NCBI RefSeq assembly: GCF_026248685.1
Contig: NZ_CP111036.1
Location: 1,922,001-1,986,000 of the forward strand
DNA: 64,000 nucleotides
Source: Haladaptatus caseinilyticus
GTDB taxonomy: Archaea; Halobacteriota; Halobacteria; Halobacteriales; Haladaptataceae
Reading direction: 5' to 3'
The position numbers and the translations under genes were made by a program. Below the pieces are notes generated by a model that saw nothing but the letters and a program-made list of their open reading frames with translations, was not told the DNA's origin and did no database searches. Shown in pieces: positions 1-64,000 of this stretch; positions within the stretch are counted from its first letter, which is position 1; every line of letters starts with the position of its first letter.

Positions 1-127
1 CGATTGCTCCCTTTCCGGATGACCGTTTGCCTTCGCTCTGTGCACCGAACGACCCAGTACAACCGGCGAGTCCGGCGAGGGCACCGACACCCATCGCCTG
101 AACGAATCGCCGCCGTTGTATCGTCAT
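1..127 (-). CDS. Tat-exported lipoprotein, N-terminal fragment
   Basis: Only the first 42 codons are in the window; the gene runs off the left edge. The protein begins MTIQRRRFVQ, a twin-arginine export motif, followed by a short hydrophobic stretch and the lipobox LAGC at about residues 20-23. The mature protein would therefore be anchored to the outer face of the membrane by a lipidated cysteine. The sequence after the lipobox is polar and Ser/Gly-rich, which is usual for haloarchaeal lipoprotein linkers. The functional domain is not visible, so a solute-binding protein or any other extracytoplasmic protein is possible. A TATA-like box lies about 28 bases upstream of the ATG, which fits a leaderless transcript. 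Confidence 0.8.
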   Translation of the reverse strand, partial: MTIQRRRFVQAMGVGALAGLAGCTGSFGAQSEGKRSSGKGAI

Positions 128-445
128 AGAAACAACGTTGTGTGAATCTTTCATAAGGATTTCGCCATGGATGCAATCGCTACCGGTTACCGAAACTGAA
201 ACCCGAATCGAAGGGCTTCGAAGGACAGTGCGTGTTTGGTAGCCGGACGATGTCCTCGAACGGAGTTTCAAATCGCCCTTCCGACGTTCGGGTCGTCGTG
301 CAGATGCGAGACGTGCCAGTATCGTGCAGTAACCGCGTTCTTCGAGATTCGAGGGACGTGCCGGCCGTTTTCCGCGGATAGATGAATCCTACTTCCTCAC
401 TAGCGAGGGAGTAGCTACTTGCTTGTTCCAATCGTATGGTATCTT
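128..445. other. Intergenic region with divergent promoters
   Basis: No convincing gene is seen here. The right half is read through by an antisense ORF without family features. On the minus strand a TATA-like CCTTATGA (151-158) lies about 28 bases before the lipoprotein start, the spacing expected for a leaderless haloarchaeal promoter. The region must also hold the promoter of the SOUL protein gene to the right, but no clear box was found. Confidence 0.5.
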
Positions 446-1072
446 ATGTCACGCTCCGTCGGCAGACCGCTTACACTCGCCGTTGGGACCATCGCCACCC
501 TCGGACTTGCATGGGTCGGCTGGGGTGCCTACGTCAGGTTGACGACCAAACGGGTTCCTTACACCACCGCGCTGACGCTTGATGGTGTTGAAATCAGACG
601 GTATCCTGACACGGTGGTTGCACGCACGACTGCCGACACCGAGGGGGAGGCGTTCCGGAAATTGTTCGGGTACATCGAGGGTGACAACCAGGCACGCGAA
701 GAAATCGCGATGACCGCACCCGTAACTACCGGACCGGAAAAAATCGCTATGACCGCGCCAGTCGCGTCCGAACGGTCCGATGACAGCGTCACGATGGCGT
801 TTTTCTTGCCGGGCGAGTACACCGCCGAGGGTGCACCGAAACCGAACACCGACGACGTTAGCATCGAACACGTCGGTGCTCGTACGCTCGCGGTTCGTCC
901 CTTCTCGTGGTACGCGACTCGCGACAGGATCGAAACGAACCAGCGACGACTGTTCGAGGCCCTCGCCGCACATGATTTGACGCCGACGGGTGAACCGTTC
1001 TTGTTGCGCTACGAGGACCCGTACACACCGCCGTTCATGCGGACGAACGAGATTGCAGTCGAACTGAACTGA
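446..1072 (+). CDS. SOUL family heme-binding protein
   Basis: This 208-residue protein has one N-terminal membrane segment (about residues 6-25, LTLAVGTIATLGLAWVGW) followed by a SOUL/HBP domain. Family signs are the start VEIRRYPDTVVART, the FGYIEGDN segment, the twice repeated IAMTAPV motif and the late PFMRTNEIAVEL segment. SOUL proteins bind heme or other tetrapyrroles and the membrane anchor would hold the domain at the membrane; the substrate here is unknown. The ATG at 446 is preferred over an in-frame TTG at 419 because the latter only adds nine uncharacteristic residues. It stands alone between a divergent lipoprotein gene and a co-directional flavoprotein gene. Confidence 0.85.
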   Translation: MSRSVGRPLTLAVGTIATLGLAWVGWGAYVRLTTKRVPYTTALTLDGVEIRRYPDTVVARTTADTEGEAFRKLFGYIEGDNQAREEIAMTAPVTTGPEKIAMTAPVASERSDDSVTMAFFLPGEYTAEGAPKPNTDDVSIEHVGARTLAVRPFSWYATRDRIETNQRRLFEALAAHDLTPTGEPFLLRYEDPYTPPFMRTNEIAVELN

Positions 1073-1254
1073 CACGGAATCGAGGAAGACACCGACGAGG
1101 ACCTCCGACAGTTGGAAACTCGGATGCGCCCTATTCGAAGCACAGTTCGGCGCGTCGTTCGAGGACGTGACCGGTTACGAGACGACGGGCAGGCACGGCC
1201 ACTAAGTTTTCGAACCGATTCCATTTTTAGTGGACTCGTGCGGATAGTTCGGAT

Positions 1255-2457
1255 ATGGAGTACGACTACGACTGTATCGTCGTCGGTGGGGGGCCGGCGG
1301 GACTCCAGTTCGCCAGGGAGATCGTCTCGAACTCCGATCGTTCCGTCGTCGTTCTGGAGCGGAACGACGACCTTCGAGCGAACGACAAATCGACCGGCGG
1401 AACGTTCGAGGAGGTTATCGACCGCTACGATATTCCCGAGGATGTCATCATGGGCGCAAACGACACCATCACTTTCGAAGGGCCCACCGAACGCAGTCGG
1501 CTCGACATTTCGGGATACGTTCTCGATTTTCCACGGTTGCTGGCGTTTTTGGGTGACGATGCGGCAGCGAAGGGTGCTGAGATTCGACTCGGAACGACCG
1601 TCACCAAACCGATACTCGAATCGGGGACGGTTCACGGGGTTCGATATCGGGACTCCGATGGGGAGGGGAAGCTTCGCGGAAAAGTGACCATCGATGCGAC
1701 CGGACCGAACGCCGTCATCACCTCCGACTTGGGCTTTTTTGACACCGAAACCGCTCAGCGAGGGATCGGCCTCGAATACGAAATCGAGGGCGAGTACGAG
1801 ACGGACGACACGATGCTGTTCAATTTCGACCACGAAAACGCCCCCGGGGGATACGCGTGGACGTTTCCGGCCGGGGATGACGTGTTCAAAGCCGGCGTCT
1901 GTTGGGTGGACGAGTACCATGCTCGACACGGAAACGGTACCCCCATTCACGAGGCCGTCGAGCGCTGGGTAAACGACGACCCACGGTGGCACGTCGAGCG
2001 AATCAGGGCGAAACACGCGGGAAAAGGAGTCTGGAACGACTCGAGGAACCAGCGGGCTACCGACGGCTTCATGGCCGTCGGCGACTCGATATCGAGCATC
2101 AATCCCCTTTTCGGCGAAGGAATCCGACCGGGTATGGCGTCGGCGACGATGGCGGCCACTGTCGCCACCGTCGCCCTCCGAGCGGACGACGTTTCCGAGA
2201 CCCGACTCAGGCAGTACGACCGTCGATGGAACGAAACCCGAGGCGGACGCTGGCGACTCCAACGGATCCTCAGCGACCTCCTCTACGATTTCGATACGAG
2301 GCAACAGGATTCGTTCGTTCGGCGTGCGGGTCGTCTCTCGGCGACGAAAGCAGAACGACTGCGACAGTACGACCTCGGGATGCTCGATTTGGCGAAGCTA
2401 TATCCGTTCGCGCTCAAGGACGTATCGAAGGTGCCAAAGCTGCTCCGACGGTTGTGA
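1255..2457 (+). CDS. Geranylgeranyl reductase family FAD-dependent oxidoreductase
   Basis: The 400-residue protein opens with a Rossmann dinucleotide-binding motif IVVGGGPAGLQFARE (about residues 9-23) and an acidic end of the second strand (VVVLERND). Near residues 275-300 it has the family's second FAD motif GDSISSINPLFGEGIRPG. This is the layout of archaeal geranylgeranyl reductases, which saturate isoprenoid chains of membrane lipids or quinones, and of related halogenase-like flavoproteins. The lack of neighbouring lipid genes means the substrate cannot be named from context. The start ATG at 1255 places the glycine motif at the usual distance from the N terminus. Confidence 0.8.
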   Translation: MEYDYDCIVVGGGPAGLQFAREIVSNSDRSVVVLERNDDLRANDKSTGGTFEEVIDRYDIPEDVIMGANDTITFEGPTERSRLDISGYVLDFPRLLAFLGDDAAAKGAEIRLGTTVTKPILESGTVHGVRYRDSDGEGKLRGKVTIDATGPNAVITSDLGFFDTETAQRGIGLEYEIEGEYETDDTMLFNFDHENAPGGYAWTFPAGDDVFKAGVCWVDEYHARHGNGTPIHEAVERWVNDDPRWHVERIRAKHAGKGVWNDSRNQRATDGFMAVGDSISSINPLFGEGIRPGMASATMAATVATVALRADDVSETRLRQYDRRWNETRGGRWRLQRILSDLLYDFDTRQQDSFVRRAGRLSATKAERLRQYDLGMLDLAKLYPFALKDVSKVPKLLRRL

Positions 2458-2522
2458 GGCCCGTTCCACGCACGAAATGGGAACCGCTTCGTGATACCAC
2501 GCGGGTCACTTCTCCGGACGAC

Positions 2523-2972
2523 CTACGACGTATCGAGCGCGCGTTCGGCGAATCGCTCGCGAATTTCCGGGTCGGGAACCGGGCACTCGGCCTTTCTCCC
2601 GAACACCCGATAGCGGTGCCTCGCGACGAAGTCGTAGACCGGGTCGCGCAACCGTTCCGGAAGATAGACGAACGGATACAGGAGCGGCCACGGACCATCC
2701 AATCGGCGACAGACGCGGAGCGCGGCGGTCGAGCGGGTGGCGTAGTCGTCGCCCTCCACGAGCACGAACGAATCGAAATCGTCGGTCGGGAGGTCGAACC
2801 GGGAGAGGAGTTCCTGCCCGATTTCGGATTGCAGGGGTGCGAACCGGAACGTTCCCGATTCGTCGAACCTGACGGTGAAACGGACGATGGCGTTACAGAG
2901 GTTACAGACGCCGTCGAAGAGAAGGACGGGGGTGTCGAGGGTATCGGCGGGGTCCGGATCATCGGCCGTCAT
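2523..2972 (-). CDS. Thiol-disulfide oxidoreductase, DCC family
   Basis: The protein has 149 residues. It carries the DCC signature LLFDGVCNLC at about residues 17-26, with a CxxC pair (Cys23, Cys26) next to the aspartate that gives the family its name. Other family marks are FAPLQSEIGQELL and the W-P-L-LYPFVYLPERLRDPVYDFVARHRYRVFG type C-terminal half, seen here at about residues 88-120. Members have a thioredoxin-like fold and are presumed to reduce or isomerise disulfides; partners are unknown. It lies upstream of a deaminase gene transcribed in the same direction, separated by about 80 bases. Confidence 0.85.
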   Translation of the reverse strand: MTADDPDPADTLDTPVLLFDGVCNLCNAIVRFTVRFDESGTFRFAPLQSEIGQELLSRFDLPTDDFDSFVLVEGDDYATRSTAALRVCRRLDGPWPLLYPFVYLPERLRDPVYDFVARHRYRVFGRKAECPVPDPEIRERFAERALDTS

Positions 2973-3055
2973 TCAATTCCCACTACGAACTCGTGCGGGA
3001 TAAGCGCGATGCGTTCGAAAACGGAAGCCAACGACTTCCGTTTTCGAACGCACTT

Positions 3056-3520
3056 TCACCGAAATTCGCGGTGGAGCGCGAGTCCGTCCGCTTCCAGCAC
3101 ACCGCCGACTACCTCGATGTCTCGCCCGCTTCGCTCGAATATCTCCTCGCAGGGGACGCCCGGCGCGCCGCCGAACTCCGCGGCGGCGCGCTCGCCCGAG
3201 ACGCTGTAAACGACCGCTCCGAGACCCGAAATCACGATTCCGCCTGCACACATCGGACACGGCTCGGTGCTGGTGTACATCACCGTCTCGGCACGGGCAT
3301 CGGGTGGGAGTTCCCGTTCGGCGCGACGGGCCAACGTGAGTTCCGGGTGAAGCGCGATGTCGTCTTCAGTGTTCTCGCGGTTCGTCTCCTCCAGCACGAT
3401 GTCGTCATCCCGGACAAGAATCGACCCGTAGTGGCCGTCTCCCCGCTCGCCCGCCTTCCGGGCGAGGTCGATCGCGCGCTGAACGTATTTTTCATGGTCG
3501 AGTGAATCGAAGTCGGACAT
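3056..3520 (-). CDS. Zinc-dependent nucleoside/nucleobase deaminase
   Basis: This 154-residue protein belongs to the cytidine/deoxycytidylate deaminase superfamily, in the guanine deaminase/TadA-like branch. The zinc site is HPE (His58-Pro59-Glu60), with Glu60 as proton shuttle, plus EPCPMCAGGI (Cys88, Cys91). Most relatives have HAE; the proline is within the allowed HxE pattern. The substrate cannot be told from sequence: guanine, cytosine or a modified base are all possible, while a tRNA adenosine deaminase is less likely because haloarchaea generally lack A34-to-inosine editing. It is transcribed convergent to nothing on the left and divergently from the CNNM/CBS gene. Confidence 0.8.
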   Translation of the reverse strand: MSDFDSLDHEKYVQRAIDLARKAGERGDGHYGSILVRDDDIVLEETNRENTEDDIALHPELTLARRAERELPPDARAETVMYTSTEPCPMCAGGIVISGLGAVVYSVSGERAAAEFGGAPGVPCEEIFERSGRDIEVVGGVLEADGLALHREFR

Positions 3521-3733
3521 CGGGTGGAAGACGGGTTCGTGGTGAAAGAACGTTTCCGACGCTTCGTGTCGTCACATCGGTAGTCGGTCTAAGCCGACCG
3601 AAATATCGTCCGATACTCGGCGGCATCGTTTTGCGATTTCGGCGACTATGGAGCGTATGGGCCATTCCCAGCGTCGTCATCCCGACGTTCCTTGTCAGTC
3701 CCACTCATCCTCGAACGGCCAGCGAGGTGACCG

Positions 3734-5095
3734 ATGGTCGATGTAGTGCTCTCGGTATTCCGGCTTCTCGTCGCGTTCTTCTTGGTGTTCATGAACGGCC
3801 TGTTCGTGGCCACGGAGTTCGCACTCGTCAAGATTCGCCGGACACGGGTGAACGAACTCGTCGAGGCGGGAAAACCCGGGTCGAGTTTCGTCGAAGAGGC
3901 GGTCAATAATCTAGACGACTATCTGGCGGTTTGTCAACTCGGGATCACCCTCTCCTCGCTTGGGTTGGGTTGGATCGGCGAACCCGCCGTTGCCGCCCTC
4001 ATCGAACCCATGTTAGGGTCGTTCGTTCCCGAGGGAACGATTCACTTCGTCGCCTTCGCGCTCGGGTTCGGTTTCATTACGTTCCTCCACGTCGTCTTCG
4101 GTGAGCTCGCGCCGAAGACGTTCGCGATTCAGGAAGCCGAGCAGATCGCCCTGCTCGTCTCGCCGCCGATGAAGCTGTTCTACTACGCGTTTCTGCCGGG
4201 AATCCTCGTGTTCAACGGTACGGCGAACTTCTTCACTCGGCTTGCGGGCGTCTCGCCAGCCTCCGAATCCGAAGAGGCGCACACGGAAGACGAACTCATG
4301 ATGGTGCTCGCCCAGTCGGAAGAGCACGGACACATCGATGTGGAAGAGGTCGAGATGATCGAGGGTGTGTTCGAACTCGGCGACACCATCGCCCGTGAAA
4401 TCATGGTTCCGCGTCCGGATATCGCGACCGTCTCGGCGACGATGCCGCTCGACGAACTCCGGTCGGTTGCCGCCGAGGGAAACTTCACTCGCTACCTCGT
4501 GTTGGACGAGGACAACGGCGACCAACCCATCGGCTTCGTACACGTCAAAGACGTACTGCGGGCGATCGAGGACAATGGTTCCGAGGCGGAAAAACCGACC
4601 GCTAGCGACCTCGCTCGTAAGGCCCTATTCGTCCCTGAGAACAGGCGCATCGACGATATCCTGACCGCCTTTCGGCAACGCGAAAGCCAGATGGCCGTCG
4701 TCATCGACGAATGGGGGGAGGTCGAAGGTATCGTCACCATCGAAGACATCCTGGAGGAGATCGTCGGCGAAATACGGGACGAGTTCGACACCGACGAGTT
4801 GGAACCATCGATAACGGAACTCGATATCGATACGTACTCCGTCGATGGACACGCTCCGCTCAAGGAGGTCAACGAGGCGGTGGGTGCCGAATTCGAGAGC
4901 GAGAATTTCGAGACGATCGGTGGGTTGGTGCTCGGTGAACTGGGCCGTGCGGCGGAGGTCGGTGATACGGTCGAACAGGATGGCTTCATCCTCCGCGTCG
5001 ATACTGTCGAAAAGCGGCGGATTTCGAAGGTAACGGTACAGGCAGCCGGACGACGGGAACGTGAAACCACGGCCGAGCGTTCCGGCGAGGAATGA
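3734..5095 (+). CDS. CNNM/CBS transporter-associated (hemolysin C/CorC) membrane protein
   Basis: The protein has 453 residues in the usual three parts. First comes an N-terminal CNNM (DUF21) membrane domain with about four hydrophobic segments (about 1-190; NGLFVATEFALVKIRRTRV is typical). A tandem CBS pair follows (about 210-340; IMVPRPDIATVS and GIVTIEDILEEIVGEI). The C-terminal CorC/HlyC domain (about 350-435; YSVDGHAPLKEVNEAVG and FETIGGLVLGELGR) ends it. CNNM proteins are linked to magnesium or other divalent cation efflux, gated by nucleotide binding at the CBS domains. The bacterial name hemolysin is historical. The gene stands alone, with a start matching the family N terminus. Confidence 0.9.
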   Translation: MVDVVLSVFRLLVAFFLVFMNGLFVATEFALVKIRRTRVNELVEAGKPGSSFVEEAVNNLDDYLAVCQLGITLSSLGLGWIGEPAVAALIEPMLGSFVPEGTIHFVAFALGFGFITFLHVVFGELAPKTFAIQEAEQIALLVSPPMKLFYYAFLPGILVFNGTANFFTRLAGVSPASESEEAHTEDELMMVLAQSEEHGHIDVEEVEMIEGVFELGDTIAREIMVPRPDIATVSATMPLDELRSVAAEGNFTRYLVLDEDNGDQPIGFVHVKDVLRAIEDNGSEAEKPTASDLARKALFVPENRRIDDILTAFRQRESQMAVVIDEWGEVEGIVTIEDILEEIVGEIRDEFDTDELEPSITELDIDTYSVDGHAPLKEVNEAVGAEFESENFETIGGLVLGELGRAAEVGDTVEQDGFILRVDTVEKRRISKVTVQAAGRRERETTAERSGEE

Positions 5096-5209
5096 CTCTC
5101 CCCGTGCATCAGCGCCCGTCGAAAAAAGCACTCGGTTGGACGGAATCACAGTCGATCCCGTCAGCCTTCGCGTGAAAAACTCGAACCGTATTCGGCATCA
5201 GTCACCCGC

Positions 5210-8200
5210 TTAGACGATCACCTCGGATAGACTGTATCCGGACATCGTGTCCGATATTCCATCGAGTGAGCCCTGATTCGGGACGGTCTGGTTCCCCGCC
5301 GGAAGAACGGTCAGGAATCCTGATTTGGTTTCCTGTAAACTGGACACGGCGAACTCATACTCGCCGGGTGCAGTCGATTCATCGACCGAATAGGTGAACT
5401 CGACGGTCGTCAGTCTGCCGCCAGCAAGCGTCACTTGTTTGGCACTCCGTGGTTTGTACAGTGCCACCATCTCCTGCGCGCCGAGGTCTCGTTCGACGGT
5501 GCTCGACGATGACATGAAGAAGAGCCAAATCGTTTGCGTCGCCGCCTCGTCCCCGGTATTAGTCAACGTGGCGGAGACGGTGATCTCCTTACCCTGTGTC
5601 ACCTCGGCAGGACCGTTCACATCCGACACTCGGAAGTAAGCCGGGTCGGGGTCGCTCTCGACCACCGAAATGGACGTCGAGTGTTGGTCGTCGTCCGTCG
5701 CGACACCGTGTTCGTACGAGCCGGTATCGCTCGGCATCGTGACAGTGAACTCGACGGTCGTGTTCTCACCGGCGTCGAGTGTCACGTCCGAGGTGTTCCT
5801 GGCAGTTCCGGCGAGGTGATATTCGACAGTCTGCGTTCCGGAGGCGTTTCCGATGTTTCCGATGGTTGCGGAGACGGTTACCTGTTCGCCGGGATTCACT
5901 TCCGTAGGTGCGTCGAATCTCGTTACCGTGAAGGAGGCTTCCTCGGTGGGTTCGTCCTCGGTAACGGTAATGTTCGTCGAGGCAACTTCGTCGGCAGAAA
6001 TGCCGTGTTCGTAGTCACCGACCGCCCTGTCGGGATTTATTTCGTAGGAGAACTCGACAGTCGTGCTTTCGCCTCCGTCGAGTGTCACCCGTTCGCTGAG
6101 TTCCGATTGCGATTCGAGAAGTACCGAACTACCGAAGTTCGTCCCCGGTGGGAAGTAAAACACCGTTCGGGTATCTTCTCGCTCACCGACGTTAGTGACC
6201 GTCGCGGAGACGGTTATCCCTTCACCCTGTTCGGCCTCGCTCGGTGCACTGAGATTCGACACCTCGAAGAACGTTCCGAGCGTCAAGTTCCGCGTCGTCG
6301 TCTCGTTCGCCTCGACTTCGGTGAACGTGATGTCCGAGTCCGGGTAGCGGTCGTGCATTGTCCGGAGCGCGTAGGTACCGCGGTCGAGGCCCTCGATGCG
6401 GTAGTAGCCGTTTTCGTCAGTGGTCACGTTGAACGCACCCTGGTCGGCATCGACGACGGTCGCACCTTCGACGGGGATCCCCGCCGCGTTGATGACGTAG
6501 CCTTCGATGGCCCCATCTCGTGGTTCGACCGTAAAGTCGACGCCGTCGACCGTTTCGCCGGGTGCGACCGAGACGATCTCTTCAGGACGGTAATCCCCGG
6601 GCGTTCCGGCGACGTTTACGACGTACATACCCGCGGGCACACCGAGCGAGTAGCTTCCGTTCTCGTTCGTCGTCGTTTCGTGGACGTTACCGTCATTGTC
6701 TTCGGCGGCAACGGTAACGTTCGCGACGCCGGTACCGGTGTCCGATGCCGTGACCGTTCCGCTAATCGTTCCCGGCGTCGGGTCGAGTTCGAAGTTCGCC
6801 GTCGTGGTGTCGTCCACCGGAACGGTGACGGTGTCGGTCACTTCGTCGTACCCGTCGGCCGAAACCGTACTGTTGTGCGTTCCCGATGGAACGTTCTCGA
6901 TTTCGTACTCGCCGTTGCCGTCAGTCACGGCAGTGTAGTCGCCGTCGCCGATGTCGACGTCGATTGTAACGGTCGCATTTTCGACCGGCTCTCCGGTTTC
7001 GCTGTCCGTAACGGTGCCGGTGAGGTTTCCGCGGTCGATAGTGATGTCGAGCGACGATTCATCCTGGTCGTCTTCGCTCGATACGACGTGGAGCCAATCT
7101 ATCGAGGGGTCTATTTCGTCTTCGAGCGTGTGGGCGAACTCGACCGTTTCACGCTCGCCCGGCGCGAGCGTGACGTTCGCGGTCGTCTCGTCTTGCGTGC
7201 GTTCCTCGCCGTTGGCGGCCGAACCGAAGCCGCTGAGGTAGGCGACCGAATTCGCGAGGAGAAGGTCACCTTCTTCGGTGAAATCCGACTCGTCGGTGAA
7301 GTAGTCCCGCCCGACGGCGCTCAAGAGTACCTCGTTTTTGTCGTCGTTGACTGCCACTGCCGGTCCTGCGCTGCCCGAACCGTAGTCGGCGTCAGCCAGG
7401 ATGGTTCCACTGTACTCGGCGAACCAGCTTCCCCACATGGTGCTTCCGGTGAACACTTCGACGGAATCACCGACTTCACCGACGTTGGTGAAGAGTGGGT
7501 GGTTTTCTCGAATGTCGATGGTCACTGGGGTCGACGAACTGCTGCTGGCGTCTCGTTCGACAGGGTCGCCGCGAACGTTGTAGAGCCGATATACGCCGTC
7601 GGCGTACGCGTACGCCGAGGCCCCTTGGTACGAATCGAGGTAGACGACGCTCTGGTCGTCGTCGAGTTCGTCGAGGAAGTCCGAGGCGACTTGGTCGCTA
7701 CCGAACCGCTGTACGACGAACGTGTCGTATTCACCCATCGCGCCCGGAAGTTCGTCCGCCGTCACGACATCGACGGTGTAGATGTCGGTGTCGAGGTGTT
7801 CTTCGAGCGTACTCGCGATGTCGTCTCCGTGCTCGTTATCCGATACGTCAACCACGGCCACGTCAACGCTTCGTGGTATGGTTTCGTATTCGACAGTTTG
7901 CACGTCGGTTGCGTTCCCCGTATTTTCGACGGTTGCGGTGACAGTGATCGTTTCACCGGCGCTCGCTTCCTCGGGGGCATCGGTGATGCTCACGTCGAAG
8001 AACGCTTCGAGAACGGTGACGTTCGTGGTTTGCGAGTCGTCTTCGGTGAAGACACCGTGTTCGTACGTGCTATTATCGATACCGCTCGTATCGACGGTGA
8101 ACTCCACCGCCGTGGATTCGCCGACACCGAGCGTCACGTTTTTCGTCCGAACAGGGTTTTCGAGGTCGTCGAAGCGGTATTCGACGGTTTGCGTATCCTG

Positions 8201-10300
8201 CTGGTTCCCCATGTTCGCGACGTCTGCGTGTACGGTGAGGGTTTCACCCTGTTCGATTTCGTCCGTGGCTTGCAGGTTCGACACGTCGAAGAACGAACCG
8301 AGGATGGTCATCTGATCGCTTTCCGAGTCGTTTTCCGAGAACACACCGTAGTGAACCGTTCCACCCGGCAAGTTCGATGTGTCCACTTGGAACGTGACCG
8401 TCGTTTCGTGTGGTCTGTCAACGGGGTCATCGACACCGTCCGGTGCCATATCGACCGGAGTCGTCGAGATCGGGTCGCCGTTTCCGAGGTCGGTTTCGTT
8501 CTGTGCAACGTGGAGTTCGATCTCTTCGAGCGCTCCTTCCTCGCCGATATTTTCGAGGTCGACGGTGACGTTAACCGTCTCACCCTGTTCGGCTTCGCCG
8601 GGTGCGCTGAGATTCGAGACGTCGATCTCGCCCTCATCAAGCGTTCCCTGTACTTTCCGTTGAAGGAGCTGTAAGTCCGCGTACGTGACCGTACCGTCGC
8701 GGTCCATGTCCGCGAGGTTCGGGTTGAAGTTCGACGGGTTCTGCCCCGCGAGGTACTTTTGGGTGAGTCGTACGTCCTGAACGGTGACCGAACCACTCTC
8801 GTCAACGTCGCCCAACTCGGATTCGGGAATAAATATCATCTCATCGACTGCCGCGTAGGCGTCGATGATACCCTTCCCGTACCGGGTGTCTTTCTCGTTT
8901 TCGGGCGCATCCCAATCGTCGGGTTTCTCGGCCGTCGATTCGAGTGCGTTCTCGATTTCCGCGACGGAAGCGTCGGGGTTGGCTGAGCGCATCAGCGCGA
9001 CCGCTCCCGCGACGTGCGGTGCGGCCATCGATGTCCCGGATAGTTCCTGATAGCCGCCGCCGGGTTCGGCGCTCAACACGTCCACACCGGGTGCCGAGAC
9101 GTCGGGTTTGACGAACCTATCCGGCCAGTCCGCTGGTGGGTTCTCCCAGTTGATCTTGTCGATTATCGCTCCACTAGAGAAGTCCGCGATGTCCTCGTTG
9201 CTGTCGGATGCACCGATGGAGAACGAGTGATAATCGTTGCCGGGCGACCCAACACAGCCCTGGCCGGAGTTCCCGGAGGAACTAACGAACGCCGTGCCGA
9301 GCGACCGCGCGTTCTCGACTACCGGAATCCACGCGTCACTGTAAACGGGACCAAACAGGCCACAACCAGCGCCGAGGCTGAGACTCGCCACGTCGGCGTC
9401 CTCCTCGACGGCCCATTGGACACCGCCGATGACACCCTCGGTCGACCCACTGCCACCGGGGATGACCATCCCGTGAATCAGATCCGCTTCGGGTGCGACA
9501 CCGATTGCCGTACCGCTACTGGCACCACCCATTGCGGTGGCACTGGTGTGTGTTCCATGATAATGGCTATCCCGCGGCTCGGAGCCGGGAACCATGTTCC
9601 CGCTATCATCGAATTCCGCCCATCCGCCGGGGTAGGTCGGGTCGGATGGATCCTCGGTGTACAGTTCGATGTCCGGATGGGTGATATCGACGCCCGTGTC
9701 GAGGACGGCGATCTTCGCACCGTCACCCCGAGTCCCGAGTTCGTCCCAGACTCGTGGGGCACGAATTTGGTCGAGGCCGTACGTCGTATCGTCCGGGGAC
9801 ACGTCCGAGTCTGCGCTCGGTTCGGGTTTTGTGGTCTCGGGAACGGTGTATTCCCGACTCTTGACGATCGATTTTACGCCGTTAACGGCGGCCAATTCGT
9901 CGATTTTCACGGTATCGGTATCGACGCTGATCGCGACCGCGTTCACGATCCAGAACGTGTTTTGTACGTCAACACCCGTTCGGGATTCGAGTTGGGTAAC
10001 CGACTGCGCTCTCGTCTCGGCGGCGTGTTGCTTCAGGTGCCGTATCGCCGCCTTTTCGTCCATTTCCGGATCCACCGACGTTTGTTCGAAGAGTAACAGT
10101 ACCTGTACTGTCCCCTCAGCACCCTCCAATGCGGGGTCGATTTGTACGTCGTTGGGGTCTTGTTTTGTCTCACTGTCGATACTTTCAAACTGGGGCGTCT
10201 CCTGTGCCGCTGTGAGTCCGATAGTGCCGGTTCCGATTACCGACAGTATCAGCAACAACGACAGCAAGATCGCGTCTGTGTGCTTCCTTCTTCGACTCAT
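5210..10300 (-). CDS. Giant secreted subtilase with dockerin, CARDB and carboxypeptidase-regulatory-like domains
   Basis: The protein has 1696 residues from the ATG at 10300; an upstream in-frame GTG at 10324 is less likely. Order: signal peptide (1-32, SRRRK start, cleavage near AAQ), I9-like propeptide (about 62-155), S8 catalytic domain (about 175-485), type I dockerin-like pair of calcium loops (about 497-552), and three CARDB repeats (about 558-1087). The third CARDB repeat is split by a DUF4350/GATase-like insert at about 808-1028. Three carboxypeptidase-regulatory-like beta domains (about 1088-1345) and three more CARDB repeats (about 1345-1670) follow. The triad is Asp201 (VLDTGVD), His248 (YHGTHTS) and Ser424 (SGTSMAAPH). 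It is a secreted serine protease that probably binds surfaces or partners through its tail. No C-terminal sorting motif is visible. Confidence 0.9.
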   Translation of the reverse strand: MSRRRKHTDAILLSLLLILSVIGTGTIGLTAAQETPQFESIDSETKQDPNDVQIDPALEGAEGTVQVLLLFEQTSVDPEMDEKAAIRHLKQHAAETRAQSVTQLESRTGVDVQNTFWIVNAVAISVDTDTVKIDELAAVNGVKSIVKSREYTVPETTKPEPSADSDVSPDDTTYGLDQIRAPRVWDELGTRGDGAKIAVLDTGVDITHPDIELYTEDPSDPTYPGGWAEFDDSGNMVPGSEPRDSHYHGTHTSATAMGGASSGTAIGVAPEADLIHGMVIPGGSGSTEGVIGGVQWAVEEDADVASLSLGAGCGLFGPVYSDAWIPVVENARSLGTAFVSSSGNSGQGCVGSPGNDYHSFSIGASDSNEDIADFSSGAIIDKINWENPPADWPDRFVKPDVSAPGVDVLSAEPGGGYQELSGTSMAAPHVAGAVALMRSANPDASVAEIENALESTAEKPDDWDAPENEKDTRYGKGIIDAYAAVDEMIFIPESELGDVDESGSVTVQDVRLTQKYLAGQNPSNFNPNLADMDRDGTVTYADLQLLQRKVQGTLDEGEIDVSNLSAPGEAEQGETVNVTVDLENIGEEGALEEIELHVAQNETDLGNGDPISTTPVDMAPDGVDDPVDRPHETTVTFQVDTSNLPGGTVHYGVFSENDSESDQMTILGSFFDVSNLQATDEIEQGETLTVHADVANMGNQQDTQTVEYRFDDLENPVRTKNVTLGVGESTAVEFTVDTSGIDNSTYEHGVFTEDDSQTTNVTVLEAFFDVSITDAPEEASAGETITVTATVENTGNATDVQTVEYETIPRSVDVAVVDVSDNEHGDDIASTLEEHLDTDIYTVDVVTADELPGAMGEYDTFVVQRFGSDQVASDFLDELDDDQSVVYLDSYQGASAYAYADGVYRLYNVRGDPVERDASSSSSTPVTIDIRENHPLFTNVGEVGDSVEVFTGSTMWGSWFAEYSGTILADADYGSGSAGPAVAVNDDKNEVLLSAVGRDYFTDESDFTEEGDLLLANSVAYLSGFGSAANGEERTQDETTANVTLAPGERETVEFAHTLEDEIDPSIDWLHVVSSEDDQDESSLDITIDRGNLTGTVTDSETGEPVENATVTIDVDIGDGDYTAVTDGNGEYEIENVPSGTHNSTVSADGYDEVTDTVTVPVDDTTTANFELDPTPGTISGTVTASDTGTGVANVTVAAEDNDGNVHETTTNENGSYSLGVPAGMYVVNVAGTPGDYRPEEIVSVAPGETVDGVDFTVEPRDGAIEGYVINAAGIPVEGATVVDADQGAFNVTTDENGYYRIEGLDRGTYALRTMHDRYPDSDITFTEVEANETTTRNLTLGTFFEVSNLSAPSEAEQGEGITVSATVTNVGEREDTRTVFYFPPGTNFGSSVLLESQSELSERVTLDGGESTTVEFSYEINPDRAVGDYEHGISADEVASTNITVTEDEPTEEASFTVTRFDAPTEVNPGEQVTVSATIGNIGNASGTQTVEYHLAGTARNTSDVTLDAGENTTVEFTVTMPSDTGSYEHGVATDDDQHSTSISVVESDPDPAYFRVSDVNGPAEVTQGKEITVSATLTNTGDEAATQTIWLFFMSSSSTVERDLGAQEMVALYKPRSAKQVTLAGGRLTTVEFTYSVDESTAPGEYEFAVSSLQETKSGFLTVLPAGNQTVPNQGSLDGISDTMSGYSLSEVIV

Positions 10301-10804
10301 TATTTCAGTTTCTCTGTATTTCACACAACAAATCTAAATTTTGATTTAAGATTGTGTGACACGTTGACTTGGTAATTATCCAACTAATAACTATTGCTTA
10401 AATTATTATATTAATTTTAAATATTCAGAAAAATTCTACTGAGCGAAGAAATTTCCACGGATCGGTGACGAAATCCGCAAAACGAACGTAGGCTCTTCGC
10501 TGGTGAACCGGAAAGTGGTCTCGAATCGGTCCTCCCGATCTCTTGAACGAAGCGTACCGTGGGCGTTCCGTAACGCGCCCCAACGTGTTTCACATCGGTT
10601 CGTCCCCGTTTGGCAGCAATATCTGCGTGATCTATCGCCGGTCAGATTGGTGCCCTTAGATTCCCTTAGTCAGTATAATCACACACGGCCCCGACGATGT
10701 CTCCCGGTTTTCGAAATAAATTATATCTCACTAATTATTCTTATCCGACACCACCTGTCTGACCGCCACGCTTAAATAGGAGGTCGCGTCTCCAACCGAG
10801 TACA
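10301..10804. other. AT-rich intergenic region
   Basis: This 504-base gap lies between divergent genes. Bases 10325-10440 are strikingly AT-rich, with several TTTAAAT-like stretches that could serve the subtilase promoter on the minus strand. No ORF in it shows family features. Its right end holds the leuA-type promoter. Confidence 0.5.
10771..10780 (+). promoter_or_regulatory. TATA-like box of the leuA-type gene
   Basis: The sequence CTTAAATAGG is centred about 30 bases before the ATG at 10805, which is the normal haloarchaeal distance between TATA box and start of a leaderless message. It supports 10805 as the true start and so supports the view that the downstream frame change is a lesion within the gene. 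Confidence 0.55.
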
Positions 10805-12020
10805 ATGTCTGAAAACGACAGCACCTCCGAGAGGGGGGGTCGAGTTCTTCGAGGGCACGTTAGCCCACACCGACGAGATTGAAAACGTTCGAATTTTCGA
10901 CACGACGCTCCGTGACGGCGAGCAGACGCCACGCACCTCGTTCACCCCGGCCGAGAAGCGCGAAATCGCGGCCACGTTGGACGAAATGGGAACCCACGTC
11001 ATCGAAGCGGGATTCCCGGCCAACGGGGACGCGGAATTCGAGGCCGTCCGTGACATCGCCGAATCGACGCAGGCGACGACGTGCGCGCTGGCTCGCATCG
11101 TGGATGGCGACGTGGAAACAGCACTGGAAACCGGCGCAGGAATGGTTCACATCTTCGCTTCGACCAGCGACGTGCAAATCGAGGATTCGATGCACGCCAC
11201 GCGCGAAGAGGTGAAGGATCGCGCCGTGAAAGCCGTGAAACGCGTCGTAGAGGCCGGAGCGAGCCCGATGTTCTCGCCGATGGACGCGACGCGAACCGAT
11301 CCGGAGTTCATGGCCGAAATCATCGAAGCGGTCACCGAAGCAGGTGTCGAGTGGATCAACATTCCCGACACCTGCGGCGTCGGGACACCGACACGGTTCG
11401 CCGACCTCGTGAGACAAATCCGTGAGTACACCGACGCTCGGATCGACGTCCACACGCACGACGATTTCGGGATGGCCACCGCGAACGCGATGGCCGGATT
11501 GGAGGCTGGCGCGGATCAAGTGCAGGTCAGCGTCAACGGTATCGGAGAGCGTGCAGGAAACGCCGCCTTCGAAGAGGTCGTCATGGCCGTAGAAGGCGTC
11601 TACGGCGTCGATACCGGCATCGACACGACACGTATCTCGGAACTCTCGGAGATGGTCGCCGAGTACAGCGAGGTCTCGGTACCCGTGAACAAACCCGTCG
11701 TCGGTGCGAACGCGTTCGCACACGAGAGCGGGATTCACGCGGCCGGGGTCATCGAGAACAGCGATACGTTCGAGACCGGCGTGATGAAACCCGAGATGGT
11801 CGGCGCGCGCCGGGAGTTCGTGCTCGGTAAGCATACCGGCACTCACGCGGTCCGAAAACACCTCATACAGGCCGGATTCGCCCCGACCGAAGCCGAGGTT
11901 CGGCGAATCACGCGTCGGGTCAAAGACCGCGGTGCCGAGAAAGCACGAGTTACCGTCAGCGACGTCCGTCGATTCGCCCGCGAACTGGGCGTCGATTCCA
12001 GCGAGGAGGTCAAAGCGTAA
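10805..12020 (+). CDS. leuA: 2-isopropylmalate synthase family (LeuA-type) gene with a frameshift near the 5' end
   Basis: From the ATG at 10805 translation reads MSENDSTSERGG and then leaves frame at seven Gs (10833-10839); that frame meets a TGA at 10880. Dropping one G joins it to VEFFEGTLAHTDEIENV and then the HMGL-like catalytic domain with FDTTLRDGEQTP, the family's substrate and metal motif. Further marks are DVHTHDDFGMATANA and VNGIGERAGNAA (metal-binding His-x-His region). The restored product is about 404 residues and ends after an HxxG..GKHTG region without the C-terminal LeuA regulatory domain. The enzyme condenses acetyl-CoA with 2-oxoisovalerate (leucine branch) or with pyruvate (citramalate synthase); context favours leucine. 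An internal TTG at 10977 would lose the DTTLRDGEQ catalytic loop and cannot give an active enzyme. Confidence 0.8.
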
Positions 12021-12117
12021 TCATGCCGTCTCGCGCTTGTTTCACCACCGGCGAGCGACTGCACCACGGAACATCGTGGCCGACAATGGTACGGCGAAAA
12101 AGTTGCCAGCCACGAAA

Positions 12118-12126
12118 GAGTTATTG
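12118..12126 (+). promoter_or_regulatory. Possible TATA-like box upstream of the ilv leader ORF
   Basis: GAGTTATTG is centred about 22-24 bases upstream of the leader ATG at 12144. The match is weak, but the spacing would place transcription start at or just before the leader ORF, as in leaderless haloarchaeal messages. Confidence 0.3.
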
Positions 12127-12143
12127 CGGTCGCCGTAACAAGA

Positions 12144-12239
12144 ATGCAAACACAGATGCGACAGTCACACGCAGCCCTCGATTCGCAGGAGTCGAGCGGT
12201 GCGGCTGTCGAGCGCGTACTCATTATTGTAGGGGTCTAG
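12144..12239 (+). CDS. Putative branched-chain amino acid leader peptide
   Basis: This 31-codon ORF (ATG at 12144, TAG at 12237-12239) lies 142 bases before ilvB. Its last ten residues are VERVLIIVGV: seven of ten are Val, Leu or Ile, the three end-products of the operon. The preceding residues are unremarkable (starts MQTQMRQSHAA). The last codons overlap the 5' arm of a hairpin. This is the layout of ribosome-mediated attenuation leaders such as E. coli ivbL, whose sequence also ends in a Val-rich run before Gly. I infer a regulatory role from position and codon content; there is no protein family to support it. Chance occurrence cannot be excluded for so short an ORF. Confidence 0.5.
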   Translation: MQTQMRQSHAALDSQESSGAAVERVLIIVGV

Positions 12240-12250
12240 CTACCCCTACA
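12227..12250 (+). terminator. Putative attenuator hairpin overlapping the leader stop codon
   Basis: TGTAGGGGT (12227-12235) and ACCCCTACA (12242-12250) form a perfect 9-bp stem around the six-base loop CTAGCT. The loop contains the leader's TAG stop. The 5' arm coincides with the Ile-Val-Gly-Val codons. A pyrimidine-rich CTCTTCTCAT follows. A ribosome stalled at the Ile/Val codons would cover the 5' arm and block the stem; release at the stop codon would free it. The lack of a long T run makes termination strength uncertain, so a processing or translation-blocking hairpin is an alternative. Confidence 0.5.
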
Positions 12251-12310
12251 CTCTTCTCATCCCCGACCACTGAATCGCCATCCAACAACCCCGAGTTTAC
12301 GCGCAAAACC

Positions 12311-12385
12311 ATGTCACGAACACGACCGACAGCAAAGCGGTATCGACCGACGAACCACACACGAACCGAGGTGACGAACTCGTGA
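12311..12385 (+). CDS. Possible short upstream ORF overlapping the ilvB start
   Basis: A 24-residue ORF begins ATG at 12311 (MSRTRPTAKRY...) and stops at TGA 12383-12385, overlapping the ilvB GTG (12382) in a GTGA junction. Such overlaps are typical of translational coupling. The product would be basic, rich in Arg and Thr, and matches no family I know. It could be real translation that delivers ribosomes to ilvB, or simply chance. Confidence 0.25.
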   Translation: MSRTRPTAKRYRPTNHTRTEVTNS

Positions 12386-14184
12386 GCGAGCACGCGGTTC
12401 GACAGGTCTCCCACGAATCGGAAGAGTCGGACGATGACCAGTCCGGCGAACGGGCCGAAACCCCCGAGGGCCGCCCGAACGAAGCGGATACGAGCGAATC
12501 GCAGACGGGTGCGAGCGTCGTCGTCCGCGCGCTCGAATCCGCGGGCGTCGAAACCCTCTTCGGCGTGCAGGGAGGGGCGATCATGCCGGTGTACGATGCA
12601 CTCGGCAAATCCGACCTCCGCCACGTTACGATGGCACACGAGCAGGCCGCGGCACACGCCGCCGACGCCTACGGTATCGTCGCCGGAACGCCGGGTGTCT
12701 GTCTCGCCACGTCCGGTCCGGGAGCGACGAACCTCGTCACGGGACTGGCGGATGCGGACATGGACTCAGACCCGGTCGTGGCCCTGACGGGACAAGTCCC
12801 GACGAACTTCGTCGGCAACGATGCGTTCCAGGAAACCGATACAACGGGCGTCACGGCACCCATCACGAAGGCGAACTACTTCGCGGGCGATACCGACACC
12901 GTCGGCGACACGGTCGGCGAAGCGTTCGCGCTCGCCAGCGAGGGTCGGCCGGGGCCGACGCTCGTTGACCTGCCTAAAGACGTAACGCTGGCAGAAACCG
13001 ATGCTGGGGAACCGACCGCCGAGACGCCGGAACACTACAACCCACAGGAAAAGCCGGACGCCGATGCCGTCGCGGAGGCGGCCCGAACGCTGGAAACCGC
13101 GGACCGGCCGTTGATTCTGGCTGGTGGCGGTGTCATCAAAGGCGATGCAAGCCCGGAACTACGGGCGTTCGCCACCGGACACGACATCCCGGTGGCAACG
13201 TCGATGCCCGCCGTGGGCGCGTTCCCCGAAGACCACGACCGGTCGGTCGGCATGGTCGGCATGCACGGAACTGGCCCCGCAAACATGGCCGTCACGCACT
13301 GCGACACCCTCCTCGCAGTCGGGTGTCGTTTCGACGACCGACTGACTGGCGGCGTCGATTCGTTCGCACCGGAAGCGACCGTCATTCACATCGATATCGA
13401 CCCGGCGGAGATTTCGAAGAACGTCCACGCCGAGGTCCCTGTCGTGGGCGACGCCGGTGCCACACTCGCCGAAATCGGTGAGGAGATGAACTCCACGCCG
13501 AGCGTCGACGACTGGCGCGAGCAAATCTCCGACTGGAAAGAGGAGTATCCGATGACCTACCACGCGCCCGAGGACGGGCCGGTCAAACCCCAGTTCGTCG
13601 TCGAAGCGTTCGACGCCGCCACGGCCGACGACGCCATCGTTACGACGGGGGTCGGCCAGCACCAGATGTGGGCAGTCCAGTTCTGGACGTTCACCGAACC
13701 CAGAACGTGGGTGTCCTCACACGGTCTCGGAACGATGGGATACGGCCTACCGGCCGCGATCGGTGCGCGAATGGCCGCGGCAGACGACCAGCAGGTCGTC
13801 AGCTTCGAGGGCGATGGCTCGTTCCTGATGACGGTGCAGGAACTGTCGGTGGCTGTCAGGGAAAACCTGGACATCACCGTGGCCGTCCTGAACAACCGCT
13901 ACATCGGCATGGTTCGTCAGTGGCAGGACGCGTTCTTCGACGGGAATCGCGTCGCCTCCGAGTACGATTGGTGTCCCGACTTCGCCACCCTCGCCGAAGC
14001 GTTCGGCGCGAACGGGTTCACGGTTGACCACCCCGACGAAGTGGCCGACACCGTCGAGGCCGCACTGGCGTACGACGGTCCTTCCGTCGTGGATTTCCAC
14101 ATCGACCCCGACGAGAACGTCTACCCGATGGTCGCGAGCGGCGGTGCCAACGGAAAATTCGCCCTGTCGGAGGATCAACTATGA
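12382..14184 (+). CDS. ilvB: Acetolactate synthase, large (catalytic) subunit
   Basis: The 600-residue ThDP- and FAD-dependent enzyme condenses two pyruvates to acetolactate, or pyruvate with 2-oxobutyrate, the first common step of Val/Leu/Ile synthesis. A polar, acidic N-terminal extension of about 45 residues precedes the core. The Pyr domain has [14 protein letters not shown] and the catalytic Glu in [17 protein letters not shown]. The ThDP-binding motif is [12 protein letters not shown] and continues to [14 protein letters not shown]. The GTG at 12382 is chosen because it sits directly before the family-like N terminus. It overlaps ilvN by four bases (ATGA), implying translational coupling. 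Control may come from the leader hairpin 130 bases upstream and from the ilvN subunit. Confidence 0.95.
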
Positions 14185-14891
14185 GCGGAGAGGATTCGAC
14201 GTCCCAAGCGGGAATGCCGGGTCCAGCACCGGACGAGCGACCACATCCCGACGGACGGCGAAACGCACACGGCGTCCGAATCGACCCCGAGGCGGACGCC
14301 GAAGCGGAGCGGCGGACGGCGGTGGTTTCCGCCCTGGTCGAGCACGAACCCGGCGTCCTCTCGCAGGTGTCCGGGCTGTTCTCCCGACGACAGTTCAACA
14401 TCGAGAGCCTGACCGTCGGCCGGACGACGGTCGATGGCCACGCACGAATCACGCTCGTCGTGGAGGAAACCGACCACGGCATCGAACAAGCGCGAAAGCA
14501 GTTGGCGAAGCTTCCGACCGTCATTCAGGTGGGCGAATTGGACGACAACGCGGTTCGCGCCGAACTCGTCCTCCTGAAAGTTCGCGGCGACGAACCCGAC
14601 AAGGTCCACGCCATCACCGAGATGTACGAGGGACAGACGTTGGACGCCGGGCCGCGAACCATCACGGTGCAGATCACCGGCGACCAGCGGAAGATCGACG
14701 ACGCCATCGACGCCTTCCGGCAGTTCGGCATCATCGAAATCGCGCGGACCGGGCAGACCGCTCTGGCCCGCGGCGACACGCCGACGACCCCCGGCGAGGA
14801 ACCGGGGCACTCGACCGAACCGACCGACAGCGGCTACGAAACCGAAGCGGAACGCGGCGAAACGAACCGATCGACGACGGAGACCAACTGA
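14181..14891 (+). CDS. ilvN: Acetolactate synthase, small (regulatory) subunit
   Basis: The 236-residue protein contains an ACT domain beginning near residue 45 ([20 protein letters not shown], then [11 protein letters not shown]) and the C-terminal ALS_ss_C half with [10 protein letters not shown] and [20 protein letters not shown]. The ACT domain binds valine in relatives and tunes the large subunit. Both ends carry polar, acidic extensions: about 40 residues in front and about 40 after the last conserved helix, which are usual in halophiles. The ATG overlaps the ilvB stop, so both subunits should be made in a coupled way. Confidence 0.95.
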
Positions 14892-14902
14892 GGATTTCGA
14901 CA

Positions 14903-15937
14903 ATGACAACGATATACTACGACGACGACGCGGACGACGCACAGCTCGCAGACAAGACGGTTGCCGTCCTCGGCTACGGCAGTCAGGGCCACGCCCACGC
15001 ACAGAACCTCGCCGAAAGCGGGGTGGACGTGGTCGTCGGCCTCCGCGAATCATCGGCGTCACGGAAGGCGGCGGAAGCCGACGGTCTGCGTGTAGCGACG
15101 CCGACGGAAGCAGCCAGCCAAGCGGACGTCGTCTCCGTATTGGTGCCGGACACCGTCCAGCCAGCCGTCTATGACGACATCAAGTCCGAACTGGAAGCGG
15201 GCGATACCCTCCAGTTCGCACACGGGTTCAACATTCACTACGGTCAGATCGAACCGCCGGAGGACGTGGACGTGACCATGGTCGCGCCGAAATCGCCGGG
15301 TCACCTCGTCCGACGAAACTACCAAGCCGACGAAGGCACGCCGGGATTGCTCGCGGTCTACCAAGACGCCAGCGGCGAGGCGAAAGCCGAGGGGCTGGCC
15401 TACGCGAAGGCTATCGGCTGTACTCGGGCGGGCGTGGTGGAAACGACCTTCCAGGAGGAGACGGAAACCGATCTGTTCGGCGAGCAAGCCGTGCTCTGTG
15501 GCGGCGTCACGGAACTCATCAAGATGGGTTACGAGACGCTGGTAGACGCAGGTTACTCGCCGGAGATGGCATATTTCGAGTGTCTGAACGAAATGAAGCT
15601 CATCGTGGACCTGCTGTACGAGGGCGGCCTCGGCGAGATGTGGGATTCGGTGTCCGACACCGCCGAATACGGCGGCCTGACCCGCGGCGAGGTCGTCGTT
15701 GACGACCACGCCCGCGAGCAGATGGAGACGGTGCTGGAGGGCGTGCAGAACGGCGAGTTCGCTCGCGAGTGGATTCTGGAGAACCAAGCCGGACGACCGG
15801 CCTACCGACAGAAGCGGCAGGCCGAAAAAAGCCACGACATCGAGGACGTCGGTTCGGAACTGCGGGACCTGTTCGCGTGGGCCGACGAGGACGAAGCTGA
15901 TGAAACGGAGAAAACGGAGGTGCCAGCCGATGACTAA
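14903..15937 (+). CDS. ilvC: Ketol-acid reductoisomerase
   Basis: This 344-residue class I KARI converts acetolactate to 2,3-dihydroxyisovalerate with NAD(P)H and magnesium. The N-terminal Rossmann domain has [15 protein letters not shown] (about residues 22-36). The catalytic all-alpha domain has [14 protein letters not shown] and the metal-binding [17 protein letters not shown]. The C terminus is a halophilic acidic tail ([17 protein letters not shown]). I chose the ATG at 14903, 11 bases after ilvN; a longer frame opening farther upstream is only read-through of other genes. The stop overlaps the next small ORF by eight bases. Confidence 0.95.
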
Positions 15938-16184
15938 CGAATCGAACGATAGCACGAGAGCGATGGCCGACGTGAGCCACGTCCATCCCTACGCCGACCA
16001 AGGTGCGATGACACGGCTGTTCAACCGTGGACCGACCGTGGCGGACGGTGGGGTTACGGAGGACGTGACCGACGAAACCGAACCCGACACGATGGCTGAG
16101 GTGTCACATTCCCCGCCGGAGGGGGCCGGTGATTCAGCGACAGTCTTCGAACGCGGCTACGAGCATCGGGTACGGGAGACATGA
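15930..16184 (+). CDS. Small repeat protein of unknown function in the ilv-leu operon
   Basis: This 84-residue ORF overlaps ilvC by eight bases and leuC by four (ATGA), so it is translated inside the operon. It has two copies of one motif. Residues 12-34 read [10 protein letters not shown]...LFNRG and residues 55-76 read [10 protein letters not shown]...VFERG; each is MA(D/E)VSH, a Pro-containing stretch, then (L/V)F(N/E)RG. The remainder is acidic and Thr-rich. I recognise no named domain. The position suggests a role with reductoisomerase or isopropylmalate isomerase, such as an assembly factor or a regulator, but this is only context. Confidence 0.7.
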
Positions 16185-17602
16185 GCGAGGGGACGCTGTA
16201 CGACACGGTGTGGGACGAACACCGCGTCACCGACCTCCCGACTGGACAGACCCAACTGTTCGTCGGGTTGCATCTCATCCACGAAGTGACGAGTCCCCAA
16301 GCCTTCGGAATGTTAGGGGAGCGCGACATGGAAGTCGCCTATCCGGACCGCACGCACGCGACGGTTGACCACATCGTTCCGACTGCCGACCAGTCTCGGC
16401 CCTACAGCGACGACTCCGCCGAGGAGATGATGGCGGAACTGGAAGACAACGTCCGAGAGGCGGGCATCGATTTCTCACACCCCGACTCGGGGGACCAGGG
16501 AATCGTCCACGTCATCGGCCCGGAACAGGGACTCACCCAACCCGGCATGACGATCGTCTGTGGCGACAGTCATACCGCCACTCACGGTGCGTTCGGCGCG
16601 CTCGCGTTCGGCATCGGAACCAGCCAGATTCGGGACGTGCTGGCCACCGGCACCGTGGCGATGGAGAAACAGGACGTCCGACAGATTCGCGTCACCGGCG
16701 ACCTCGGACTCGGTGTCTCCGCGAAGGACGTGATTCTGGAAATCATCCGCCGACTCGGCACTGACGGCGGCGTCGGCTACGTCTACGAGTACGCGGGCGA
16801 AGCGATCGAGAACCTAGGAATGGAAGGTCGGATGAGCATCTGCAACATGTCCATCGAGGGCGGCGCTCGTGCGGGCTACGTCAACCCCGACGAGACGACG
16901 TACGAGTATCTGCGCGAGACGGACGCCTTCCGCGACGATCCTGAAAAATTCGAGCGACTGAAATCGTACTGGGAGTCGGTCCGTTCGGACGAGGACGCCC
17001 AGTACGACGACGTGGTCGAAATCGACGGCAACAGCCTCGAACCGATGGTGACGTGGGGGACGACGCCCGGTCAGGGGGTCGGCGTCACGGAACCGATTCC
17101 GGAACCGGACGAGTTGCCCGAATCGAAGCGAGAGACGGCCCGGCAAGCGCAGGCGCACATGCGTGTCGAACCCGGCGAGACGATGGCTGGGTACGATATC
17201 GACGTGGCGTTCCTCGGGTCCTGTACGAACGCCCGCCTGCCCGACTTGCGGCGGGCCGCCCGAATCGTGGATGGTCGCGAAGTCCACACCGACGTGCGGG
17301 CGATGGTCGTTCCCGGCAGTCAGCGCGTGAAAGCCGCCGCGGAGCGCGAAGGATTGGACGACGTGTTCCGTGAGGCCGGCTTCGACTGGCGAGCTGCTGG
17401 CTGTTCGATGTGCCTCGGGATGAATTCGGATCAACTGGACGGCGACGAGGCCTGTGCGTCCTCCTCGAATCGCAACTTCGTCGGACGGCAGGGCAGTCCG
17501 GACGGACGAACCGTCTTGATGAGTCCCGAAATGGTCGCCGCTGCCGCGATACGCGGCGAAGTGACGGACGTACGCGAGTTAAAGGAGGTTGCGGAAGCAT
17601 GA
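16181..17602 (+). CDS. leuC: 3-isopropylmalate dehydratase, large subunit
   Basis: The 473-residue aconitase-family protein isomerises 2- to 3-isopropylmalate. It has the [4Fe-4S] ligands of the family: Cys in FLGSCTNARLPDL and the pair in AGCSMCLGMN. It also has IVCGDSHTATHGAFGALAFG near residue 125. The length is normal for the bacterial-type large subunit (about 465-475). The ATG overlaps the stop of the small repeat protein, and its own stop overlaps leuD, so the three are coupled. Confidence 0.95.
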   Translation: MSEGTLYDTVWDEHRVTDLPTGQTQLFVGLHLIHEVTSPQAFGMLGERDMEVAYPDRTHATVDHIVPTADQSRPYSDDSAEEMMAELEDNVREAGIDFSHPDSGDQGIVHVIGPEQGLTQPGMTIVCGDSHTATHGAFGALAFGIGTSQIRDVLATGTVAMEKQDVRQIRVTGDLGLGVSAKDVILEIIRRLGTDGGVGYVYEYAGEAIENLGMEGRMSICNMSIEGGARAGYVNPDETTYEYLRETDAFRDDPEKFERLKSYWESVRSDEDAQYDDVVEIDGNSLEPMVTWGTTPGQGVGVTEPIPEPDELPESKRETARQAQAHMRVEPGETMAGYDIDVAFLGSCTNARLPDLRRAARIVDGREVHTDVRAMVVPGSQRVKAAAEREGLDDVFREAGFDWRAAGCSMCLGMNSDQLDGDEACASSSNRNFVGRQGSPDGRTVLMSPEMVAAAAIRGEVTDVRELKEVAEA

Positions 17603-18219
17603 CGAAAACGAATGAGGGCACGACCGACGAAATAGAATCGACATCGGGAACCGGCGTTGCGGTTCGTGGGAACGACATCGACACCGACCAGATCATCCCG
17701 GCGCGATTCATGAAGGTCGTCACGTTCGACGGACTGGGACAGTTCTCCTTTTTCGATCAACGGTTTACGGACGAGGACGAGCAAAAAGACCATCCGTTCA
17801 ATCGCGACCAGCACCGGAACGCCTCGGTGCTGGTCGTCAACGCGAACTTCGGTTGTGGTTCCTCCCGCGAGCACGCGCCGCAGGCGCTCGCTCGCTGGGG
17901 TATCGATGCCATCGTCGGCGAGAGTTTTGCCGAGATTTTTGCCGGCAATTGTCTCGCGCTTGGAATTCCGACCGTCACCGCCGACGCGGAGACGGTCGGC
18001 GAACTACAGGCGTTCGCCGAGTCCAACCCTGACGCCGAAATCGAGGTGGACGTGGCGAACGAGACGGTTCGCTACGGCGACCGCGAAGTCGAAGTGAACG
18101 TGGACGACGCCCAACGAAAAGCCCTCGTGGAAGGGATTTGGGATACGACAGCACTGATGAAATCGAACGAGAAAGCGGTCGCAGAGACGGCAGAAAAGTT
18201 GCCATACGTGGAATCATGA
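17599..18219 (+). CDS. leuD: 3-isopropylmalate dehydratase, small subunit
   Basis: The 206-residue swivel domain partner of LeuC shows [17 protein letters not shown] near residues 20-36 and the substrate-recognition loop [15 protein letters not shown] near residue 83. The length matches the bacterial type (about 200). The true start is the ATG at 17599, which overlaps the leuC stop; an upstream open frame is read-through. Its stop overlaps the leuB ATG. Confidence 0.95.
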
Positions 18220-19199
18220 CCGAGCAGATCGCGATCGTTTCCGGCGATGGAATCGGACAGGAAGTCGTACCCGCGACTCGGCGAGTGCTCGAAGTCATCG
18301 GGCCGCAGTTCGAATTCATGGAGGCCGACGCAGGCGATGCCGTGAAAGAGGAAACCGGAACCGCGCTCCCCGACGGAACCCGCGAGCTGGTCGCCGGTGC
18401 CGATGCGACCCTGTTCGGCGCGGCGGGCGAGACGGCGGCGGACGTCATTCTTCCGCTCCGACGGGCAGTAGACTCGTTCGTCAACGTCCGCCCCGCGAGA
18501 GCGTATCCGGGGACGGACGCACTTCGGCCCGAAACCGACCTCGTCTTCCTCCGGGAGAACACCGAGGGCGTCTACGCGGGTCACGAATCCCGACTGACCC
18601 ACGACGTGACCACACTGACCCGCGTCGTTACCGAATCCGCCTCCGAACGACTCGCGGAATTCGCCTGCGAATACGTTGACGAGCGTGACGAGGACGGGTT
18701 CACCATCGCACACAAGGCCAACGTGATGCGCGAGACGGACGGCCTCTTTCGGGACACGGTGGACCGCGTAGCGGACGTTCGCGGTGTCCCCCACGACGAA
18801 GCCCTGATGGACGCACTGGCGACCCATCTCTGTCTCCGGCCGGAGGAGTATGGCGTTATCGTCTGTCCGAACCTCGCTGGCGACGTGCTCTCCGACCTCG
18901 CCGCCGGATTGGTCGGCGGTCTGGGTCTCCTCCCCTCTGCAAACATCGGCCCGGAAAACGCCCTGTTCGAACCGGTTCACGGTACCGCCCCGGACATCGC
19001 GGGCGAGGGTGTCGCGAATCCCTGTGCGACGATGTTCTCGGCGGCGATGCTACTGGAGTATCTGGGCTATGACGGGGAGGGACAAGCGGTTCGTGACGCG
19101 GTCGAATCGGTGCTGGAGAACGGTCCGCGAACGCCCGATTTGGGAGGTTCTGCCGGAACCGGCGAGGTCACTGAGGCGGTTCTGACGCGGTTGTCGTAA
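18216..19199 (+). CDS. leuB: 3-isopropylmalate dehydrogenase
   Basis: The 327-residue beta-decarboxylating dehydrogenase oxidises 3-isopropylmalate to 2-oxoisocaproate. Visible marks are [11 protein letters not shown] at the N terminus, [10 protein letters not shown] (substrate-binding region), the metal site in [21 protein letters not shown], and [12 protein letters not shown]. It closes the ilv-leu operon and its ATG overlaps leuD. The related isocitrate and homoisocitrate dehydrogenases share the fold, but the operon settles the assignment. Confidence 0.93.
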
Positions 19200-19224
19200 A
19201 CTCGTTTTGTTTTCCCTACTCGGG

Positions 19225-19455
19225 TCAGAATAGGCCAGAAGCCGCCACGAACATACCAAGTGCGCTGATTCCCACGAACGCGATTCGGGTCATTAGTTCC
19301 TTCTAGACCGCTGGTTCAACTTCGTTCCACGACCGCGTGCTTCCGATTGCATCCAACTGTTCGCTGAACCGGACGAGATGATACGAATAGCGATAGTCGA
19401 CCGCACCGAATAGAAGTCCCGCGAGACCGAAAAGAACCGTTTCGAAATCTACCAT
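19225..19455 (-). pseudogene. Small two-helix membrane protein gene interrupted by an in-frame TAG
   Basis: From ATG 19455 the minus strand encodes MVDFETVLFGLAGLLFGAVD, a first membrane helix. A soluble segment (FSEQLDAIGSTRS) follows, then a TAG at codon 51 (19303-19305), then in the same frame a second helix (IAFVGISALGMFVAASG) and a final TGA at 19225. Without the TAG this would be a 76-residue protein. Both halves look protein-like and no frame change is needed, so a single base change (for example from TGG or CAG) would have broken it. Small two-helix proteins with FSEQLDAIGS-like segments are common in haloarchaea; their function is unknown to me. Confidence 0.5.
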
Positions 19456-19687
19456 GGCTGAAAACTATTTTTAACAATCAAATATTTTCTGTTGCCTCAG
19501 GGAACGCGGTCGTTTTTCGCCGTCTCTGGCGAACAGTTGTCGTGTTCGTTCGCTCCTCCACGAACTGCTGAAACTCACTCCACGGAAATCATCATTAACG
19601 AGGGACTCGACCACGAATCTCCGGATTCCATATTGCACCACGACGGACACGAAACACTCATTTTGAAACCTGCCAATAAATTAATTG

Positions 19688-20305
19688 ATGAAAACCAGGT
19701 TATTCTCTCTGCCTGTTGCAGTAGCAACACTGGTTCTCCTCGCGGGATGTGCTGGGGTTTTTACGCAAGGACAGCCGAATACGACGGCAAGAACGCCGGA
19801 GACGGTCGAACCGACGACGACCGAGATACTCGAATCGATCACCACGACACAGCAAACGACCAGTCGTGTCGGTATTCGGGACGCAGAACTCGATTCGTTT
19901 GTCCGGACAGGAATCGACTGCGACCGGAATCCGAGAACGCTCAGGTTCGGGAAATCCACCACGACCGACACCATCGTAATCTCGGTGCAAGGACGCGTTC
20001 GCGTGAATGATACGGCTGTCGTGGTGAAACAACCCCGATTGGTGAAAACCGGGGCGACCACCTACCGACTGAATATCGAGTCGCACGCCGCGGAAACCGT
20101 CGGTCGGAGTTGCCTCGCTGAAGCAGGGTACGAAGCGACCGTTCTCCTGCCGAATCTGGCCGAAACCGAACTCGTTGTTTCCCACAACGGCGAAACGACC
20201 GGTTCCATCGGACACCAAACCGAATCCGGCGAAACGTCGCAGGCGGAAACGAAGACGGGAATAACCGAAACCGCTACCCGCCACTTTCGAGTACGAATCG
20301 CATGA
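19688..20305 (+). CDS. Secreted lipoprotein of unknown function
   Basis: The 205-residue protein begins MKTRLFSLPVAVATLVLLAGCAG, a Sec-type signal peptide with lipobox LAGC at about 18-21. A Thr-rich linker (about 30-58) and a globular part follow. The globular part has two cysteines (GIDCDRN near 77 and GRSCLAEAGYEATV near 139) that could form a disulfide. ATG 19688 is preferred to an adjacent in-frame TTG. The stop overlaps the start of the VOC gene (ATGA), so the two are probably co-transcribed. No family is recognised. Confidence 0.75.
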   Translation: MKTRLFSLPVAVATLVLLAGCAGVFTQGQPNTTARTPETVEPTTTEILESITTTQQTTSRVGIRDAELDSFVRTGIDCDRNPRTLRFGKSTTTDTIVISVQGRVRVNDTAVVVKQPRLVKTGATTYRLNIESHAAETVGRSCLAEAGYEATVLLPNLAETELVVSHNGETTGSIGHQTESGETSQAETKTGITETATRHFRVRIA

Positions 20306-20721
20306 CACTCCTCGACGACGTCTACGAAACGCACATCGAAGTGGCCGACCTCGACCGGGCGATGGAATTTTACGGCAACACGCTCGGACTCGAACTGGAT
20401 CGCCACGAAGAAGAACGCGGCATTGCGTTTTACTTTACTGGCACTCCGCGCTCGATGCTCGGCGTGTGGGAAGAGGACGACCCGGAGCCAGGACACTTTG
20501 CTTTCCGCGTTTCGGAAAATCGGGTTGACGAGATGCTTCCCTTCCTCGAAGCACGCGACATCGAACCGCGCGCCGCGTTCGGGGTCGAACCCGACGAACC
20601 AATCGTCCACCCGTGGATGCCGAGCGCGACGGTGTACTTTGCCGACCGGGACGGGAATTCGCTGGAACTGCTCGCTGACTTGTCCGACGACCCAGACCCG
20701 GATAAAAACCGATGCCCCTGA
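20302..20721 (+). CDS. VOC (glyoxalase/dioxygenase-fold) protein
   Basis: This 139-residue single-domain protein has the two beta-alpha-beta-beta-beta modules of the vicinal oxygen chelate fold. The first is ETHIEVADLDRAMEFYGNTLGLEL at residues 8-31 and the second includes HFAFRVSENRVDEMLPFLE. The possible metal ligands are His10, His65 and the Glu of NSLELLAD near the end. Family members are glyoxalases, ring-cleaving dioxygenases and resistance proteins; the substrate cannot be inferred. It overlaps the lipoprotein gene by four bases. Confidence 0.85.
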   Translation: MTLLDDVYETHIEVADLDRAMEFYGNTLGLELDRHEEERGIAFYFTGTPRSMLGVWEEDDPEPGHFAFRVSENRVDEMLPFLEARDIEPRAAFGVEPDEPIVHPWMPSATVYFADRDGNSLELLADLSDDPDPDKNRCP

Positions 20722-20763
20722 GCGAGTGGCGCGAGCGACAGAATTGACTACGCTTGCCGATAA

Positions 20764-21174
20764 TTACGTCTCAAGCCATCCGTCTATTTCATCAACGCTT
20801 ACGACATGTGCAAGGACGAACAGAACGAGGGCGAGTCCCAATCCTGCCACAAAACTAGATATTCTTGCCGACGGCAAGTCGAAGGTGAACAACGCTCACC
20901 AGACGCCGATGGCGTAGAGGCAGATTACCAGAACATGGCCGGAAACTCCGATTCCATGGAACCACTCGCCGACTCGCTTTCCGAAAGACGAGTTACTCAC
21001 TGGCCCCAGCGCAACCACGGTCACAACGAATCCAACGGCGACCCAGCCTCACGAGACCGAATCGAATGGGAACAACCGCAGTACCAATGAAATAAGAAAG
21101 AAACCCACCGTCGTAATCTCAACCCACGTTGGTGGGCGGTTCGGAAGCCACGACGAAACCAGTTCAGAGACCAT
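20764..21174 (-). pseudogene. Four-helix membrane protein gene broken by two in-frame TGA codons
   Basis: One minus-strand frame runs 137 codons from ATG 21174 to TAA 20764 with only two interruptions, both TGA: codon 42 (21049-21051) and codon 93 (20896-20898). The three pieces read as one membrane protein. Helices are at about 17-35 (WVEITTVGFFLISLVLRL), 44-58 (WVAVGFVVTVVALGP), 77-92 (VSGHVLVICLYAIGVW) and 105-126 (ISSFVAGLGLALVLFVLAHV). No frame change is needed. Haloarchaea are not known to read UGA as an amino acid, so recent decay or base-call error is the likely cause. The original function is unknown. Confidence 0.55.
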
Positions 21175-21250
21175 ACCAATCGGATAATTCCTTTTCAGTA
21201 ACGAATACTTGGTCGTTCTATCGATGAAACCAGAGTTCCACACCCAAAAC

Positions 21251-22030
21251 TCAGTCAGTCAATCCGTAGCCACGCCGGAAGAGATACGCATCGAGGAACA
21301 TGAACACGAGCGTCAGACCCGAGAGTACGGCCAGCGAGAGGTTCGGGTTGACTTCGGATGCCCCTAAGAAACCGTACCGAATCCCGTTGACCATGTAGAC
21401 CATCGGGTTGAGCAGGGTCACGTCTCGGAAAATTCCCGACGGAAGACTGTTGATAGTGTAGAAGACGCCGCCGAAGAAAACGAGGGGGCGGACGATGAAC
21501 TGGTTCATCATCGTCAGGTTGTCCCAGTCGTCGGCCCACAGGCCGCCAACGACGCCGAAACTCGAAAAGAGGAGCGTGATGACGAGCGCGAAGGCGACGA
21601 GGTAGAACGGTTGGGCGACCCCGACGTTCGTGAAGAACGCGCCGATTCCGGCGATGAGTGCGCCCACCAGCAGTCCGCGGACCGCACCGGAGACGATGTA
21701 CGCCGCGACCATCCGCGAGTAGGACATCGGCGAGGTCAGCGTCTCCTCGATATAGCGGTTCCAGCGCCCGTGGAAGATGGAAAACGAGGAGTTCTCGAAG
21801 GCGTTCGAGATCGCGCCGAGCACCACGAGTCCGGGAAGGATGAACGTAATATAGTCAACGGTCAGCCCATCGAACTCCATCGTTCCGACGCGTCCGCCGA
21901 GGACGACGCCGAACACGGCGAAATACAACACGTTCGTCACGAACGGCGGGACGAACGTGTTCCGCGGCCTGCGGAGGAAACGCAGAATCTCCCTGCGTGT
22001 AAGCGTCACGAAACCGGTGAGTCCAGTCAC
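21251..22030 (-). CDS. ABC-2 type transporter permease
   Basis: The 259-residue protein has about six hydrophobic helices and an N-terminal amphipathic part typical of ABC-2 permeases (LTRREILRFLRRPRNTFVPP). Near residue 190 the conserved FFGGVFYTINSLP turn precedes LLNPMVYMVNGIRYGFLG, a family signature close to the last helices. It pairs with the ATPase gene directly upstream on the same strand, with a four-base ATGA overlap, to form a homodimeric exporter complex. The cargo (drug, lipid or polysaccharide) is not apparent. Confidence 0.9.
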   Translation of the reverse strand: MTGLTGFVTLTRREILRFLRRPRNTFVPPFVTNVLYFAVFGVVLGGRVGTMEFDGLTVDYITFILPGLVVLGAISNAFENSSFSIFHGRWNRYIEETLTSPMSYSRMVAAYIVSGAVRGLLVGALIAGIGAFFTNVGVAQPFYLVAFALVITLLFSSFGVVGGLWADDWDNLTMMNQFIVRPLVFFGGVFYTINSLPSGIFRDVTLLNPMVYMVNGIRYGFLGASEVNPNLSLAVLSGLTLVFMFLDAYLFRRGYGLTD

Positions 22031-23013
22031 GCTCGCTCACCGCCGTCCGTAACTGCCGGAACGGTCTCCGTCTCCGTGTCGGCTTCTCCGCTTTCAGTTC
22101 GAGTCATCGACACGAACACCTCTTCGAGCGACGTTCGGGAGATATCGAAATACTCGATATCGAACCCCTTCCGGTCGAGTTCGCGGACCAGTTCCGGTGC
22201 CAGCAGTCCGGCCTCCCGTGCCGTGATGACGAGGTCGTCACCGTCCAGTTCCACGTCCAGAATCCTGTCGCGTCCCGCCGAAAGATGGGGTTCGGTTTCG
22301 GGCGGATCGCGGAGCGTGACCGTAACCTTGTCCGGTCCTTGGTTCATCAACTCGTCGGGGCTCGCCACCTCGACGATTTCGCCCGAGTCCAAAATCGCCA
22401 CCTCGTCACAGAGCCGTTCCGCTTCCTCGATGTAGTGGGTCGTGAGCAGTATCGTGGTTCCTGATTCGTTGAGTTCGATGATCGTGTCCCACAGTTCGTG
22501 GCGAATCTGCACGTCCACACCAGCGGTCGGTTCGTCCAAGATGAGCAGGTCGGGGTCGGTGATGAGCGCTCGCGCCAACATGAACCGGCGTTTCATCCCG
22601 CCCGAAAGCCAGTCGAATCGCGTGTCGCGTTTGTCGTAGATGCCGACCCGTTTCAGCACCTCGTCGGCCTTTTCTTTCGCCTTCGATTTCGGAATCCCGT
22701 GATATCCTGCCTTGTGCTCCAGCACTTCCCGAATCGGGAAGAAACGGTCGACGTTGAACTCCTGTGGTGCGAGACCGATTCGGTCGCGCGCATCGCGGTA
22801 CTCGTCCTCCACGTCCGCGCCGAACACTTCCGCGGTACCACCGGATTTTTTCACTAGTCCGACGAGGACGTTGATGAACGTCGTCTTGCCCGCGCCGTTC
22901 GGCCCGAGTAGTCCGAAAAACGACCCTTCCGGAACGTCGAGCGAAACCCCCTTCAGTGCCCGTACGTCCCCGTACTCCTTCTCCAAGTCCCTGATACGTA
23001 TCGCAGAATCCAT
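22027..23013 (-). CDS. ABC transporter ATP-binding protein (ABC-2/DrrA type)
   Basis: The 328-residue ATPase has Walker A GPNGAGKT at about 37-44, the signature LSGGMKRR, Walker B LLILDEPTAGVD and the switch histidine in TTHYIEEAE. After about residue 220 it carries the C-terminal DUF4162-like domain (VTVTLRDPPE... and FDIEYFDISRTSLEEVFVSMT) found in DrrA-type exporters. It energises the permease encoded just downstream; overlap of their codons implies equal expression. Confidence 0.93.
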   Translation of the reverse strand: MDSAIRIRDLEKEYGDVRALKGVSLDVPEGSFFGLLGPNGAGKTTFINVLVGLVKKSGGTAEVFGADVEDEYRDARDRIGLAPQEFNVDRFFPIREVLEHKAGYHGIPKSKAKEKADEVLKRVGIYDKRDTRFDWLSGGMKRRFMLARALITDPDLLILDEPTAGVDVQIRHELWDTIIELNESGTTILLTTHYIEEAERLCDEVAILDSGEIVEVASPDELMNQGPDKVTVTLRDPPETEPHLSAGRDRILDVELDGDDLVITAREAGLLAPELVRELDRKGFDIEYFDISRTSLEEVFVSMTRTESGEADTETETVPAVTDGGERA

Positions 23014-23057
23014 CGAAAACCCGTAACAACCGTGCGGGGTTAAGCCTGCTGAACTGG

Positions 23058-24374
23058 TTAGAGTGTCGCAAGCACGGCGTCGGCGTCGTCCAGATAGGCC
23101 TCCAACTGTTCCTCCCCGTGAGCGAACGAGAGGTGGTGGCGCTTGTACGGGTTTGGCGTAAAGAAGTGACCGCGTTCGCGCATCCCGGCCGCGAATTCAC
23201 GGAACGTTCCCTCGTCTAATCCGAGGACATCCTCGTAGTTTTTCGGCTCACCCGTCACGCCGAACTGGAGGCTAAAGATGCTCCGATGGCCGACGACGCG
23301 TCCTTCGATGCCGTGGTCGGTCAGCAGGTCGCGAAGTCCGGCACGATACTCGTCGCCGAGATCGGTGACGTGGTTCTGCACGTCCTCCTCAACGATCGTG
23401 TCGATGGTCTCTCGTGCCGCGGCGAGTCCGGGCAGGTTGCCCGAGTAGGTCCCGCTGATGACGACGCCGCTCTTGTTGTCACCGCCCGCCTGCGAAAGCA
23501 AGTCTTCTCGTCCGCCAACCGCCGCGACCGGGTAGCCGTTGCCGAGTGCCTTCGCCACGCAGGTCAAGTCGGGCGTGATGCCGAATTCGCCCTGTGCTCC
23601 ATGCGGCGAGTGTCGGAATCCCGTGATCACCTCGTCGAAGATGAGCGGCACGTCGGCGTCGTCGGTCAGTTCCCGAAGGTGCTGAAGGAAATCGTGGTCG
23701 GGGAGAAGGCATCCGACCGAGTGGGGGACCGGTTCGAGGATGACGCCCGCGAGGTCGTCACCGTGCTCGCGGAAAACCGCCTCGACCGCCGCCGAGTCGT
23801 TGAACGGGACGACGAGCGTGTTCTCGACCGCAGATCGGAGCATACCCGCCGACTCGGGGTACTGCTCGCCGAGACCCTCTTCCGGCGGGTAGACGCTCAC
23901 GTCCACGTAGTCGTGCCAGCCGTGGTAACAGCCCTCAAATTTCAGGATTTTCTCGCTACCCGTGGCGGCCCGGGCGAGCCGAATCGCGTGGTACGTTGCT
24001 TCGCTCCCGCTGTTGCAGAAGTTGACCTGCTCGACGCTCGGGAGGGTTTCGACCAGTCGTTCCGCGACTTCCACTTCGAGTGGGGCCGTCCCCGCGCCAT
24101 AGAGAACGCCGCCGTCGATGGCTCTCCGAGCGGCATCGTCCACCGAATCGTGTGCGTGACCGAGAATGATGGGACCGAAACCGAGGTGGTAGTCGGTGTA
24201 CTGCTCGTCGTCGACCGTGGTCAGGGTAGCACCCTTCGCCCGTTCGAATGCGACATCGCCAGTGTCGTAGGCTTGCGCCCGGAGTCCGGTCTGGGCACCC
24301 CCTGGAATCACGTCTCGGGCGCGCTCCACGATTCGTTGGCTTTCCGTCGCGTCGCTCGCTGGTTTCGGGTTCAT
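23058..24374 (-). CDS. Class III PLP aminotransferase, glutamate-1-semialdehyde aminomutase-like
   Basis: The 438-residue protein follows the HemL pattern: VIPGGAQTGLRAQ near the N terminus, the PLP phosphate site NSGSEATYHAIRLARAATG, the stacking region KFEGCYHGWHDYVDVS, Asp247 in LIFDEVITGFRH and the PLP lysine Lys275 in CVAKALGNGYPVAAVGG. True HemL makes 5-aminolevulinate for heme, but haloarchaea often carry extra paralogues. The adjacent dicarboxylate/amino acid symporter gene upstream on the same strand (30-base gap) hints at amino acid catabolism instead. The assignment to family is firm; the substrate is not. Confidence 0.8.
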   Translation of the reverse strand: MNPKPASDATESQRIVERARDVIPGGAQTGLRAQAYDTGDVAFERAKGATLTTVDDEQYTDYHLGFGPIILGHAHDSVDDAARRAIDGGVLYGAGTAPLEVEVAERLVETLPSVEQVNFCNSGSEATYHAIRLARAATGSEKILKFEGCYHGWHDYVDVSVYPPEEGLGEQYPESAGMLRSAVENTLVVPFNDSAAVEAVFREHGDDLAGVILEPVPHSVGCLLPDHDFLQHLRELTDDADVPLIFDEVITGFRHSPHGAQGEFGITPDLTCVAKALGNGYPVAAVGGREDLLSQAGGDNKSGVVISGTYSGNLPGLAAARETIDTIVEEDVQNHVTDLGDEYRAGLRDLLTDHGIEGRVVGHRSIFSLQFGVTGEPKNYEDVLGLDEGTFREFAAGMRERGHFFTPNPYKRHHLSFAHGEEQLEAYLDDADAVLATL

Positions 24375-24404
24375 CGTTGAAAGGAAATCTGCATTCGTCG
24401 TTCG

Positions 24405-25739
24405 TCAGTCGTCGATCGTCGGGCTGCTCACTGCACCGCCGGAGTCCGTATCGGCGCCGGTCCAGACACCGGTCGAGAAGTCGATGGCGTCGTTCCACTT
24501 CGCCACGAGCGTCGTCACCGCGAGGTCGCCCGTGACGTTGTTCATCGTCCGCATTCGGTCGAGTAGCGGGTCGATACCCAGTACGAGGGCGATCGCCTGA
24601 ATCGGGAGACCGACCTGCGTGAACACGACGGTCATCATGACGATGCTCGCTCCGGGGACGCCGGCCGTTCCGATGCTCGCGATAAGCGCCGTAACGAGGA
24701 CGCTCAGTTGTTCCGCCATCGTCAGCGATTTGCCGACGACGTTCGCGGTGAAAATGGCGGCGATTCCGAGGTACATCGCCGTCCCGTCCATGTTGATGGT
24801 CGCGCCGAGCGGGAGCGAGAAGCTGTACACTTCTTGGTCGATTCCGAGGTTCTCGTCCGCGTTGGACATCGTTACGGGGAGCGTCCCGCTGGACGAACGA
24901 ATGCTCAGCGCCGTCATCATCGCGTCTTTGCTCCCGCGGAGGAACGACATCGGGGACTGACCGACCAGACCGCTGATGATGAACAGCAGGTAGACGACAG
25001 AAATCTGGATGCCGATCGCGATGGCGAGCGTCGCGAACAGTTTGAACAGCGAAAAGATGGCCTCGACGCCGGTGTTGGCGAACAGCGCCGCCATCAGCGC
25101 GAAGACGCCGATGACGCCGTATTCCATGACGCCCCAGACGACTTTGAACATCACTTCGGCACCGGCTTCGACGACGTCGAAGATCGTCTCGACGCCGTTG
25201 TAGACGCTCGACCCTTCCTTGGCCTCGTCACGAACTACCGTCAGGCCGACGCCGAACGCCAACGCGAAGAAAATGACGCTGAGGATGTTCCCCTCCGCCA
25301 TCGCACCGAACGGGTTCTCCGGAACGATGTTGAGGAAGACCTGTCCGAGACCCGGCGACTGCTTCGTCTCGACCGCGCTCTTTTTCAGAGCGTCTTCGAG
25401 CAAAAGACCGACGCCGGGGTCGATGACGTTGCTCACGACGAGACCGATTCCGATGGCGATCATCGTCGTGAAAAGATACAGAAGGATGACCTGTCCGCCG
25501 ACTTTTCCGAGGTTTTTCGGCGAGAGGTTCCGCGCGGCCATGATGAGCGTGAAGACCACGATGGGGACGATGACCATCTTCAACAGTCGAACGAACAGGT
25601 CGCCGAGCGGTTGAAGGTTCGTCGCCGGTTCGCCGACGACGAGTCCCACGATAGAACCGAGAACGAATGCGGCCGCAATACGGTAGATAATAGGTACCGA
25701 CCGATATCGTTGCCACGTTTGTGTTACACTACTCGTCAT
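24405..25739 (-). CDS. Dicarboxylate/amino acid:cation symporter
   Basis: The 444-residue membrane protein belongs to the DAACS (GltP/DctA/EAAT) family. Family marks are the re-entrant serine-rich loop region SIRSSSGTLPVTMSNADE, the NMDGT motif in GATINMDGTAMYLG and the last signature GVPGASIVMMTVV. It should take up glutamate, aspartate or C4-dicarboxylates with sodium or protons. The start ATG 25739 is preferred over a frame extension of nine codons. Upstream bases are AT-rich, consistent with a promoter. Confidence 0.9.
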   Translation of the reverse strand: MTSSVTQTWQRYRSVPIIYRIAAAFVLGSIVGLVVGEPATNLQPLGDLFVRLLKMVIVPIVVFTLIMAARNLSPKNLGKVGGQVILLYLFTTMIAIGIGLVVSNVIDPGVGLLLEDALKKSAVETKQSPGLGQVFLNIVPENPFGAMAEGNILSVIFFALAFGVGLTVVRDEAKEGSSVYNGVETIFDVVEAGAEVMFKVVWGVMEYGVIGVFALMAALFANTGVEAIFSLFKLFATLAIAIGIQISVVYLLFIISGLVGQSPMSFLRGSKDAMMTALSIRSSSGTLPVTMSNADENLGIDQEVYSFSLPLGATINMDGTAMYLGIAAIFTANVVGKSLTMAEQLSVLVTALIASIGTAGVPGASIVMMTVVFTQVGLPIQAIALVLGIDPLLDRMRTMNNVTGDLAVTTLVAKWNDAIDFSTGVWTGADTDSGGAVSSPTIDD

Positions 25740-26169
25740 ACAATACCAATGTACATCGACAACCATTCAAAAACACTTTCGGTTTTTCGCAGAATCTTGA
25801 CCTAAACGACAGCATTATCGATTAAATTTGCATTTTTATATATTCCAGGTGATGATGGTAAATACGGATACTGGTAGACAATTTCGTCCAACCTCTCCGG
25901 TCGAATCGACTGTTCATTTCATGGACTTTCGAGTCGAAACTCCGTTGTGATAAATTGACACGGGGACGTTCACACGGACATGTTTATAAGTGCTGTCGTG
26001 GTCGGTCCCTCGGGCGCGTTTCGATTACAGAACGCCACACCGAACGGTTTGTGCCCCCGTAAATCAGGGGGACGTGCGCACCGGAGAGAACGAAACCGAA
26101 CTTCGTACCGACCGAACAACGGCCGAACGTGGTATTGGGGCGTGCTTCGCGGCCGGAACGACCGCGCTA
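25740..26169. other. Intergenic region with a TATA-like box and GC hairpin
   Basis: The 430-base gap between the symporter and ilvD carries no convincing ORF. On the plus strand a good TATA-like TTTATAAG lies near 25983-25990, and 65 bases on a hairpin CCCCC-GTAAATCA-GGGGG occupies 26054-26071. That layout could encode a small RNA starting near 26010, or could be the 3' end structure of ilvD read on the other strand. The left part (25800-25860) is very AT-rich and probably holds the symporter promoter. Confidence 0.3.
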
Positions 26170-27882
26170 TTACCGTTTCGCGCTCGGGTTCGTCACCGCG
26201 CCGTTCGCCGCCGACCCGAACGAAGCGCCGTATTTGGCGAGGACGCCGGAAGAGTACGGTGCCTCACCGGGTTCCCAATCATCCAACCGTGCCGATATTT
26301 CCTCGTCCGACAGAGCGACTTCGAGCGTCCGGTTCGGAATGTCTACTGTCACCTCGTCGCCGTCTTCGAGCACTGCAATCGGGCCGCCGTCACGGGCCTC
26401 CGGCGCAACGTGGCCGACCATCGGGCCGCGGGTTGCACCCGAGAACCGTCCGTCCGTGAGTAGCGCCACGTCGTCCTCGTGGCCCTGTCCGACGACTGCC
26501 GCGGTGACGCCGAGCATCTCGCGCATGCCGGGGCCGCCGCGGGGACCTTCGTTACGAATCGCGAGGACGTCACCCGATTCGATGTGCCCTTCTTGGACGT
26601 ACTGCATTGCATCTTCCTCGTTCTCGAAGACGCGGGCAGGGCCAGTGTGATGGAATTTGTCGTCGCCGGTCACCTTCAGCACCGCGCCGTCCGGTGCGAG
26701 ATTTCCGGTCAGAATCTTGATTGCGCCCTCCTCGTGGAACGGGTCGTCCGCGGACCGGATGAAGTCCACGTCTGCGTCCACATCCCCCGTGACGCCAAGA
26801 TAGTCGAGTTCCTCCTCGATGGTTCGCCCCGTCACGGTCATGGCGTCACCGTGAATGTGTCCCGAATCGAGCAGTCGGCGGAGGACGGTCGGCACGCCGC
26901 CGATTTCGTGGAGGTCCTGCATGACCCGCGTGCCGCCGGGTTGGAGGTTGACGATTTTGGGCGTCCGGCACGAAATCTCGTCGAAGTCCTCGATTTCGAG
27001 GTCGATTCCGGCCTCCGCCGCCAGCGCGAGGAGGTGGAGCACCGCGTTGGTCGAACCGCCCATGGCGACCTGAATCGCGATGGCGTTCTCGAACGACTTT
27101 CGGGAGAGAACGTCCGAGGGCTTGCGGTCGTTTTCGATCGCGTCGAGGACGAGTTCGCCCGCGTTCTCCGCGACGTCGTAGCGCTCGTCCGACTCGGCGG
27201 GCGGACTTGCGGACCCGAGGGGAGCCAATCCGAGGGCTTCGCTAATCGAGGCCATCGTGTTCGCGGTGAACATCCCACCGCAGGACCCCGCACCGGGACA
27301 GGCGTCGTGTTCGAGTTCGATCAACTCCTCCTCGGTCATGTCGCCGTGGGCCACAGCCCCCACGCCTTCGAAAACGTTCTGGACGGTTACCTCGCGCCCC
27401 TCGTGCTCGCCGGGCAGGATGGAACCCCCGTAGAGGAAGACGCTCGGCAGGTCGGTTCTGATGGCGGCCATCATCATACCGGGAAGGTTCTTGTCACACC
27501 CCGCGACCGTCACGAGGGCGTCCATGCGCTCGCCGAACGCGACGAGTTCCACGCTGTCTGCGATGACTTCGCGCGAAATGAGACTCGCTTTCATCCCCTC
27601 GGTACCCATCGAAATCGCATCGGAAATGGTGATGGTGCCGAACTCGATGGGCATCCCGCCCGCCGAATCGACGCCTTCGATGGCTGCATCGGCTACGTCG
27701 TCTAGATGAACGTTACACGGCGTGATGTCGGCCGCGGGGTTCGCCACCCCGACCATCGGGGAGGAGAGGTCGTCGTCGTCGAACCCCATCGCCCGGAACA
27801 TCGCTCGGTGTGGGGCGCGTTCCGGTCCCTCGGTGACTTCACGGCTTCGTAATCCGTCATCTTTCTCGCCACTGTTGCTCAT
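26170..27882 (-). CDS. ilvD: Dihydroxy-acid dehydratase
   Basis: The 570-residue IlvD/Edd-family enzyme dehydrates 2,3-dihydroxyisovalerate and its methyl homologue to the 2-oxo acids, the step after IlvC. Iron-sulfur ligands are in [12 protein letters not shown] and [16 protein letters not shown], and a first cysteine lies in ITPCNVHL. Other marks are [14 protein letters not shown] and [15 protein letters not shown] near the C terminus. It lies 7 kb from the ilv-leu operon and is transcribed alone in the opposite direction, so its control is separate. ATG 27882 fits a leaderless start. Confidence 0.95.
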
Positions 27883-27907
27883 GACTGTGGGTAAGGGTGG
27901 CGTGGGG

Positions 27908-27918
27908 GGTTAAAACCT
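27908..27918 (-). promoter_or_regulatory. TATA-like box of ilvD
   Basis: On the minus strand GGTTTTAACC-like sequence is centred about 30 bases ahead of the ilvD ATG (27882), which is the spacing of a leaderless haloarchaeal promoter. Confidence 0.4.
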
Positions 27919-27949
27919 CCCGATGCGACAGACCTTGCTGCCGAATCAC

Positions 27950-28258
27950 CTACTCCAGCTCGGACAGAATATCGTCGGTAAGCGCTCGTGCCTGCTTGAC
28001 ATGCTCGTCGGCTTTCTCGCTCCCCGTCCCCTCGACGTGCGAGAGCAGTTCGTCGGCCTGCGAGACGCGCAGTTCGACCACGGATTCGGGTGCGTTCCTC
28101 GCATCGCCGACGACTGCCTCTGCTTCCCCGAGATACTGGCTCGGTCTGGTGGCGACCGGTAACGATGCGGTCGCTTCGAGGTGGTCGTACAGGTCAGTGA
28201 CGAGTCGGTGAATATCGGTGATAGTTGTAGTTCGTGGGTGACTCCCTTCGGTTTGTCG
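27950..28258 (-). CDS. Small helical protein reading frame lacking a normal start codon
   Basis: Directly after the sulfurtransferase stop one minus-strand frame is open for 102 codons to a TAG at 27950. From about 28222 it reads like a real haloarchaeal protein: ITDIHRLVTDLYDHLEATAS, then YLGEAEAVVGDAR, then VSQADELLSHVEGTGSEKAD and a final ALTDDILSELE. It is acidic, helical and in one frame. There is no ATG, GTG or TTG between the preceding stop (28259) and this region. Either the start codon was lost, an ATC/ATT is used, or the frame is a chance feature. Position and phase suggest a formerly coupled second gene of the sulfurtransferase unit. Confidence 0.45.
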   Translation of the reverse strand, partial: RQTEGSHPRTTTITDIHRLVTDLYDHLEATASLPVATRPSQYLGEAEAVVGDARNAPESVVELRVSQADELLSHVEGTGSEKADEHVKQARALTDDILSELE

Positions 28259-29146
28259 CTACTCTCCCTCCCCGGTTTCGATCGGTGCACGGACCAGGTT
28301 TCCCCACTCGGTCCACGACCCATCGTAGTTACGCACGTCGTCGAATCCGAGCAGTTCGTGGAGTGCGAACCATTCTATCGACGAGCGTTCCCCCACTCGG
28401 CAGTAGGCGATGATCGACTCCTCACCGTCTACATCGTGGTCGGCGTAGAGCTCACGCAGTTCGTTGGCGGTCTTGAATCGTCCATCGTCCGCCAGCACTT
28501 CCGCCACCGGGACGTTGCTCGCGCCGGGGATGTGTCCGGCGCGCTGAGCCGTCTCTTTCAGTCCCTCCGGAGCGATGATTTCGCCCGTGAACTCCTCCGG
28601 CGACCGAACGTCAACGAGTGGGAGCCCGGACTCGATCGCTTTGTCAACCTCGTCCTTGTACGCCCGAATTCCTTCGAACGGGCCGCGGGCGTGGTACTCG
28701 ACTGCGGGATGGTCGGGTTCTTCGTTCGTGAGTTCGTAGCTATTTTCCACCCAGTAATCCTTTCCACCGTTTAGCACGCGAGCATCCTCGTGGCCGTAGT
28801 ATTTGAACTCCCAATAGGCGAACAGCGCGAACCAATTCGGAATCCAGCCGTCGCCGTAGAAGACGACGGTGGAGTCCTCACTGATTCCGGCCTCGCCGAC
28901 CACCTGCTCGAAATCGTCTTTCTTCAGGATGTCGCGCTCCGTCGCGTCCGAGAGGTCTTCGTCCCACTGCATGCCGATCGCGCCGGGGATGTGACCTTCG
29001 TCGTAGCGCGACGGAAAATCGCTGTCGGGCGATTCGGGGCTGTTCACTTCCACGAGTCGATAGGCCGGGTCGTCGCTCTCGAACTCCTCGATGTGGTCTT
29101 CCACCCAGTCCGCCGAGACGAGTACGTCGTTTGCGTAGTCGGGCAT
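28259..29146 (-). CDS. Sulfurtransferase with two rhodanese domains
   Basis: The 295-residue protein has two rhodanese modules. The N-terminal one (about 5-140; VLVSADWVEDHI, HIPGAIGMQWDEDL) lacks the catalytic cysteine and the C-terminal one (about 165-285) has it in the loop IIAYCRVGERSS. Such proteins pass sulfane sulfur from thiosulfate or mercaptopyruvate to acceptors such as cyanide or thiols. I start at ATG 29146 (MPDYANDVLV) because nine upstream codons look like untranslated sequence. It is divergent from the small coiled-coil ORF. Confidence 0.9.
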   Translation of the reverse strand: MPDYANDVLVSADWVEDHIEEFESDDPAYRLVEVNSPESPDSDFPSRYDEGHIPGAIGMQWDEDLSDATERDILKKDDFEQVVGEAGISEDSTVVFYGDGWIPNWFALFAYWEFKYYGHEDARVLNGGKDYWVENSYELTNEEPDHPAVEYHARGPFEGIRAYKDEVDKAIESGLPLVDVRSPEEFTGEIIAPEGLKETAQRAGHIPGASNVPVAEVLADDGRFKTANELRELYADHDVDGEESIIAYCRVGERSSIEWFALHELLGFDDVRNYDGSWTEWGNLVRAPIETGEGE

Positions 29147-29256
29147 CGAAGGGTGGACGACGGGGTGAACCAAAACGTTCGCGGCCGGATTTGCTTCTGC
29201 AAGTGTTGGTCGGCGGAGCCGATAGGACTACTTCCCCGACGAACGTCGGGTCGTGC

Positions 29257-29523
29257 ATGGCTTTTCGCTCGATACGCGAGATGGCGTCGATCCTCGATGA
29301 GTCGCGGGATGCGATCCGGGAGGGTCGAATCGCCATCGAGGAGGCCAAATCGGAACTCGAAGCGCGGCACAGGGCGAGAAAGCGACGAATCGAACGCATC
29401 GAACGGGCAATCGAGTTGATTCGAACCGACGGGTTGGAGGCAGACCTACAACGTCTCGTTATGACGCTCACGCACCACGACGATTTCGACCACGAGGGTG
29501 GACACAGCGAACGGGGAATGTGA
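29257..29523 (+). CDS. Small coiled-coil protein of unknown function
   Basis: The 88-residue ORF starts MAFRSIREMASILDES and is almost entirely predicted helix with charged heptads (AIREGRIAIEEAKSELEARH, then RRIERIERAIELI). It ends with a His/Asp-rich tail (THHDDFDHEGGHSERG) that could bind metal. It lies 110 bases from the divergent sulfurtransferase start. No family is recognised, and a chance ORF is possible, but the ordered heptads favour a real gene. Confidence 0.5.
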   Translation: MAFRSIREMASILDESRDAIREGRIAIEEAKSELEARHRARKRRIERIERAIELIRTDGLEADLQRLVMTLTHHDDFDHEGGHSERGM

Positions 29524-29761
29524 CACGATCCGACGCGGCATCCATTGGATGGCCGAAGCGGCCAGTTCGAAACCTCTCCCGGTCCGCGGGATTGGCGTGC
29601 CGAGGTATCGAACGAACCCATGAGATGGCCAAACCATAAATAACATTTTCAAATAGAGAACTATTCGTAGTTTAAAGATAACCAACGGCACCAAAAATAA
29701 AATTTGGTCGATATACTTATTAAGAATACTTCGTATTATTTGCATACAGGAGACACAGTTA
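29524..29761. promoter_or_regulatory. AT-rich catalase upstream region
   Basis: The 238 bases ahead of the catalase gene are AT-rich from about 29630 onward, with a TATA-like ACTTATTAAG near 29716-29725 about 40 bases before the ATG. A purine-rich AGGAGA (about 29747-29752) sits about 9 bases before the ATG and could act as a Shine-Dalgarno sequence, which is uncommon among the leaderless genes here. Confidence 0.35.
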
Positions 29762-31348
29762 ATGTCCGAGGACACACCGAAACACGGCATGGGTGAGCCC
29801 GATTACGAGAAAGCGGACGTCGAGAAAGAGACGCTCACGACGAACTCCGGGGAACCGGTCCCCGACAACCAGAACTCACGGAGCGCCGGTCCCGAGGGTC
29901 CCCTCCTCATGAAGGATTATCACTACTTCGAGAAGATGGCCCAGTTCAACCGGGAGGAAATTCCGGAGCGAATCGTCCACGCGAAGGGTGGTGGTGCGTT
30001 TGGTACGTTCACGGTCACGAACGACGAAATCAGCGAGTACACGATGGCCGATATGTTCGCCGAGAAGGGCAAGGAGACCGACCTCGTCGTCCGTTTCTCC
30101 ACGGTTGCCGGTTCGCGCGGTGCGCCTGACACCGTCCGTGACCCCCGCGGATTTGCGGTGAAGTTCTATACCGAAGAAGGAAACTGGGACATGGTCGGTA
30201 ACAACACGCCGGTCTTTTTCATCCGTGACCCCTCGAAGTTCCCGGACTTCATTCATACACAGAAGGAAGTGCCAGCGAACGGTCTGAACGACCCGACGCC
30301 ACAGTGGGACTTCTGGTCGCTCTCCCCCGAGTCACTCCACCAGATCACGACGCTGTTCAGCGACCGGGGCATACCAGCCTCGTGGCGACACATGAACGGT
30401 TACTCCAGCCACACGCTCTCGCTCTACAACGACGAAGGCGAGCGCTACTGGGTGAAGTTCCACTTCAAGACCGACCAGGGTATCGAAAACCTCGACCCCG
30501 AGAAGGCAACGAAACTCGCCGGCGAGAACCCACACTACCACCGTGAGGACCTCTGGAAAGCTATCGAGGAGGGGAACTATCCGACGTGGACGCTCAAGGT
30601 CCAGATTATGCCCGAGGAGGAGGCAGCGGAGTACGACATCAACCCGTTCGACCTCACTCGCGTCTGGCCGCACGACGACTACCCGCTCATCGAAGTCGGG
30701 ACGATGGAACTGAACGAGAACCCGGACAACTTCTTCCAGGACATCGAGGAGTCCGCATTCTCCCCCGCTCACGTCGTCCCCGGCATCGCGCACAGCCCGG
30801 ACAAGATGCTCCAAGGACGAATCCCGTCCTACGACGACGCCCATCGATATCGCCTCGGCGTCAACTTCGAGGACATCCCCGTGAACAAACCGAAAAACAC
30901 GGAGAAGGCGAACTACCACCAGAACGGCTTCATGCGTACGGACGGCAACAACGGCGGCGGCCCCAACTACGAGCCGAACAGCTTCGGGGGCCCCGTAGAG
31001 AGGCCGGAAGTCGAACAACCGCCACTCGACATCTCTGGCGAGGCCGACCGCTACGAGATGCAAGAGCGCATCGATAACTACAAACAACCCGGCGATATGT
31101 TCCGCGACGTCATGTCCGAGGAACAGCGCGAGCACCTCATGGACAACTTCGCGAACAGCATGGAACCCGTGGACGAAACCATCCAGAAACGCCAACTCGC
31201 TCACTTCTACAAGGCGGACCCCGACTGGGGACGTGGCGTCGCCGAGCGACTCGGCCTCGACATCGAGGATGCCGTCGATGACCGACTCCTCGAAACCGAC
31301 GACGACGAGGTTGCGGAAGCCGACGTCGTCGCGGAACTACTGGACTAA
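29762..31348 (+). CDS. Monofunctional heme catalase
   Basis: The 528-residue enzyme breaks down hydrogen peroxide in the cytoplasm. The catalytic His73 is in [14 protein letters not shown], the distal Asn about residue 147 is in [13 protein letters not shown], and the proximal heme-ligand Tyr is in [15 protein letters not shown]. The length suits the small-subunit clade (about 480-530). The N terminus is acidic and the C terminus has an extra acidic tail, as is common in halophiles. The 3' end is followed at once by the S9-peptidase remnant. It is not a bifunctional KatG, which would be about 730 residues. Confidence 0.95.
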
Positions 31349-31392
31349 CGACGCGAAGCGCCGATTCGGCCCCAATTTCGTTTTCTACCTTC

Positions 31393-31607
31393 CGTCCCAT
31401 CGAGTATACCGAAAACCTCAGCGAACCGCTGCTGATGGTTCACGGCATCAACGACCGCCGCGTGCCCATCTCACGGGCAAGATCGTTCCGCGACGCGCTC
31501 GAGACGGACGGTTTCGAGGAAGGCATGGAAGCACCGACATCGAACAGAAGATTCGGTCGTCCGAACTCGTCGTCGATTTCCTCGAGCGACGGGTTTCGAC
31601 GGAGTGA
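31393..31607 (+). pseudogene. C-terminal remnant of an S9 (prolyl oligopeptidase-type) peptidase gene
   Basis: Just after the catalase stop, one frame reads IEYTENLSEPLLMVHGINDR, the alpha/beta-hydrolase strand with the catalytic Asp region (HGxNDxRVP), and goes on to FRDALETDGFEEG. A second frame from 31527 reads GSTDIEQKIRSSELVVDFLE and stops at 31607, the usual end of such peptidases with the catalytic His region deleted. The break at about 31520-31527 needs a frame change and a deletion of several residues including the GHG-type histidine motif. No start or earlier part of the gene exists in the window, so this is a dead fragment. Confidence 0.6.
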
Positions 31608-31608
31608 G

Positions 31609-32583
31609 TCAGGGGAGCACAGCCAATCCGCGCGCCGTCTGTCGTTCGAACTCGGTCGGCCATTCGACGACCAACTCCTCCCACGTCGTCCCTCCATCCT
31701 CGGTTCGGAAGACACCACGGTTGTTGACGGCGTACAGTTCGTTGTCCGATTCATCGACGGCGAACACTGCCCGAGTGACACCATCACCCGTCGGGATACC
31801 GTCCAGTTGCTCCCACGGTTCGCCGTCCCGTTTTCGGTAGACGTAGGATTCGGCGGCGTCGGCGTTGTGCGCAGTTCGCGGACCGGTCGCACTTGAAACG
31901 AGGACGGTATCCGGGTCGTCGGGGACTACCGCAACGCTCCAGCAGTATCGATGATCGAGACCCTCCTGTGGATACGCCCACGTTTCGCCACCGTCCACGG
32001 ACTCGGCGTAGCCGTCTCCGGCGGCGGTCCAAACGCGGTTCGGGGTCTCGGGATGCGTCGTTAACGAGTGGTTGTCCCGGCGAGCGTCGGGAACGCGGTC
32101 CTCCCACGTCGATCCTGCATCGTGGGTTTGAACGAGTGCACCGGCCTCGATGCCGACGTAGAGGTGTTCCGGGTCGTGTGGGTCCGGTTCTATCCATCGA
32201 ACGTGGTGGGTGTGGGGCCGTGGCGGAAACGACCACTGTGGTTCGGACGGTAACTCCGTTAGCCCTTCTCGGTGTACCCACGATTCGCCACCGTCTTCGC
32301 TTCGATACACGCGACTCGGTTCCGTACCGACCCACACCGTCTCCGGGTCGGATGGGTCGATGGCGAGCGACATCACGGACTCCCGAATCGTTTCTCCCCC
32401 GACCGAGTGGAACGTTTCGCCTCCGTCGTCGCTTCGGAAGAGTCCGGCATCGAAAGTCCCACAATAGACGTGGTCGGTCGTTGCACTGACACACTCCAAA
32501 TCGTGCCCCTCCAATCGAACGTCGGTCGTTCCCGTTCCGTCGGCGACGAGCAACCCGCCTCGCATCGCAGCGTACAGGTTCAT
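31609..32583 (-). CDS. BNR-repeat beta-propeller (sialidase/photosystem II stability factor-like) protein
   Basis: The 324-residue protein has repeated Asp-box type motifs such as FRSDDGGETFHSVGG, YRSEDGGESWVHR, QTHDAGSTWEDR, ESVDGGETWAYP and FRTEDGGTTWEEL. These mark a six- to seven-bladed propeller of the glycosyl hydrolase/Vps10 BNR type. Catalytic residues of true sialidases are not evident, so it is probably a ligand-binding propeller of unknown role. There is no signal peptide: the first residues MNLYAAMRGGLLVADGTG already belong to the first blade. Confidence 0.85.
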   Translation of the reverse strand: MNLYAAMRGGLLVADGTGTTDVRLEGHDLECVSATTDHVYCGTFDAGLFRSDDGGETFHSVGGETIRESVMSLAIDPSDPETVWVGTEPSRVYRSEDGGESWVHREGLTELPSEPQWSFPPRPHTHHVRWIEPDPHDPEHLYVGIEAGALVQTHDAGSTWEDRVPDARRDNHSLTTHPETPNRVWTAAGDGYAESVDGGETWAYPQEGLDHRYCWSVAVVPDDPDTVLVSSATGPRTAHNADAAESYVYRKRDGEPWEQLDGIPTGDGVTRAVFAVDESDNELYAVNNRGVFRTEDGGTTWEELVVEWPTEFERQTARGLAVLP

Positions 32584-32693
32584 ACTGATGACTACGTGTT
32601 GGAGGGGCCTGAATCTAGGGCACGATATCGTATGCTATCTCGCCTCGAATATTTGTAGGAGCGTTTACACCGGTGCCACCCCTCTAATAAAAC

Positions 32694-33341
32694 ATGGTCG
32701 CAATCGCCGAGTTCGTCATCCCATCCGAAGACTTCGATATCGGCCGTGTTTTCGAGAACTTACCGGGTGTCTCGGTCGAATTCGAGCGAATCATTCCGAT
32801 GCCGGACGTCGTCGTTCCGTTCGTTTGGGTTCGCGGCGTAAACGTGGAAGCCGTCGAGCAAGCGGCGAGTACACACGAGGCGATTCATACCATCCGGCTT
32901 GTAGACGAAATCGGAGACGACCGAACGCTGTTTCGGATCGAGTGGAGTCGGTCGGTCGAAAACACGTTAGCAACCCTCGTCGAAATGAACCTCACCATTC
33001 TGTCCGCTCATGGAACTGATTCGGAATGGCGATTCGAGTTCCGGGCGGAGACCCACGACGACATACGTGAATTCCTGGAATACTGCCGCGAACGGGACGT
33101 TCGGACGAAACTCGTCAGAATCCACCGAGTCGATGCTCCCGGATTCTCGGACAACTTCGGACTCTCCGAAGCACAGTACGAGGCGCTCGTTCTCGCCCAC
33201 CAGTTCGGTTATTTCAACGACCCGCGCGAATCGTCGCTCGAAGACATCGCCCCGGTGTTGGACATCTCGCGACAGGCACTTGCCAGACGAATACGACGCG
33301 GACTGTACGTTCTTCTCGGGGAAACCATCGTGCGAGAGTAA
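32694..33341 (+). CDS. HTH transcriptional regulator, bacterioopsin-activator (Bat) type
   Basis: The 215-residue protein has an N-terminal region of the Bat/HTH_10 associated type (about 1-155: VWVRGVNVEAVEQAASTHEA, then RTLFRIEWS) and a C-terminal HTH_10 domain (about 156-215: GLSEAQYEALVLAHQFGYFN and LEDIAPVLDISRQALARRIR). Such regulators sense redox, light or small molecules in haloarchaea and bind DNA through the C terminus. It lies upstream of the HalOD1 gene on the same strand (73-base gap), suggesting a signalling unit. Confidence 0.85.
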   Translation: MVAIAEFVIPSEDFDIGRVFENLPGVSVEFERIIPMPDVVVPFVWVRGVNVEAVEQAASTHEAIHTIRLVDEIGDDRTLFRIEWSRSVENTLATLVEMNLTILSAHGTDSEWRFEFRAETHDDIREFLEYCRERDVRTKLVRIHRVDAPGFSDNFGLSEAQYEALVLAHQFGYFNDPRESSLEDIAPVLDISRQALARRIRRGLYVLLGETIVRE

Positions 33342-33414
33342 CACCGGTGTCGTTTCATTGCATAGTAAACGTACATGGCAAAGCCATCGTCATTCGAAGA
33401 GTACGTACTCACCA

Positions 33415-33669
33415 ATGACTGAAACTGACGCCTCCAAGTCGTTTGACGGTCCCCAATCCGGGAGCCTCATCGTTATCGGGGAGTTGGCCGAGACGGTTGG
33501 CGTCGAACCGCACGAACTCCAACCGCCGCTGTACGACGTTATCGATCCCGAAATCCTCGACCGACTCGTTCGCCGGGATGGCGACGCCACGGATGCATCG
33601 GTATCGTTTACCTACCGTGAATTCACCGTCGTCGTTCGCTCCGATGGCTACGTCTCCGTCGAATCGTAG
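33415..33669 (+). CDS. HalOD1 output domain protein
   Basis: The 84-residue protein is a single HalOD1 domain: VIGELAETVGVEPHELQPPL, then YDVIDPEILDRLV and a strand-rich end VSFTYREFTVVVRSDGYVSV. HalOD1 is a haloarchaeal signalling output domain of unknown chemistry. It follows the Bat-like regulator, so the two may act together. The ATG at 33415 is used. Confidence 0.85.
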   Translation: MTETDASKSFDGPQSGSLIVIGELAETVGVEPHELQPPLYDVIDPEILDRLVRRDGDATDASVSFTYREFTVVVRSDGYVSVES

Positions 33670-33792
33670 TTTGGCGACGCGTTCTACTTTCCCGGCTCTA
33701 CCGCGCAAACGGCGTATGGATTACTGGCACCGCGTGAACAGCTTCGGGATACGGTTTCGCCGGTAATTCCCGATACGTTCGATCACTCCGGT

Positions 33793-33981
33793 CTACTGTG
33801 ACGGTGCTCCATGATTCCTCGCGATGTATCCCGCGACGCGGTTACGAACGTCCTTCGATGTGATGTTCGTCAGCTTCGAGACGCTCTCTTTGTTCTGGTC
33901 GAAATCGTCGGTGAACGCCTCCGGATAGCGTTCCAACAGTATATCGCCCACTTTCTTTACGTACGCTGGTCGAACTGGCAT
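33793..33981 (-). CDS. 30S ribosomal protein S17e
   Basis: The 62-residue protein begins MPVRPAYVKKVGDILLERYP and contains TNITSKDVRNRVAGYIAR, the eukaryotic/archaeal S17e pattern. The start is set at 33981; five upstream codons would only add a non-family stretch. S17e is a component of the small ribosomal subunit present in eukaryotes and archaea. The C-terminal tail is short, as usual in archaea. Confidence 0.93.
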   Translation of the reverse strand: MPVRPAYVKKVGDILLERYPEAFTDDFDQNKESVSKLTNITSKDVRNRVAGYIARNHGAPSQ

Positions 33982-34042
33982 CGGAAAGGGTCTCAACGGC
34001 GCAAAACAAAACCGTTCGGGTGGGAAACCGCGATGCGGGTCG

Positions 34043-34576
34043 CTACTGTTTTACCTTCTCGCCGAACTGCTCGCGAACCTTCCGTATTTTCGGCCCGGCG
34101 TTGATCGTGCAGTAGGCGTCGTTGGGATTCTTCTCGAAGTAGTCCTGATGGTACTCCTCGGCCTCGTAGAAGGTACCCAGCGGTTCGACTTCGGTGACGA
34201 TGGGGTCGTCATACGCGTCGGCAGCTTCGAGTTGGTCGATGAACGTTTCGACGATCCCTTTCTGTTCGTCGTCGTGGTAGTAAACAGCGGAGCGATACTG
34301 TGTTCCCACGTCGGGACCCTGCTTGTTGAGCGTCGTCGGGTCGTGAATGGTGAAAAACACCTCCAACAGTTCGTCGTAGGTCACCGTCTCCGGGTCGTAT
34401 TCGACCTGGATAACTTCGGTGTGGCCCGTCTCACCCGAGCACACTTCCTCGTAGGTTGGATTTTCGACCGACCCACCGGCGTAACCGGACGTAACCGATT
34501 CGACGCCGTCTAGCTCCTTAAACGCCGCTTCGGTGCACCAGAAACAACCGCCGCCGAGTGTCGCCTTTGCAGTCAT
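34043..34576 (-). CDS. msrA: Peptide-methionine (S)-S-oxide reductase
   Basis: The 177-residue enzyme reduces methionine sulfoxide in proteins. The catalytic motif GGGCFWC is at residues 8-14, with Cys11 as nucleophile. Other marks are VTSGYAGGSVENPTYEEVCSG and the HQDYFEKNPNDAYC end, which holds the likely resolving Cys. The length is normal. The gene is alone between S17e and the deacetylase lipoprotein gene, with MsrB not in the window. Confidence 0.95.
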   Translation of the reverse strand: MTAKATLGGGCFWCTEAAFKELDGVESVTSGYAGGSVENPTYEEVCSGETGHTEVIQVEYDPETVTYDELLEVFFTIHDPTTLNKQGPDVGTQYRSAVYYHDDEQKGIVETFIDQLEAADAYDDPIVTEVEPLGTFYEAEEYHQDYFEKNPNDAYCTINAGPKIRKVREQFGEKVKQ

Positions 34577-34702
34577 AGCTACCTATTCGCGTCGGAGCTG
34601 TTAAGATTCTCCGGTGGCGGTCAGTTCTGTAACGTCTCGATACCGACAGAATCGGAAATGTCGTGTCCGCTGGCGATTTGAATGAAATGAACGGACGATC
34701 GG

Positions 34703-35926
34703 TTACTGATTCAATAGGTCGGACGCGGTCACGACCTCCACGTCCTGTTCGTCGACGTATTTCAGTAGCGCCTCGAAATCGCGTTCGCTGATGTCGTTCC
34801 CGACTTCGTGGAAGAGCGGAACGACGAGTTGACCGTACTCCGCGGCGTAATCGATAAACCGTTTCGTCTCCTCCACGTCCTTTCCGTTTACCCGGGAGAC
34901 GATGGTGTCCTCCCGTTCGAGCGGCATCGCGTTCGGACTGCCGCCGAAGCTGAAGATCGTTTCGTAGTGTTTTCGCGCGAGGTCGAACGTCTCCGAACCG
35001 ACGACGTTTTTCGGAACGAGCAGATGGCGTGCGCCGTCGTCGAACCCTCCGTCTTCGAGATAGTCCTTCGTTTTCGTCATCAACTGTTCCTGCTCGTCCG
35101 GCGAATAGTCGTTGAAGTAGTGCGCTTGGACGTTCGGATGGGCCGAGATATCCCATCCGGCCTCGGCCATCGTCGCCAGTTGGTCTTCGGTCAGGCGGTC
35201 GTCGCGGCCGATGCTTTTCGGAATGACGCCTTCAACGCCAGCGAATCCGTACTCCTGCATCAGTTCGTGGGCACGATAGTGGCTGGAGTGGCTATCGTCG
35301 AACGTGAACATGACGGAGCCGGTGTCCGGACCGGAGACGGTCCGAAGGTCGTCCACGAAGAATTCGATCGGATCAGTGGCGTTGGGATCAACCGGCCTCG
35401 CGACGATATGGAGTTTCTCCACGTTCGAGAGGTCGATGCCGTCGGCGACGTTCGTGACGCCGAAATTGATTCGAACCCAGCGATTTTTCGGGCCGAGAAC
35501 CGTTCGTTTGAACGAGACAGCACTGTCGCTGTCGGGGGTATAGAGGTCGATGGCGATTTTGAAGAACTCGTGGCTGGTGACCTTGACCGCCATAGAAAAG
35601 TTCGTTCCACGCAGGTCGCTCCCGGAGACGGACCGGATGATGTGACCTTCTTTCGTCTTCTGACTCCCCACGACGTGTGCGCAGCGAGCGCCTTCGTATG
35701 CTTCCGTGGATTTCGTCAGTGTTCCCTGTCGTTCGACCGCTTGCCAATAGCTGAGGTCTTCGAAGTCGTCAGCGACTTTCACGGGCGCAGTCGATTTCCC
35801 TCGTTGTCGTGTTTCGTGCTCGTCGTCGCTCTTCGGAAGCGGTGCGTTCTCGGCTATCGAGGAACATCCCGCGAGACCGAGTGCACCGACGGTGGCGACG
35901 AACGTTCGTCGCGTCTGTCGTCTCAT
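34703..35926 (-). CDS. Tat lipoprotein with a polysaccharide deacetylase-type domain
   Basis: The 407-residue protein begins MRRQTRRTFVATVGALGLAG with the lipobox GLAGC, a Tat lipoprotein signal. Residues about 55-195 form a beta-rich, carbohydrate-binding-like module (VADDFEDLSYWQAVERQGTL; WVRINFGVTNV). From about 205 a NodB-type domain follows: VMFTFDDSHSSHYRAHELM gives the metal-binding Asp, and WDISAHPNVQAHYF the histidines of the HxxxH pair (HPNVQAH). FSFGGSPNAMPL and the late VVPLFHEVGN may complete the site. It resembles the protein encoded at 55352-56704. The true substrate, possibly a surface glycan, is unknown. Confidence 0.8.
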   Translation of the reverse strand: MRRQTRRTFVATVGALGLAGCSSIAENAPLPKSDDEHETRQRGKSTAPVKVADDFEDLSYWQAVERQGTLTKSTEAYEGARCAHVVGSQKTKEGHIIRSVSGSDLRGTNFSMAVKVTSHEFFKIAIDLYTPDSDSAVSFKRTVLGPKNRWVRINFGVTNVADGIDLSNVEKLHIVARPVDPNATDPIEFFVDDLRTVSGPDTGSVMFTFDDSHSSHYRAHELMQEYGFAGVEGVIPKSIGRDDRLTEDQLATMAEAGWDISAHPNVQAHYFNDYSPDEQEQLMTKTKDYLEDGGFDDGARHLLVPKNVVGSETFDLARKHYETIFSFGGSPNAMPLEREDTIVSRVNGKDVEETKRFIDYAAEYGQLVVPLFHEVGNDISERDFEALLKYVDEQDVEVVTASDLLNQ

Positions 35927-36060
35927 CTCTCTTGCCTCAATGGACGACCGGTATATTCTTATGAAGTGTTTAATATGAGCCTCATTTGTTGCTATAAAAT
36001 ACGGATTTGGTCCCTATAATTTGCTATGTGTTAGCTAGGCTTGCCATTTCAAGCGATATC

Positions 36061-36070
36061 TTTATATATT
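36061..36070 (+). promoter_or_regulatory. TATA box upstream of tfb
   Basis: TTTATATATT is a strong archaeal TATA box about 80 bases before the TFB ATG. Transcription would start about 26 bases downstream, leaving a leader of about 55 bases. It lies in an AT-rich tract of about 130 bases. Confidence 0.5.
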
Positions 36071-36147
36071 TTCCTACCTAACCTATCGTTAGTGAGCTCG
36101 CCCTCGGTTCCGTATTTCTACCGAGGGTGATTCCGCTTCATTCCATC

Positions 36148-37170
36148 ATGAGTACGAACCTTACAAACACCGAACAGTCGGTCGTATCGAACACCAAACG
36201 AGAGCACGAAGAGGAACGAAAGGGTGCTACTGAGGCAGTGGACGTCTGTCCTGAGTGCGGTGGCAACCTCGTCTCCGACGAGGAACATGCAGAAACCGTC
36301 TGTGACGGTTGTGGCCTCGTCGTCGAAACCGACGCGATAGACCACGGCCCTGAGTGGCGTGCCTTCGACGCCAACGAACGGGATTCGAAATCACGCGTCG
36401 GTATGCCGACGACGAAGATGATGCACGACAACGGACTCTCGAGCAACATCGGATGGCAGGATAGGGACGCCTACGGACGAATGCTGAGTCCCACCCAGCG
36501 TGAAAAGATGCAGCGGCTCCGCACGTGGGACGAGCGATTCCGCACGCGAAACAGCAAGGAGCGCAACCTCAAGCAAGCCCTCGGCGAAATCGATCGGATG
36601 GCCTCCGCCCTCGGCCTCCCGGAAAACGTCCGTGAGATGGCGAGCGTCATCTACCGACGCGCGCTGAAAGAGGACCTCCTTCCTGGGCGTTCCATCGAGG
36701 GTGTCGCGAGTGCCAGCGTCTACGCCGCGGCGCGACAGGCGGGAGTCCCCCGAACGATGGACGAAGTAGCGACCGTCAGTCGAATCGACGAGATGGAGTT
36801 CAAGCGTACCTACCGGTACATCATCCGCGAACTCAGCCTCGAAGTCAAACCGGCGGACCCCGAACAGTACCTGAACCGCTTCGAGAGCGAGTTCGACCTC
36901 GAACCGGCGACGAAGCGACGCGCCCACGACCTCCTCAAAACGGCGAAGGAGGCCGGCATCACCAGCGGAAAATCACCCGTCGGACTCGCCGCCGCCGCAC
37001 TGTACGCTGCCGCACTTCTCGAAGGAGAAGGAGTGACACAGGACGCCGTCAGTAGCGTCGCCGACGTGAGCACCGTCACGATTCGGAACCGGTATCACGA
37101 CTTGTTGGCCGTCGCAGGCGAGACTGACGCACTCCCGGCCAGTGTCACTGCCGACGAGGCATCCGCCTAA
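36148..37170 (+). CDS. Transcription initiation factor IIB (TFB)
   Basis: The 340-residue protein recruits RNA polymerase to TBP-bound promoters. An N-terminal charged region is followed by a zinc ribbon with Cys34, Cys37 (CPECGG) and Cys52, Cys55 (CDGCG), then the B-reader/linker (GPEWRAFD, DKGLS-like DNGLSSNIGWQDRDA) and two cyclin-like repeats (about 130-230 and 230-335; ASASVYAAARQAGVPRTMDE and AAAALYAAALLEG). Haloarchaea carry several tfb genes with different promoter sets, so the number cannot be assigned. The ATG at 36148 is chosen over an in-frame extension. Confidence 0.95.
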   Translation: MSTNLTNTEQSVVSNTKREHEEERKGATEAVDVCPECGGNLVSDEEHAETVCDGCGLVVETDAIDHGPEWRAFDANERDSKSRVGMPTTKMMHDNGLSSNIGWQDRDAYGRMLSPTQREKMQRLRTWDERFRTRNSKERNLKQALGEIDRMASALGLPENVREMASVIYRRALKEDLLPGRSIEGVASASVYAAARQAGVPRTMDEVATVSRIDEMEFKRTYRYIIRELSLEVKPADPEQYLNRFESEFDLEPATKRRAHDLLKTAKEAGITSGKSPVGLAAAALYAAALLEGEGVTQDAVSSVADVSTVTIRNRYHDLLAVAGETDALPASVTADEASA

Positions 37171-37185
37171 TCACGGACTGAACGG

Positions 37186-38682
37186 TCATCGTTTCGACTT
37201 GGAACGAATGGTTTCGGTGCCCGGCCGGACGTCGCGTAAATCCTCTTTCGTCGGGGCGTTTACTATCGTCACGGTCCGGCCGTTACGAACGATGCGGAAG
37301 GCATCAGCGAACGGACCGTTTTTGACGACCCACGTATCAGGAGCGACTTGCGTCGCGTTCTGTCCACGGAGGAGGTCACGGTAGGCGCCCTGAAACTCTG
37401 CAGCGTCCCGATTTGACTCCCACGCAGTTCGCCAGACGTAACCGCGCTTGTCGCCCTTGTGGTACGGCCAGATTCGGTCGTTCGACCACCCATCGGACGG
37501 CACGCTGGTGTAGTTGAACACGTCGAACTTGCCCGATTCCGGATTTTCGAACGACTGCCAGTCGATGACCGCATTGTCGTACGCACGCCCCTGATACCAA
37601 AACATGGTATAGATTCCGGTTTCACCGACCGTCTCCGACCCGTTTTCCCCTTTTTCGCCGTAGAGTTTCCACCCGTTTCGAGCCTGCCCGTCGAGTTTGA
37701 GGGGCGTCGGCGAACCGTTCTGTGCGTTCGGGTCGATGACCTGTGCGGAGGCCTTCGGTGGATTCCGGTACTGCCGTTTGACCGCCTTCCACCCGTTCGA
37801 TTCGACATTGGACGCGACGTACGCAGGGCCGTCGGAGTACGGTTGGATAATGCTGACCTGCATGCCGAGGTTGAACTCCGGAAGTCGCCCGCCGCGATAT
37901 GGCGTCTTCTCTTGTGGTGGCCCAGGCATCTCGACACAGCTCCACTCGTTTCCGCACCGATTCACGTATCGCGCCTCGACGTAGGCCGCTTCACCCTCGG
38001 TCAATCCGTCTCGCGCTCGCTGACCGTCCATCGTTTGGGCTTCGAACTGCGAGGACCCCAATCCGACGTGTTGGTCCTGTAGCGCGTGTGTGAGTTCGTG
38101 TACCAGCGTCGCGTTATCGATGACGAGGTTTCCGTCGGAGATGACGTAAATTTGACCATTACTGGGGATGTAGAATCCGGCGACGCGCTGTTGAAAGAGC
38201 TGCATCCGTTGGCGTGCCGAGTCGGATTTTTCACCCGTAACGAACAACGCCTCCCAGATCTGGTTCTCCCACGCGCGTTGGGATGGCGTATACTGGCTCC
38301 GCACTTGCGAGCGAACCATTCCCTCATACTGTTTTCGCGGCAGCGGTTCGACCTGTACGGGCCGTTTGAACTCCTGATTCCGGATGAATTCGACGCGAGC
38401 CATCGCTCGACCCACGTAGGCTTTCCGCTCGGCGTTCGTCAGACCGTCATCCTGATTTACCGCGATACTTTCGTTGTGCCAATAGCCGTTCTCCCAGCCG
38501 ATTACGTCCGACCGAGGGTCTGGTCGTTGGTGGACTTTCACGGTGGTGTCCGCGTCGCTCCTAGTCGGAACGTCTGCTTCCGCGACGTTCGCATTCCCCC
38601 AGTCGTTACCGACGCCAGCCACCGCGATCACTGGCGCCGCACAGACGAGCAAAACGACGACGACCGCCCCCAGTCCTCGCAT
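37186..38682 (-). CDS. Hvo_1808-type surface protein with HExxH metalloprotease motif
   Basis: The 498-residue protein has a Sec-type signal peptide (MRGLGAVVVVLLVCAAPVIA). A central region contains HELTH at residues 195-199, an HExxH zinc metalloprotease motif, in DNATLVHELTHALQDQHVG. This is the gene order and sequence type of the haloarchaeal Hvo_1808 family of exported proteins. The lack of a C-terminal membrane segment suggests secretion. It converges on the tfb gene and is divergent from the DUF4129 gene. The substrate is unknown. Confidence 0.85.
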   Translation of the reverse strand: MRGLGAVVVVLLVCAAPVIAVAGVGNDWGNANVAEADVPTRSDADTTVKVHQRPDPRSDVIGWENGYWHNESIAVNQDDGLTNAERKAYVGRAMARVEFIRNQEFKRPVQVEPLPRKQYEGMVRSQVRSQYTPSQRAWENQIWEALFVTGEKSDSARQRMQLFQQRVAGFYIPSNGQIYVISDGNLVIDNATLVHELTHALQDQHVGLGSSQFEAQTMDGQRARDGLTEGEAAYVEARYVNRCGNEWSCVEMPGPPQEKTPYRGGRLPEFNLGMQVSIIQPYSDGPAYVASNVESNGWKAVKRQYRNPPKASAQVIDPNAQNGSPTPLKLDGQARNGWKLYGEKGENGSETVGETGIYTMFWYQGRAYDNAVIDWQSFENPESGKFDVFNYTSVPSDGWSNDRIWPYHKGDKRGYVWRTAWESNRDAAEFQGAYRDLLRGQNATQVAPDTWVVKNGPFADAFRIVRNGRTVTIVNAPTKEDLRDVRPGTETIRSKSKR

Positions 38683-38902
38683 ACTTGTGACACGGACGCG
38701 CGAAGCATAACGGTTTGCCGTTCGTTACCACGATACAGTGTTCGAATTTGGAGACCGTTGATCGTAGATTATTCTAGTGGCTGGAAATCGCGTTTTCGGA
38801 CATCGGCCGCTCGATATCGTTTTCTACTATTATTTCACCGACATACATGAACTACTGAAAGAAGACAGAAAACCTAAGTTTTCAATCCCACTACTCGGTA
38901 TC

Positions 38903-39835
38903 GTGGATAGTGACACTGCTCGCCCTGTCGCAATCGCCCTCCTCTGTGTGCTCGCCATCGCCCTCGCCGCCGCGACGCTGAACTCCGCGGTGACGACCGA
39001 CGGGGGTGGTGGTTTCGGTGGGGGGTCGGGCTCCGCGTTCGGTCCCGGTGACGGTGATGGACCCGACCAAACGGAACCATCGTTCAGCGGCGGGTCGCGG
39101 GTTTCGTTCGATTTTCCGTGCTATCCGACCCTCGACACGCTTCCTGCTGCGTTGCTCCTCCTCGGTCTATTCGCCCTCGTCGTTGGAGTCGCCTATTGGC
39201 GAATTGGTGCTCTCGGAGCTCTCGCCGTCGTCGGTCCGATCGGTATCCCCCTGTTGATTCTCCACGCTCTCTTAACCGCATGTACATCGCTTTCGGGAGG
39301 GGGAAGTGGCTCCCCGACGAACCTGAGTAACCTCCCTTCCCCTCCCGCAGGCGGTTCGTTCGGAACCGGCGACGGTACGACGAGTGTCACGACTCCCTCC
39401 GTCGTTTTGTTCGTGGTCCTCGGCATCGCACTCGTAGGTGCACTCGCTCTGCTCGTGAAGAGCTCCAGCGGAACCGAACCCGAGACGACGGTCGCGGAAC
39501 CGGACTCCGGAACGGAAGACATCGCCGCCGTCGGACGTGCGGCGGGTGAAGCGGCGGACAGAATCGAGTCCGATGCGAGCGTCGAGAACGAGGTGTACCG
39601 CGCGTGGCGCGAAATGACTTCCCACCTCGACGTTTCCGCCCCCGAATCGAGCACGCCGGGCGAGTTCGCGACGGCCGCTGTCGATGCCGGAATCGCTCGC
39701 GAAGACGTACGGGAACTGACGACCGTCTTCGAGGAAGTTCGGTACGGTGGCGAGGATGCGACCGGTGAGCGAGAACGACGGGCGGTGGCCTCGCTCCGGC
39801 GAATCGAACGGACCTACGCGGAGGACGACGAATGA
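38903..39835 (+). CDS. DUF4129 domain membrane protein
   Basis: From GTG 38903 the 310-residue protein has one N-terminal helix (VAIALLCVLAIALAAATL), a Gly/Ser-rich exposed stretch, two to three central helices (LPAALLLLGLFALVVGVAYW, LGALAVVGPIGIPLLIL), another helix near residue 155 and a C-terminal cytoplasmic DUF4129 domain (VYRAWREMTSHLDVSAPES, TTVFEEVRYGG). DUF4129 domains accompany transglutaminase-like and DUF58 genes in bacteria and archaea. It overlaps the next gene by four bases. An earlier ATG upstream would add 42 unlikely residues. Confidence 0.85.
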   Translation: MDSDTARPVAIALLCVLAIALAAATLNSAVTTDGGGGFGGGSGSAFGPGDGDGPDQTEPSFSGGSRVSFDFPCYPTLDTLPAALLLLGLFALVVGVAYWRIGALGALAVVGPIGIPLLILHALLTACTSLSGGGSGSPTNLSNLPSPPAGGSFGTGDGTTSVTTPSVVLFVVLGIALVGALALLVKSSSGTEPETTVAEPDSGTEDIAAVGRAAGEAADRIESDASVENEVYRAWREMTSHLDVSAPESSTPGEFATAAVDAGIAREDVRELTTVFEEVRYGGEDATGERERRAVASLRRIERTYAEDDE

Positions 39836-40401
39836 AAGATCGGCCTCTGGTGACGATTGTCGGTGTCTTCGCAATCGGGTGGGGACTCGCCGTTGCCTTC
39901 GCCCCGGAACTCGCGTCGGTGTTCTCGACGGGGGCGATTTTCGTCAAACTGGTCGGCGTGCTGACGCTCGTTCAAGGGCTTCGCGTCGTACAGAGTCGAC
40001 GAAAGCGTGACCTTGTCCAGGCGGAAACCGGCGACCCGGAGACGAACGTGACACTCCCCACGCCGGGTGCCGAGTTCGACGACCGCCTCAGCCAGGTCCA
40101 CCACGGAACACGAACGAAACGATTTCGGACGCGAAAACAACTCCGGCGGAGCCTCGAAGCGTCGCTCGTCGAATCTATTACCCAACGGGAGGGTTGTTCG
40201 GAAGAACAGGCCCGAACGCGGTTGGAAGCCGGCGACTGGACGAACGACAGGGAGGCCGCCGCGTTCCTCGGCGGCCCATCAGCGCCGCGTCGGTCGTGGC
40301 GCGAATGGTTCCGCAAATCGCTCGGCGGGCAGACGGAGTTCCAGCGACGAGCACGTCGGACTGCCGACGCCGTCGCCGACTACGTGGAGGGAGACCGATG
40401 A
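39832..40401 (+). CDS. DUF7269-type membrane protein
   Basis: The 189-residue protein has two N-terminal helices (LVTIVGVFAIGWGLAVAF, SVFSTGAIFVKLVGVLTL) and a long basic/charged cytoplasmic tail (KRFRTRKQLRRSLEASLVES). It has four-base ATGA overlaps at both ends, so it is translated in step with its neighbours. The DUF7269 name is from memory of haloarchaeal genes at this position and should be checked; the function is unknown. Confidence 0.75.
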   Translation: MKDRPLVTIVGVFAIGWGLAVAFAPELASVFSTGAIFVKLVGVLTLVQGLRVVQSRRKRDLVQAETGDPETNVTLPTPGAEFDDRLSQVHHGTRTKRFRTRKQLRRSLEASLVESITQREGCSEEQARTRLEAGDWTNDREAAAFLGGPSAPRRSWREWFRKSLGGQTEFQRRARRTADAVADYVEGDR

Positions 40402-41669
40402 CCGTCCGCGAAACGAATCGATGGTACGGCGTGAGCGCGATCGCGCTTCTCGCCGCCGCTGTCGGCACGATCGTTGGAAGTCCGGTGACACTCCTCGCAG
40501 GCGTCGTCGGCGTCGCGTTCGCCGCGTACGCCCGGACTGCGACGCCCCCGACGACGGAGTTCGAACTGACGCGAACCGTCAGTGACCGAACCCCACACCC
40601 CGGCGACGACGTGCAGGTCGAGGTAACGGTCGAAAATACGGGGGCGAAAACCGTACCCGACCTTCGAATCGTGGATGGCGTGCCCGAAAGTCTTCGCGTG
40701 CTATCGGGCTCACCTCGCCTCGGAACCGCACTCCGTCCCGGCAGAAAAGCGGTGTTTTCCTACACGCTCGAGGCGGTTCGAGGAGAACACGGTTTCGACG
40801 CAACACAGGTGTTGGCCCGTGACTTCAGCGGAGCGGTCGAAATCGAGTTCGACCTGACCGACGAGACGACGATTACCTGCATGCCGAACCTCGAATCTAC
40901 GGCGGAGGACGTTCCCCTCCGTGAACAGACGATTCGGCACACCGGCCGGATTGCGACCCGTAACGGCGGCACCGGCGTCGAATTCTTCGCCACTCGCGAG
41001 TACAGACCCGGCGACCCGCTTTCCCGCATCGACTGGAACAGGAAGGCGCGAACCGGCGAACTGACCACGGTCGAGTTTCGAGAGGAGCGAACCGCGACGG
41101 TCGTCCTGGTCGTGGACGTCCGTGAGAAGGCATACTTCACGAACGATGTGGATGACCCCGGGGCAGTGGAGCATTCCGTTCGTGCCGTCGGCGATGTGTT
41201 CTGTGCATTGCTCGACGGCGGCGACCGAGTCGGAATCGCGGCGTTCGGTCCCGAGGAGCGCTGGCTTTCGCCGGGAACGGGCGCGTATCATCGGGCGGAG
41301 GCCCGGGAGTTGCTTTCGAACGCGACGGCGTTCTCGCAGAAACCGCCGGAAGGAACGTTTTATTCCACGGTAAAACTACGCTGGCTCAGACGGCGACTAC
41401 CGGCGGACGCGCAAGTGGTATTCTTCACCCCCTTCTGTGACGCCTTCGCACCGGAGGTGGTGCGGCGACTCGACGCCAGTGGACACGCTGTAACCGTTAT
41501 CAGCCCCGATCCGACGAACGACACGACGACCGGACAGCGACTCGCGTGGGCGGAGCGCCAACGACGGATTCACTCGATCCGGGCGGCCGGTATCCCCGTC
41601 GTCGATTGGCATACCGATGATTCGCTCGGCGTAACCTTGGTCCACGCAAATCGGAGGTGGCGTCGATGA
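40398..41669 (+). CDS. DUF58 domain protein
   Basis: The 423-residue protein has two N-terminal helices (WYGVSAIALLAAAVGTIVG; TLLAGVVGVAFAAY), a CARDB-like extracellular-facing segment and, from about residue 200, the DUF58/vWA-like domain with the signature REYRPGDPLSRIDWNRKART. The following VVLVVDVREKAY and DRVGIAAFGPE are like the MIDAS-type strand turns. DUF58 proteins co-occur with MoxR ATPases, which are thought to remodel them. The gene overlaps both neighbours. Confidence 0.9.
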   Translation: MTVRETNRWYGVSAIALLAAAVGTIVGSPVTLLAGVVGVAFAAYARTATPPTTEFELTRTVSDRTPHPGDDVQVEVTVENTGAKTVPDLRIVDGVPESLRVLSGSPRLGTALRPGRKAVFSYTLEAVRGEHGFDATQVLARDFSGAVEIEFDLTDETTITCMPNLESTAEDVPLREQTIRHTGRIATRNGGTGVEFFATREYRPGDPLSRIDWNRKARTGELTTVEFREERTATVVLVVDVREKAYFTNDVDDPGAVEHSVRAVGDVFCALLDGGDRVGIAAFGPEERWLSPGTGAYHRAEARELLSNATAFSQKPPEGTFYSTVKLRWLRRRLPADAQVVFFTPFCDAFAPEVVRRLDASGHAVTVISPDPTNDTTTGQRLAWAERQRRIHSIRAAGIPVVDWHTDDSLGVTLVHANRRWRR

Positions 41670-42280
41670 GCGGGATGGAGACGACCGTAGAGGGGGAGGC
41701 GACGGAGACGGACGTGAGCAGCGAAAAGACGACAGGGACGGATGCAACCGGGACGGGTTTCGAAAACGAATCGAAACCACGAACCACCGAAATCGACCGC
41801 TCACCCGCACGAACGAGCCAACTGCTGGCCATCATCGCGGCGTCCGTCGTTCTCGGAACGAGCGCCTTCTTCGGCGATGTCGGGTTGATCGGTGGCAGCC
41901 TCGGCTTCGTACTGGTCTCGTTCGGCGTCGTTCGCGGGTCGCGGGGGATCGTCACGACCGGGAGCTTCGTCCTCCTCGTCGGCGTGCTCGCTGGCGGCTT
42001 GGGAACCGCCCCGGCCGAACTGTTGATCCCTGGCACGATGGCGACGGTGTTGGCGTGGGATTTCGGCGAGCAAGCGATAAACGTCGGTGAGCAGCTGGGG
42101 CGGGAGGCGGACACGCAGACCCTCGAACTCATGCATGCCGCGGCCAGCACCGTCGTTGCGATTTCGGCAGGCGGCGTTGGCTACGGGATGTATATACTCG
42201 GAGGCGGCGGCCAACCGATGACCGCGCTGGTATTCCTGCTGATCGCCGCATTGGCGCTCACGTCCGCACTGCGGGCCTGA
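41666..42280 (+). CDS. DUF7519-type membrane protein
   Basis: The 204-residue protein has a polar N-terminal 45 residues and about six hydrophobic helices (LLAIIAASVVLGTSAFF; GGSLGFVLVSFGVVRG; FVLLVGVLAGGLG; STVVAISAGGVGYG; ALVFLLIAALALTSAL). It starts in the ATGA overlap with DUF58 and ends 35 bases from the convergent MoxR gene. The family number is from memory of haloarchaeal operons at this place; no activity is known. Confidence 0.75.
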   Translation: MSGMETTVEGEATETDVSSEKTTGTDATGTGFENESKPRTTEIDRSPARTSQLLAIIAASVVLGTSAFFGDVGLIGGSLGFVLVSFGVVRGSRGIVTTGSFVLLVGVLAGGLGTAPAELLIPGTMATVLAWDFGEQAINVGEQLGREADTQTLELMHAAASTVVAISAGGVGYGMYILGGGGQPMTALVFLLIAALALTSALRA

Positions 42281-42314
42281 GCCGAACTAAACGAGGGAGA
42301 ACGACTGTTCGACG

Positions 42315-43265
42315 CTACTCTACCGTCGGCACCGGTACGCTATCTAGCACTGACTCGATGATTTCGTCCTTGCGCGCGTTGTTCACCTTCGCGTCGGGAG
42401 TGAGAACGACGCGGTGGGCGAGAACGGGGTAGGCGACTCGCTTCACGTCGTCAGGGGTGACGAACTCGCGACCCTGCATAGCTGCACGGGCGCGGGTAGC
42501 CTCGAACAGGCGCTGGGTGCCACGGGGTGAGACGCCGACTTCGACCCGGCGGTCGTCGCGGGTTTCGCGGGCGATGGCGGCCATGTACTCGATGAGGTCC
42601 TCCTCGACGCGCACCGTCTCGGGGACGGACTGGAGGTCGGAGACGAGTTGATTGTTGAGCACGGTTTCCACGCTCGGACTTTGACTGTGCCGGTTGGCAC
42701 GCCTGCGGAGGAGTTCGATTTCGCCGTCCAACTCGGGGTAACCGAGGCTGGTTTTGACGGCGAAGCGGTCCACCTGTGCCTCGGGGAGCGGGAAGGTCCC
42801 TTCCTGTTCGACGGGGTTCTGCGTGGCGATGACGAAGAACGGTTTCGGAAGTTCGCGTGTGTCGCCATCGACGGTGACTTGACGCTCTTCCATTGCTTCG
42901 AGGAGTGCGGCCTGCGTTTTCGGCGGTGCACGGTTGATCTCGTCCGCGAGGACGACGTTGGCGAAGATGGGGCCTTCGTTGAACTCGAACTCGCGGTCTT
43001 GCTCGTTGAACACGTGTGTCCCCGTCACGTCCGCCGGGAGGAGGTCAGGGGTAAATTGTACGCGACTAAAGGAGAGACCGAGCGCGGAGGCAAAACTCCG
43101 CGCGGTGAGGGTCTTTCCGGTACCGGGCGCGTCTTCGAGGAGGACGTGACCTTGTGCCATCACGCCGAGGAGGACCGTCTCGAGAAACTCGCGGTCGGCG
43201 ATGACGGCGGTTCCAATCGCGTCGAGGACGGAATCGCTTTTCGCGTTCGCGTCTGTAACGTCCAT
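42315..43265 (-). CDS. MoxR family AAA+ ATPase
   Basis: The 316-residue ATPase shows Walker A EDAPGTGKT near residues 44-52, Walker B VVLADEINRAPP and sensor-like ATQNPVEQEGTFPLPEAQ. The second Arg-finger region and lid with GVSPRGTQRLFEATRARA and FVTPDDVKRVAYPVLAHR are typical. MoxR ATPases act as chaperones or assembly factors for vWA/DUF58 proteins. It is convergent with, and separated by 35 bases from, the DUF4129-DUF58 set, so the two units probably serve one membrane complex. Confidence 0.93.
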   Translation of the reverse strand: MDVTDANAKSDSVLDAIGTAVIADREFLETVLLGVMAQGHVLLEDAPGTGKTLTARSFASALGLSFSRVQFTPDLLPADVTGTHVFNEQDREFEFNEGPIFANVVLADEINRAPPKTQAALLEAMEERQVTVDGDTRELPKPFFVIATQNPVEQEGTFPLPEAQVDRFAVKTSLGYPELDGEIELLRRRANRHSQSPSVETVLNNQLVSDLQSVPETVRVEEDLIEYMAAIARETRDDRRVEVGVSPRGTQRLFEATRARAAMQGREFVTPDDVKRVAYPVLAHRVVLTPDAKVNNARKDEIIESVLDSVPVPTVE

Positions 43266-43367
43266 GAAATATCACGCAACGGCCAGTGATTTTAATGTGG
43301 TGGTCAGTAGGGTTTGGATCCGGAAAATCGAAACCCATAAAGGGAATAGCGCGGTACTGTGAGATGA

Positions 43368-43452
43368 GCCGAGATAGCCTAGCCCGGCCAAGGCGGCAGA
43401 TTCGAAATCTGCTGTCCTCACGGACACGGGAGTTCAAATCTCCCTCTCGGCG
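43368..43452 (+). tRNA. tRNA-Ser (anticodon CGA)
   Basis: The 85-base sequence folds as a class II tRNA. The acceptor is GCCGAGA (43368-43374) with TCTCGGC (43445-43451) and discriminator G. The anticodon arm GCAGA/TCTGC (43396-43400/43408-43412) holds TTCGAAA, with CGA at 43403-43405. A long variable arm GTCCTCACGGAC lies between, and the T arm is GGGAG-TTCAAAT-CTCCC. CGA reads the UCG codon. A TATA-like CCCATAAAG lies about 30 bases upstream. No intron is present. Confidence 0.95.
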
Positions 43453-43518
43453 TTTCTCTCAGGAGCAATTCGGCGAGCACCGCGTAGCGTGTGCTCGCCA
43501 CCACGCGACTGAGAGAAC
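43452..43518. repeat. Nested hairpin after tRNA-Ser
   Basis: GTTTCTCTCAG (43452-43462) pairs with CTGAGAGAAC (43509-43518) apart from one bulged T, and inside it GGCGAGCAC (43472-43480) pairs with GTGCTCGCC (43491-43499). The outer arm starts at the last base of the tRNA. It could be a transcription terminator or a substrate for tRNA end processing; there is no long T run after it. Confidence 0.5.
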
Positions 43519-43523
43519 GGTCA

Positions 43524-43605
43524 GGGAATTTGAAGTAGACCAGACGCGGGCTCGCGGAGCGAGCGAGCAGGAACGTCTGGGCGTGGTTCAAATCTTTCCC
43601 TCTCG
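43524..43605. repeat. Second nested hairpin with a copy of the tRNA-Ser 3' end
   Basis: GGGAATTTGAA (43524-43534) pairs with TTCAAATCTTTCCC (43587-43600) with a three-base gap, and CCAGACG (43540-43546) pairs with CGTCTGG (43574-43580). The centre holds GCTCGC/GCGAGC repeats. The right arm, GTTCAAATCTTTCCCTCTCG, closely resembles the tRNA T-arm end at 43432-43449, so it is a degenerate direct repeat of the tRNA 3' end, as left by integrases or tRNA-targeting elements. Confidence 0.45.
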
Positions 43606-43816
43606 TCGTGTCGAATCTTCACGGGTGGTTAAGGAAAACAACTGCCTCGGCAAGCACTCATCGATGCTCCTGATGTGAAGGCGACTGGGGAAATCACGAC
43701 TCCAACCATCGTAACTGCATCTCGTCTTCCCAAATCGACTCCTTCACTCGCTATCGCTCGTTTCAGTCGCCTCTCGCGAGTTTCTCGCGCGCCGAATACG
43801 GAAAGACAACCCAGAT
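43606..43816. other. Intergenic sequence without features
   Basis: Nothing convincing is seen between the hairpins and the following membrane protein gene, apart from a short palindromic CGCGAGTTTCTCGCG (about 43775-43789). Confidence 0.4.
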
Positions 43817-44215
43817 TCAGAACAACAACAGAAAGTTGTGAACACCCAAAAATCCGTACCACGCGCCAGCGGCGAGGTAGGTCGTCGTCCGAAACGCGGC
43901 GGGGTAGCCGTCAGGTGTCCAATCGTCGGGGAGGAGTCGCTTGATGACCAGACCGCTTTCTGCGAGGATGGCGACGCCGACGACGGCGAGGATGAGCGTG
44001 ATGAGCGACCCGCCGACTCGGCCGAAACTCTCCATCAGCGTTCGGGTGAGCCAGACCGATTCGAACACGTCGTCGCGGAGGTGGAGAACGGTGACCGTGC
44101 TCACGGCGTCGAGCGTTTTTCCACCGATGAGCACCGCCAGCAACCACGCGCGCCTCGGGGCGAGCGTCGGCCACTCCCCAGTGGTCCCGTATCCTCCCAC
44201 GGAGCGGTTTGACAT
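43817..44215 (-). CDS. Small multi-helix membrane protein of unknown function
   Basis: The 132-residue protein starts at ATG 44215 (MSNRSVGGYGTTGEWP) after a longer frame that adds only four residues. It has about three helices: WLLAVLIGGKTLDAVSTVTV, LITLILAVVGVAILAESG and TYLAAGAWYGFLGVHNFLL. The polar loop RLLPDDWTPDGYPAAFR separates the second and third. No family is recognised. It lies downstream of a tRNA region on the opposite strand, divergent from the LD-carboxypeptidase gene. Confidence 0.7.
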   Translation of the reverse strand: MSNRSVGGYGTTGEWPTLAPRRAWLLAVLIGGKTLDAVSTVTVLHLRDDVFESVWLTRTLMESFGRVGGSLITLILAVVGVAILAESGLVIKRLLPDDWTPDGYPAAFRTTTYLAAGAWYGFLGVHNFLLLF

Positions 44216-44375
44216 GTATCCACTCACGATAGCGTCCGACTTTGTTATGGCTCAGTTAAGCGCGAAATAGGCACGCACTGCCGACCGTGTTCGGGGTTAA
44301 CGGATCGTTAGAAGGGATACCTGCGCCTGCGTGGGTTGGAAAGCTACTTGGTTTACTTCGATAAAACCGTCATGA

Positions 44376-45431
44376 ATGAACGATTTCGTCGTCCCTCCAG
44401 CGCTCGAACCGGGTGACAACGTCGCCATCGTCGCACCCGGGACCAGCCTCGCAGATCCGTTTCCACACGTGTACGAACTGGGCCTCGACCGTCTGGAATC
44501 GGTGTTCGGACTGAACCCCGTCGAATTCCCGACCGCGACGAAGTCACCTGAATGGCTGTACGACCACCCTGAAGCGCGAGCGCAGGACGTGATGGATGCG
44601 TTTTCCGACCCTGAAATTTCGGGTATCGTCACGGTCATCGGCGGGGCCGACCAAGTACGAATCCTCCCGCATCTCGATTCCACCGTCCTCCGCGAGAACC
44701 CGACGCGGTTTTTCGGAATCAGCGACAACACCAACCTTCATACCGCGCTCTGGAACGAGGGCATCGTCTCCTTCTACGGTGGTACCCTGTTCACCGAGTT
44801 CGCCATGCAGGGGTCGATGCACGACTACACCGTCGAATATTTGGAGCGTGCGATGTTCGAGGAATCGTTCGGGGAACTGCGCCCTGCCGAGAAGTTCACT
44901 GACGAGGATTTGGACTGGGCTGATCCGGCCAACCTCGACCGTCAGCGAGAGATGGAATCCAACTCGGGATGGCAGTGGCGCGGCGGAACGGAACGAGTTA
45001 CGGGAAGAACGTGGGGCGGCAGTCTGGAGGTCATCGACCTTCAATTATCCGTCAACCGGTATCTTCCCGCCCCCGAGAAACTCGACGGCGCAGTCCTTCT
45101 GCTCGAGACTTCCGAAGAGCTACCGAGCGAACTCGACGTACGGTGGATACTCATGGGGATGGGTGAGCGAGGGCTACTCTCGCGGTTTTCGGCGGTGCTC
45201 GTCGGACGAGCGAAAGCACGGTCGATGGAAGCCGAGCGACCCGCCGCCGAACGAGACGCCTACCGCGAGCGTCAGCGCGAGGCGATTTCCGACCTCGTGG
45301 CGGAGTACACCCCCGACGCGCCGGTCGTCTTCGACCTCGATTTCGGCCACACTGCCCCCGTCGCGCCGGTTCCAATCGGCGGGATGGCGACGATCGACCC
45401 GGAGCGTGAGCAAATCGAGTTCGAATTTTGA
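44376..45431 (+). CDS. S66 family LD-carboxypeptidase (MccF-like)
   Basis: The 351-residue serine peptidase of family S66 has Ser116 in FFGISDNTN as nucleophile, a Glu in VLLLETSEE and a His in DFGHTAPV at the C terminus, which match the Ser-Glu-His triad. Bacterial members trim peptidoglycan or cleave microcin C7. Haloarchaea have no murein, so a self-immunity or peptide-nucleotide hydrolase (MccF-like) function is more likely. It lies 39 bases upstream of nikR. Confidence 0.88.
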   Translation: MNDFVVPPALEPGDNVAIVAPGTSLADPFPHVYELGLDRLESVFGLNPVEFPTATKSPEWLYDHPEARAQDVMDAFSDPEISGIVTVIGGADQVRILPHLDSTVLRENPTRFFGISDNTNLHTALWNEGIVSFYGGTLFTEFAMQGSMHDYTVEYLERAMFEESFGELRPAEKFTDEDLDWADPANLDRQREMESNSGWQWRGGTERVTGRTWGGSLEVIDLQLSVNRYLPAPEKLDGAVLLLETSEELPSELDVRWILMGMGERGLLSRFSAVLVGRAKARSMEAERPAAERDAYRERQREAISDLVAEYTPDAPVVFDLDFGHTAPVAPVPIGGMATIDPEREQIEFEF

Positions 45432-45470
45432 TAACAAGATTCTAATAGCGATTGCGGTCTCAGTTAATAC

Positions 45471-45899
45471 ATGACTGTCGTAAGCGTCTCCATGCCCGAC
45501 GAACTGCTCAAGCGAATCGATCAGTTCGCGGATGAACACGGCTACACCGGCCGAAGCGAAGTCGTCCGCGAAGCGAGTCGGAACCTTCTCGGGGAGTTCG
45601 AGGACCGCCGACTCGAAGACCGAAAACTCATGGGCGTCGTCACTGTGATGTTCGATTACGAAACGACGAGCGTCGAAGAGCGGATGATGCAACTACGCCA
45701 CGAACACGAGGGGTTGGTCGCGTCGAACTTTCACAACCACGTCGGTGACCACTACTGCATGGAACTGTTCGTCCTCGAAGGCGAACTCGAGGAGATTTCC
45801 GCCTTCGTCGGCAAGATTCGAGCGACACAGGACACGCTCACGGTGGATTACTCCGTAACGCCCGTCGATGGGTTCTCCCCGTTTGCCGAGACGAGTTAG
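45471..45899 (+). CDS. nikR: NikR-type nickel-responsive ribbon-helix-helix repressor
   Basis: The 142-residue protein has an N-terminal ribbon-helix-helix ([20 protein letters not shown], then [14 protein letters not shown]). A C-terminal ACT-like metal-binding half carries the histidines of RHEHEG and [10 protein letters not shown] and the conserved CMELFVLEG. NikR binds Ni(II) and represses nickel uptake genes. No nickel transporter is in the window, so its targets lie elsewhere. The ligands match the His/Cys pattern of E. coli NikR. Confidence 0.88.
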
Positions 45900-45911
45900 T
45901 CGAACGTCCGG

Positions 45912-46259
45912 TTACTCCACCAAGCGAACCGAATCGCCGATGGTCACGTCCGATGCCGTTCCTGCCGGAAGTTCGAACAGGGTGTCGGCACTCGCTTTTG
46001 CCAATCCCGTCCACGCTGAAAGCTGCTCGACGTGCTGAACTTCTCCGTCGTGTGTCCACACGATGTCGAGCGGAAACGGAACGAACACCATATGGACGTC
46101 TCGTAGGGCGATGCCGTCGAACCGGAACGCGAGTGCATAATCGTCGGGAATCGACCGCCGAAACATCAGTCCACGGGCTTGTGAGAGAAACGAGTCCGCT
46201 GTATCGACGGTTGTTGCTAGCGTTCGTGGGTTTCCATCTGATTCGTGTACGACGCGCAC
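45912..46259 (-). CDS. DUF192 domain protein
   Basis: The 115-residue protein is a single DUF192 domain: FLSQARGLMFRRSIPDDYAL, then DVHMVFVPFPLDIVWTHDGE and ASADTLFELPAGTASDVTIGD. DUF192 proteins are small beta-barrel proteins of unknown role and often have a signal peptide; none is seen here. It converges with nikR, with 12 bases between stop codons. Confidence 0.85.
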   Translation of the reverse strand: MRVVHESDGNPRTLATTVDTADSFLSQARGLMFRRSIPDDYALAFRFDGIALRDVHMVFVPFPLDIVWTHDGEVQHVEQLSAWTGLAKASADTLFELPAGTASDVTIGDSVRLVE

Positions 46260-46320
46260 ACTGCACTCTCCTCAGGAAGGAGACAAAACTTTTGTGCGAA
46301 GGCACCGCCACGAACCGACT

Positions 46321-46851
46321 ATGGAGAAAACCCCGTCGGGAACCGCCGTGGGCGTGGACGATCCGTACGACCACGTCGGACTGTGCGACCACCTCACCGA
46401 CGAGGGGCGGTGCCGATACGCCTTCGACTATCCACAGCACGACCCGGAATTCGCGGCGGAACGTCGAGAGGAGGAGTTCGCCTGTCCAATAGTCGATCCC
46501 GAGGGGGATTGGAACTGGGACGACTGTCCACATTTCCGATGCCGAAACCGTGACCGACACTGTATCCGGTGTGGTCTCGAGGAGCGTCGGATGGCCCACT
46601 CGGACGAGCGACCGCTGCTCGAAGAACACCACCTCTCGTACGCGAGTGGCGGCGAAACGTTGAGCCACGAAATCACCGTCTACCTCTGTCGATGGTGCCA
46701 CGCGAAGGTCCACAAATCCTGGGCCAGAATCGACGATGACGTGAACCCCGATCCGGAAGCCCTCGCGGAGGCGGAAGGTCGCCGGAGCAAGGAGCAGATC
46801 GAAACGGCGTTCGAGTCCGCGGCGGAACGTTACGACGATTCGACGGAGTAG
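46321..46851 (+). CDS. HNH-like zinc protein (DUF7097 type)
   Basis: The 176-residue protein begins MEKTPSGTAVGVDDPYDH. It has several Cys pairs (GLCDHL, DEGRC, ACPIVD, DDCPHF, CIRCGLEERRMAHSD) and ends with LLEEHHLSYA...LSHEITVYLCRWCHAKVH, which is an HNH-endonuclease-like ending with its Cys-x-x-Cys. This pattern is a haloarchaea-only family that I remember as DUF7097. DNA cleavage has not been shown for it. It is divergent from DUF192. Confidence 0.75.
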   Translation: MEKTPSGTAVGVDDPYDHVGLCDHLTDEGRCRYAFDYPQHDPEFAAERREEEFACPIVDPEGDWNWDDCPHFRCRNRDRHCIRCGLEERRMAHSDERPLLEEHHLSYASGGETLSHEITVYLCRWCHAKVHKSWARIDDDVNPDPEALAEAEGRRSKEQIETAFESAAERYDDSTE

Positions 46852-46926
46852 AACACCCGTAGAGCTCCGAACTTCCAACGAAATAAACGAGCGCCAACCG
46901 CTGGCACTCGTTCCTTACCGTGGTTT

Positions 46927-48195
46927 TCAGCCACTCGTCTCGGACTGCGTTCCGTCCGACCCGGACTGGTTTCCGCTCGTTCCGGATCCCTTCCCGCTCG
47001 TGTCCGACTGTCCCGACCCTTCCCCTTTTTTCGCTTCAGCACGGTTGACCGCTCGCTTCAGGAGAGACGGCGTGAGGAGAACCGAGATGACGAAGACGAC
47101 GAGATAAGCGACGAAAATTCGATTGCCGACGATTCCTTGCGAGACCCCGAGTGCGACGATAGCGATTCCGGACTCCGAACGCGGAAGCAGTGCGAACCCG
47201 AAAATCAACGAATGTTTCCGCGGGCCGCCAGCGAGGAGGTTACCGACGTATCCCGCGATGAAATTCGAAAGCAGTCCGAGAACGGCGAACACGATGATGA
47301 ACGAGTTGAGCGTCAGATCCCCGAGGTTCATTCGTGCACCGATGGCGACGAAGTAAAGCGGAATAAAGACGCCATAGGCGATTCCGTAGATGTTCGACTG
47401 GAGGCCTTTCCCCTCCAGTCGTTTGTTGGTCGAGACGATGAGTCCGATGGCGAGCGCGCCGATGAAATACGAGAGGTTCACCGCGTCGGATGCGTAGCCG
47501 AAGACGAAGAGGAGGCCCAAGATGCCGATAAAATCGGCTTGGTCGACTTCGGATTTCGCGAGGAGATCCGCTATCGGGTCGAGGAGGAACTTGTAGAAGA
47601 TGGCAACGACGACGAAGAAACCCGCTGCGAGTCCGAGGGCGGAGAGGGTCGCGCTCGCCCCGCCGCCGATGAAGAACAACGGAAGAATCGAGATGCCGAG
47701 CAGACCGATGATGTCATCCACTGCCGACGCGCCGAGAATCCAGCGACCATACTGCGTGTTGAGTTTGTCGAGCGACATGAGGGTTCGAACGACGATGGAA
47801 ACGGAGGTTACCGATAAGATAAGGCCGAGATACAGGCTCGATTCGAGTCTGAACCCGAACCACGTTCCGATTCCATATCCAACGACAAAGGGAAATATCA
47901 CGCCTGAAAGGCCGATTATCAATACCGGTCGGAACGCGGCCAGCAGTTGGTCCAAACTGATCTGTTGATATCCCGCGTCGAAAAAGAGAAGCAGTCCGCC
48001 GATAGTCGCGATGAGAATGAAGGGGTTGTTCTGATTCGTGTTGGCGATGAGCATCAGCACGGAGGGGCCGAGCAGAATACCTGCGACGATTTCCCCGAGA
48101 AATCCCGGTTCGCCGAGTCGTTCGAACCCCTCGCTCAGTAGTAGCGAGAGCAACAGACTTGCCCCAATGACGAGGAACAGCTCGAGCGAGGACAT
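46927..48195 (-). CDS. Cation:proton antiporter (CPA2 family)
   Basis: The 422-residue membrane protein has about 12 hydrophobic helices in the CPA2 (Kef/NapA) pattern. Early helices include LFLVIGASLLLSLLLSEGF and LLGPSVLMLIANTN. The ion site is suggested by ASAVDDIIGLLGISILPLFF and GALAIGLIVSTNKRLEG. The tail is Ser/Gly-rich and acidic (KKGEGSGQSDTSG and onward), without a Rossmann RCK domain. It should exchange Na+ or K+ for H+ in osmotic and pH control. Confidence 0.9.
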   Translation of the reverse strand: MSSLELFLVIGASLLLSLLLSEGFERLGEPGFLGEIVAGILLGPSVLMLIANTNQNNPFILIATIGGLLLFFDAGYQQISLDQLLAAFRPVLIIGLSGVIFPFVVGYGIGTWFGFRLESSLYLGLILSVTSVSIVVRTLMSLDKLNTQYGRWILGASAVDDIIGLLGISILPLFFIGGGASATLSALGLAAGFFVVVAIFYKFLLDPIADLLAKSEVDQADFIGILGLLFVFGYASDAVNLSYFIGALAIGLIVSTNKRLEGKGLQSNIYGIAYGVFIPLYFVAIGARMNLGDLTLNSFIIVFAVLGLLSNFIAGYVGNLLAGGPRKHSLIFGFALLPRSESGIAIVALGVSQGIVGNRIFVAYLVVFVISVLLTPSLLKRAVNRAEAKKGEGSGQSDTSGKGSGTSGNQSGSDGTQSETSG

Positions 48196-48561
48196 CTACG
48201 AGGACCTCTCGGTGAATTTCCCGCCACTCTCGTGTTTCATGTGGCAAAAATGGTCGACGACTGTCACCATAAGTATGTTGCGCGTATGCCCGTAAATCGC
48301 CCATTGATGGATGACGAAGCGAGAGGGGTCAGCAGATATCGCTATTGGGAGCGCGGTGAACGGAACAGGTCCGTGGGGAGGGCCGTTCGCCGATGGACGT
48401 CCGTTTCGTTTTCGCTACTGTATCCACTCCCGAGGAATTACTGGCATGGTTCGACCAATTTCACAAACACTGGATGTATTGTATTTATTAAAATATAGTT
48501 CGACGGAAATCGACGTGTTCTCCGCCAAAGGGTACATGGGTTTCGGCGATGTCCACCGACT
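48196..48561. promoter_or_regulatory. Intergenic region with promoter of the aldehyde dehydrogenase gene
   Basis: No gene is supported in this 366-base gap between divergent genes. A clear TATA-like run GTATTTATTAAAATATAG lies at 48481-48498, about 65-80 bases ahead of the dehydrogenase ATG. A minus-strand TATA-like CATACTTATGG is near 48268-48278 for the antiporter. Short ORFs across the middle lack family features. Confidence 0.4.
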
Positions 48562-49953
48562 ATGGACAGTCTCAATCCAGCAACGGGGGAGGTACTGGAA
48601 ACGTTCGACGGGGACGATGCGGAAGCAATCGATGATAAACTCCAACGAGCACACGAAACCTACGAGGAGTGGCACGAATGGCCCATCGAGGAGCGCCAGC
48701 AGCTCCTGTCGAACGCGGCCGATGTCCTCCGCGAGAACAAACAAAAATACGCCGAGTTGATGACGAACGAGATGGGAAAACCCATCGACAGCGCGGTTTC
48801 CGAGGCGGAAAAATGCGCGTGGGTCTGTGACTATTACGCCGAACACGCAGGCGAGTTCCTTCAGGACGAACGCATCGGCACGGAGCCCGGCGTGGACAGT
48901 TACGTTTCGTACGAACCCCTCGGCCCGGTGCTCGCGGTGATGCCGTGGAACTTCCCGTTTTGGCAAGTCTTCCGATTCGCCGCCCCGAACCTCACGGCGG
49001 GAAACGTCGGTTTGCTCAAACACGCATCGAACGTACCGCAATGTGCCCTCGCGATTCAGGAGGTGTTTGAGGAAGCTGGCTACCCTGAGGGTGCGTTCAC
49101 CACCCTCCTCGTCGGGTCCGACACGATGGAATCCGTCATCGAGGACGACCGAATCACCGCCGTGACGCTCACCGGGAGTGAACCTGCTGGACGCGCAGTC
49201 GCCGAAACCGCCGGGAAAAACCTGAAAAAGACCGTTCTGGAACTCGGCGGAAGCGACCCGTTCGTCGTCCTCTCCGACGCCGATATCGAAGACGCCGCGA
49301 CCACAGGAGCGCAGGCTCGCTGTATCAACTCCGGCCAGTCCTGTATCGCCGCAAAGCGCTTCGTCGTCGTGGAAGACGTGTACGACGAGTTCATGGAGCG
49401 GTTTACCGGAGCGATGGAATCCATGGAGATCGGCGATCCGATGGACGAGGACACCGACATCGGGCCACAAGCCCGCGAGGATTTGGTGGAGGACCTCCAC
49501 GAGCAGGTCGAAGCGAGCGTCGAAGCGGGTGCCACCCTCGAACTCGGCGGCGAACCCATGGACAGGGATGGACCGTTCTATCCGCCGACGATTCTGACCG
49601 ACATTCCCGACGGCAGTCCTGCCGCGGACGAGGAGTTGTTCGGTCCGGTTGCGTCCGTGTTCAAAGTCGCCGACACCGAGGAAGCGATTCGGCGCGCCAA
49701 CGACACGACGTTCGGACTCGGCGCGAGCATCTGGACACAGGACAAAAAGCAAGCGAAAGCGGTCGCCCGGGATATCGAAGCAGGCTGTGTGTTCGTCAAC
49801 GAACTCGTCAAATCCGACCCTCGGGTGCCCTTCGGCGGCGTGAAAAATTCGGGGTACGGGCGCGAACTCTCGAAGCAGGGAATTCACGAGTTCGTCAACG
49901 AAAAGACGACCTGGCTGGCGGAGATGTCGGAGACGGACGAGATGATCGAGTAG
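48562..49953 (+). CDS. gabD: NAD(P)-dependent aldehyde dehydrogenase, succinate-semialdehyde type
   Basis: The 463-residue enzyme has the ALDH layout: GPVLAVMPWNFPFWQVFRF near residue 120, the cofactor motif TLTGSEPAGRAVAETAG, the general base Glu in VLELGGSDPFVVL and the catalytic Cys in NSGQSCIAAKRF. The C-terminal motif FGGVKNSGYGRE is typical of succinate-semialdehyde dehydrogenases (GabD/YneI). It oxidises succinate semialdehyde, or a similar aldehyde, to the acid. The stop lies directly against the nth stop codon on the other strand. Confidence 0.85.
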   Translation: MDSLNPATGEVLETFDGDDAEAIDDKLQRAHETYEEWHEWPIEERQQLLSNAADVLRENKQKYAELMTNEMGKPIDSAVSEAEKCAWVCDYYAEHAGEFLQDERIGTEPGVDSYVSYEPLGPVLAVMPWNFPFWQVFRFAAPNLTAGNVGLLKHASNVPQCALAIQEVFEEAGYPEGAFTTLLVGSDTMESVIEDDRITAVTLTGSEPAGRAVAETAGKNLKKTVLELGGSDPFVVLSDADIEDAATTGAQARCINSGQSCIAAKRFVVVEDVYDEFMERFTGAMESMEIGDPMDEDTDIGPQAREDLVEDLHEQVEASVEAGATLELGGEPMDRDGPFYPPTILTDIPDGSPAADEELFGPVASVFKVADTEEAIRRANDTTFGLGASIWTQDKKQAKAVARDIEAGCVFVNELVKSDPRVPFGGVKNSGYGRELSKQGIHEFVNEKTTWLAEMSETDEMIE

Positions 49954-50757
49954 TCAGTCGGCGTCCGCCGGGTCAACCACTTCGCTGCTCTCCACATCCA
50001 CTCCAACCTGATCGCACACGTCCGACATCGGACAGGCTTCCGGTCCGTCCAAGCAGGCTGGTTTGCGGGCGGAGCAGTACTCGCGCCCGAACTGAATGCT
50101 TGCCGTGTGTCCAAATCCGCATTTCGTCGCCGGTACCGCACGCTCCAGTACACCTCGAACGTCCTCGTGGTCGGCGTCCGCCGGCGCGATGCCGAGTCGG
50201 CGATAGATACGGTGGACGTGCGTATCAACGGGGAAGACGCCCGCCTGCCCGCCCGAAAAGAGAAGGACGCAGTCGGCGGTTTTCGGGCCGACACCGTTCA
50301 TATCGAGGAGGGCTTGCCGAACGTCGTTAGAATCTCCTTCGGTGACGAACCGGTCGAACGCTTCCGTACTGCCGTACTCCGCGAGAACGTGTTCGCCAGC
50401 CTCGGTGAGCACGTCGGCTTTCTGGTTGTACAATCCCGCTGAACGGATCGTCTCGGCGAGTTGGGCGTGTTCCGCGTCGGCGAGAGCCTCGGCGAGGTCG
50501 TCACCGGCGTACCGCTTCATCAAGTCGTCGTGGGCCGGTTGGCTGGCCACGTCGCTGGTGTTTTGGCTCAACACGGTTCGAACGAGACAGGTGAAAGCAT
50601 CCTGCCCGCCGTACGTCTTCTGCCAGTACAGTTCGCCGAGTCGATCCACGACCTCCTCGGCGCGGGTTTCGGCCCCTCCCGGGTCGAAAGAGTCGGCGAT
50701 ACCGCCGCCCTCGTCACCCCCACTGATGTTCTCGATTGGCTCCGGGTCGTCGTTCAT
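49954..50757 (-). CDS. nth: Endonuclease III (base-excision DNA glycosylase/AP lyase)
   Basis: The 267-residue protein has an acidic N-terminal extension and the HhH-GPD core. The Lys of the hairpin is in LDMNGVGPKTADCVLLF and the catalytic Asp in GVFPVDTHVHRIYRRLG. The [4Fe-4S] cluster cysteines lie at the C terminus in CSARKPACLDGPEACPMSDVC, spaced C-x6-C-x6-C-x5-C instead of the usual x6, x2, x5. It removes oxidised pyrimidines. Its stop adjoins gabD. Confidence 0.9.
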   Translation of the reverse strand: MNDDPEPIENISGGDEGGGIADSFDPGGAETRAEEVVDRLGELYWQKTYGGQDAFTCLVRTVLSQNTSDVASQPAHDDLMKRYAGDDLAEALADAEHAQLAETIRSAGLYNQKADVLTEAGEHVLAEYGSTEAFDRFVTEGDSNDVRQALLDMNGVGPKTADCVLLFSGGQAGVFPVDTHVHRIYRRLGIAPADADHEDVRGVLERAVPATKCGFGHTASIQFGREYCSARKPACLDGPEACPMSDVCDQVGVDVESSEVVDPADAD

Positions 50758-50827
50758 GAACGTGTCTCGGGTCGCTATCGGATAAAAACCTCCGGGCAGT
50801 TCGGTCGTCCAGGAGTCGGAATTCGGT

Positions 50828-51241
50828 CTAGTTGACCCGCACAGTCACCGTGACAGCCGAACCCTCGGCCAATGCCGAAACCAACCCTCTATCGAAGCCT
50901 TCGGCGGCGAACTCGCAGTCGACGACGAACGTTCGCTCGTCCACGTAGTCGCTGGTCCGACCGACCATGCTCCGGTTGCTGTCGAGTTCGAGATCGGGAT
51001 GACCCCGCCCGATGACGGTCTCTTCGTGACCGTCGGCTTCGATGGTCACCGCAATCGTGGCGTCCGCATTTCGACAGGCATCCACGAATTCGGGGTCGAA
51101 GTCGGCAGGTGCGCGGTCGGCCTCGATAGCCAGGATGCAGTCACCGGCAGGAGTGAGAAAGTCGTCCGTCGTAACCTCGAACGTGCTCGCGTGTTCGGCG
51201 GTCACGTTTTCGTGCCCACGTGCGTGGATGATTTCTTCCAT
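50828..51241 (-). CDS. DUF371 family protein
   Basis: The 137-residue protein is a beta-rich archaeal DUF371 protein: MEEIIHARGHENVTAEHAST at the start, then TTDDFLTPAGDCILAIEADR and the conserved IGRGHPDLELDSNRSMVGRTSD. It is found across euryarchaea and its function is unknown. It lies between nth and a tiny CxC protein on the same strand, suggesting a three-gene unit. Confidence 0.85.
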   Translation of the reverse strand: MEEIIHARGHENVTAEHASTFEVTTDDFLTPAGDCILAIEADRAPADFDPEFVDACRNADATIAVTIEADGHEETVIGRGHPDLELDSNRSMVGRTSDYVDERTFVVDCEFAAEGFDRGLVSALAEGSAVTVTVRVN

Positions 51242-51266
51242 GCACTCGCTTTTCGTGCGGGATACT

Positions 51267-51428
51267 TCAGGACCGTCGTTTCGTGACGGTGACCGTCACC
51301 GCACCGCAGTCACATTCGTATGCGTGGCGAGTTCCCGCACTGGTTTCCATCGTGAGCATGAGTTGTTGCTCCGCGAGTTCGCGGTCGCACCCGGTCGCCT
51401 CGCACGCACAACGCAGGGTTTCGATCAT
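51267..51428 (-). CDS. Small cysteine-rich protein
   Basis: A 53-residue ORF begins ATG 51428 (MIETLRCACEATGCDRELAE) and ends at 51267. The cysteines in CACEATGC and ECDCGAVTV could bind one zinc ion. It is 25 bases upstream of DUF371 on the same strand. It resembles many haloarchaeal small zinc proteins but I cannot assign a family. Its cysteine spacing, strand and unit support a real gene. Confidence 0.55.
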   Translation of the reverse strand: MIETLRCACEATGCDRELAEQQLMLTMETSAGTRHAYECDCGAVTVTVTKRRS

Positions 51429-51842
51429 ACACACCGATCGGTGCGCTACCCACGTTAAACCGACCCGTACCCGGAGTGAAAGTGAACGTCCGGGGTAGAG
51501 GCATTATATCGATGCTTTTCGGCATATTTTGTGCTGAAATTTCCCGATCGGACTGGATAATCGCTTGCGTATGCCACCTGTTATTTATATACTTCTGTGA
51601 AGGTGTGTGTCAACCGTTTCCACGGGTTTCGGGGCGTGTGCTAGGCGTTTACACATATTTTGAGGGCACAATCTTTAAATAGCTATACCGAATATCTGGT
51701 AGTACCTGAACGCTTCCGGCGTCACGGTAGCACCGCGCGTCAATCAATGATACGGGAATATTGTACTCGACTGGTTGGTTACAAAAGAAGAGTAGCGACG
51801 CTCTCGTCCGCCGGAGCGGAAGGAACCGAGGTTTAACTAAGA
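51429..51842. promoter_or_regulatory. Intergenic region with TATA-like boxes before the coiled-coil gene
   Basis: The 414-base gap holds no convincing gene. A TATA-like TTTATATAC lies near 51585-51593, and TTTAAATAG lies at 51674-51682, about 165 bases before the coiled-coil ATG. The long leader includes a GC-rich CCGCCGGAGCGG hairpin near 51805-51816. The message may therefore have an untranslated leader of about 130 bases, unusual here. Confidence 0.35.
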
Positions 51843-52706
51843 ATGGTAAGCGTAACAGAAGAGGATCTTCAGAACAAGTCGAAAGGTGAACTTATTAAAC
51901 TCGCAGGACAGCTCCGAGACCGACGAAACGAGCTGAACCAGAAGGCGAGCAAGCGTGCGTCCAAGCGTGACGATCTCAACGCGAAGACACGTGAGAAAGT
52001 GGACGAAGCGCAGGAGCACCGCGAGAAGCGTGATGAACTGAACGAGCAGGTTCAGGAACACAAGAAACTGCGTAACGAACTCAACGCGGAAGCGAACGAA
52101 CTGTTCGAGCAGGTCGAAGACCGCAAATCCGACCTCGAACTCGACGAGGGAAAGGACCTAGAACAGCTCAAGAAGGAGATCGAAGAGCTTGAGTTCAAAC
52201 AGCAGACGGAAGTGCTGTCCACCGAGGACGAACGCGAACTCATCGAGAAGATCGAGGCGAAGCGCGACGAATACCAGAGCCGAAAGGACAAGCTCGAACA
52301 GAGCGACGACCTCGAAGAGCTCGTCGAGGAGGCCGAGGAAGTTCGCGCCGAAGCGAGCACGCACCACGAGAAGGTGACGGAACTTGCGGACAGCGCCCAG
52401 CAGCACCACAACAACATGATCGAGGCCTACCGAGAGGCCGACGACATCCGTGACGACGCCGACGAGATGCACGAGAGCTTCGTGGAGGCCCAGGAGGCCG
52501 CCGACCAGCACCACGAGGACTTCGTCCGCGTCCAGAAACGACTGCGCGAACTCGACAAGAAAGAGGAAAAGGAGCGCAAGTCCGAGAAGGCCAAGGAGCG
52601 AGAAGAGGCCAAGGCCGAGGCCGAGGAGATCTACCAGCAGTTCAAGGAAGGAGAGACCCTCGACACCGAGGACCTGATGAAGCTCCAGAAGACGGGTCTG
52701 CTCTAG
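51843..52706 (+). CDS. Coiled-coil protein (COG1340 type)
   Basis: The 287-residue protein is nearly all predicted coiled coil: highly charged heptads, many Glu/Lys and Arg, and no cysteine. The N-terminal LQNKSKGELIKLAGQLRDRR and C-terminal EIYQQFKEGETLDTEDLMKLQ are typical of the archaeal COG1340 group. Members are uncharacterised and may act as scaffolds. It is followed 58 bases later by sppA on the same strand. Confidence 0.85.
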   Translation: MVSVTEEDLQNKSKGELIKLAGQLRDRRNELNQKASKRASKRDDLNAKTREKVDEAQEHREKRDELNEQVQEHKKLRNELNAEANELFEQVEDRKSDLELDEGKDLEQLKKEIEELEFKQQTEVLSTEDERELIEKIEAKRDEYQSRKDKLEQSDDLEELVEEAEEVRAEASTHHEKVTELADSAQQHHNNMIEAYREADDIRDDADEMHESFVEAQEAADQHHEDFVRVQKRLRELDKKEEKERKSEKAKEREEAKAEAEEIYQQFKEGETLDTEDLMKLQKTGLL

Positions 52707-52764
52707 ATTCTGCGGATTCTCTCACAGCAAACGTTTAACGCCGTCGCCCACGCATTTTCGAGGT

Positions 52765-53781
52765 ATGGCAAACGGAACTGACTTACAGGGACGCCGCCGT
52801 CTCGTCGTCCTCGTCGGAATAGTCCTCACGTTGGCGGTCGCATGGTGGTTGTTCTTCGTCGTGCCCGATTCGCTTACGGAACTGTTGGGTGTCCTCTTCG
52901 TCCTCCTTTCCGGCGTGATGGGCGCGCGATTCGTCGGTCGGATCGCAGCACAGCGATTTCCCGACTACGACGTGGCGGAAGTCGCCGTCGAAGGTCCCAT
53001 CAGCAGGGACGGCCGTGGGAGAGTACCCTCGCCGGGTGGGACGCCTGCGGACGATATCGTGGAACAAATCGAACGTGCGGACGACGATGCAAACGCGCGC
53101 GCACTCTTGCTTCGACTGAATACGCCCGGGGGCGAAGTCGTCCCGAGCGAGGATATCCGCCTCGCTGCGGAGCGTTTCGACGGACCGACGGTCGCCTACG
53201 CGACCGACGTCTGTGCCAGCGGCGGCTACTGGATCGCCAGCGGCTGTGACGAATTGTACGCTCGCGACGCCAGTCTGATCGGTAGTATCGGCGTCATCGG
53301 GTCACGGGTAAACGCTGCGGAGTTGGCTGACAGGTTCGGGCTCTCCTACGAACGGTTCGCGGCGGGTAAGTACAAGGATGCGGGCATCCCCTTGAAGGAG
53401 ATGGGCGAGGACGAGCGCGAGTACCTCCAAGGCCTCATCGACGGTCTCTACGAGGATTTCGTCGCGCGCGTAACTGCGGGCAGGGATTTGGACTCCGAAA
53501 CGGTCCGCGAGACGGAGGCCCGAGTCTACCTCGGCGACGAGGCCAACGAACTCGGGCTCGTGGATCAACTCGGCACGCGGGAAACCGTGGAGGCACGCAT
53601 CGCGGAACGATTGGGCGTACCGGACGTGTCGGTCCACGAGTTCGAACCACGCCGACCGCTACGCGAACGGCTGAGCGTCGGCGCACAGGGTATCGCTTAC
53701 TCCTTCGGTGCTGGCATGGCGAGCGTACTCGGTGGGGACGAAAATGGGTGCGTCGAAGGGTTCGAATTCCGACTTCGCTAG
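52765..53781 (+). CDS. sppA: Signal peptide peptidase SppA (S49)
   Basis: The 338-residue membrane protease has two N-terminal helices (LVVLVGIVLTLAVAWWLFFV and LLGVLFVLLSGVMGARFVG) and the S49 domain. Ser153 in CASGGYWIASG and Lys204 in AAGKYKDAG are the expected catalytic pair, and DASLIGSIGVIGSRVN is a family motif. It degrades cleaved signal peptides or membrane fragments. The size is that of the short archaeal form rather than the E. coli tandem. Confidence 0.93.
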   Translation: MANGTDLQGRRRLVVLVGIVLTLAVAWWLFFVVPDSLTELLGVLFVLLSGVMGARFVGRIAAQRFPDYDVAEVAVEGPISRDGRGRVPSPGGTPADDIVEQIERADDDANARALLLRLNTPGGEVVPSEDIRLAAERFDGPTVAYATDVCASGGYWIASGCDELYARDASLIGSIGVIGSRVNAAELADRFGLSYERFAAGKYKDAGIPLKEMGEDEREYLQGLIDGLYEDFVARVTAGRDLDSETVRETEARVYLGDEANELGLVDQLGTRETVEARIAERLGVPDVSVHEFEPRRPLRERLSVGAQGIAYSFGAGMASVLGGDENGCVEGFEFRLR

Positions 53782-53902
53782 TAACGAGAGACCGGTTTGG
53801 GGTCGTCAGACCTCCGTTTGAGCGACCCATTTTCGAAGTTTCACATCCGTTCAAACCCGTGGAACTCACTGCTCTTTTACCCCGTCCCGGACTACCACGA
53901 GC

Positions 53903-54991
53903 ATGGCCACCGAATCGGGAACACACGCGTATCGTAACGACCATGGTGACGAGTTCGGACGAACCTACTTTCGCCGACTCGACGATGCTGCAGTATCGAG
54001 TATCGGATTGGGTACCTACCTTGGCGATTCGACTGATGAGGTGGATGAGGCGTACCACAATGCGATTACGACGGCGCTCGCGGGAGGAATCAACGTCGTT
54101 GATACCGCCATCAACTACCGATGTCAGCGTAGCGAGCGCGTGGTTGGACGGGCGCTCGCGGACAGCGACGTAGACCGCGAGTCCGTATTCGTCGCGACGA
54201 AGGGGGGGTTCGTCCCGTTCGATGGCGAACGACCGGCAAACCCGGGAGAATTCGTCACGGATGAGTATCTGAACACCGGCCTCATCGACCGAGACGACCT
54301 CGTTCGCGGGAGTCACTGTATCGCACCCGAGTATATCGACGACCAACTGAACCGGTCGCTGGATAATCTCGGTCTGGACACTATCGACTGTTACTACGTT
54401 CACAATCCGGAAACACAACTGCTCGAACACTCGCGGGAGGAAGTGTACGACCGACTCGAAGCCGTGTTTACCCGACTCGAAGAGCGTGCCAACGACGGGG
54501 ACATTCGTCACTACGGCGTGGCGACGTGGACTGCGTTCCGCGTTCCTACGGATCACGACGACTACCTCTCGCTTCGTGAAATCGTCTCCCGAGCTCGAAA
54601 TGCCGCGAAAAAAGCCGAGAACACTACAACGCATTTCCGCGTCGTCCAACTCCCGTTTAACGTCGTTATGGCCGATGCGTTCACCGTCGAGTCGCAGGAC
54701 GGACCGGAGGGTGACCAGAGTGCGCTCCGGTTCGCCCACGAAGCGGGATTGAACGTGATGACTAGCGCGAGCATCGCACAGGGCGACCTCGCCGAGGAAC
54801 TACCTGCCGACGTCGCGGAACGACTGAACGGTGAGACGACCGCTCAGCGAGCCATCAACTTTGCACGGAGTGCACCCGGCGTGACCTGTTCGCTCGTGGG
54901 TGCGAGTGACACGAATCACGTCGAAGAGAATCTAGACGCGGGACGGTACGACCCGATGGGTGCGAACGCATTCGACGCCGTTTTCGAGTGA
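53903..54991 (+). CDS. Aldo/keto reductase
   Basis: The 362-residue NADPH-dependent oxidoreductase has a TIM-barrel pattern. INVVDTAINYRCQRSERVVG carries the catalytic Asp/Tyr region, VFVATKGG the Lys, and CYYVHNPE the His. The tail SLVGASDTNHVEENLDA is typical of the late cofactor-binding segment. Substrates such as aldehydes or ketoses cannot be told. It is longer than typical (about 330) through insertions after the Lys motif and around residue 200. Confidence 0.88.
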   Translation: MATESGTHAYRNDHGDEFGRTYFRRLDDAAVSSIGLGTYLGDSTDEVDEAYHNAITTALAGGINVVDTAINYRCQRSERVVGRALADSDVDRESVFVATKGGFVPFDGERPANPGEFVTDEYLNTGLIDRDDLVRGSHCIAPEYIDDQLNRSLDNLGLDTIDCYYVHNPETQLLEHSREEVYDRLEAVFTRLEERANDGDIRHYGVATWTAFRVPTDHDDYLSLREIVSRARNAAKKAENTTTHFRVVQLPFNVVMADAFTVESQDGPEGDQSALRFAHEAGLNVMTSASIAQGDLAEELPADVAERLNGETTAQRAINFARSAPGVTCSLVGASDTNHVEENLDAGRYDPMGANAFDAVFE

Positions 54992-55031
54992 GAGTGATCG
55001 GTCGATAGTTGAGGGGTTCAATATGATACTA

Positions 55032-55199
55032 TTATAGTACTTTCCACCGGGTACCACATTCCGGGCACGAACGCACCGAGAAAACTTCGTTCGGGTCGTT
55101 CTGTGTTTTGAGGGATATACCGCATTCAGAACACGATAATCGTCCGTACGTGTCTTTCTTGACTTTTCCCTTTCGTAGGCCGTTTCGAACTGAGTTCAT
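55032..55199 (-). CDS. HVO_0758-type zinc finger protein
   Basis: The 55-residue ORF starts MNSVRNGLRKGKVKKDTYGR at ATG 55199; an upstream ATG at 55214 is also possible. It contains two CxxC knuckles, LSCSECGISLK and RSCPECGTRWK, as in the haloarchaeal HVO_0758 family of small zinc proteins linked in Haloferax to swarming and biofilm changes. The longer frame to 55268 adds an unlikely hydrophobic stretch. It is alone on its strand. Confidence 0.75.
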   Translation of the reverse strand: MNSVRNGLRKGKVKKDTYGRLSCSECGISLKTQNDPNEVFSVRSCPECGTRWKVL

Positions 55200-55351
55200 T
55201 ATATTGTCATACATAGTCATATGACAAATAACCACCGGGGGATATGATTGGATACTTAATAAAATCAAAAAAGACTTTCAATGAAAATGATCTTGGTAGA
55301 ATAAATTTATTGGATAAGTAGATTTTTCATTGTAGGAGTATATTTGCCTCT

Positions 55352-56704
55352 ATGGTCCGTCCTCCTTCACATACTCGTCGCCGCCACTTCCTCCAACTGA
55401 TTGGGGCCTCGGTGATAGGCTCCCTATCGGGATGTATGAGTGATTCGTCCCGTCACGCGTTCGAACCACCGACGCGGTCGAGCGAAGATAAGAATCGAAT
55501 GACAGCAAATACGACTGAACCGACCGCAACGACGAACCCGGAACCGACCCTGCGGACGAAGTACGACAGCAGGGATCGATACGGTTCCCCGGGGACGAGT
55601 TTCGATACCTTCGAAAATCCGTCGCGGTGGGAGGCACTAGAAGGTGAGAAAACGGCCGACAGAAAGACGACGTACACCGGGTCACAGAGCCTCCGACTCG
55701 TCGGACCGAACGGCCATCACGTCATTCTTCAGCGCGAATTCGCCGACCCGCTGGACTTCTCCGACCGTGATATCTCGGCGATGATTCGCACGACGACACC
55801 GAGCAAAATCGGGTTTTACATCTATCTGGTCGATACGGACGACAACTACGCCGCCCTTGAGCTTCGCGATATCACCTACCGGGAACCCGATATCGGCTGG
55901 TTCCGTACCTGTCCCGGCGTGTTCGAGGTGGGTGAAACCGAACCGGATCTGACCGACATCAGCCGAATGAAGCTTCAAGTAACCAACGCGACGAGAGACG
56001 ACGTGGAGGCATGGGTAGACGACCTTCGGCTCCACCCGAAACCGGACAAAGGGTATATCATCCTCAGCTGGGACGACGGCAAACGAAGTTACTACGAACA
56101 CGCTGCGCCGGTTCACGACGAGTACGACCTCCCTGCTGTTCTGACTCACCCACCGCAACCGGAGGGTGTAAAGTACGACCTTTTCATGTCCATCGACGAA
56201 CTCAAGGAACGTCAATCGAAAGGGGACGAAATCGCCGCGCATGGGAGTGTCAACGATCGATTCAGCGAGGTTTCGGCATCGAAGCTCGATAGCATCCTTC
56301 GGCGGAACAAACGATGGCTTCTCGACAACGACTTCGGCGGTGCAAACTTCATCGTCTACCCCGGTAACGACTTCGACGACACCGCACTCGACGTCATCGG
56401 AAACTACCACTACATGGGGGGGATGAACCAGTCGGGCAACGTCAACACGACCGGTGTCCACGGTTTCGACCCGCTCGTGCTTCCCCGAACCATCGGTGAG
56501 GATTTGGAAATCTCGAAACGTGTCGTCGACAACGCGGCAACGCATCGAAACTGTGGCATCCTGAACTTTCACGACTTCGAGAACGGTAATACCATGTCCG
56601 TTGCCGATTACAAGACGCTCCTCGCACATATCGATAGCACGCCAGGTGTCGAGGTCATCACCTTCTCCGACCTCTGGCGGATGAGAACTAACACCACGGA
56701 CTGA
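55352..56704 (+). CDS. Second Tat lipoprotein with polysaccharide deacetylase-type domain
   Basis: The 450-residue protein begins MVRPPSHTRRRHFLQLIGAS with twin arginines and the lipobox SLSGC. A Thr-rich linker precedes a beta-rich module (about 85-225; FENPSRWEALEG, LDFSDRDISAMIRTTTPSKI) and a NodB-type domain from about 232 (IILSWDDGKRSYYEHAAPVH, then DEIAAHGSVNDRFSE). The metal-site histidine pair of normal deacetylases is less clear here (AAHGS only), so activity is uncertain. It is a paralogue of the gene at 34703-35926: both share signal type, linker, module order and FVDDL/WVDDLR-type turns. Confidence 0.8.
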   Translation: MVRPPSHTRRRHFLQLIGASVIGSLSGCMSDSSRHAFEPPTRSSEDKNRMTANTTEPTATTNPEPTLRTKYDSRDRYGSPGTSFDTFENPSRWEALEGEKTADRKTTYTGSQSLRLVGPNGHHVILQREFADPLDFSDRDISAMIRTTTPSKIGFYIYLVDTDDNYAALELRDITYREPDIGWFRTCPGVFEVGETEPDLTDISRMKLQVTNATRDDVEAWVDDLRLHPKPDKGYIILSWDDGKRSYYEHAAPVHDEYDLPAVLTHPPQPEGVKYDLFMSIDELKERQSKGDEIAAHGSVNDRFSEVSASKLDSILRRNKRWLLDNDFGGANFIVYPGNDFDDTALDVIGNYHYMGGMNQSGNVNTTGVHGFDPLVLPRTIGEDLEISKRVVDNAATHRNCGILNFHDFENGNTMSVADYKTLLAHIDSTPGVEVITFSDLWRMRTNTTD

Positions 56705-56760
56705 CGCGCTCTCTTGCCCGTTTCGGAAGGTTTGACTATCCACTCTCGAAACCTCATCAC

Positions 56761-57936
56761 GTGTCCCGTGGTCGCCTCTTCGCGTCGCTCAGTTCGATGG
56801 TGTTTTTAGTCAATTTTGCACGCGTCGTGTTTGCGCCACTCCTCGAACCGCTGAAGGAGGCCTTCACCGTCGGTGATGCAACGGTCGGATTGGTCGCCAC
56901 ACTCGTCTGGCTCGGAAGCGCCCTCCCACGAATTCCAACCGGATATTTGCTCACTCGTGTTCCGCGGCATCACGTCGTCCTCGGAACCGGCGTCGTCCTC
57001 ACCGGTGCGGCAGGGTTCACCGCAGTAGCACGTTCGGTTCCGATGCTAGGTGCGGGTGCGTTCCTGATGGGGGTTGCGAGCGGCGCGTACTTCATCGCCG
57101 CGAACCCGTTGGTGAGCGAACTGTATCCCGAGCGGGTCGGACGGGCCATCGGGATTCACGGTACCGCAAGCCAACTCGCGGCGGTTGCGGCGCCGTTGTT
57201 CGTTAGTATCGCGCTGACACCGTTCGGGTGGCGCGGCGTTCTGGGTTTCATCGGCGTTATCGCAGCACTCACCACGGTCGTGTTCTTCGTCATCGCGCGT
57301 CGAACCGAACTCCCGGATGCGGGGTCGGCGGACCGCGACTTTTGGGCGGCGTTCCGTCGCCAGTGGCCCATCATTCTGAGCGGCGTCGCCATCATCGGCG
57401 CGACGGGATTCGTCTGGAACGGCCTGTTCAACTTCTACCCGACGTATCTGCAAGCGAAGGGTCTCGAACCCAGTACGGCGAGAACGATGCTTACCGTCGT
57501 CTTCGCGGCGGGCGTCCCGGCGTTTTGGCTCACCGGCCGACTCGCGGACCGACTACCTCACGTTCCGCTCATGCTGAGTATCCTCGGCGGGTTCGCGGCG
57601 TGCCTGCTGGCACTGACCGCAGTACGGAGTCTCGCCGCGATCGTCGTCGTGACCATCGTACTCGGATACGTCATCCATAGCCTCTTTCCGGCACTCGACA
57701 CCTATCTGCTGGATTCACTCCCCGACGAAAACCGGGCCAGCGCGTACGCGCTCTATAGCGGACTCATGATGGTGGTACAGGCAGCCGGTAGTTCGATCGT
57801 CGGCGTGCTGAAAGACACGGGATTCGCGTTCAACGACGTGTTCCGTGCGTTTGCGTTCGGCTTGCTGGTCATTCTCGCTGTACTCGTCGTTCTCCATCGG
57901 TCGGACCGACTGCCGACCGGCGCAGTGACGAGTTAG
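56761..57936 (+). CDS. MFS transporter
   Basis: The 391-residue protein has about 12 helices. It starts with GTG 56761 and MSRGRLFASLSSMVFLVNFA; the loop after helix 2 reads LPRIPTGYLLTRVPRH, an MFS-like GxLxDRxxxR variant. A second-half loop reads GRLADRLPHVPL. The substrate is unknown; nitrate/nitrite or drug-type MFS with short loops is possible. It follows the deacetylase gene by 56 bases on the same strand but may be independent. Confidence 0.88.
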   Translation: MSRGRLFASLSSMVFLVNFARVVFAPLLEPLKEAFTVGDATVGLVATLVWLGSALPRIPTGYLLTRVPRHHVVLGTGVVLTGAAGFTAVARSVPMLGAGAFLMGVASGAYFIAANPLVSELYPERVGRAIGIHGTASQLAAVAAPLFVSIALTPFGWRGVLGFIGVIAALTTVVFFVIARRTELPDAGSADRDFWAAFRRQWPIILSGVAIIGATGFVWNGLFNFYPTYLQAKGLEPSTARTMLTVVFAAGVPAFWLTGRLADRLPHVPLMLSILGGFAACLLALTAVRSLAAIVVVTIVLGYVIHSLFPALDTYLLDSLPDENRASAYALYSGLMMVVQAAGSSIVGVLKDTGFAFNDVFRAFAFGLLVILAVLVVLHRSDRLPTGAVTS

Positions 57937-58139
57937 CGAACCGTCGTTCGATGGTCCGTGGTTCCGATTACGACGGTTCGCAAGCGGTCTTTCGCCGGAT
58001 TTCGAAGTCGGTGCGTCGATGGTGGGGATACGGCCCCTTCCAAGGGAACACGAAAGGATAGCAACGAACTCTCCCCGGAAGGGCCGACCGTCTGCCGACT
58101 TCACGCCCTTTTTCATCCCGCTCTTCCAACCCACCACTA

Positions 58140-59243
58140 ATGGAGTACGTGCAGGAGCGGGTGACGACGCTCCACGACTTGACGGGGCAAGCTCCCAACG
58201 CACCGACAGACCGCACCGCCGTCGTCGTCCCGATGACCGACCACGAACATCGGTCACGGACAGCGAGTCGGATCCTCTCGACGCTCGAAACTGTCGGCCC
58301 GAGTCAGGTCGTCGTCCCACTTCGCGCACCACCCGAGCACGTGGGTGCAGTCACCGAGTGGCTGTCGAAGTTCGATCTCCCGCTCACCGTGCTCTGGTGC
58401 AACAGTCCTCGTATCGCGGATTTGCTGGCAAAACACGAGTTGAACGGAGAGACGGGCAAAGGGCGGGACGTCTGGCTCGGGCTGGGTGTCGCGGCCGCGA
58501 AGTCGGATTTCGTGGTTTGTCACGACGCGGATGCGAAAACATACTCCGACGAAATCGTTCCGCGACTGCTCGCGCCGCTCGACTCCGGCTTCGAATTCAC
58601 GAAGGGGTATTACGCCCGTGTCGAGGACGACCGATTGTACGGTCGGCTGTTTCGGCTCTTTTACGCGCCGCTCGTCGAAGCCCTGCTCGAATCCAACGAC
58701 GAACCGATTCTGTCCTATCTCGGTGCGTTTCGATACGCGCTGGCTGGCGAGTTCGGCATGACTGCCGAACTCGCATCGAACCTCCGTATCGAGCGCGATT
58801 GGGGGTTGGAAGTCGGCACCCTCGGCGGCGCGTTCGAGGAGGTCGGCTTCGACGGGACGGCACAGGTCGACCTCGGACGATACGAACACGACCATCGTGG
58901 CGTCTCGGGCGCCGGTGGGCTCTCCGCCATGAGCGAGGGCGTCGGTCGTGCCCTGTTTCGGATCTGTGAAGCGAACGGCGTTTCCCCCGAGTACGAAACC
59001 CTGCCCGCTCGGTACCGAGAAACGTCCCGTCGGTTCGTCCGCCAGTACGCGGCTGATGCCGACTTCAACGGACTTCGCTACGACGTACCGGCGGAGCGCG
59101 AACAGGTCGAAACCTACGCCGACGCGATTCGTCCACCCGACGAAACGGCCAGGGTCCTGCTTCCTGCGTGGACCGATGCGCCCATCGACCCGTCCTCTGT
59201 TCGAGAGGCAGCACGGCCGCGCCTGCCCGAACGCCAACACTGA
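58140..59243 (+). CDS. GT-A glycosyltransferase (glucosyl-3-phosphoglycerate synthase-like)
   Basis: The 367-residue protein has a GT-A fold: TAVVVPMTDHEHRS at the N terminus, CNSPRIADLLAKHEL, and the DxD-type metal motif CHDADA at about 127-132. It continues EIVPRLLAPLDSGFEFTKGYYAR, very like the GpgS/GT81 pattern. It may make glucosyl- or mannosylglycerate, a compatible solute or lipid precursor, but no phosphatase partner is seen nearby. The 26-base gap to the next gene suggests one transcript. Confidence 0.75.
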   Translation: MEYVQERVTTLHDLTGQAPNAPTDRTAVVVPMTDHEHRSRTASRILSTLETVGPSQVVVPLRAPPEHVGAVTEWLSKFDLPLTVLWCNSPRIADLLAKHELNGETGKGRDVWLGLGVAAAKSDFVVCHDADAKTYSDEIVPRLLAPLDSGFEFTKGYYARVEDDRLYGRLFRLFYAPLVEALLESNDEPILSYLGAFRYALAGEFGMTAELASNLRIERDWGLEVGTLGGAFEEVGFDGTAQVDLGRYEHDHRGVSGAGGLSAMSEGVGRALFRICEANGVSPEYETLPARYRETSRRFVRQYAADADFNGLRYDVPAEREQVETYADAIRPPDETARVLLPAWTDAPIDPSSVREAARPRLPERQH

Positions 59244-59269
59244 TATCGGTGGCCCGACGCTTCCCGGTA

Positions 59270-59752
59270 ATGAGCAAAACGAAGGACGAACTGGCCGGGG
59301 TGGTGGACCTCTTCGGCGCACTCACCCGCGACGAACTGGCCGATGCCCTCGCCGAGCTGGCGTTCAAGCAAGGCAAGGAAGTGGACGAATCGACGTTCGA
59401 GTCGGTCATCGAAGGTGCCGTGACGGATTACTACCTCGTGGAAGCCGAGAGCTGTGGGAAAACGGATAGCGAGGGCGAACGCGTGTTGGTTCCCGGCCCC
59501 GTCGCGTTCCCTGTGCTTCCGGACAACGGAGAGGATCTCCCGCACATCATGGACGTTCCGGAGCGTTCCGTAAACCGCGAGCGAATCGGCGAGCGGGTCA
59601 GAAATAGACTTCGGGAGGAAGCGGAGAACGCGGGCGAGGACCGGGCGGGACACCTACTGGATGTGAGCTACGACCTCGAAGCGTGGGCACCGGTTTCGGC
59701 CGACAGCGTGCGCGACCGCCTGGACGAATCGCTCGACGACCGGGCAAATTAA
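59270..59752 (+). CDS. Conserved haloarchaeal protein (DUF7109-like)
   Basis: The 160-residue acidic protein starts MSKTKDELAGVVDLFGALTR at ATG 59270 and has the helical start VDLFGALTRDELADALAELAF, a loop with CGKTD, a GPVAFPVLPDN proline turn and the helical end. I recall haloarchaeal relatives called DUF7109, which should be checked. No activity is known. It lies between the glycosyltransferase and the Nudix gene in one direction with small gaps. Confidence 0.7.
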   Translation: MSKTKDELAGVVDLFGALTRDELADALAELAFKQGKEVDESTFESVIEGAVTDYYLVEAESCGKTDSEGERVLVPGPVAFPVLPDNGEDLPHIMDVPERSVNRERIGERVRNRLREEAENAGEDRAGHLLDVSYDLEAWAPVSADSVRDRLDESLDDRAN

Positions 59753-59776
59753 GGTCGGACGGAGCAACCATTGGAC

Positions 59777-60373
59777 ATGGACTTGGGTCGCGTGACCGAC
59801 AACGAACCGCGGTCGGTCACGGACGAGGAGCGCGACGCCGCCGTACTCGTTCCGGTTGTCGAGCGTGAGGACGGCCCGTACCTCCTGTTCACCAAACGGG
59901 CCGACCATCTGGGCGAACATCCTGGGCAGATGAGCTTTCCCGGCGGCGGTCGAGAACCACAGGACGACGACCTCTGGGACACTGCTCTGCGGGAAGCCAA
60001 CGAGGAAATCGGATTGAGACCCGATGAAGTCGAACGTGTCGGGCGACTGGACGACATCCGGACCGTGACGAACTACTCCGTCACCCCGTTCGTCGTCAGG
60101 ATACCCGACCGAGTCTACGAACCGGACGAGCGCGAAGTCGCAGAAATCGCATTACTCCCCGTTTCGGCGATGATCGACCGGAAAAACTACGAAAGCGAAC
60201 GGCGCGACCATCCCCATTATGGCGACATCGTCATCCATTACTTCCACGTCGATGGCTACACCGTCTGGGGGGCAACTGGACGCATCGTCGTCCAGTTGCT
60301 CGAGTTGACGACGGAGTGGAGCGCACCGGAGCGAATCGACAGGTTCGTGGACACAGACCCGGATTTGAGATAA
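59777..60373 (+). CDS. Nudix hydrolase, coenzyme A pyrophosphatase type
   Basis: The 198-residue protein begins at ATG 59777 (an adjacent TTG is less likely). The region LLFTKRADHLGEHPGQMSFPG marks the CoA-diphosphatase subtype, and the Nudix box is GGGREPQDDDLWDTALREANEEIGL at about 57-79 (G-x5-E-x7-REUxEExGU). It hydrolyses CoA and its derivatives to phosphopantetheine and ADP. It is downstream of the DUF7109-like gene, 24 bases on. Confidence 0.88.
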   Translation: MDLGRVTDNEPRSVTDEERDAAVLVPVVEREDGPYLLFTKRADHLGEHPGQMSFPGGGREPQDDDLWDTALREANEEIGLRPDEVERVGRLDDIRTVTNYSVTPFVVRIPDRVYEPDEREVAEIALLPVSAMIDRKNYESERRDHPHYGDIVIHYFHVDGYTVWGATGRIVVQLLELTTEWSAPERIDRFVDTDPDLR

Positions 60374-60601
60374 CACACTGAAGTCGTGGTGGTCGTTGGT
60401 TCAGCATCGATAGGACTAACTCTCGGATCCTACTCTCCCACGGCGTTTCAGCGAACGCGATGCCGAATTTCCCGCCGGTATCCTTGCCGTTGCCGACAGC
60501 CTTTTCAACACAACCGAACAACGGGAAGTCACATGGTCGCACAGACGATGGATCGCGTTCCGCGTGTACAGTAGCATAGTTCTGACCATGGGAGGAAATC
60601 G

Positions 60602-61384
60602 ATGTTAACCAGTAGCCACGCCATCACACGAACCGGTCTCGATGCTGTCGCACTGAAACCGACCGAGTGTAACGTGCGTCGCGCGCTGGAGTTACCCCTC
60701 GATACGGTCACCATAGACTACGAGGGGCGCGAACACCTCCCCGACGAAGAAACGCTCGCCGAACTCGCCGCCGAAACGACCCTCCGACTGACGGTTCCCG
60801 TCCGGGCGGACGGGTTCGACCCACTCGGGGACGATTCGTTGTTCGACCGACTCCCTGACGAGGCGGGGCAGGTCCTCGTAGCGGGTCATCCCGCCTATCT
60901 CTCCGATCGCGAGAAAAGCCGGGCGATCGCTCCTCGACTCGGGGCCGCGCTCGAGCGCACGTCCGACGCGTGGGTCGGCACCGAAGGCGTGAAGCGAATC
61001 GCCACTGCGACAGGGGCGACGCAGTTCGAACTCCTCTCGCGTTCGACCGACCGCGAACTGCGCGCCCTTCGAGCCGCCGGGTTCGAGGGAACGATTGCGG
61101 TGTACGCCCCGACCGCCCTCACGGACGAGGAGGATACTATCCTCGACGCAGTCGGTGAGTACGTCTCCCGACGCAATCCGGTCGCCCGAGCGCTTCCGGA
61201 CGGCGCGAAAGCCGACGCTCGCGCCACAGGGCGTGCCCGCGACGTGCTCTCGGCGGCAAGTCGGGACTTCGCGTTGGTCGGGAGCGAAGACGAGGTCGGA
61301 GAGCGTGTCTCCGAGTTGAAGGACGCTGGAGCGGACGTCGTCGTCGGATATCCCGCGCGCGGAATCGATCCCTTTCTGGGGTAA
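60602..61384 (+). CDS. Conserved haloarchaeal protein (DUF7388-like)
   Basis: The 260-residue protein begins MLTSSHAITRTGLDAVALKP and has an alternating alpha/beta pattern (LDTVTIDYEGRE, LRLTVPVRADG, QFELLSRSTDRE, GTIAVYAPTAL), ending in GERVSELKDAGADVVVGYP. The shape is a TIM-barrel, close in its tail to luciferase-like (F420-linked) proteins. I recall it as DUF7388. RNase P subunit p30 was considered because both are barrels, but its signature residues are absent. A 228-base gap precedes it. Confidence 0.7.
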   Translation: MLTSSHAITRTGLDAVALKPTECNVRRALELPLDTVTIDYEGREHLPDEETLAELAAETTLRLTVPVRADGFDPLGDDSLFDRLPDEAGQVLVAGHPAYLSDREKSRAIAPRLGAALERTSDAWVGTEGVKRIATATGATQFELLSRSTDRELRALRAAGFEGTIAVYAPTALTDEEDTILDAVGEYVSRRNPVARALPDGAKADARATGRARDVLSAASRDFALVGSEDEVGERVSELKDAGADVVVGYPARGIDPFLG

Positions 61385-61469
61385 CCCCGTAATCGGCTGA
61401 CATCGCTCTCGTTTTTTTCCGTTCGCCGAGACACCCAGTTTCAAATAGCGTGGGTGCCATCGACAGTCC

Positions 61470-62234
61470 ATGAGTCTGCTTCACGAACACACGACCACGA
61501 CGGCGAAAGATGCGTTCGCCGACGTCGAAATCGCGCTTCTCCCCACGGGAAGCGTCGAACAGCACGGTCCCGCGCTCCCGCTGGGGACGGATTTTCTGGC
61601 GGCTGAAGCGGTCGCCCACACGATCTCCGACCGCGAGGACGTAGTTTGTCTGCCGACGATTCCGGTCGGTGTAAGCGAACACCACCGTCAGTTCGACGGA
61701 ACGCTCTGGACCGCTCCGGAAACGTTCGAAAACTACATCGGCGATATCGTCTCCAGCATCGCCAGCCACGGTGTGCGGAAGGTCGTCATCGTCAACGGGC
61801 ACGGCGGCAACAGCGGTGCGCTCCAGCGCGTCGCGCGTCGACTTCGGCGCGAGGAAGTCGCTTTCGCCGTCCCGTGGAACTGGTGGGGCGGAATCGGTGA
61901 AGTGCTGGACGACGAGTTCGGGGTCGGCATCACTCACGCCGACGAAATCGAGACGAGCATGCTCCTCGCCATCGCCGAAGATCTCGTGCGGGAGGCCGCG
62001 CTCGACGACGCCGAAACCGGTGCAGGCGAGACGTGGGGGAAGGACGTTCACGGCGCGAACGTCGGCTTCGACACCATCGACTTCTCCGAGAGCGGTGTCG
62101 TCGGACATCCGACCGAAGGATCGCGAGACGCGGGCGAGCGACTGCTCGCCGCGTCGAGCGACGAACTCGATGCGCTGGTCGAATGGCTTGGTGAACGGGA
62201 GATGGCCGCCCTCTGGCCGGAGGAACACCGATGA
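61470..62234 (+). CDS. Creatininase family amidohydrolase
   Basis: The 254-residue metal enzyme of the creatininase/ArfB family has the metal ligands in GSVEQHGPALPLGTD (Glu, His, Asp), HADEIETSMLL (Asp/Glu) and VNGHGGNSGALQ (His). Archaeal ArfB deformylates a riboflavin/F420 precursor; creatininase itself is less likely. The gene overlaps the DAO-type flavoprotein by four bases (ATGA), so the pair should share a pathway. Confidence 0.88.
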   Translation: MSLLHEHTTTTAKDAFADVEIALLPTGSVEQHGPALPLGTDFLAAEAVAHTISDREDVVCLPTIPVGVSEHHRQFDGTLWTAPETFENYIGDIVSSIASHGVRKVVIVNGHGGNSGALQRVARRLRREEVAFAVPWNWWGGIGEVLDDEFGVGITHADEIETSMLLAIAEDLVREAALDDAETGAGETWGKDVHGANVGFDTIDFSESGVVGHPTEGSRDAGERLLAASSDELDALVEWLGEREMAALWPEEHR

Positions 62235-63361
62235 GGGTCGCAATCGTCGGCGGCGGCGCAGTCGGTGTGACCGCAGCACACGACCTCGCAGTTCACGGGG
62301 AAGACGTCGTGCTGTTCGAAAAAGGTAACATTCCAAACGAGGATGCAAGTACGGGACGGGCAGCAGGTGTCCTGTACGACGCCTTCGCCGCTCCCGAAGA
62401 CGCTCGAATCGGCGAGCGCGCGATAGAGCGATTCCGCGAATTTTCGGGGACGGGCGGGTTCGAATTCGTAGAAACGCCGTACGTTTGGTTCGCCCGGATC
62501 GGTGACGAAAAGCGAGCAAGGGCCATTCGCGAACAGGTGCCACGGATGCAAGAGCAAGGCCGAGACGTATCGTTCATCGACGACGACGTCCTCGCGGAGC
62601 GCTATCCGACGTTGAATACCGAAGACGTGGCCGTCGCCGCGATTGGCCGAAATACGGGGCGAACCGACCCGGGAAGCTACGCCAAAGCCGTCGCCGAGGA
62701 GGCAAAAAAAGCGGGTGCCGAGATTCGAACCGGCATCGAAGTTGCGGTTCGATTCGATCCACCACGTATCGTTTCCGAGGACGGCGACGAGGTGTTCGAT
62801 GCGGTAGTCGTCGCCACTGGCGTCCATACGAAACGCGTTCTGGGGGATGCCGGAATCGCAGTCCCGCTGAAGCCGTATCGGGTGCAGGCGCTCACCTGCG
62901 AGTTCGAGGACGACACCGACGTTCCGATGGTGTACGACGCGACCGAAGGCTACTATCTGCGTCCGCATCCCGACGGTCTGCTGGCGGGAGATGGCACCGA
63001 AGAAGTGGAAAGTGACCCGGACGAGTGGAAACGCGAGAGTGACGAGGAGTTCGTCTCAGCCATGGAAGACCGCCTCGCGCATCGACTGGGCGCGAACTCG
63101 CGCGAGTTCGCGCCGAACGTCGAACGGTCGTGGGCCGGACTCTGCAACGCGACGCCGGATTACGATCCGCTCCTCGGTGAACTACGCCCCGGTCTCTACG
63201 TCGCCGCGGGATGGCAAGGCCACGGATTCATGCGGGCGCCGGGACTCGGCGAAGCGGTCGCGAGGGACGTCCTCGGAGAGGGTGGAATCCCGGAATTCGA
63301 CCCGACACGGTTCACCGGCGACGAGGAGTTCGACATCGTCGAAGGGATGGCAGTCGAATAG
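62231..63361 (+). CDS. FAD-dependent oxidoreductase (DAO family)
   Basis: The 376-residue protein begins MRVAIVGGGAVGVTAAHDLA with the FAD-binding Rossmann motif and the conserved Glu in VVLFEKGNI. The C-terminal segment GLYVAAGWQGHGFMRAPGLG is typical of D-amino acid oxidase/sarcosine oxidase-like enzymes. It oxidises an amine or amino acid with oxygen or another acceptor. The adjacent creatininase-family gene would suit a pathway of guanidino or N-methyl compounds such as creatinine to sarcosine, an inference from gene order. Confidence 0.88.
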   Translation: MRVAIVGGGAVGVTAAHDLAVHGEDVVLFEKGNIPNEDASTGRAAGVLYDAFAAPEDARIGERAIERFREFSGTGGFEFVETPYVWFARIGDEKRARAIREQVPRMQEQGRDVSFIDDDVLAERYPTLNTEDVAVAAIGRNTGRTDPGSYAKAVAEEAKKAGAEIRTGIEVAVRFDPPRIVSEDGDEVFDAVVVATGVHTKRVLGDAGIAVPLKPYRVQALTCEFEDDTDVPMVYDATEGYYLRPHPDGLLAGDGTEEVESDPDEWKRESDEEFVSAMEDRLAHRLGANSREFAPNVERSWAGLCNATPDYDPLLGELRPGLYVAAGWQGHGFMRAPGLGEAVARDVLGEGGIPEFDPTRFTGDEEFDIVEGMAVE

Positions 63362-63407
63362 CGAGACTGCGCTTCGAAAATAGTAACGCACCGCGGATGT
63401 CGAGACG

Positions 63408-63785
63408 CTACCCGGTTTTCGGGACGAGAACTTCGAGCGTTCCCGAATCGGTCAGCGTCGCGGTCGCATCTTTCGCGTCTACCTCGGCGTCCGCTGGGAG
63501 TTCGACACGGCCGTCGAGCGACATCCCGCGTCCGGGATACACCGTGTCGTAGCCGTCGTGGAACTCACGAAAGCGGTCGATTCGAACGAGAATTGCGTCC
63601 TCGGCGAATCGAACCTGGATGTCGCTTCCCGTCGCACCCGCCGCGTCGAAGACGACGAGGTAGGCGTCCTCGCTTTCCAGCAGGTCGGACGGAATCGGGC
63701 GCTTTTCTTGCACCTTGCTCGCGGCACGACCGATACGAGAGGCGACTGCTGTCGCGGTCGAACGACCGATATCGCGGAGCGTCAT
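63408..63785 (-). CDS. Hsp20/alpha-crystallin family small heat-shock protein
   Basis: The 125-residue protein starts MTLRDIGRSTATAVASRIG and carries a short alpha-crystallin domain of about 75 residues: AYLVVFDAAGATGSDIQVRF, then DGRVELPADAEVDAKDATAT and LTDSGTLEVLVPK. The GTLEVLVPK end is the usual Hsp20 box. It holds unfolded proteins during heat or salt stress. Its ATG overlaps the stop of the small zinc protein gene upstream by four bases. Confidence 0.85.
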   Translation of the reverse strand: MTLRDIGRSTATAVASRIGRAASKVQEKRPIPSDLLESEDAYLVVFDAAGATGSDIQVRFAEDAILVRIDRFREFHDGYDTVYPGRGMSLDGRVELPADAEVDAKDATATLTDSGTLEVLVPKTG

Positions 63786-63940
63786 AGTTCGATGGCAGAG
63801 AGACAGTCGGTTCCACCACAGTACGGACAGTTGAAATCCGCTACACCGACCTCGTCGGGCATGTCGTAGGTGTAGTGCATCTCGAACATATCCAGTTCGC
63901 AGTCGTCGTCCGTGCATTTCACCTCAAGGGTCGCGGGCAT
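63782..63940 (-). CDS. Small zinc protein (DUF7559-like)
   Basis: The 52-residue protein starts MPATLEVKCTDDDCELDMFE at ATG 63940 and has two CxxC-like sites: CTDDDC near residue 9 and CPYCGGTDC near residue 38. It is acidic and has the haloarchaeal zinc ribbon look; the DUF7559 name is from memory. Its TGA overlaps the Hsp20 ATG, so they are coupled. The zinc site may respond to stress together with Hsp20. Confidence 0.75.
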   Translation of the reverse strand: MPATLEVKCTDDDCELDMFEMHYTYDMPDEVGVADFNCPYCGGTDCLSAIEL

Positions 63941-64000
63941 ACACTCCGATAGGCGTCGCCAACACAATAAGTAACCGGAAACGGCAGGTTCCCGGACGTA
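63941..64000. other. Right edge of the window
   Basis: No gene is seen in the last 60 bases. The sequence is upstream of the small zinc protein gene and should carry its promoter. Confidence 0.3.

Follow-up and report, generated by a model that had tools for sequence, protein, structure and literature searches.

The window analysed here, 64,000 nucleotides of the 4.8 Mb genome of Haladaptatus caseinilyticus, carries a locus for branched-chain amino acid synthesis. A short leader region lies between the stop codon of leuA (about 12020) and the GTG start of ilvB (12382), with leuA upstream and ilvB, ilvN, ilvC, a small ORF, leuC, leuD and leuB downstream. The first enzyme gene behind the leader is ilvB (12382–14184, +), which encodes the large subunit of acetolactate synthase (Pfam TPP_enzyme N, M and C) and whose product has its nearest named relatives in Haladaptatus species. 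It is followed by ilvN (14181–14891, +), encoding the small subunit with an ACT domain (Pfam ACT_AHAS_ss and ALS_ss_C). The initial annotation of the window had argued that the pathway synthase lacks its feedback domain. This holds for LeuA, in which Pfam recognises no C-terminal regulatory domain, but not for IlvN, which keeps its ACT domain. Since the latter is retained, RNA control would add to feedback and not replace it.

The leader contains a short ORF, here called ORF1. Reading positions 12144–12239 gives MQTQMRQSHAALDSQESSGAAVERVLIIVGV, in which seven of the ten final codons specify Val, Leu or Ile, and TAG (12237–12239) follows directly, as had been described. The length of 31 codons given before stands as far as the reading frame and the end are concerned; the start at 12144 does not, as the promoter position and the relatives favour the in-frame ATG at 12156. 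A BRE-like AAAGAG followed by a TATA-like TTATTG forms a candidate core promoter (12115–12126, +), and the box is conserved 5′ of the leader ATG in relatives. In nearly all loci a CRMAAGRGTTAT- or CGCAAGGGTTAT-type BRE/TATA box stands 32–35 nt before the leader ATG, with a distance of 32 nt in 55 loci and of 35 nt in 32 loci. Since TTATTG (12121–12126) lies 35 nt upstream of ATG 12156, and an ORF beginning at 12144 would precede the expected RNA start, ORF1 probably starts at 12156 (MRQS...), leaving ATG 12144 upstream of the RNA. It then comprises 27 codons (12156–12239, +; MRQSHAALDSQESSGAAVERVLIIVGV), and its MRQS/MRRS start is kept in relatives. The box-to-ATG distance of 32 or 35 nt suggests that the ORF1 start is leaderless or near-leaderless, a mode that is usual in H. 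volcanii, where leaderless transcripts make up 72% of the protein-coding ones (PMC4983044). As expected of an attenuator, the biosynthetic operon is thus preceded by a short leader ORF that has a promoter of its own.

IlvB relatives were gathered and the 600 bases upstream of each were read. One locus (L081) was left out because its upstream region ends at a contig edge; it is the only one without GTAGGGG. This element is present in all 99 distinct readable ilvB leaders of the Halobacteriales. A pattern search for ATT-GTAGGGG-N5-8-CCCC found it in 214 of the 293 sampled Halobacteriales genomes and almost never in controls. The form with ATC occurs in 73 genomes, 59 of which lack the ATT form; comparison of both lists showed an in-frame stop in the loop in 59 of these 59 genomes and none in the chance-like extra ATC matches. 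With either ATT or ATC before GTA-GGGG-N5-8-CCCC, the element is found in 273 of 293 genomes (93%), its genomic context being checked for the fetched loci only. Direct reading added six further genomes with the element, in some of which CTC or ATC precedes GTA. It is absent from two deeply diverged genomes (G032 and G034, IlvB 56–58% identical), and outside the order the wider phylum gave only scattered matches at chance level. The comparison upstream of ilvB that the initial annotation had called for returned the support it had named: across the order, a conserved stem lies over the end of a short ORF whose final codons include Ile and Val.

For a test of ATG phase, any ATG 26–42 nt behind TTAT was taken and its frame ignored. 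All 89 ATGs at this promoter distance in the leader loci were in frame with GTA and the conserved end and stop, and 99/99 distinct leaders have an in-frame ATG upstream of GTAGGGG. In independent pairs of relatives, pN/pS of the ORF1 body was 0.77 compared with 0.98 in the other frames. Because of the ATG phase and this difference, we consider that the translation of ORF1 matters and its peptide does not. What the relatives share is the start, the frame, the end codons, the stop and the hairpin; the peptide body is not conserved, and its length ranges from about 15 to 50 codons. The final residues are Ile-Val-Gly-Ala/Val, followed by the stop. Judged from sequence, a kept frame combined with a free peptide sequence is the mark of a leader peptide and not of a protein.

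The putative regulatory codons at the end of ORF1, recognised by their position-specific conservation, are GTA CTC ATT ATT GTA (12216–12230, +; Val Leu Ile Ile Val). Counted from the last GTA, Ile, Leu or Val codons occupy positions 0, −1, −3 and −6 in 100, 100, 80 and 50% of leaders, compared with 13% in the body, position 0 being fixed by the search pattern. Codons for the products of the pathway are thus enriched at the control position, as attenuation would require. The codon before GTA is ATT in 88 of the 99 leaders, ATC in 10 and GTC in one, and ATT makes up 173 of 201 Ile codons within the last seven ORF1 codons. Both codons are rare in the ilvB genes of the same loci, where GTA accounts for 0.5% of Val codons and ATT for 7.6% of Ile codons. 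In Natrialbaceae-type leaders GTA is retained despite having no pairing partner there. Only 3–5 Ile, Leu or Val codons stand near the end of ORF1, which counts against an attenuator.

The last codons and the stop lie in a hairpin (12227–12250, +), with the in-frame TAG in its loop. Its arms, TGTAGGGGT (12227–12235) and ACCCCTACA (12242–12250), pair perfectly over 9 bp, as previously claimed, with a folding energy of −14.6 kcal/mol (z −3.9), and none of 200 shuffled sequences folded as well. GGGG/CCCC with an in-frame stop is found in 98 of 99 loci, with a spacer of 5, 6 or 8 nt. The spacer classes keep the stop at or near the loop: GTC TAG CCCC, GCC TGA GCCCC, GCC GCC TAG CCCC and GTC TAG CTA CCCC. 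The pair inside GGGG/CCCC is C-G in 86 loci and T-A in six, which amounts to covariation. The outer repeat bases are mostly lost, with zero or one outer pair in 64 of 99 loci, while GTA stays. The in-frame stop lies 3–4 codons past GTA in 91 of 99 loci and eight codons past it in seven, and it is lost in one; this one and the seven loci in which the stop stands a few codons past the stem speak against attenuation. A natural exception is locus L087 (genome G018), where the hairpin is intact, the loop stop has changed from TGA to TGG (GCTTGGGCCCC) and the frame stays open for 29 codons past GTA.

Behind the stem follows a G-free, C/U-rich tract (12248–12264, +; ACACTCTTCTCATCCCC), defined by its base composition and G-free run length. 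Across relatives, positions +20 to +40 after GTA contain 45% C, 26% T and 9% G, and the longest G-free run has a median of 19 nt compared with 6 nt in the coding control. TTTT occurs at +18 to +75 in 38 of 99 loci as against 0.6% in the control, and almost never in the other bins between −300 and +600. In the window the corresponding zone has only a short run, TTT (12296–12298, +), about 46 nt past the stem; this weak T-tract is a further point against an attenuator. The arrangement of an intrinsic terminator, a GC-rich stem with a U-run directly behind it, was not found: the stem is there, and the sequence behind it is CU-rich. In H. volcanii in vivo, T-stretches terminate with 95% efficiency and one tested hairpin without a T-stretch with 59% (PMC7237163). 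From these figures and the CU/T tracts, a terminator is plausible, although not of the bacterial stem-plus-U-run form. The archaeal termination factor FttA might act in the CU/T zone; its exclusion by a coupled ribosome is put forward only as a hypothesis in the literature (PMC11616081).

Between this zone and ilvB lies a second small ORF, ORF2 (12311–12385, +), which the initial annotation had missed. Its TGA overlaps the ilvB start (GTGA). The same layout was found in 73 distinct loci, where an ATG 65–122 nt (mostly 79–95 nt) past GTA opens a frame closed by a TGA within the ilvB start codon (ATGA or GTGA), so that ORF2 and ilvB show the −4 overlap of a translationally coupled pair. Ile, Leu and Val make up 3.5% of the codons in the ORF2 frame; the two other frames have 12% and 9%, and IlvB has 18%. 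Low T content explains part of this poverty, but the frame difference remains. With a pN/pS of 1.25, the ORF2 peptide shows no conservation. In 82 of 94 loci an SD-like motif stands before ilvB, and an internal GAGGTG in the ORF2 of the window is a possible SD for re-initiation. In H. volcanii, genes with −4 nt overlaps are coupled by termination-reinitiation (PMC10666635), and SD motifs are not used in 5′-UTRs and are enriched at reinitiation sites (PMC3986360). We take ORF2 to be coupled to ilvB, presumably through reinitiation.

Eight related genomes (seven Haladaptatus and G010) carry a second leader whose body has diverged (for example MKQQVNVSHTDASDAVVGPILIVGV) and which keeps the same Ile-Val-Gly-stop hairpin. 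These loci (L115–L117 and L147–L151) have a promoter, an ORF ending in IVGV or IVGA before the stop, and the hairpin. In six of the eight genomes the ORF downstream, MADV-H-PP...FERGNEGRR, is related to the small ORF that separates ilvC from leuC. The genome of the window itself has kept the small-protein gene outside the window (L152), and the leader there (about 1190–1270 of L152) has decayed (SILNGGV-stop). Since the end and the hairpin persist on different bodies and in front of different genes, a movable regulatory device is supported. The ilvC-leuC small ORF (15930–16184) contains two MADV/MAEV-H...F-RG repeats, and its relatives stand alone behind the second leader. It matches nothing in Pfam or NCBIfam, and may encode a small protein linked to branched-chain synthesis.

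A separate observation concerns the 5′ end of leuA (window 10805–10900; L002–L080), where an in-frame ATG is almost always missing at the expected place. An ORF that does begin with ATG (MSENDSTSERGGRVLRGHVSPHRRD in the window), often with a TATA box upstream, overlaps the leuA start. LeuA lies in the +1 frame relative to this ORF in 67 of 67 distinct loci, around the near-invariant core CGAGTTCTTC, which in the ATG frame contains the Val-Leu codons GTT CTT. We suspected a sequencing error from a G7 run, and dropped this explanation as loci without the run share the frame layout. The arrangement suggests a conserved +1 frameshift or an overlapping leader. The start of HVO_1510 was flagged as a problem earlier, and leucine control was speculated upon (PMC8305020).

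We put the probability that the ilvB leader works as a ribosome-mediated attenuator at roughly 60%. The promoter, frame, end codons, stop in the loop, hairpin, tract, ORF2 overlap and their conservation are all there to be read at the loci, and stalling, termination, reinitiation and the amino-acid signal are what we infer. In our model, the RNA would start no more than a few bases away from the ORF1 ATG, and a ribosome would load at its 5′ end and trail the polymerase. When Ile- or Val-tRNA is scarce, the ribosome would stall on ATT or GTA and cover the 5′ arm (GUAGGGG); the hairpin would then not form and transcription would read into ilvB-ilvN-ilvC-leuCDB. When Ile and Val are plentiful, the ribosome would reach the stop in the loop and leave, the hairpin would form, and together with the G-poor CU/T tract it would end transcription before ORF2. 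On read-through RNA, ORF2, nearly free of Ile, Leu and Val codons, would pass ribosomes on to ilvB by termination-reinitiation at GTGA or ATGA. The sensor part of this device is well supported, and the terminator step would be its putative output. Partition-function folding with the footprint of a stalled ribosome blocked gave, on average over 94 loci, no antiterminator stem. Simulated stalling revealed no structure masking the SD either; only the hairpin changed, and nothing refolded downstream. As no competing antiterminator or SD-masking structure is present, any switch would rest on occlusion alone.

The ivbL-ilvBN, ilvGMEDA and leu attenuators of E. coli are ribosome-mediated transcription attenuators. 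Like these, the haloarchaeal leader has a promoter-proximal ORF before a branched-chain operon, product codons near its end and a hairpin over that end, and as in leuL rare codons are favoured. Unlike them, it lacks the set of pause, antiterminator and terminator stems and a U-run behind the stem, and it has its stop inside the loop, a near-leaderless start, an ORF2 poor in Ile, Leu and Val coupled to ilvB, and an archaeal polymerase. The earlier comparison with E. coli ilv/ivbL logic is therefore apt for the leader ORF with Ile/Val end codons over a stem, but does not extend to the antiterminator and the U-run. Without these this is not a classical ivbL-type attenuator, and a model in which the ribosome simply occludes the 5′ arm fits better. 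In pyrBI-type and tna-type Rho-dependent attenuation of E. coli no antiterminator is involved, and the leader ribosome itself obstructs the terminator or denies access to the termination factor. Such a direct block is shared with our model, although the signals there are UTP and tryptophan, and to our knowledge archaea have no Rho. The C. glutamicum ilvBNC leader ORF precedes the same pathway genes; three hairpins are reportedly assumed there (PMC11857589), whereas the haloarchaeal leader has one, and the two are unrelated by sequence, with no Rfam match. In H. volcanii, 16 uORFs have been listed in long 5′-UTRs, covering only ORFs of 15–31 codons (PMC4983044, Table 2). They resemble ORF1 in being small and lying in haloarchaeal leaders, and two of them precede genes for aminoacyl-tRNA synthetases, but no hairpin or codon logic is described and their translation was not tested in that study (PMC4983044). 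The absence of ilvB1 from this list, within its scope of 15–31 codons, counts against an attenuator (PMC4983044). The uORFs before the gene of a tryptophan-tRNA ligase (trpS-like HVO_A0127) and before pheS (HVO_2948) might be further such leaders (PMC4983044). No similar leader with Trp codons was conserved before trpC among 20 genomes. In Rfam, nothing matched 9500–20500 even with E allowed up to 5, nothing matched in 16 related loci, and at the gathering score the window contained nothing but a tRNA. A 'leuA-Halobacteria' RNA motif was not confirmed in the literature searched, and no family was matched by a covariance model. We found no archaeal attenuator of this type in the literature searched, which covered few subscription papers, and make no claim of priority.

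The most serious competitor keeps the same sensor and changes the output, so that stalling on ORF1 would control the translation or stability of a full-length mRNA, through ribosome access to ORF2 and from there to ilvB, or through an RNase cutting at the hairpin or in the CU tract. The overlap of an ORF2 without Ile, Leu and Val codons with the ilvB start, the SD-like motif before ilvB (82/94), the action of SD motifs at reinitiation sites and not in 5′-UTRs in H. volcanii (PMC3986360) and the lack of a classical terminator all fit this view. However, simulated stalling leaves the start regions of ORF2 and ilvB unaltered, and T-tracts occur only between the hairpin and ORF2, where a purely translational switch needs none. 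We regard it as unlikely, at somewhat under one chance in four.

The remaining readings are far less probable. An inverted repeat that serves as a repressor's DNA operator or RNA site, with the ORF incidental, would suit the Haladaptatus repeat, which is perfect and palindromic in DNA (TGTAGGGGT...ACCCCTACA). We reject a DNA operator because the half-site spacing varies (5, 6 or 8 nt) while the stop is always kept in frame; the loss of outer repeat bases in most loci (zero or one outer pair in 64/99) beside a kept GTA and the ATG phase (89/89) also argue against it. Nascent-peptide arrest of the TnaC kind, in which the IVGA/V end would sense a ligand in the ribosome, is marginally less probable still. 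It would account for the fixed Ile-Val-Gly-(Ala/Val) beside the stop, but these few residues are the only ones conserved, on a body of about 15 to 50 codons that evolves freely, and the GGGG stem itself dictates Gly-Ala/Val. Moreover, the residue before the stop varies, the stop stands eight codons on in seven loci, and the synonymous choice of ATT and GTA is conserved too. Short ORFs are common in GC-rich genomes, so an ORF and a hairpin might meet by chance, or the ORF might encode a conserved small protein without regulatory role. This is scarcely credible: end, frame and hairpin are conserved order-wide and the peptide is not, and conservation in 99/99 leaders and 273/293 genomes excludes a chance origin.

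We see about an even chance that the attenuator reading holds in its full form, namely an order-wide archaeal attenuation of origin independent of the bacterial one, with a near-leaderless leader ORF whose rare Ile/Val codons and stop lie inside the hairpin, termination free of a U-run (by the hairpin alone or with FttA), and an ORF2 stripped of Ile, Leu and Val that feeds ilvB in starvation. With the leader in about 93% of the sampled Halobacteriales genomes, natural variants at hand and a genetic model in Haloferax, any regulatory use should be directly testable. If true, it would add a control of elongation, which is little known in archaea, would account for the regulation of branched-chain amino acid synthesis in haloarchaea, and would place an amino-acid-starvation switch of bacterial type in archaea.
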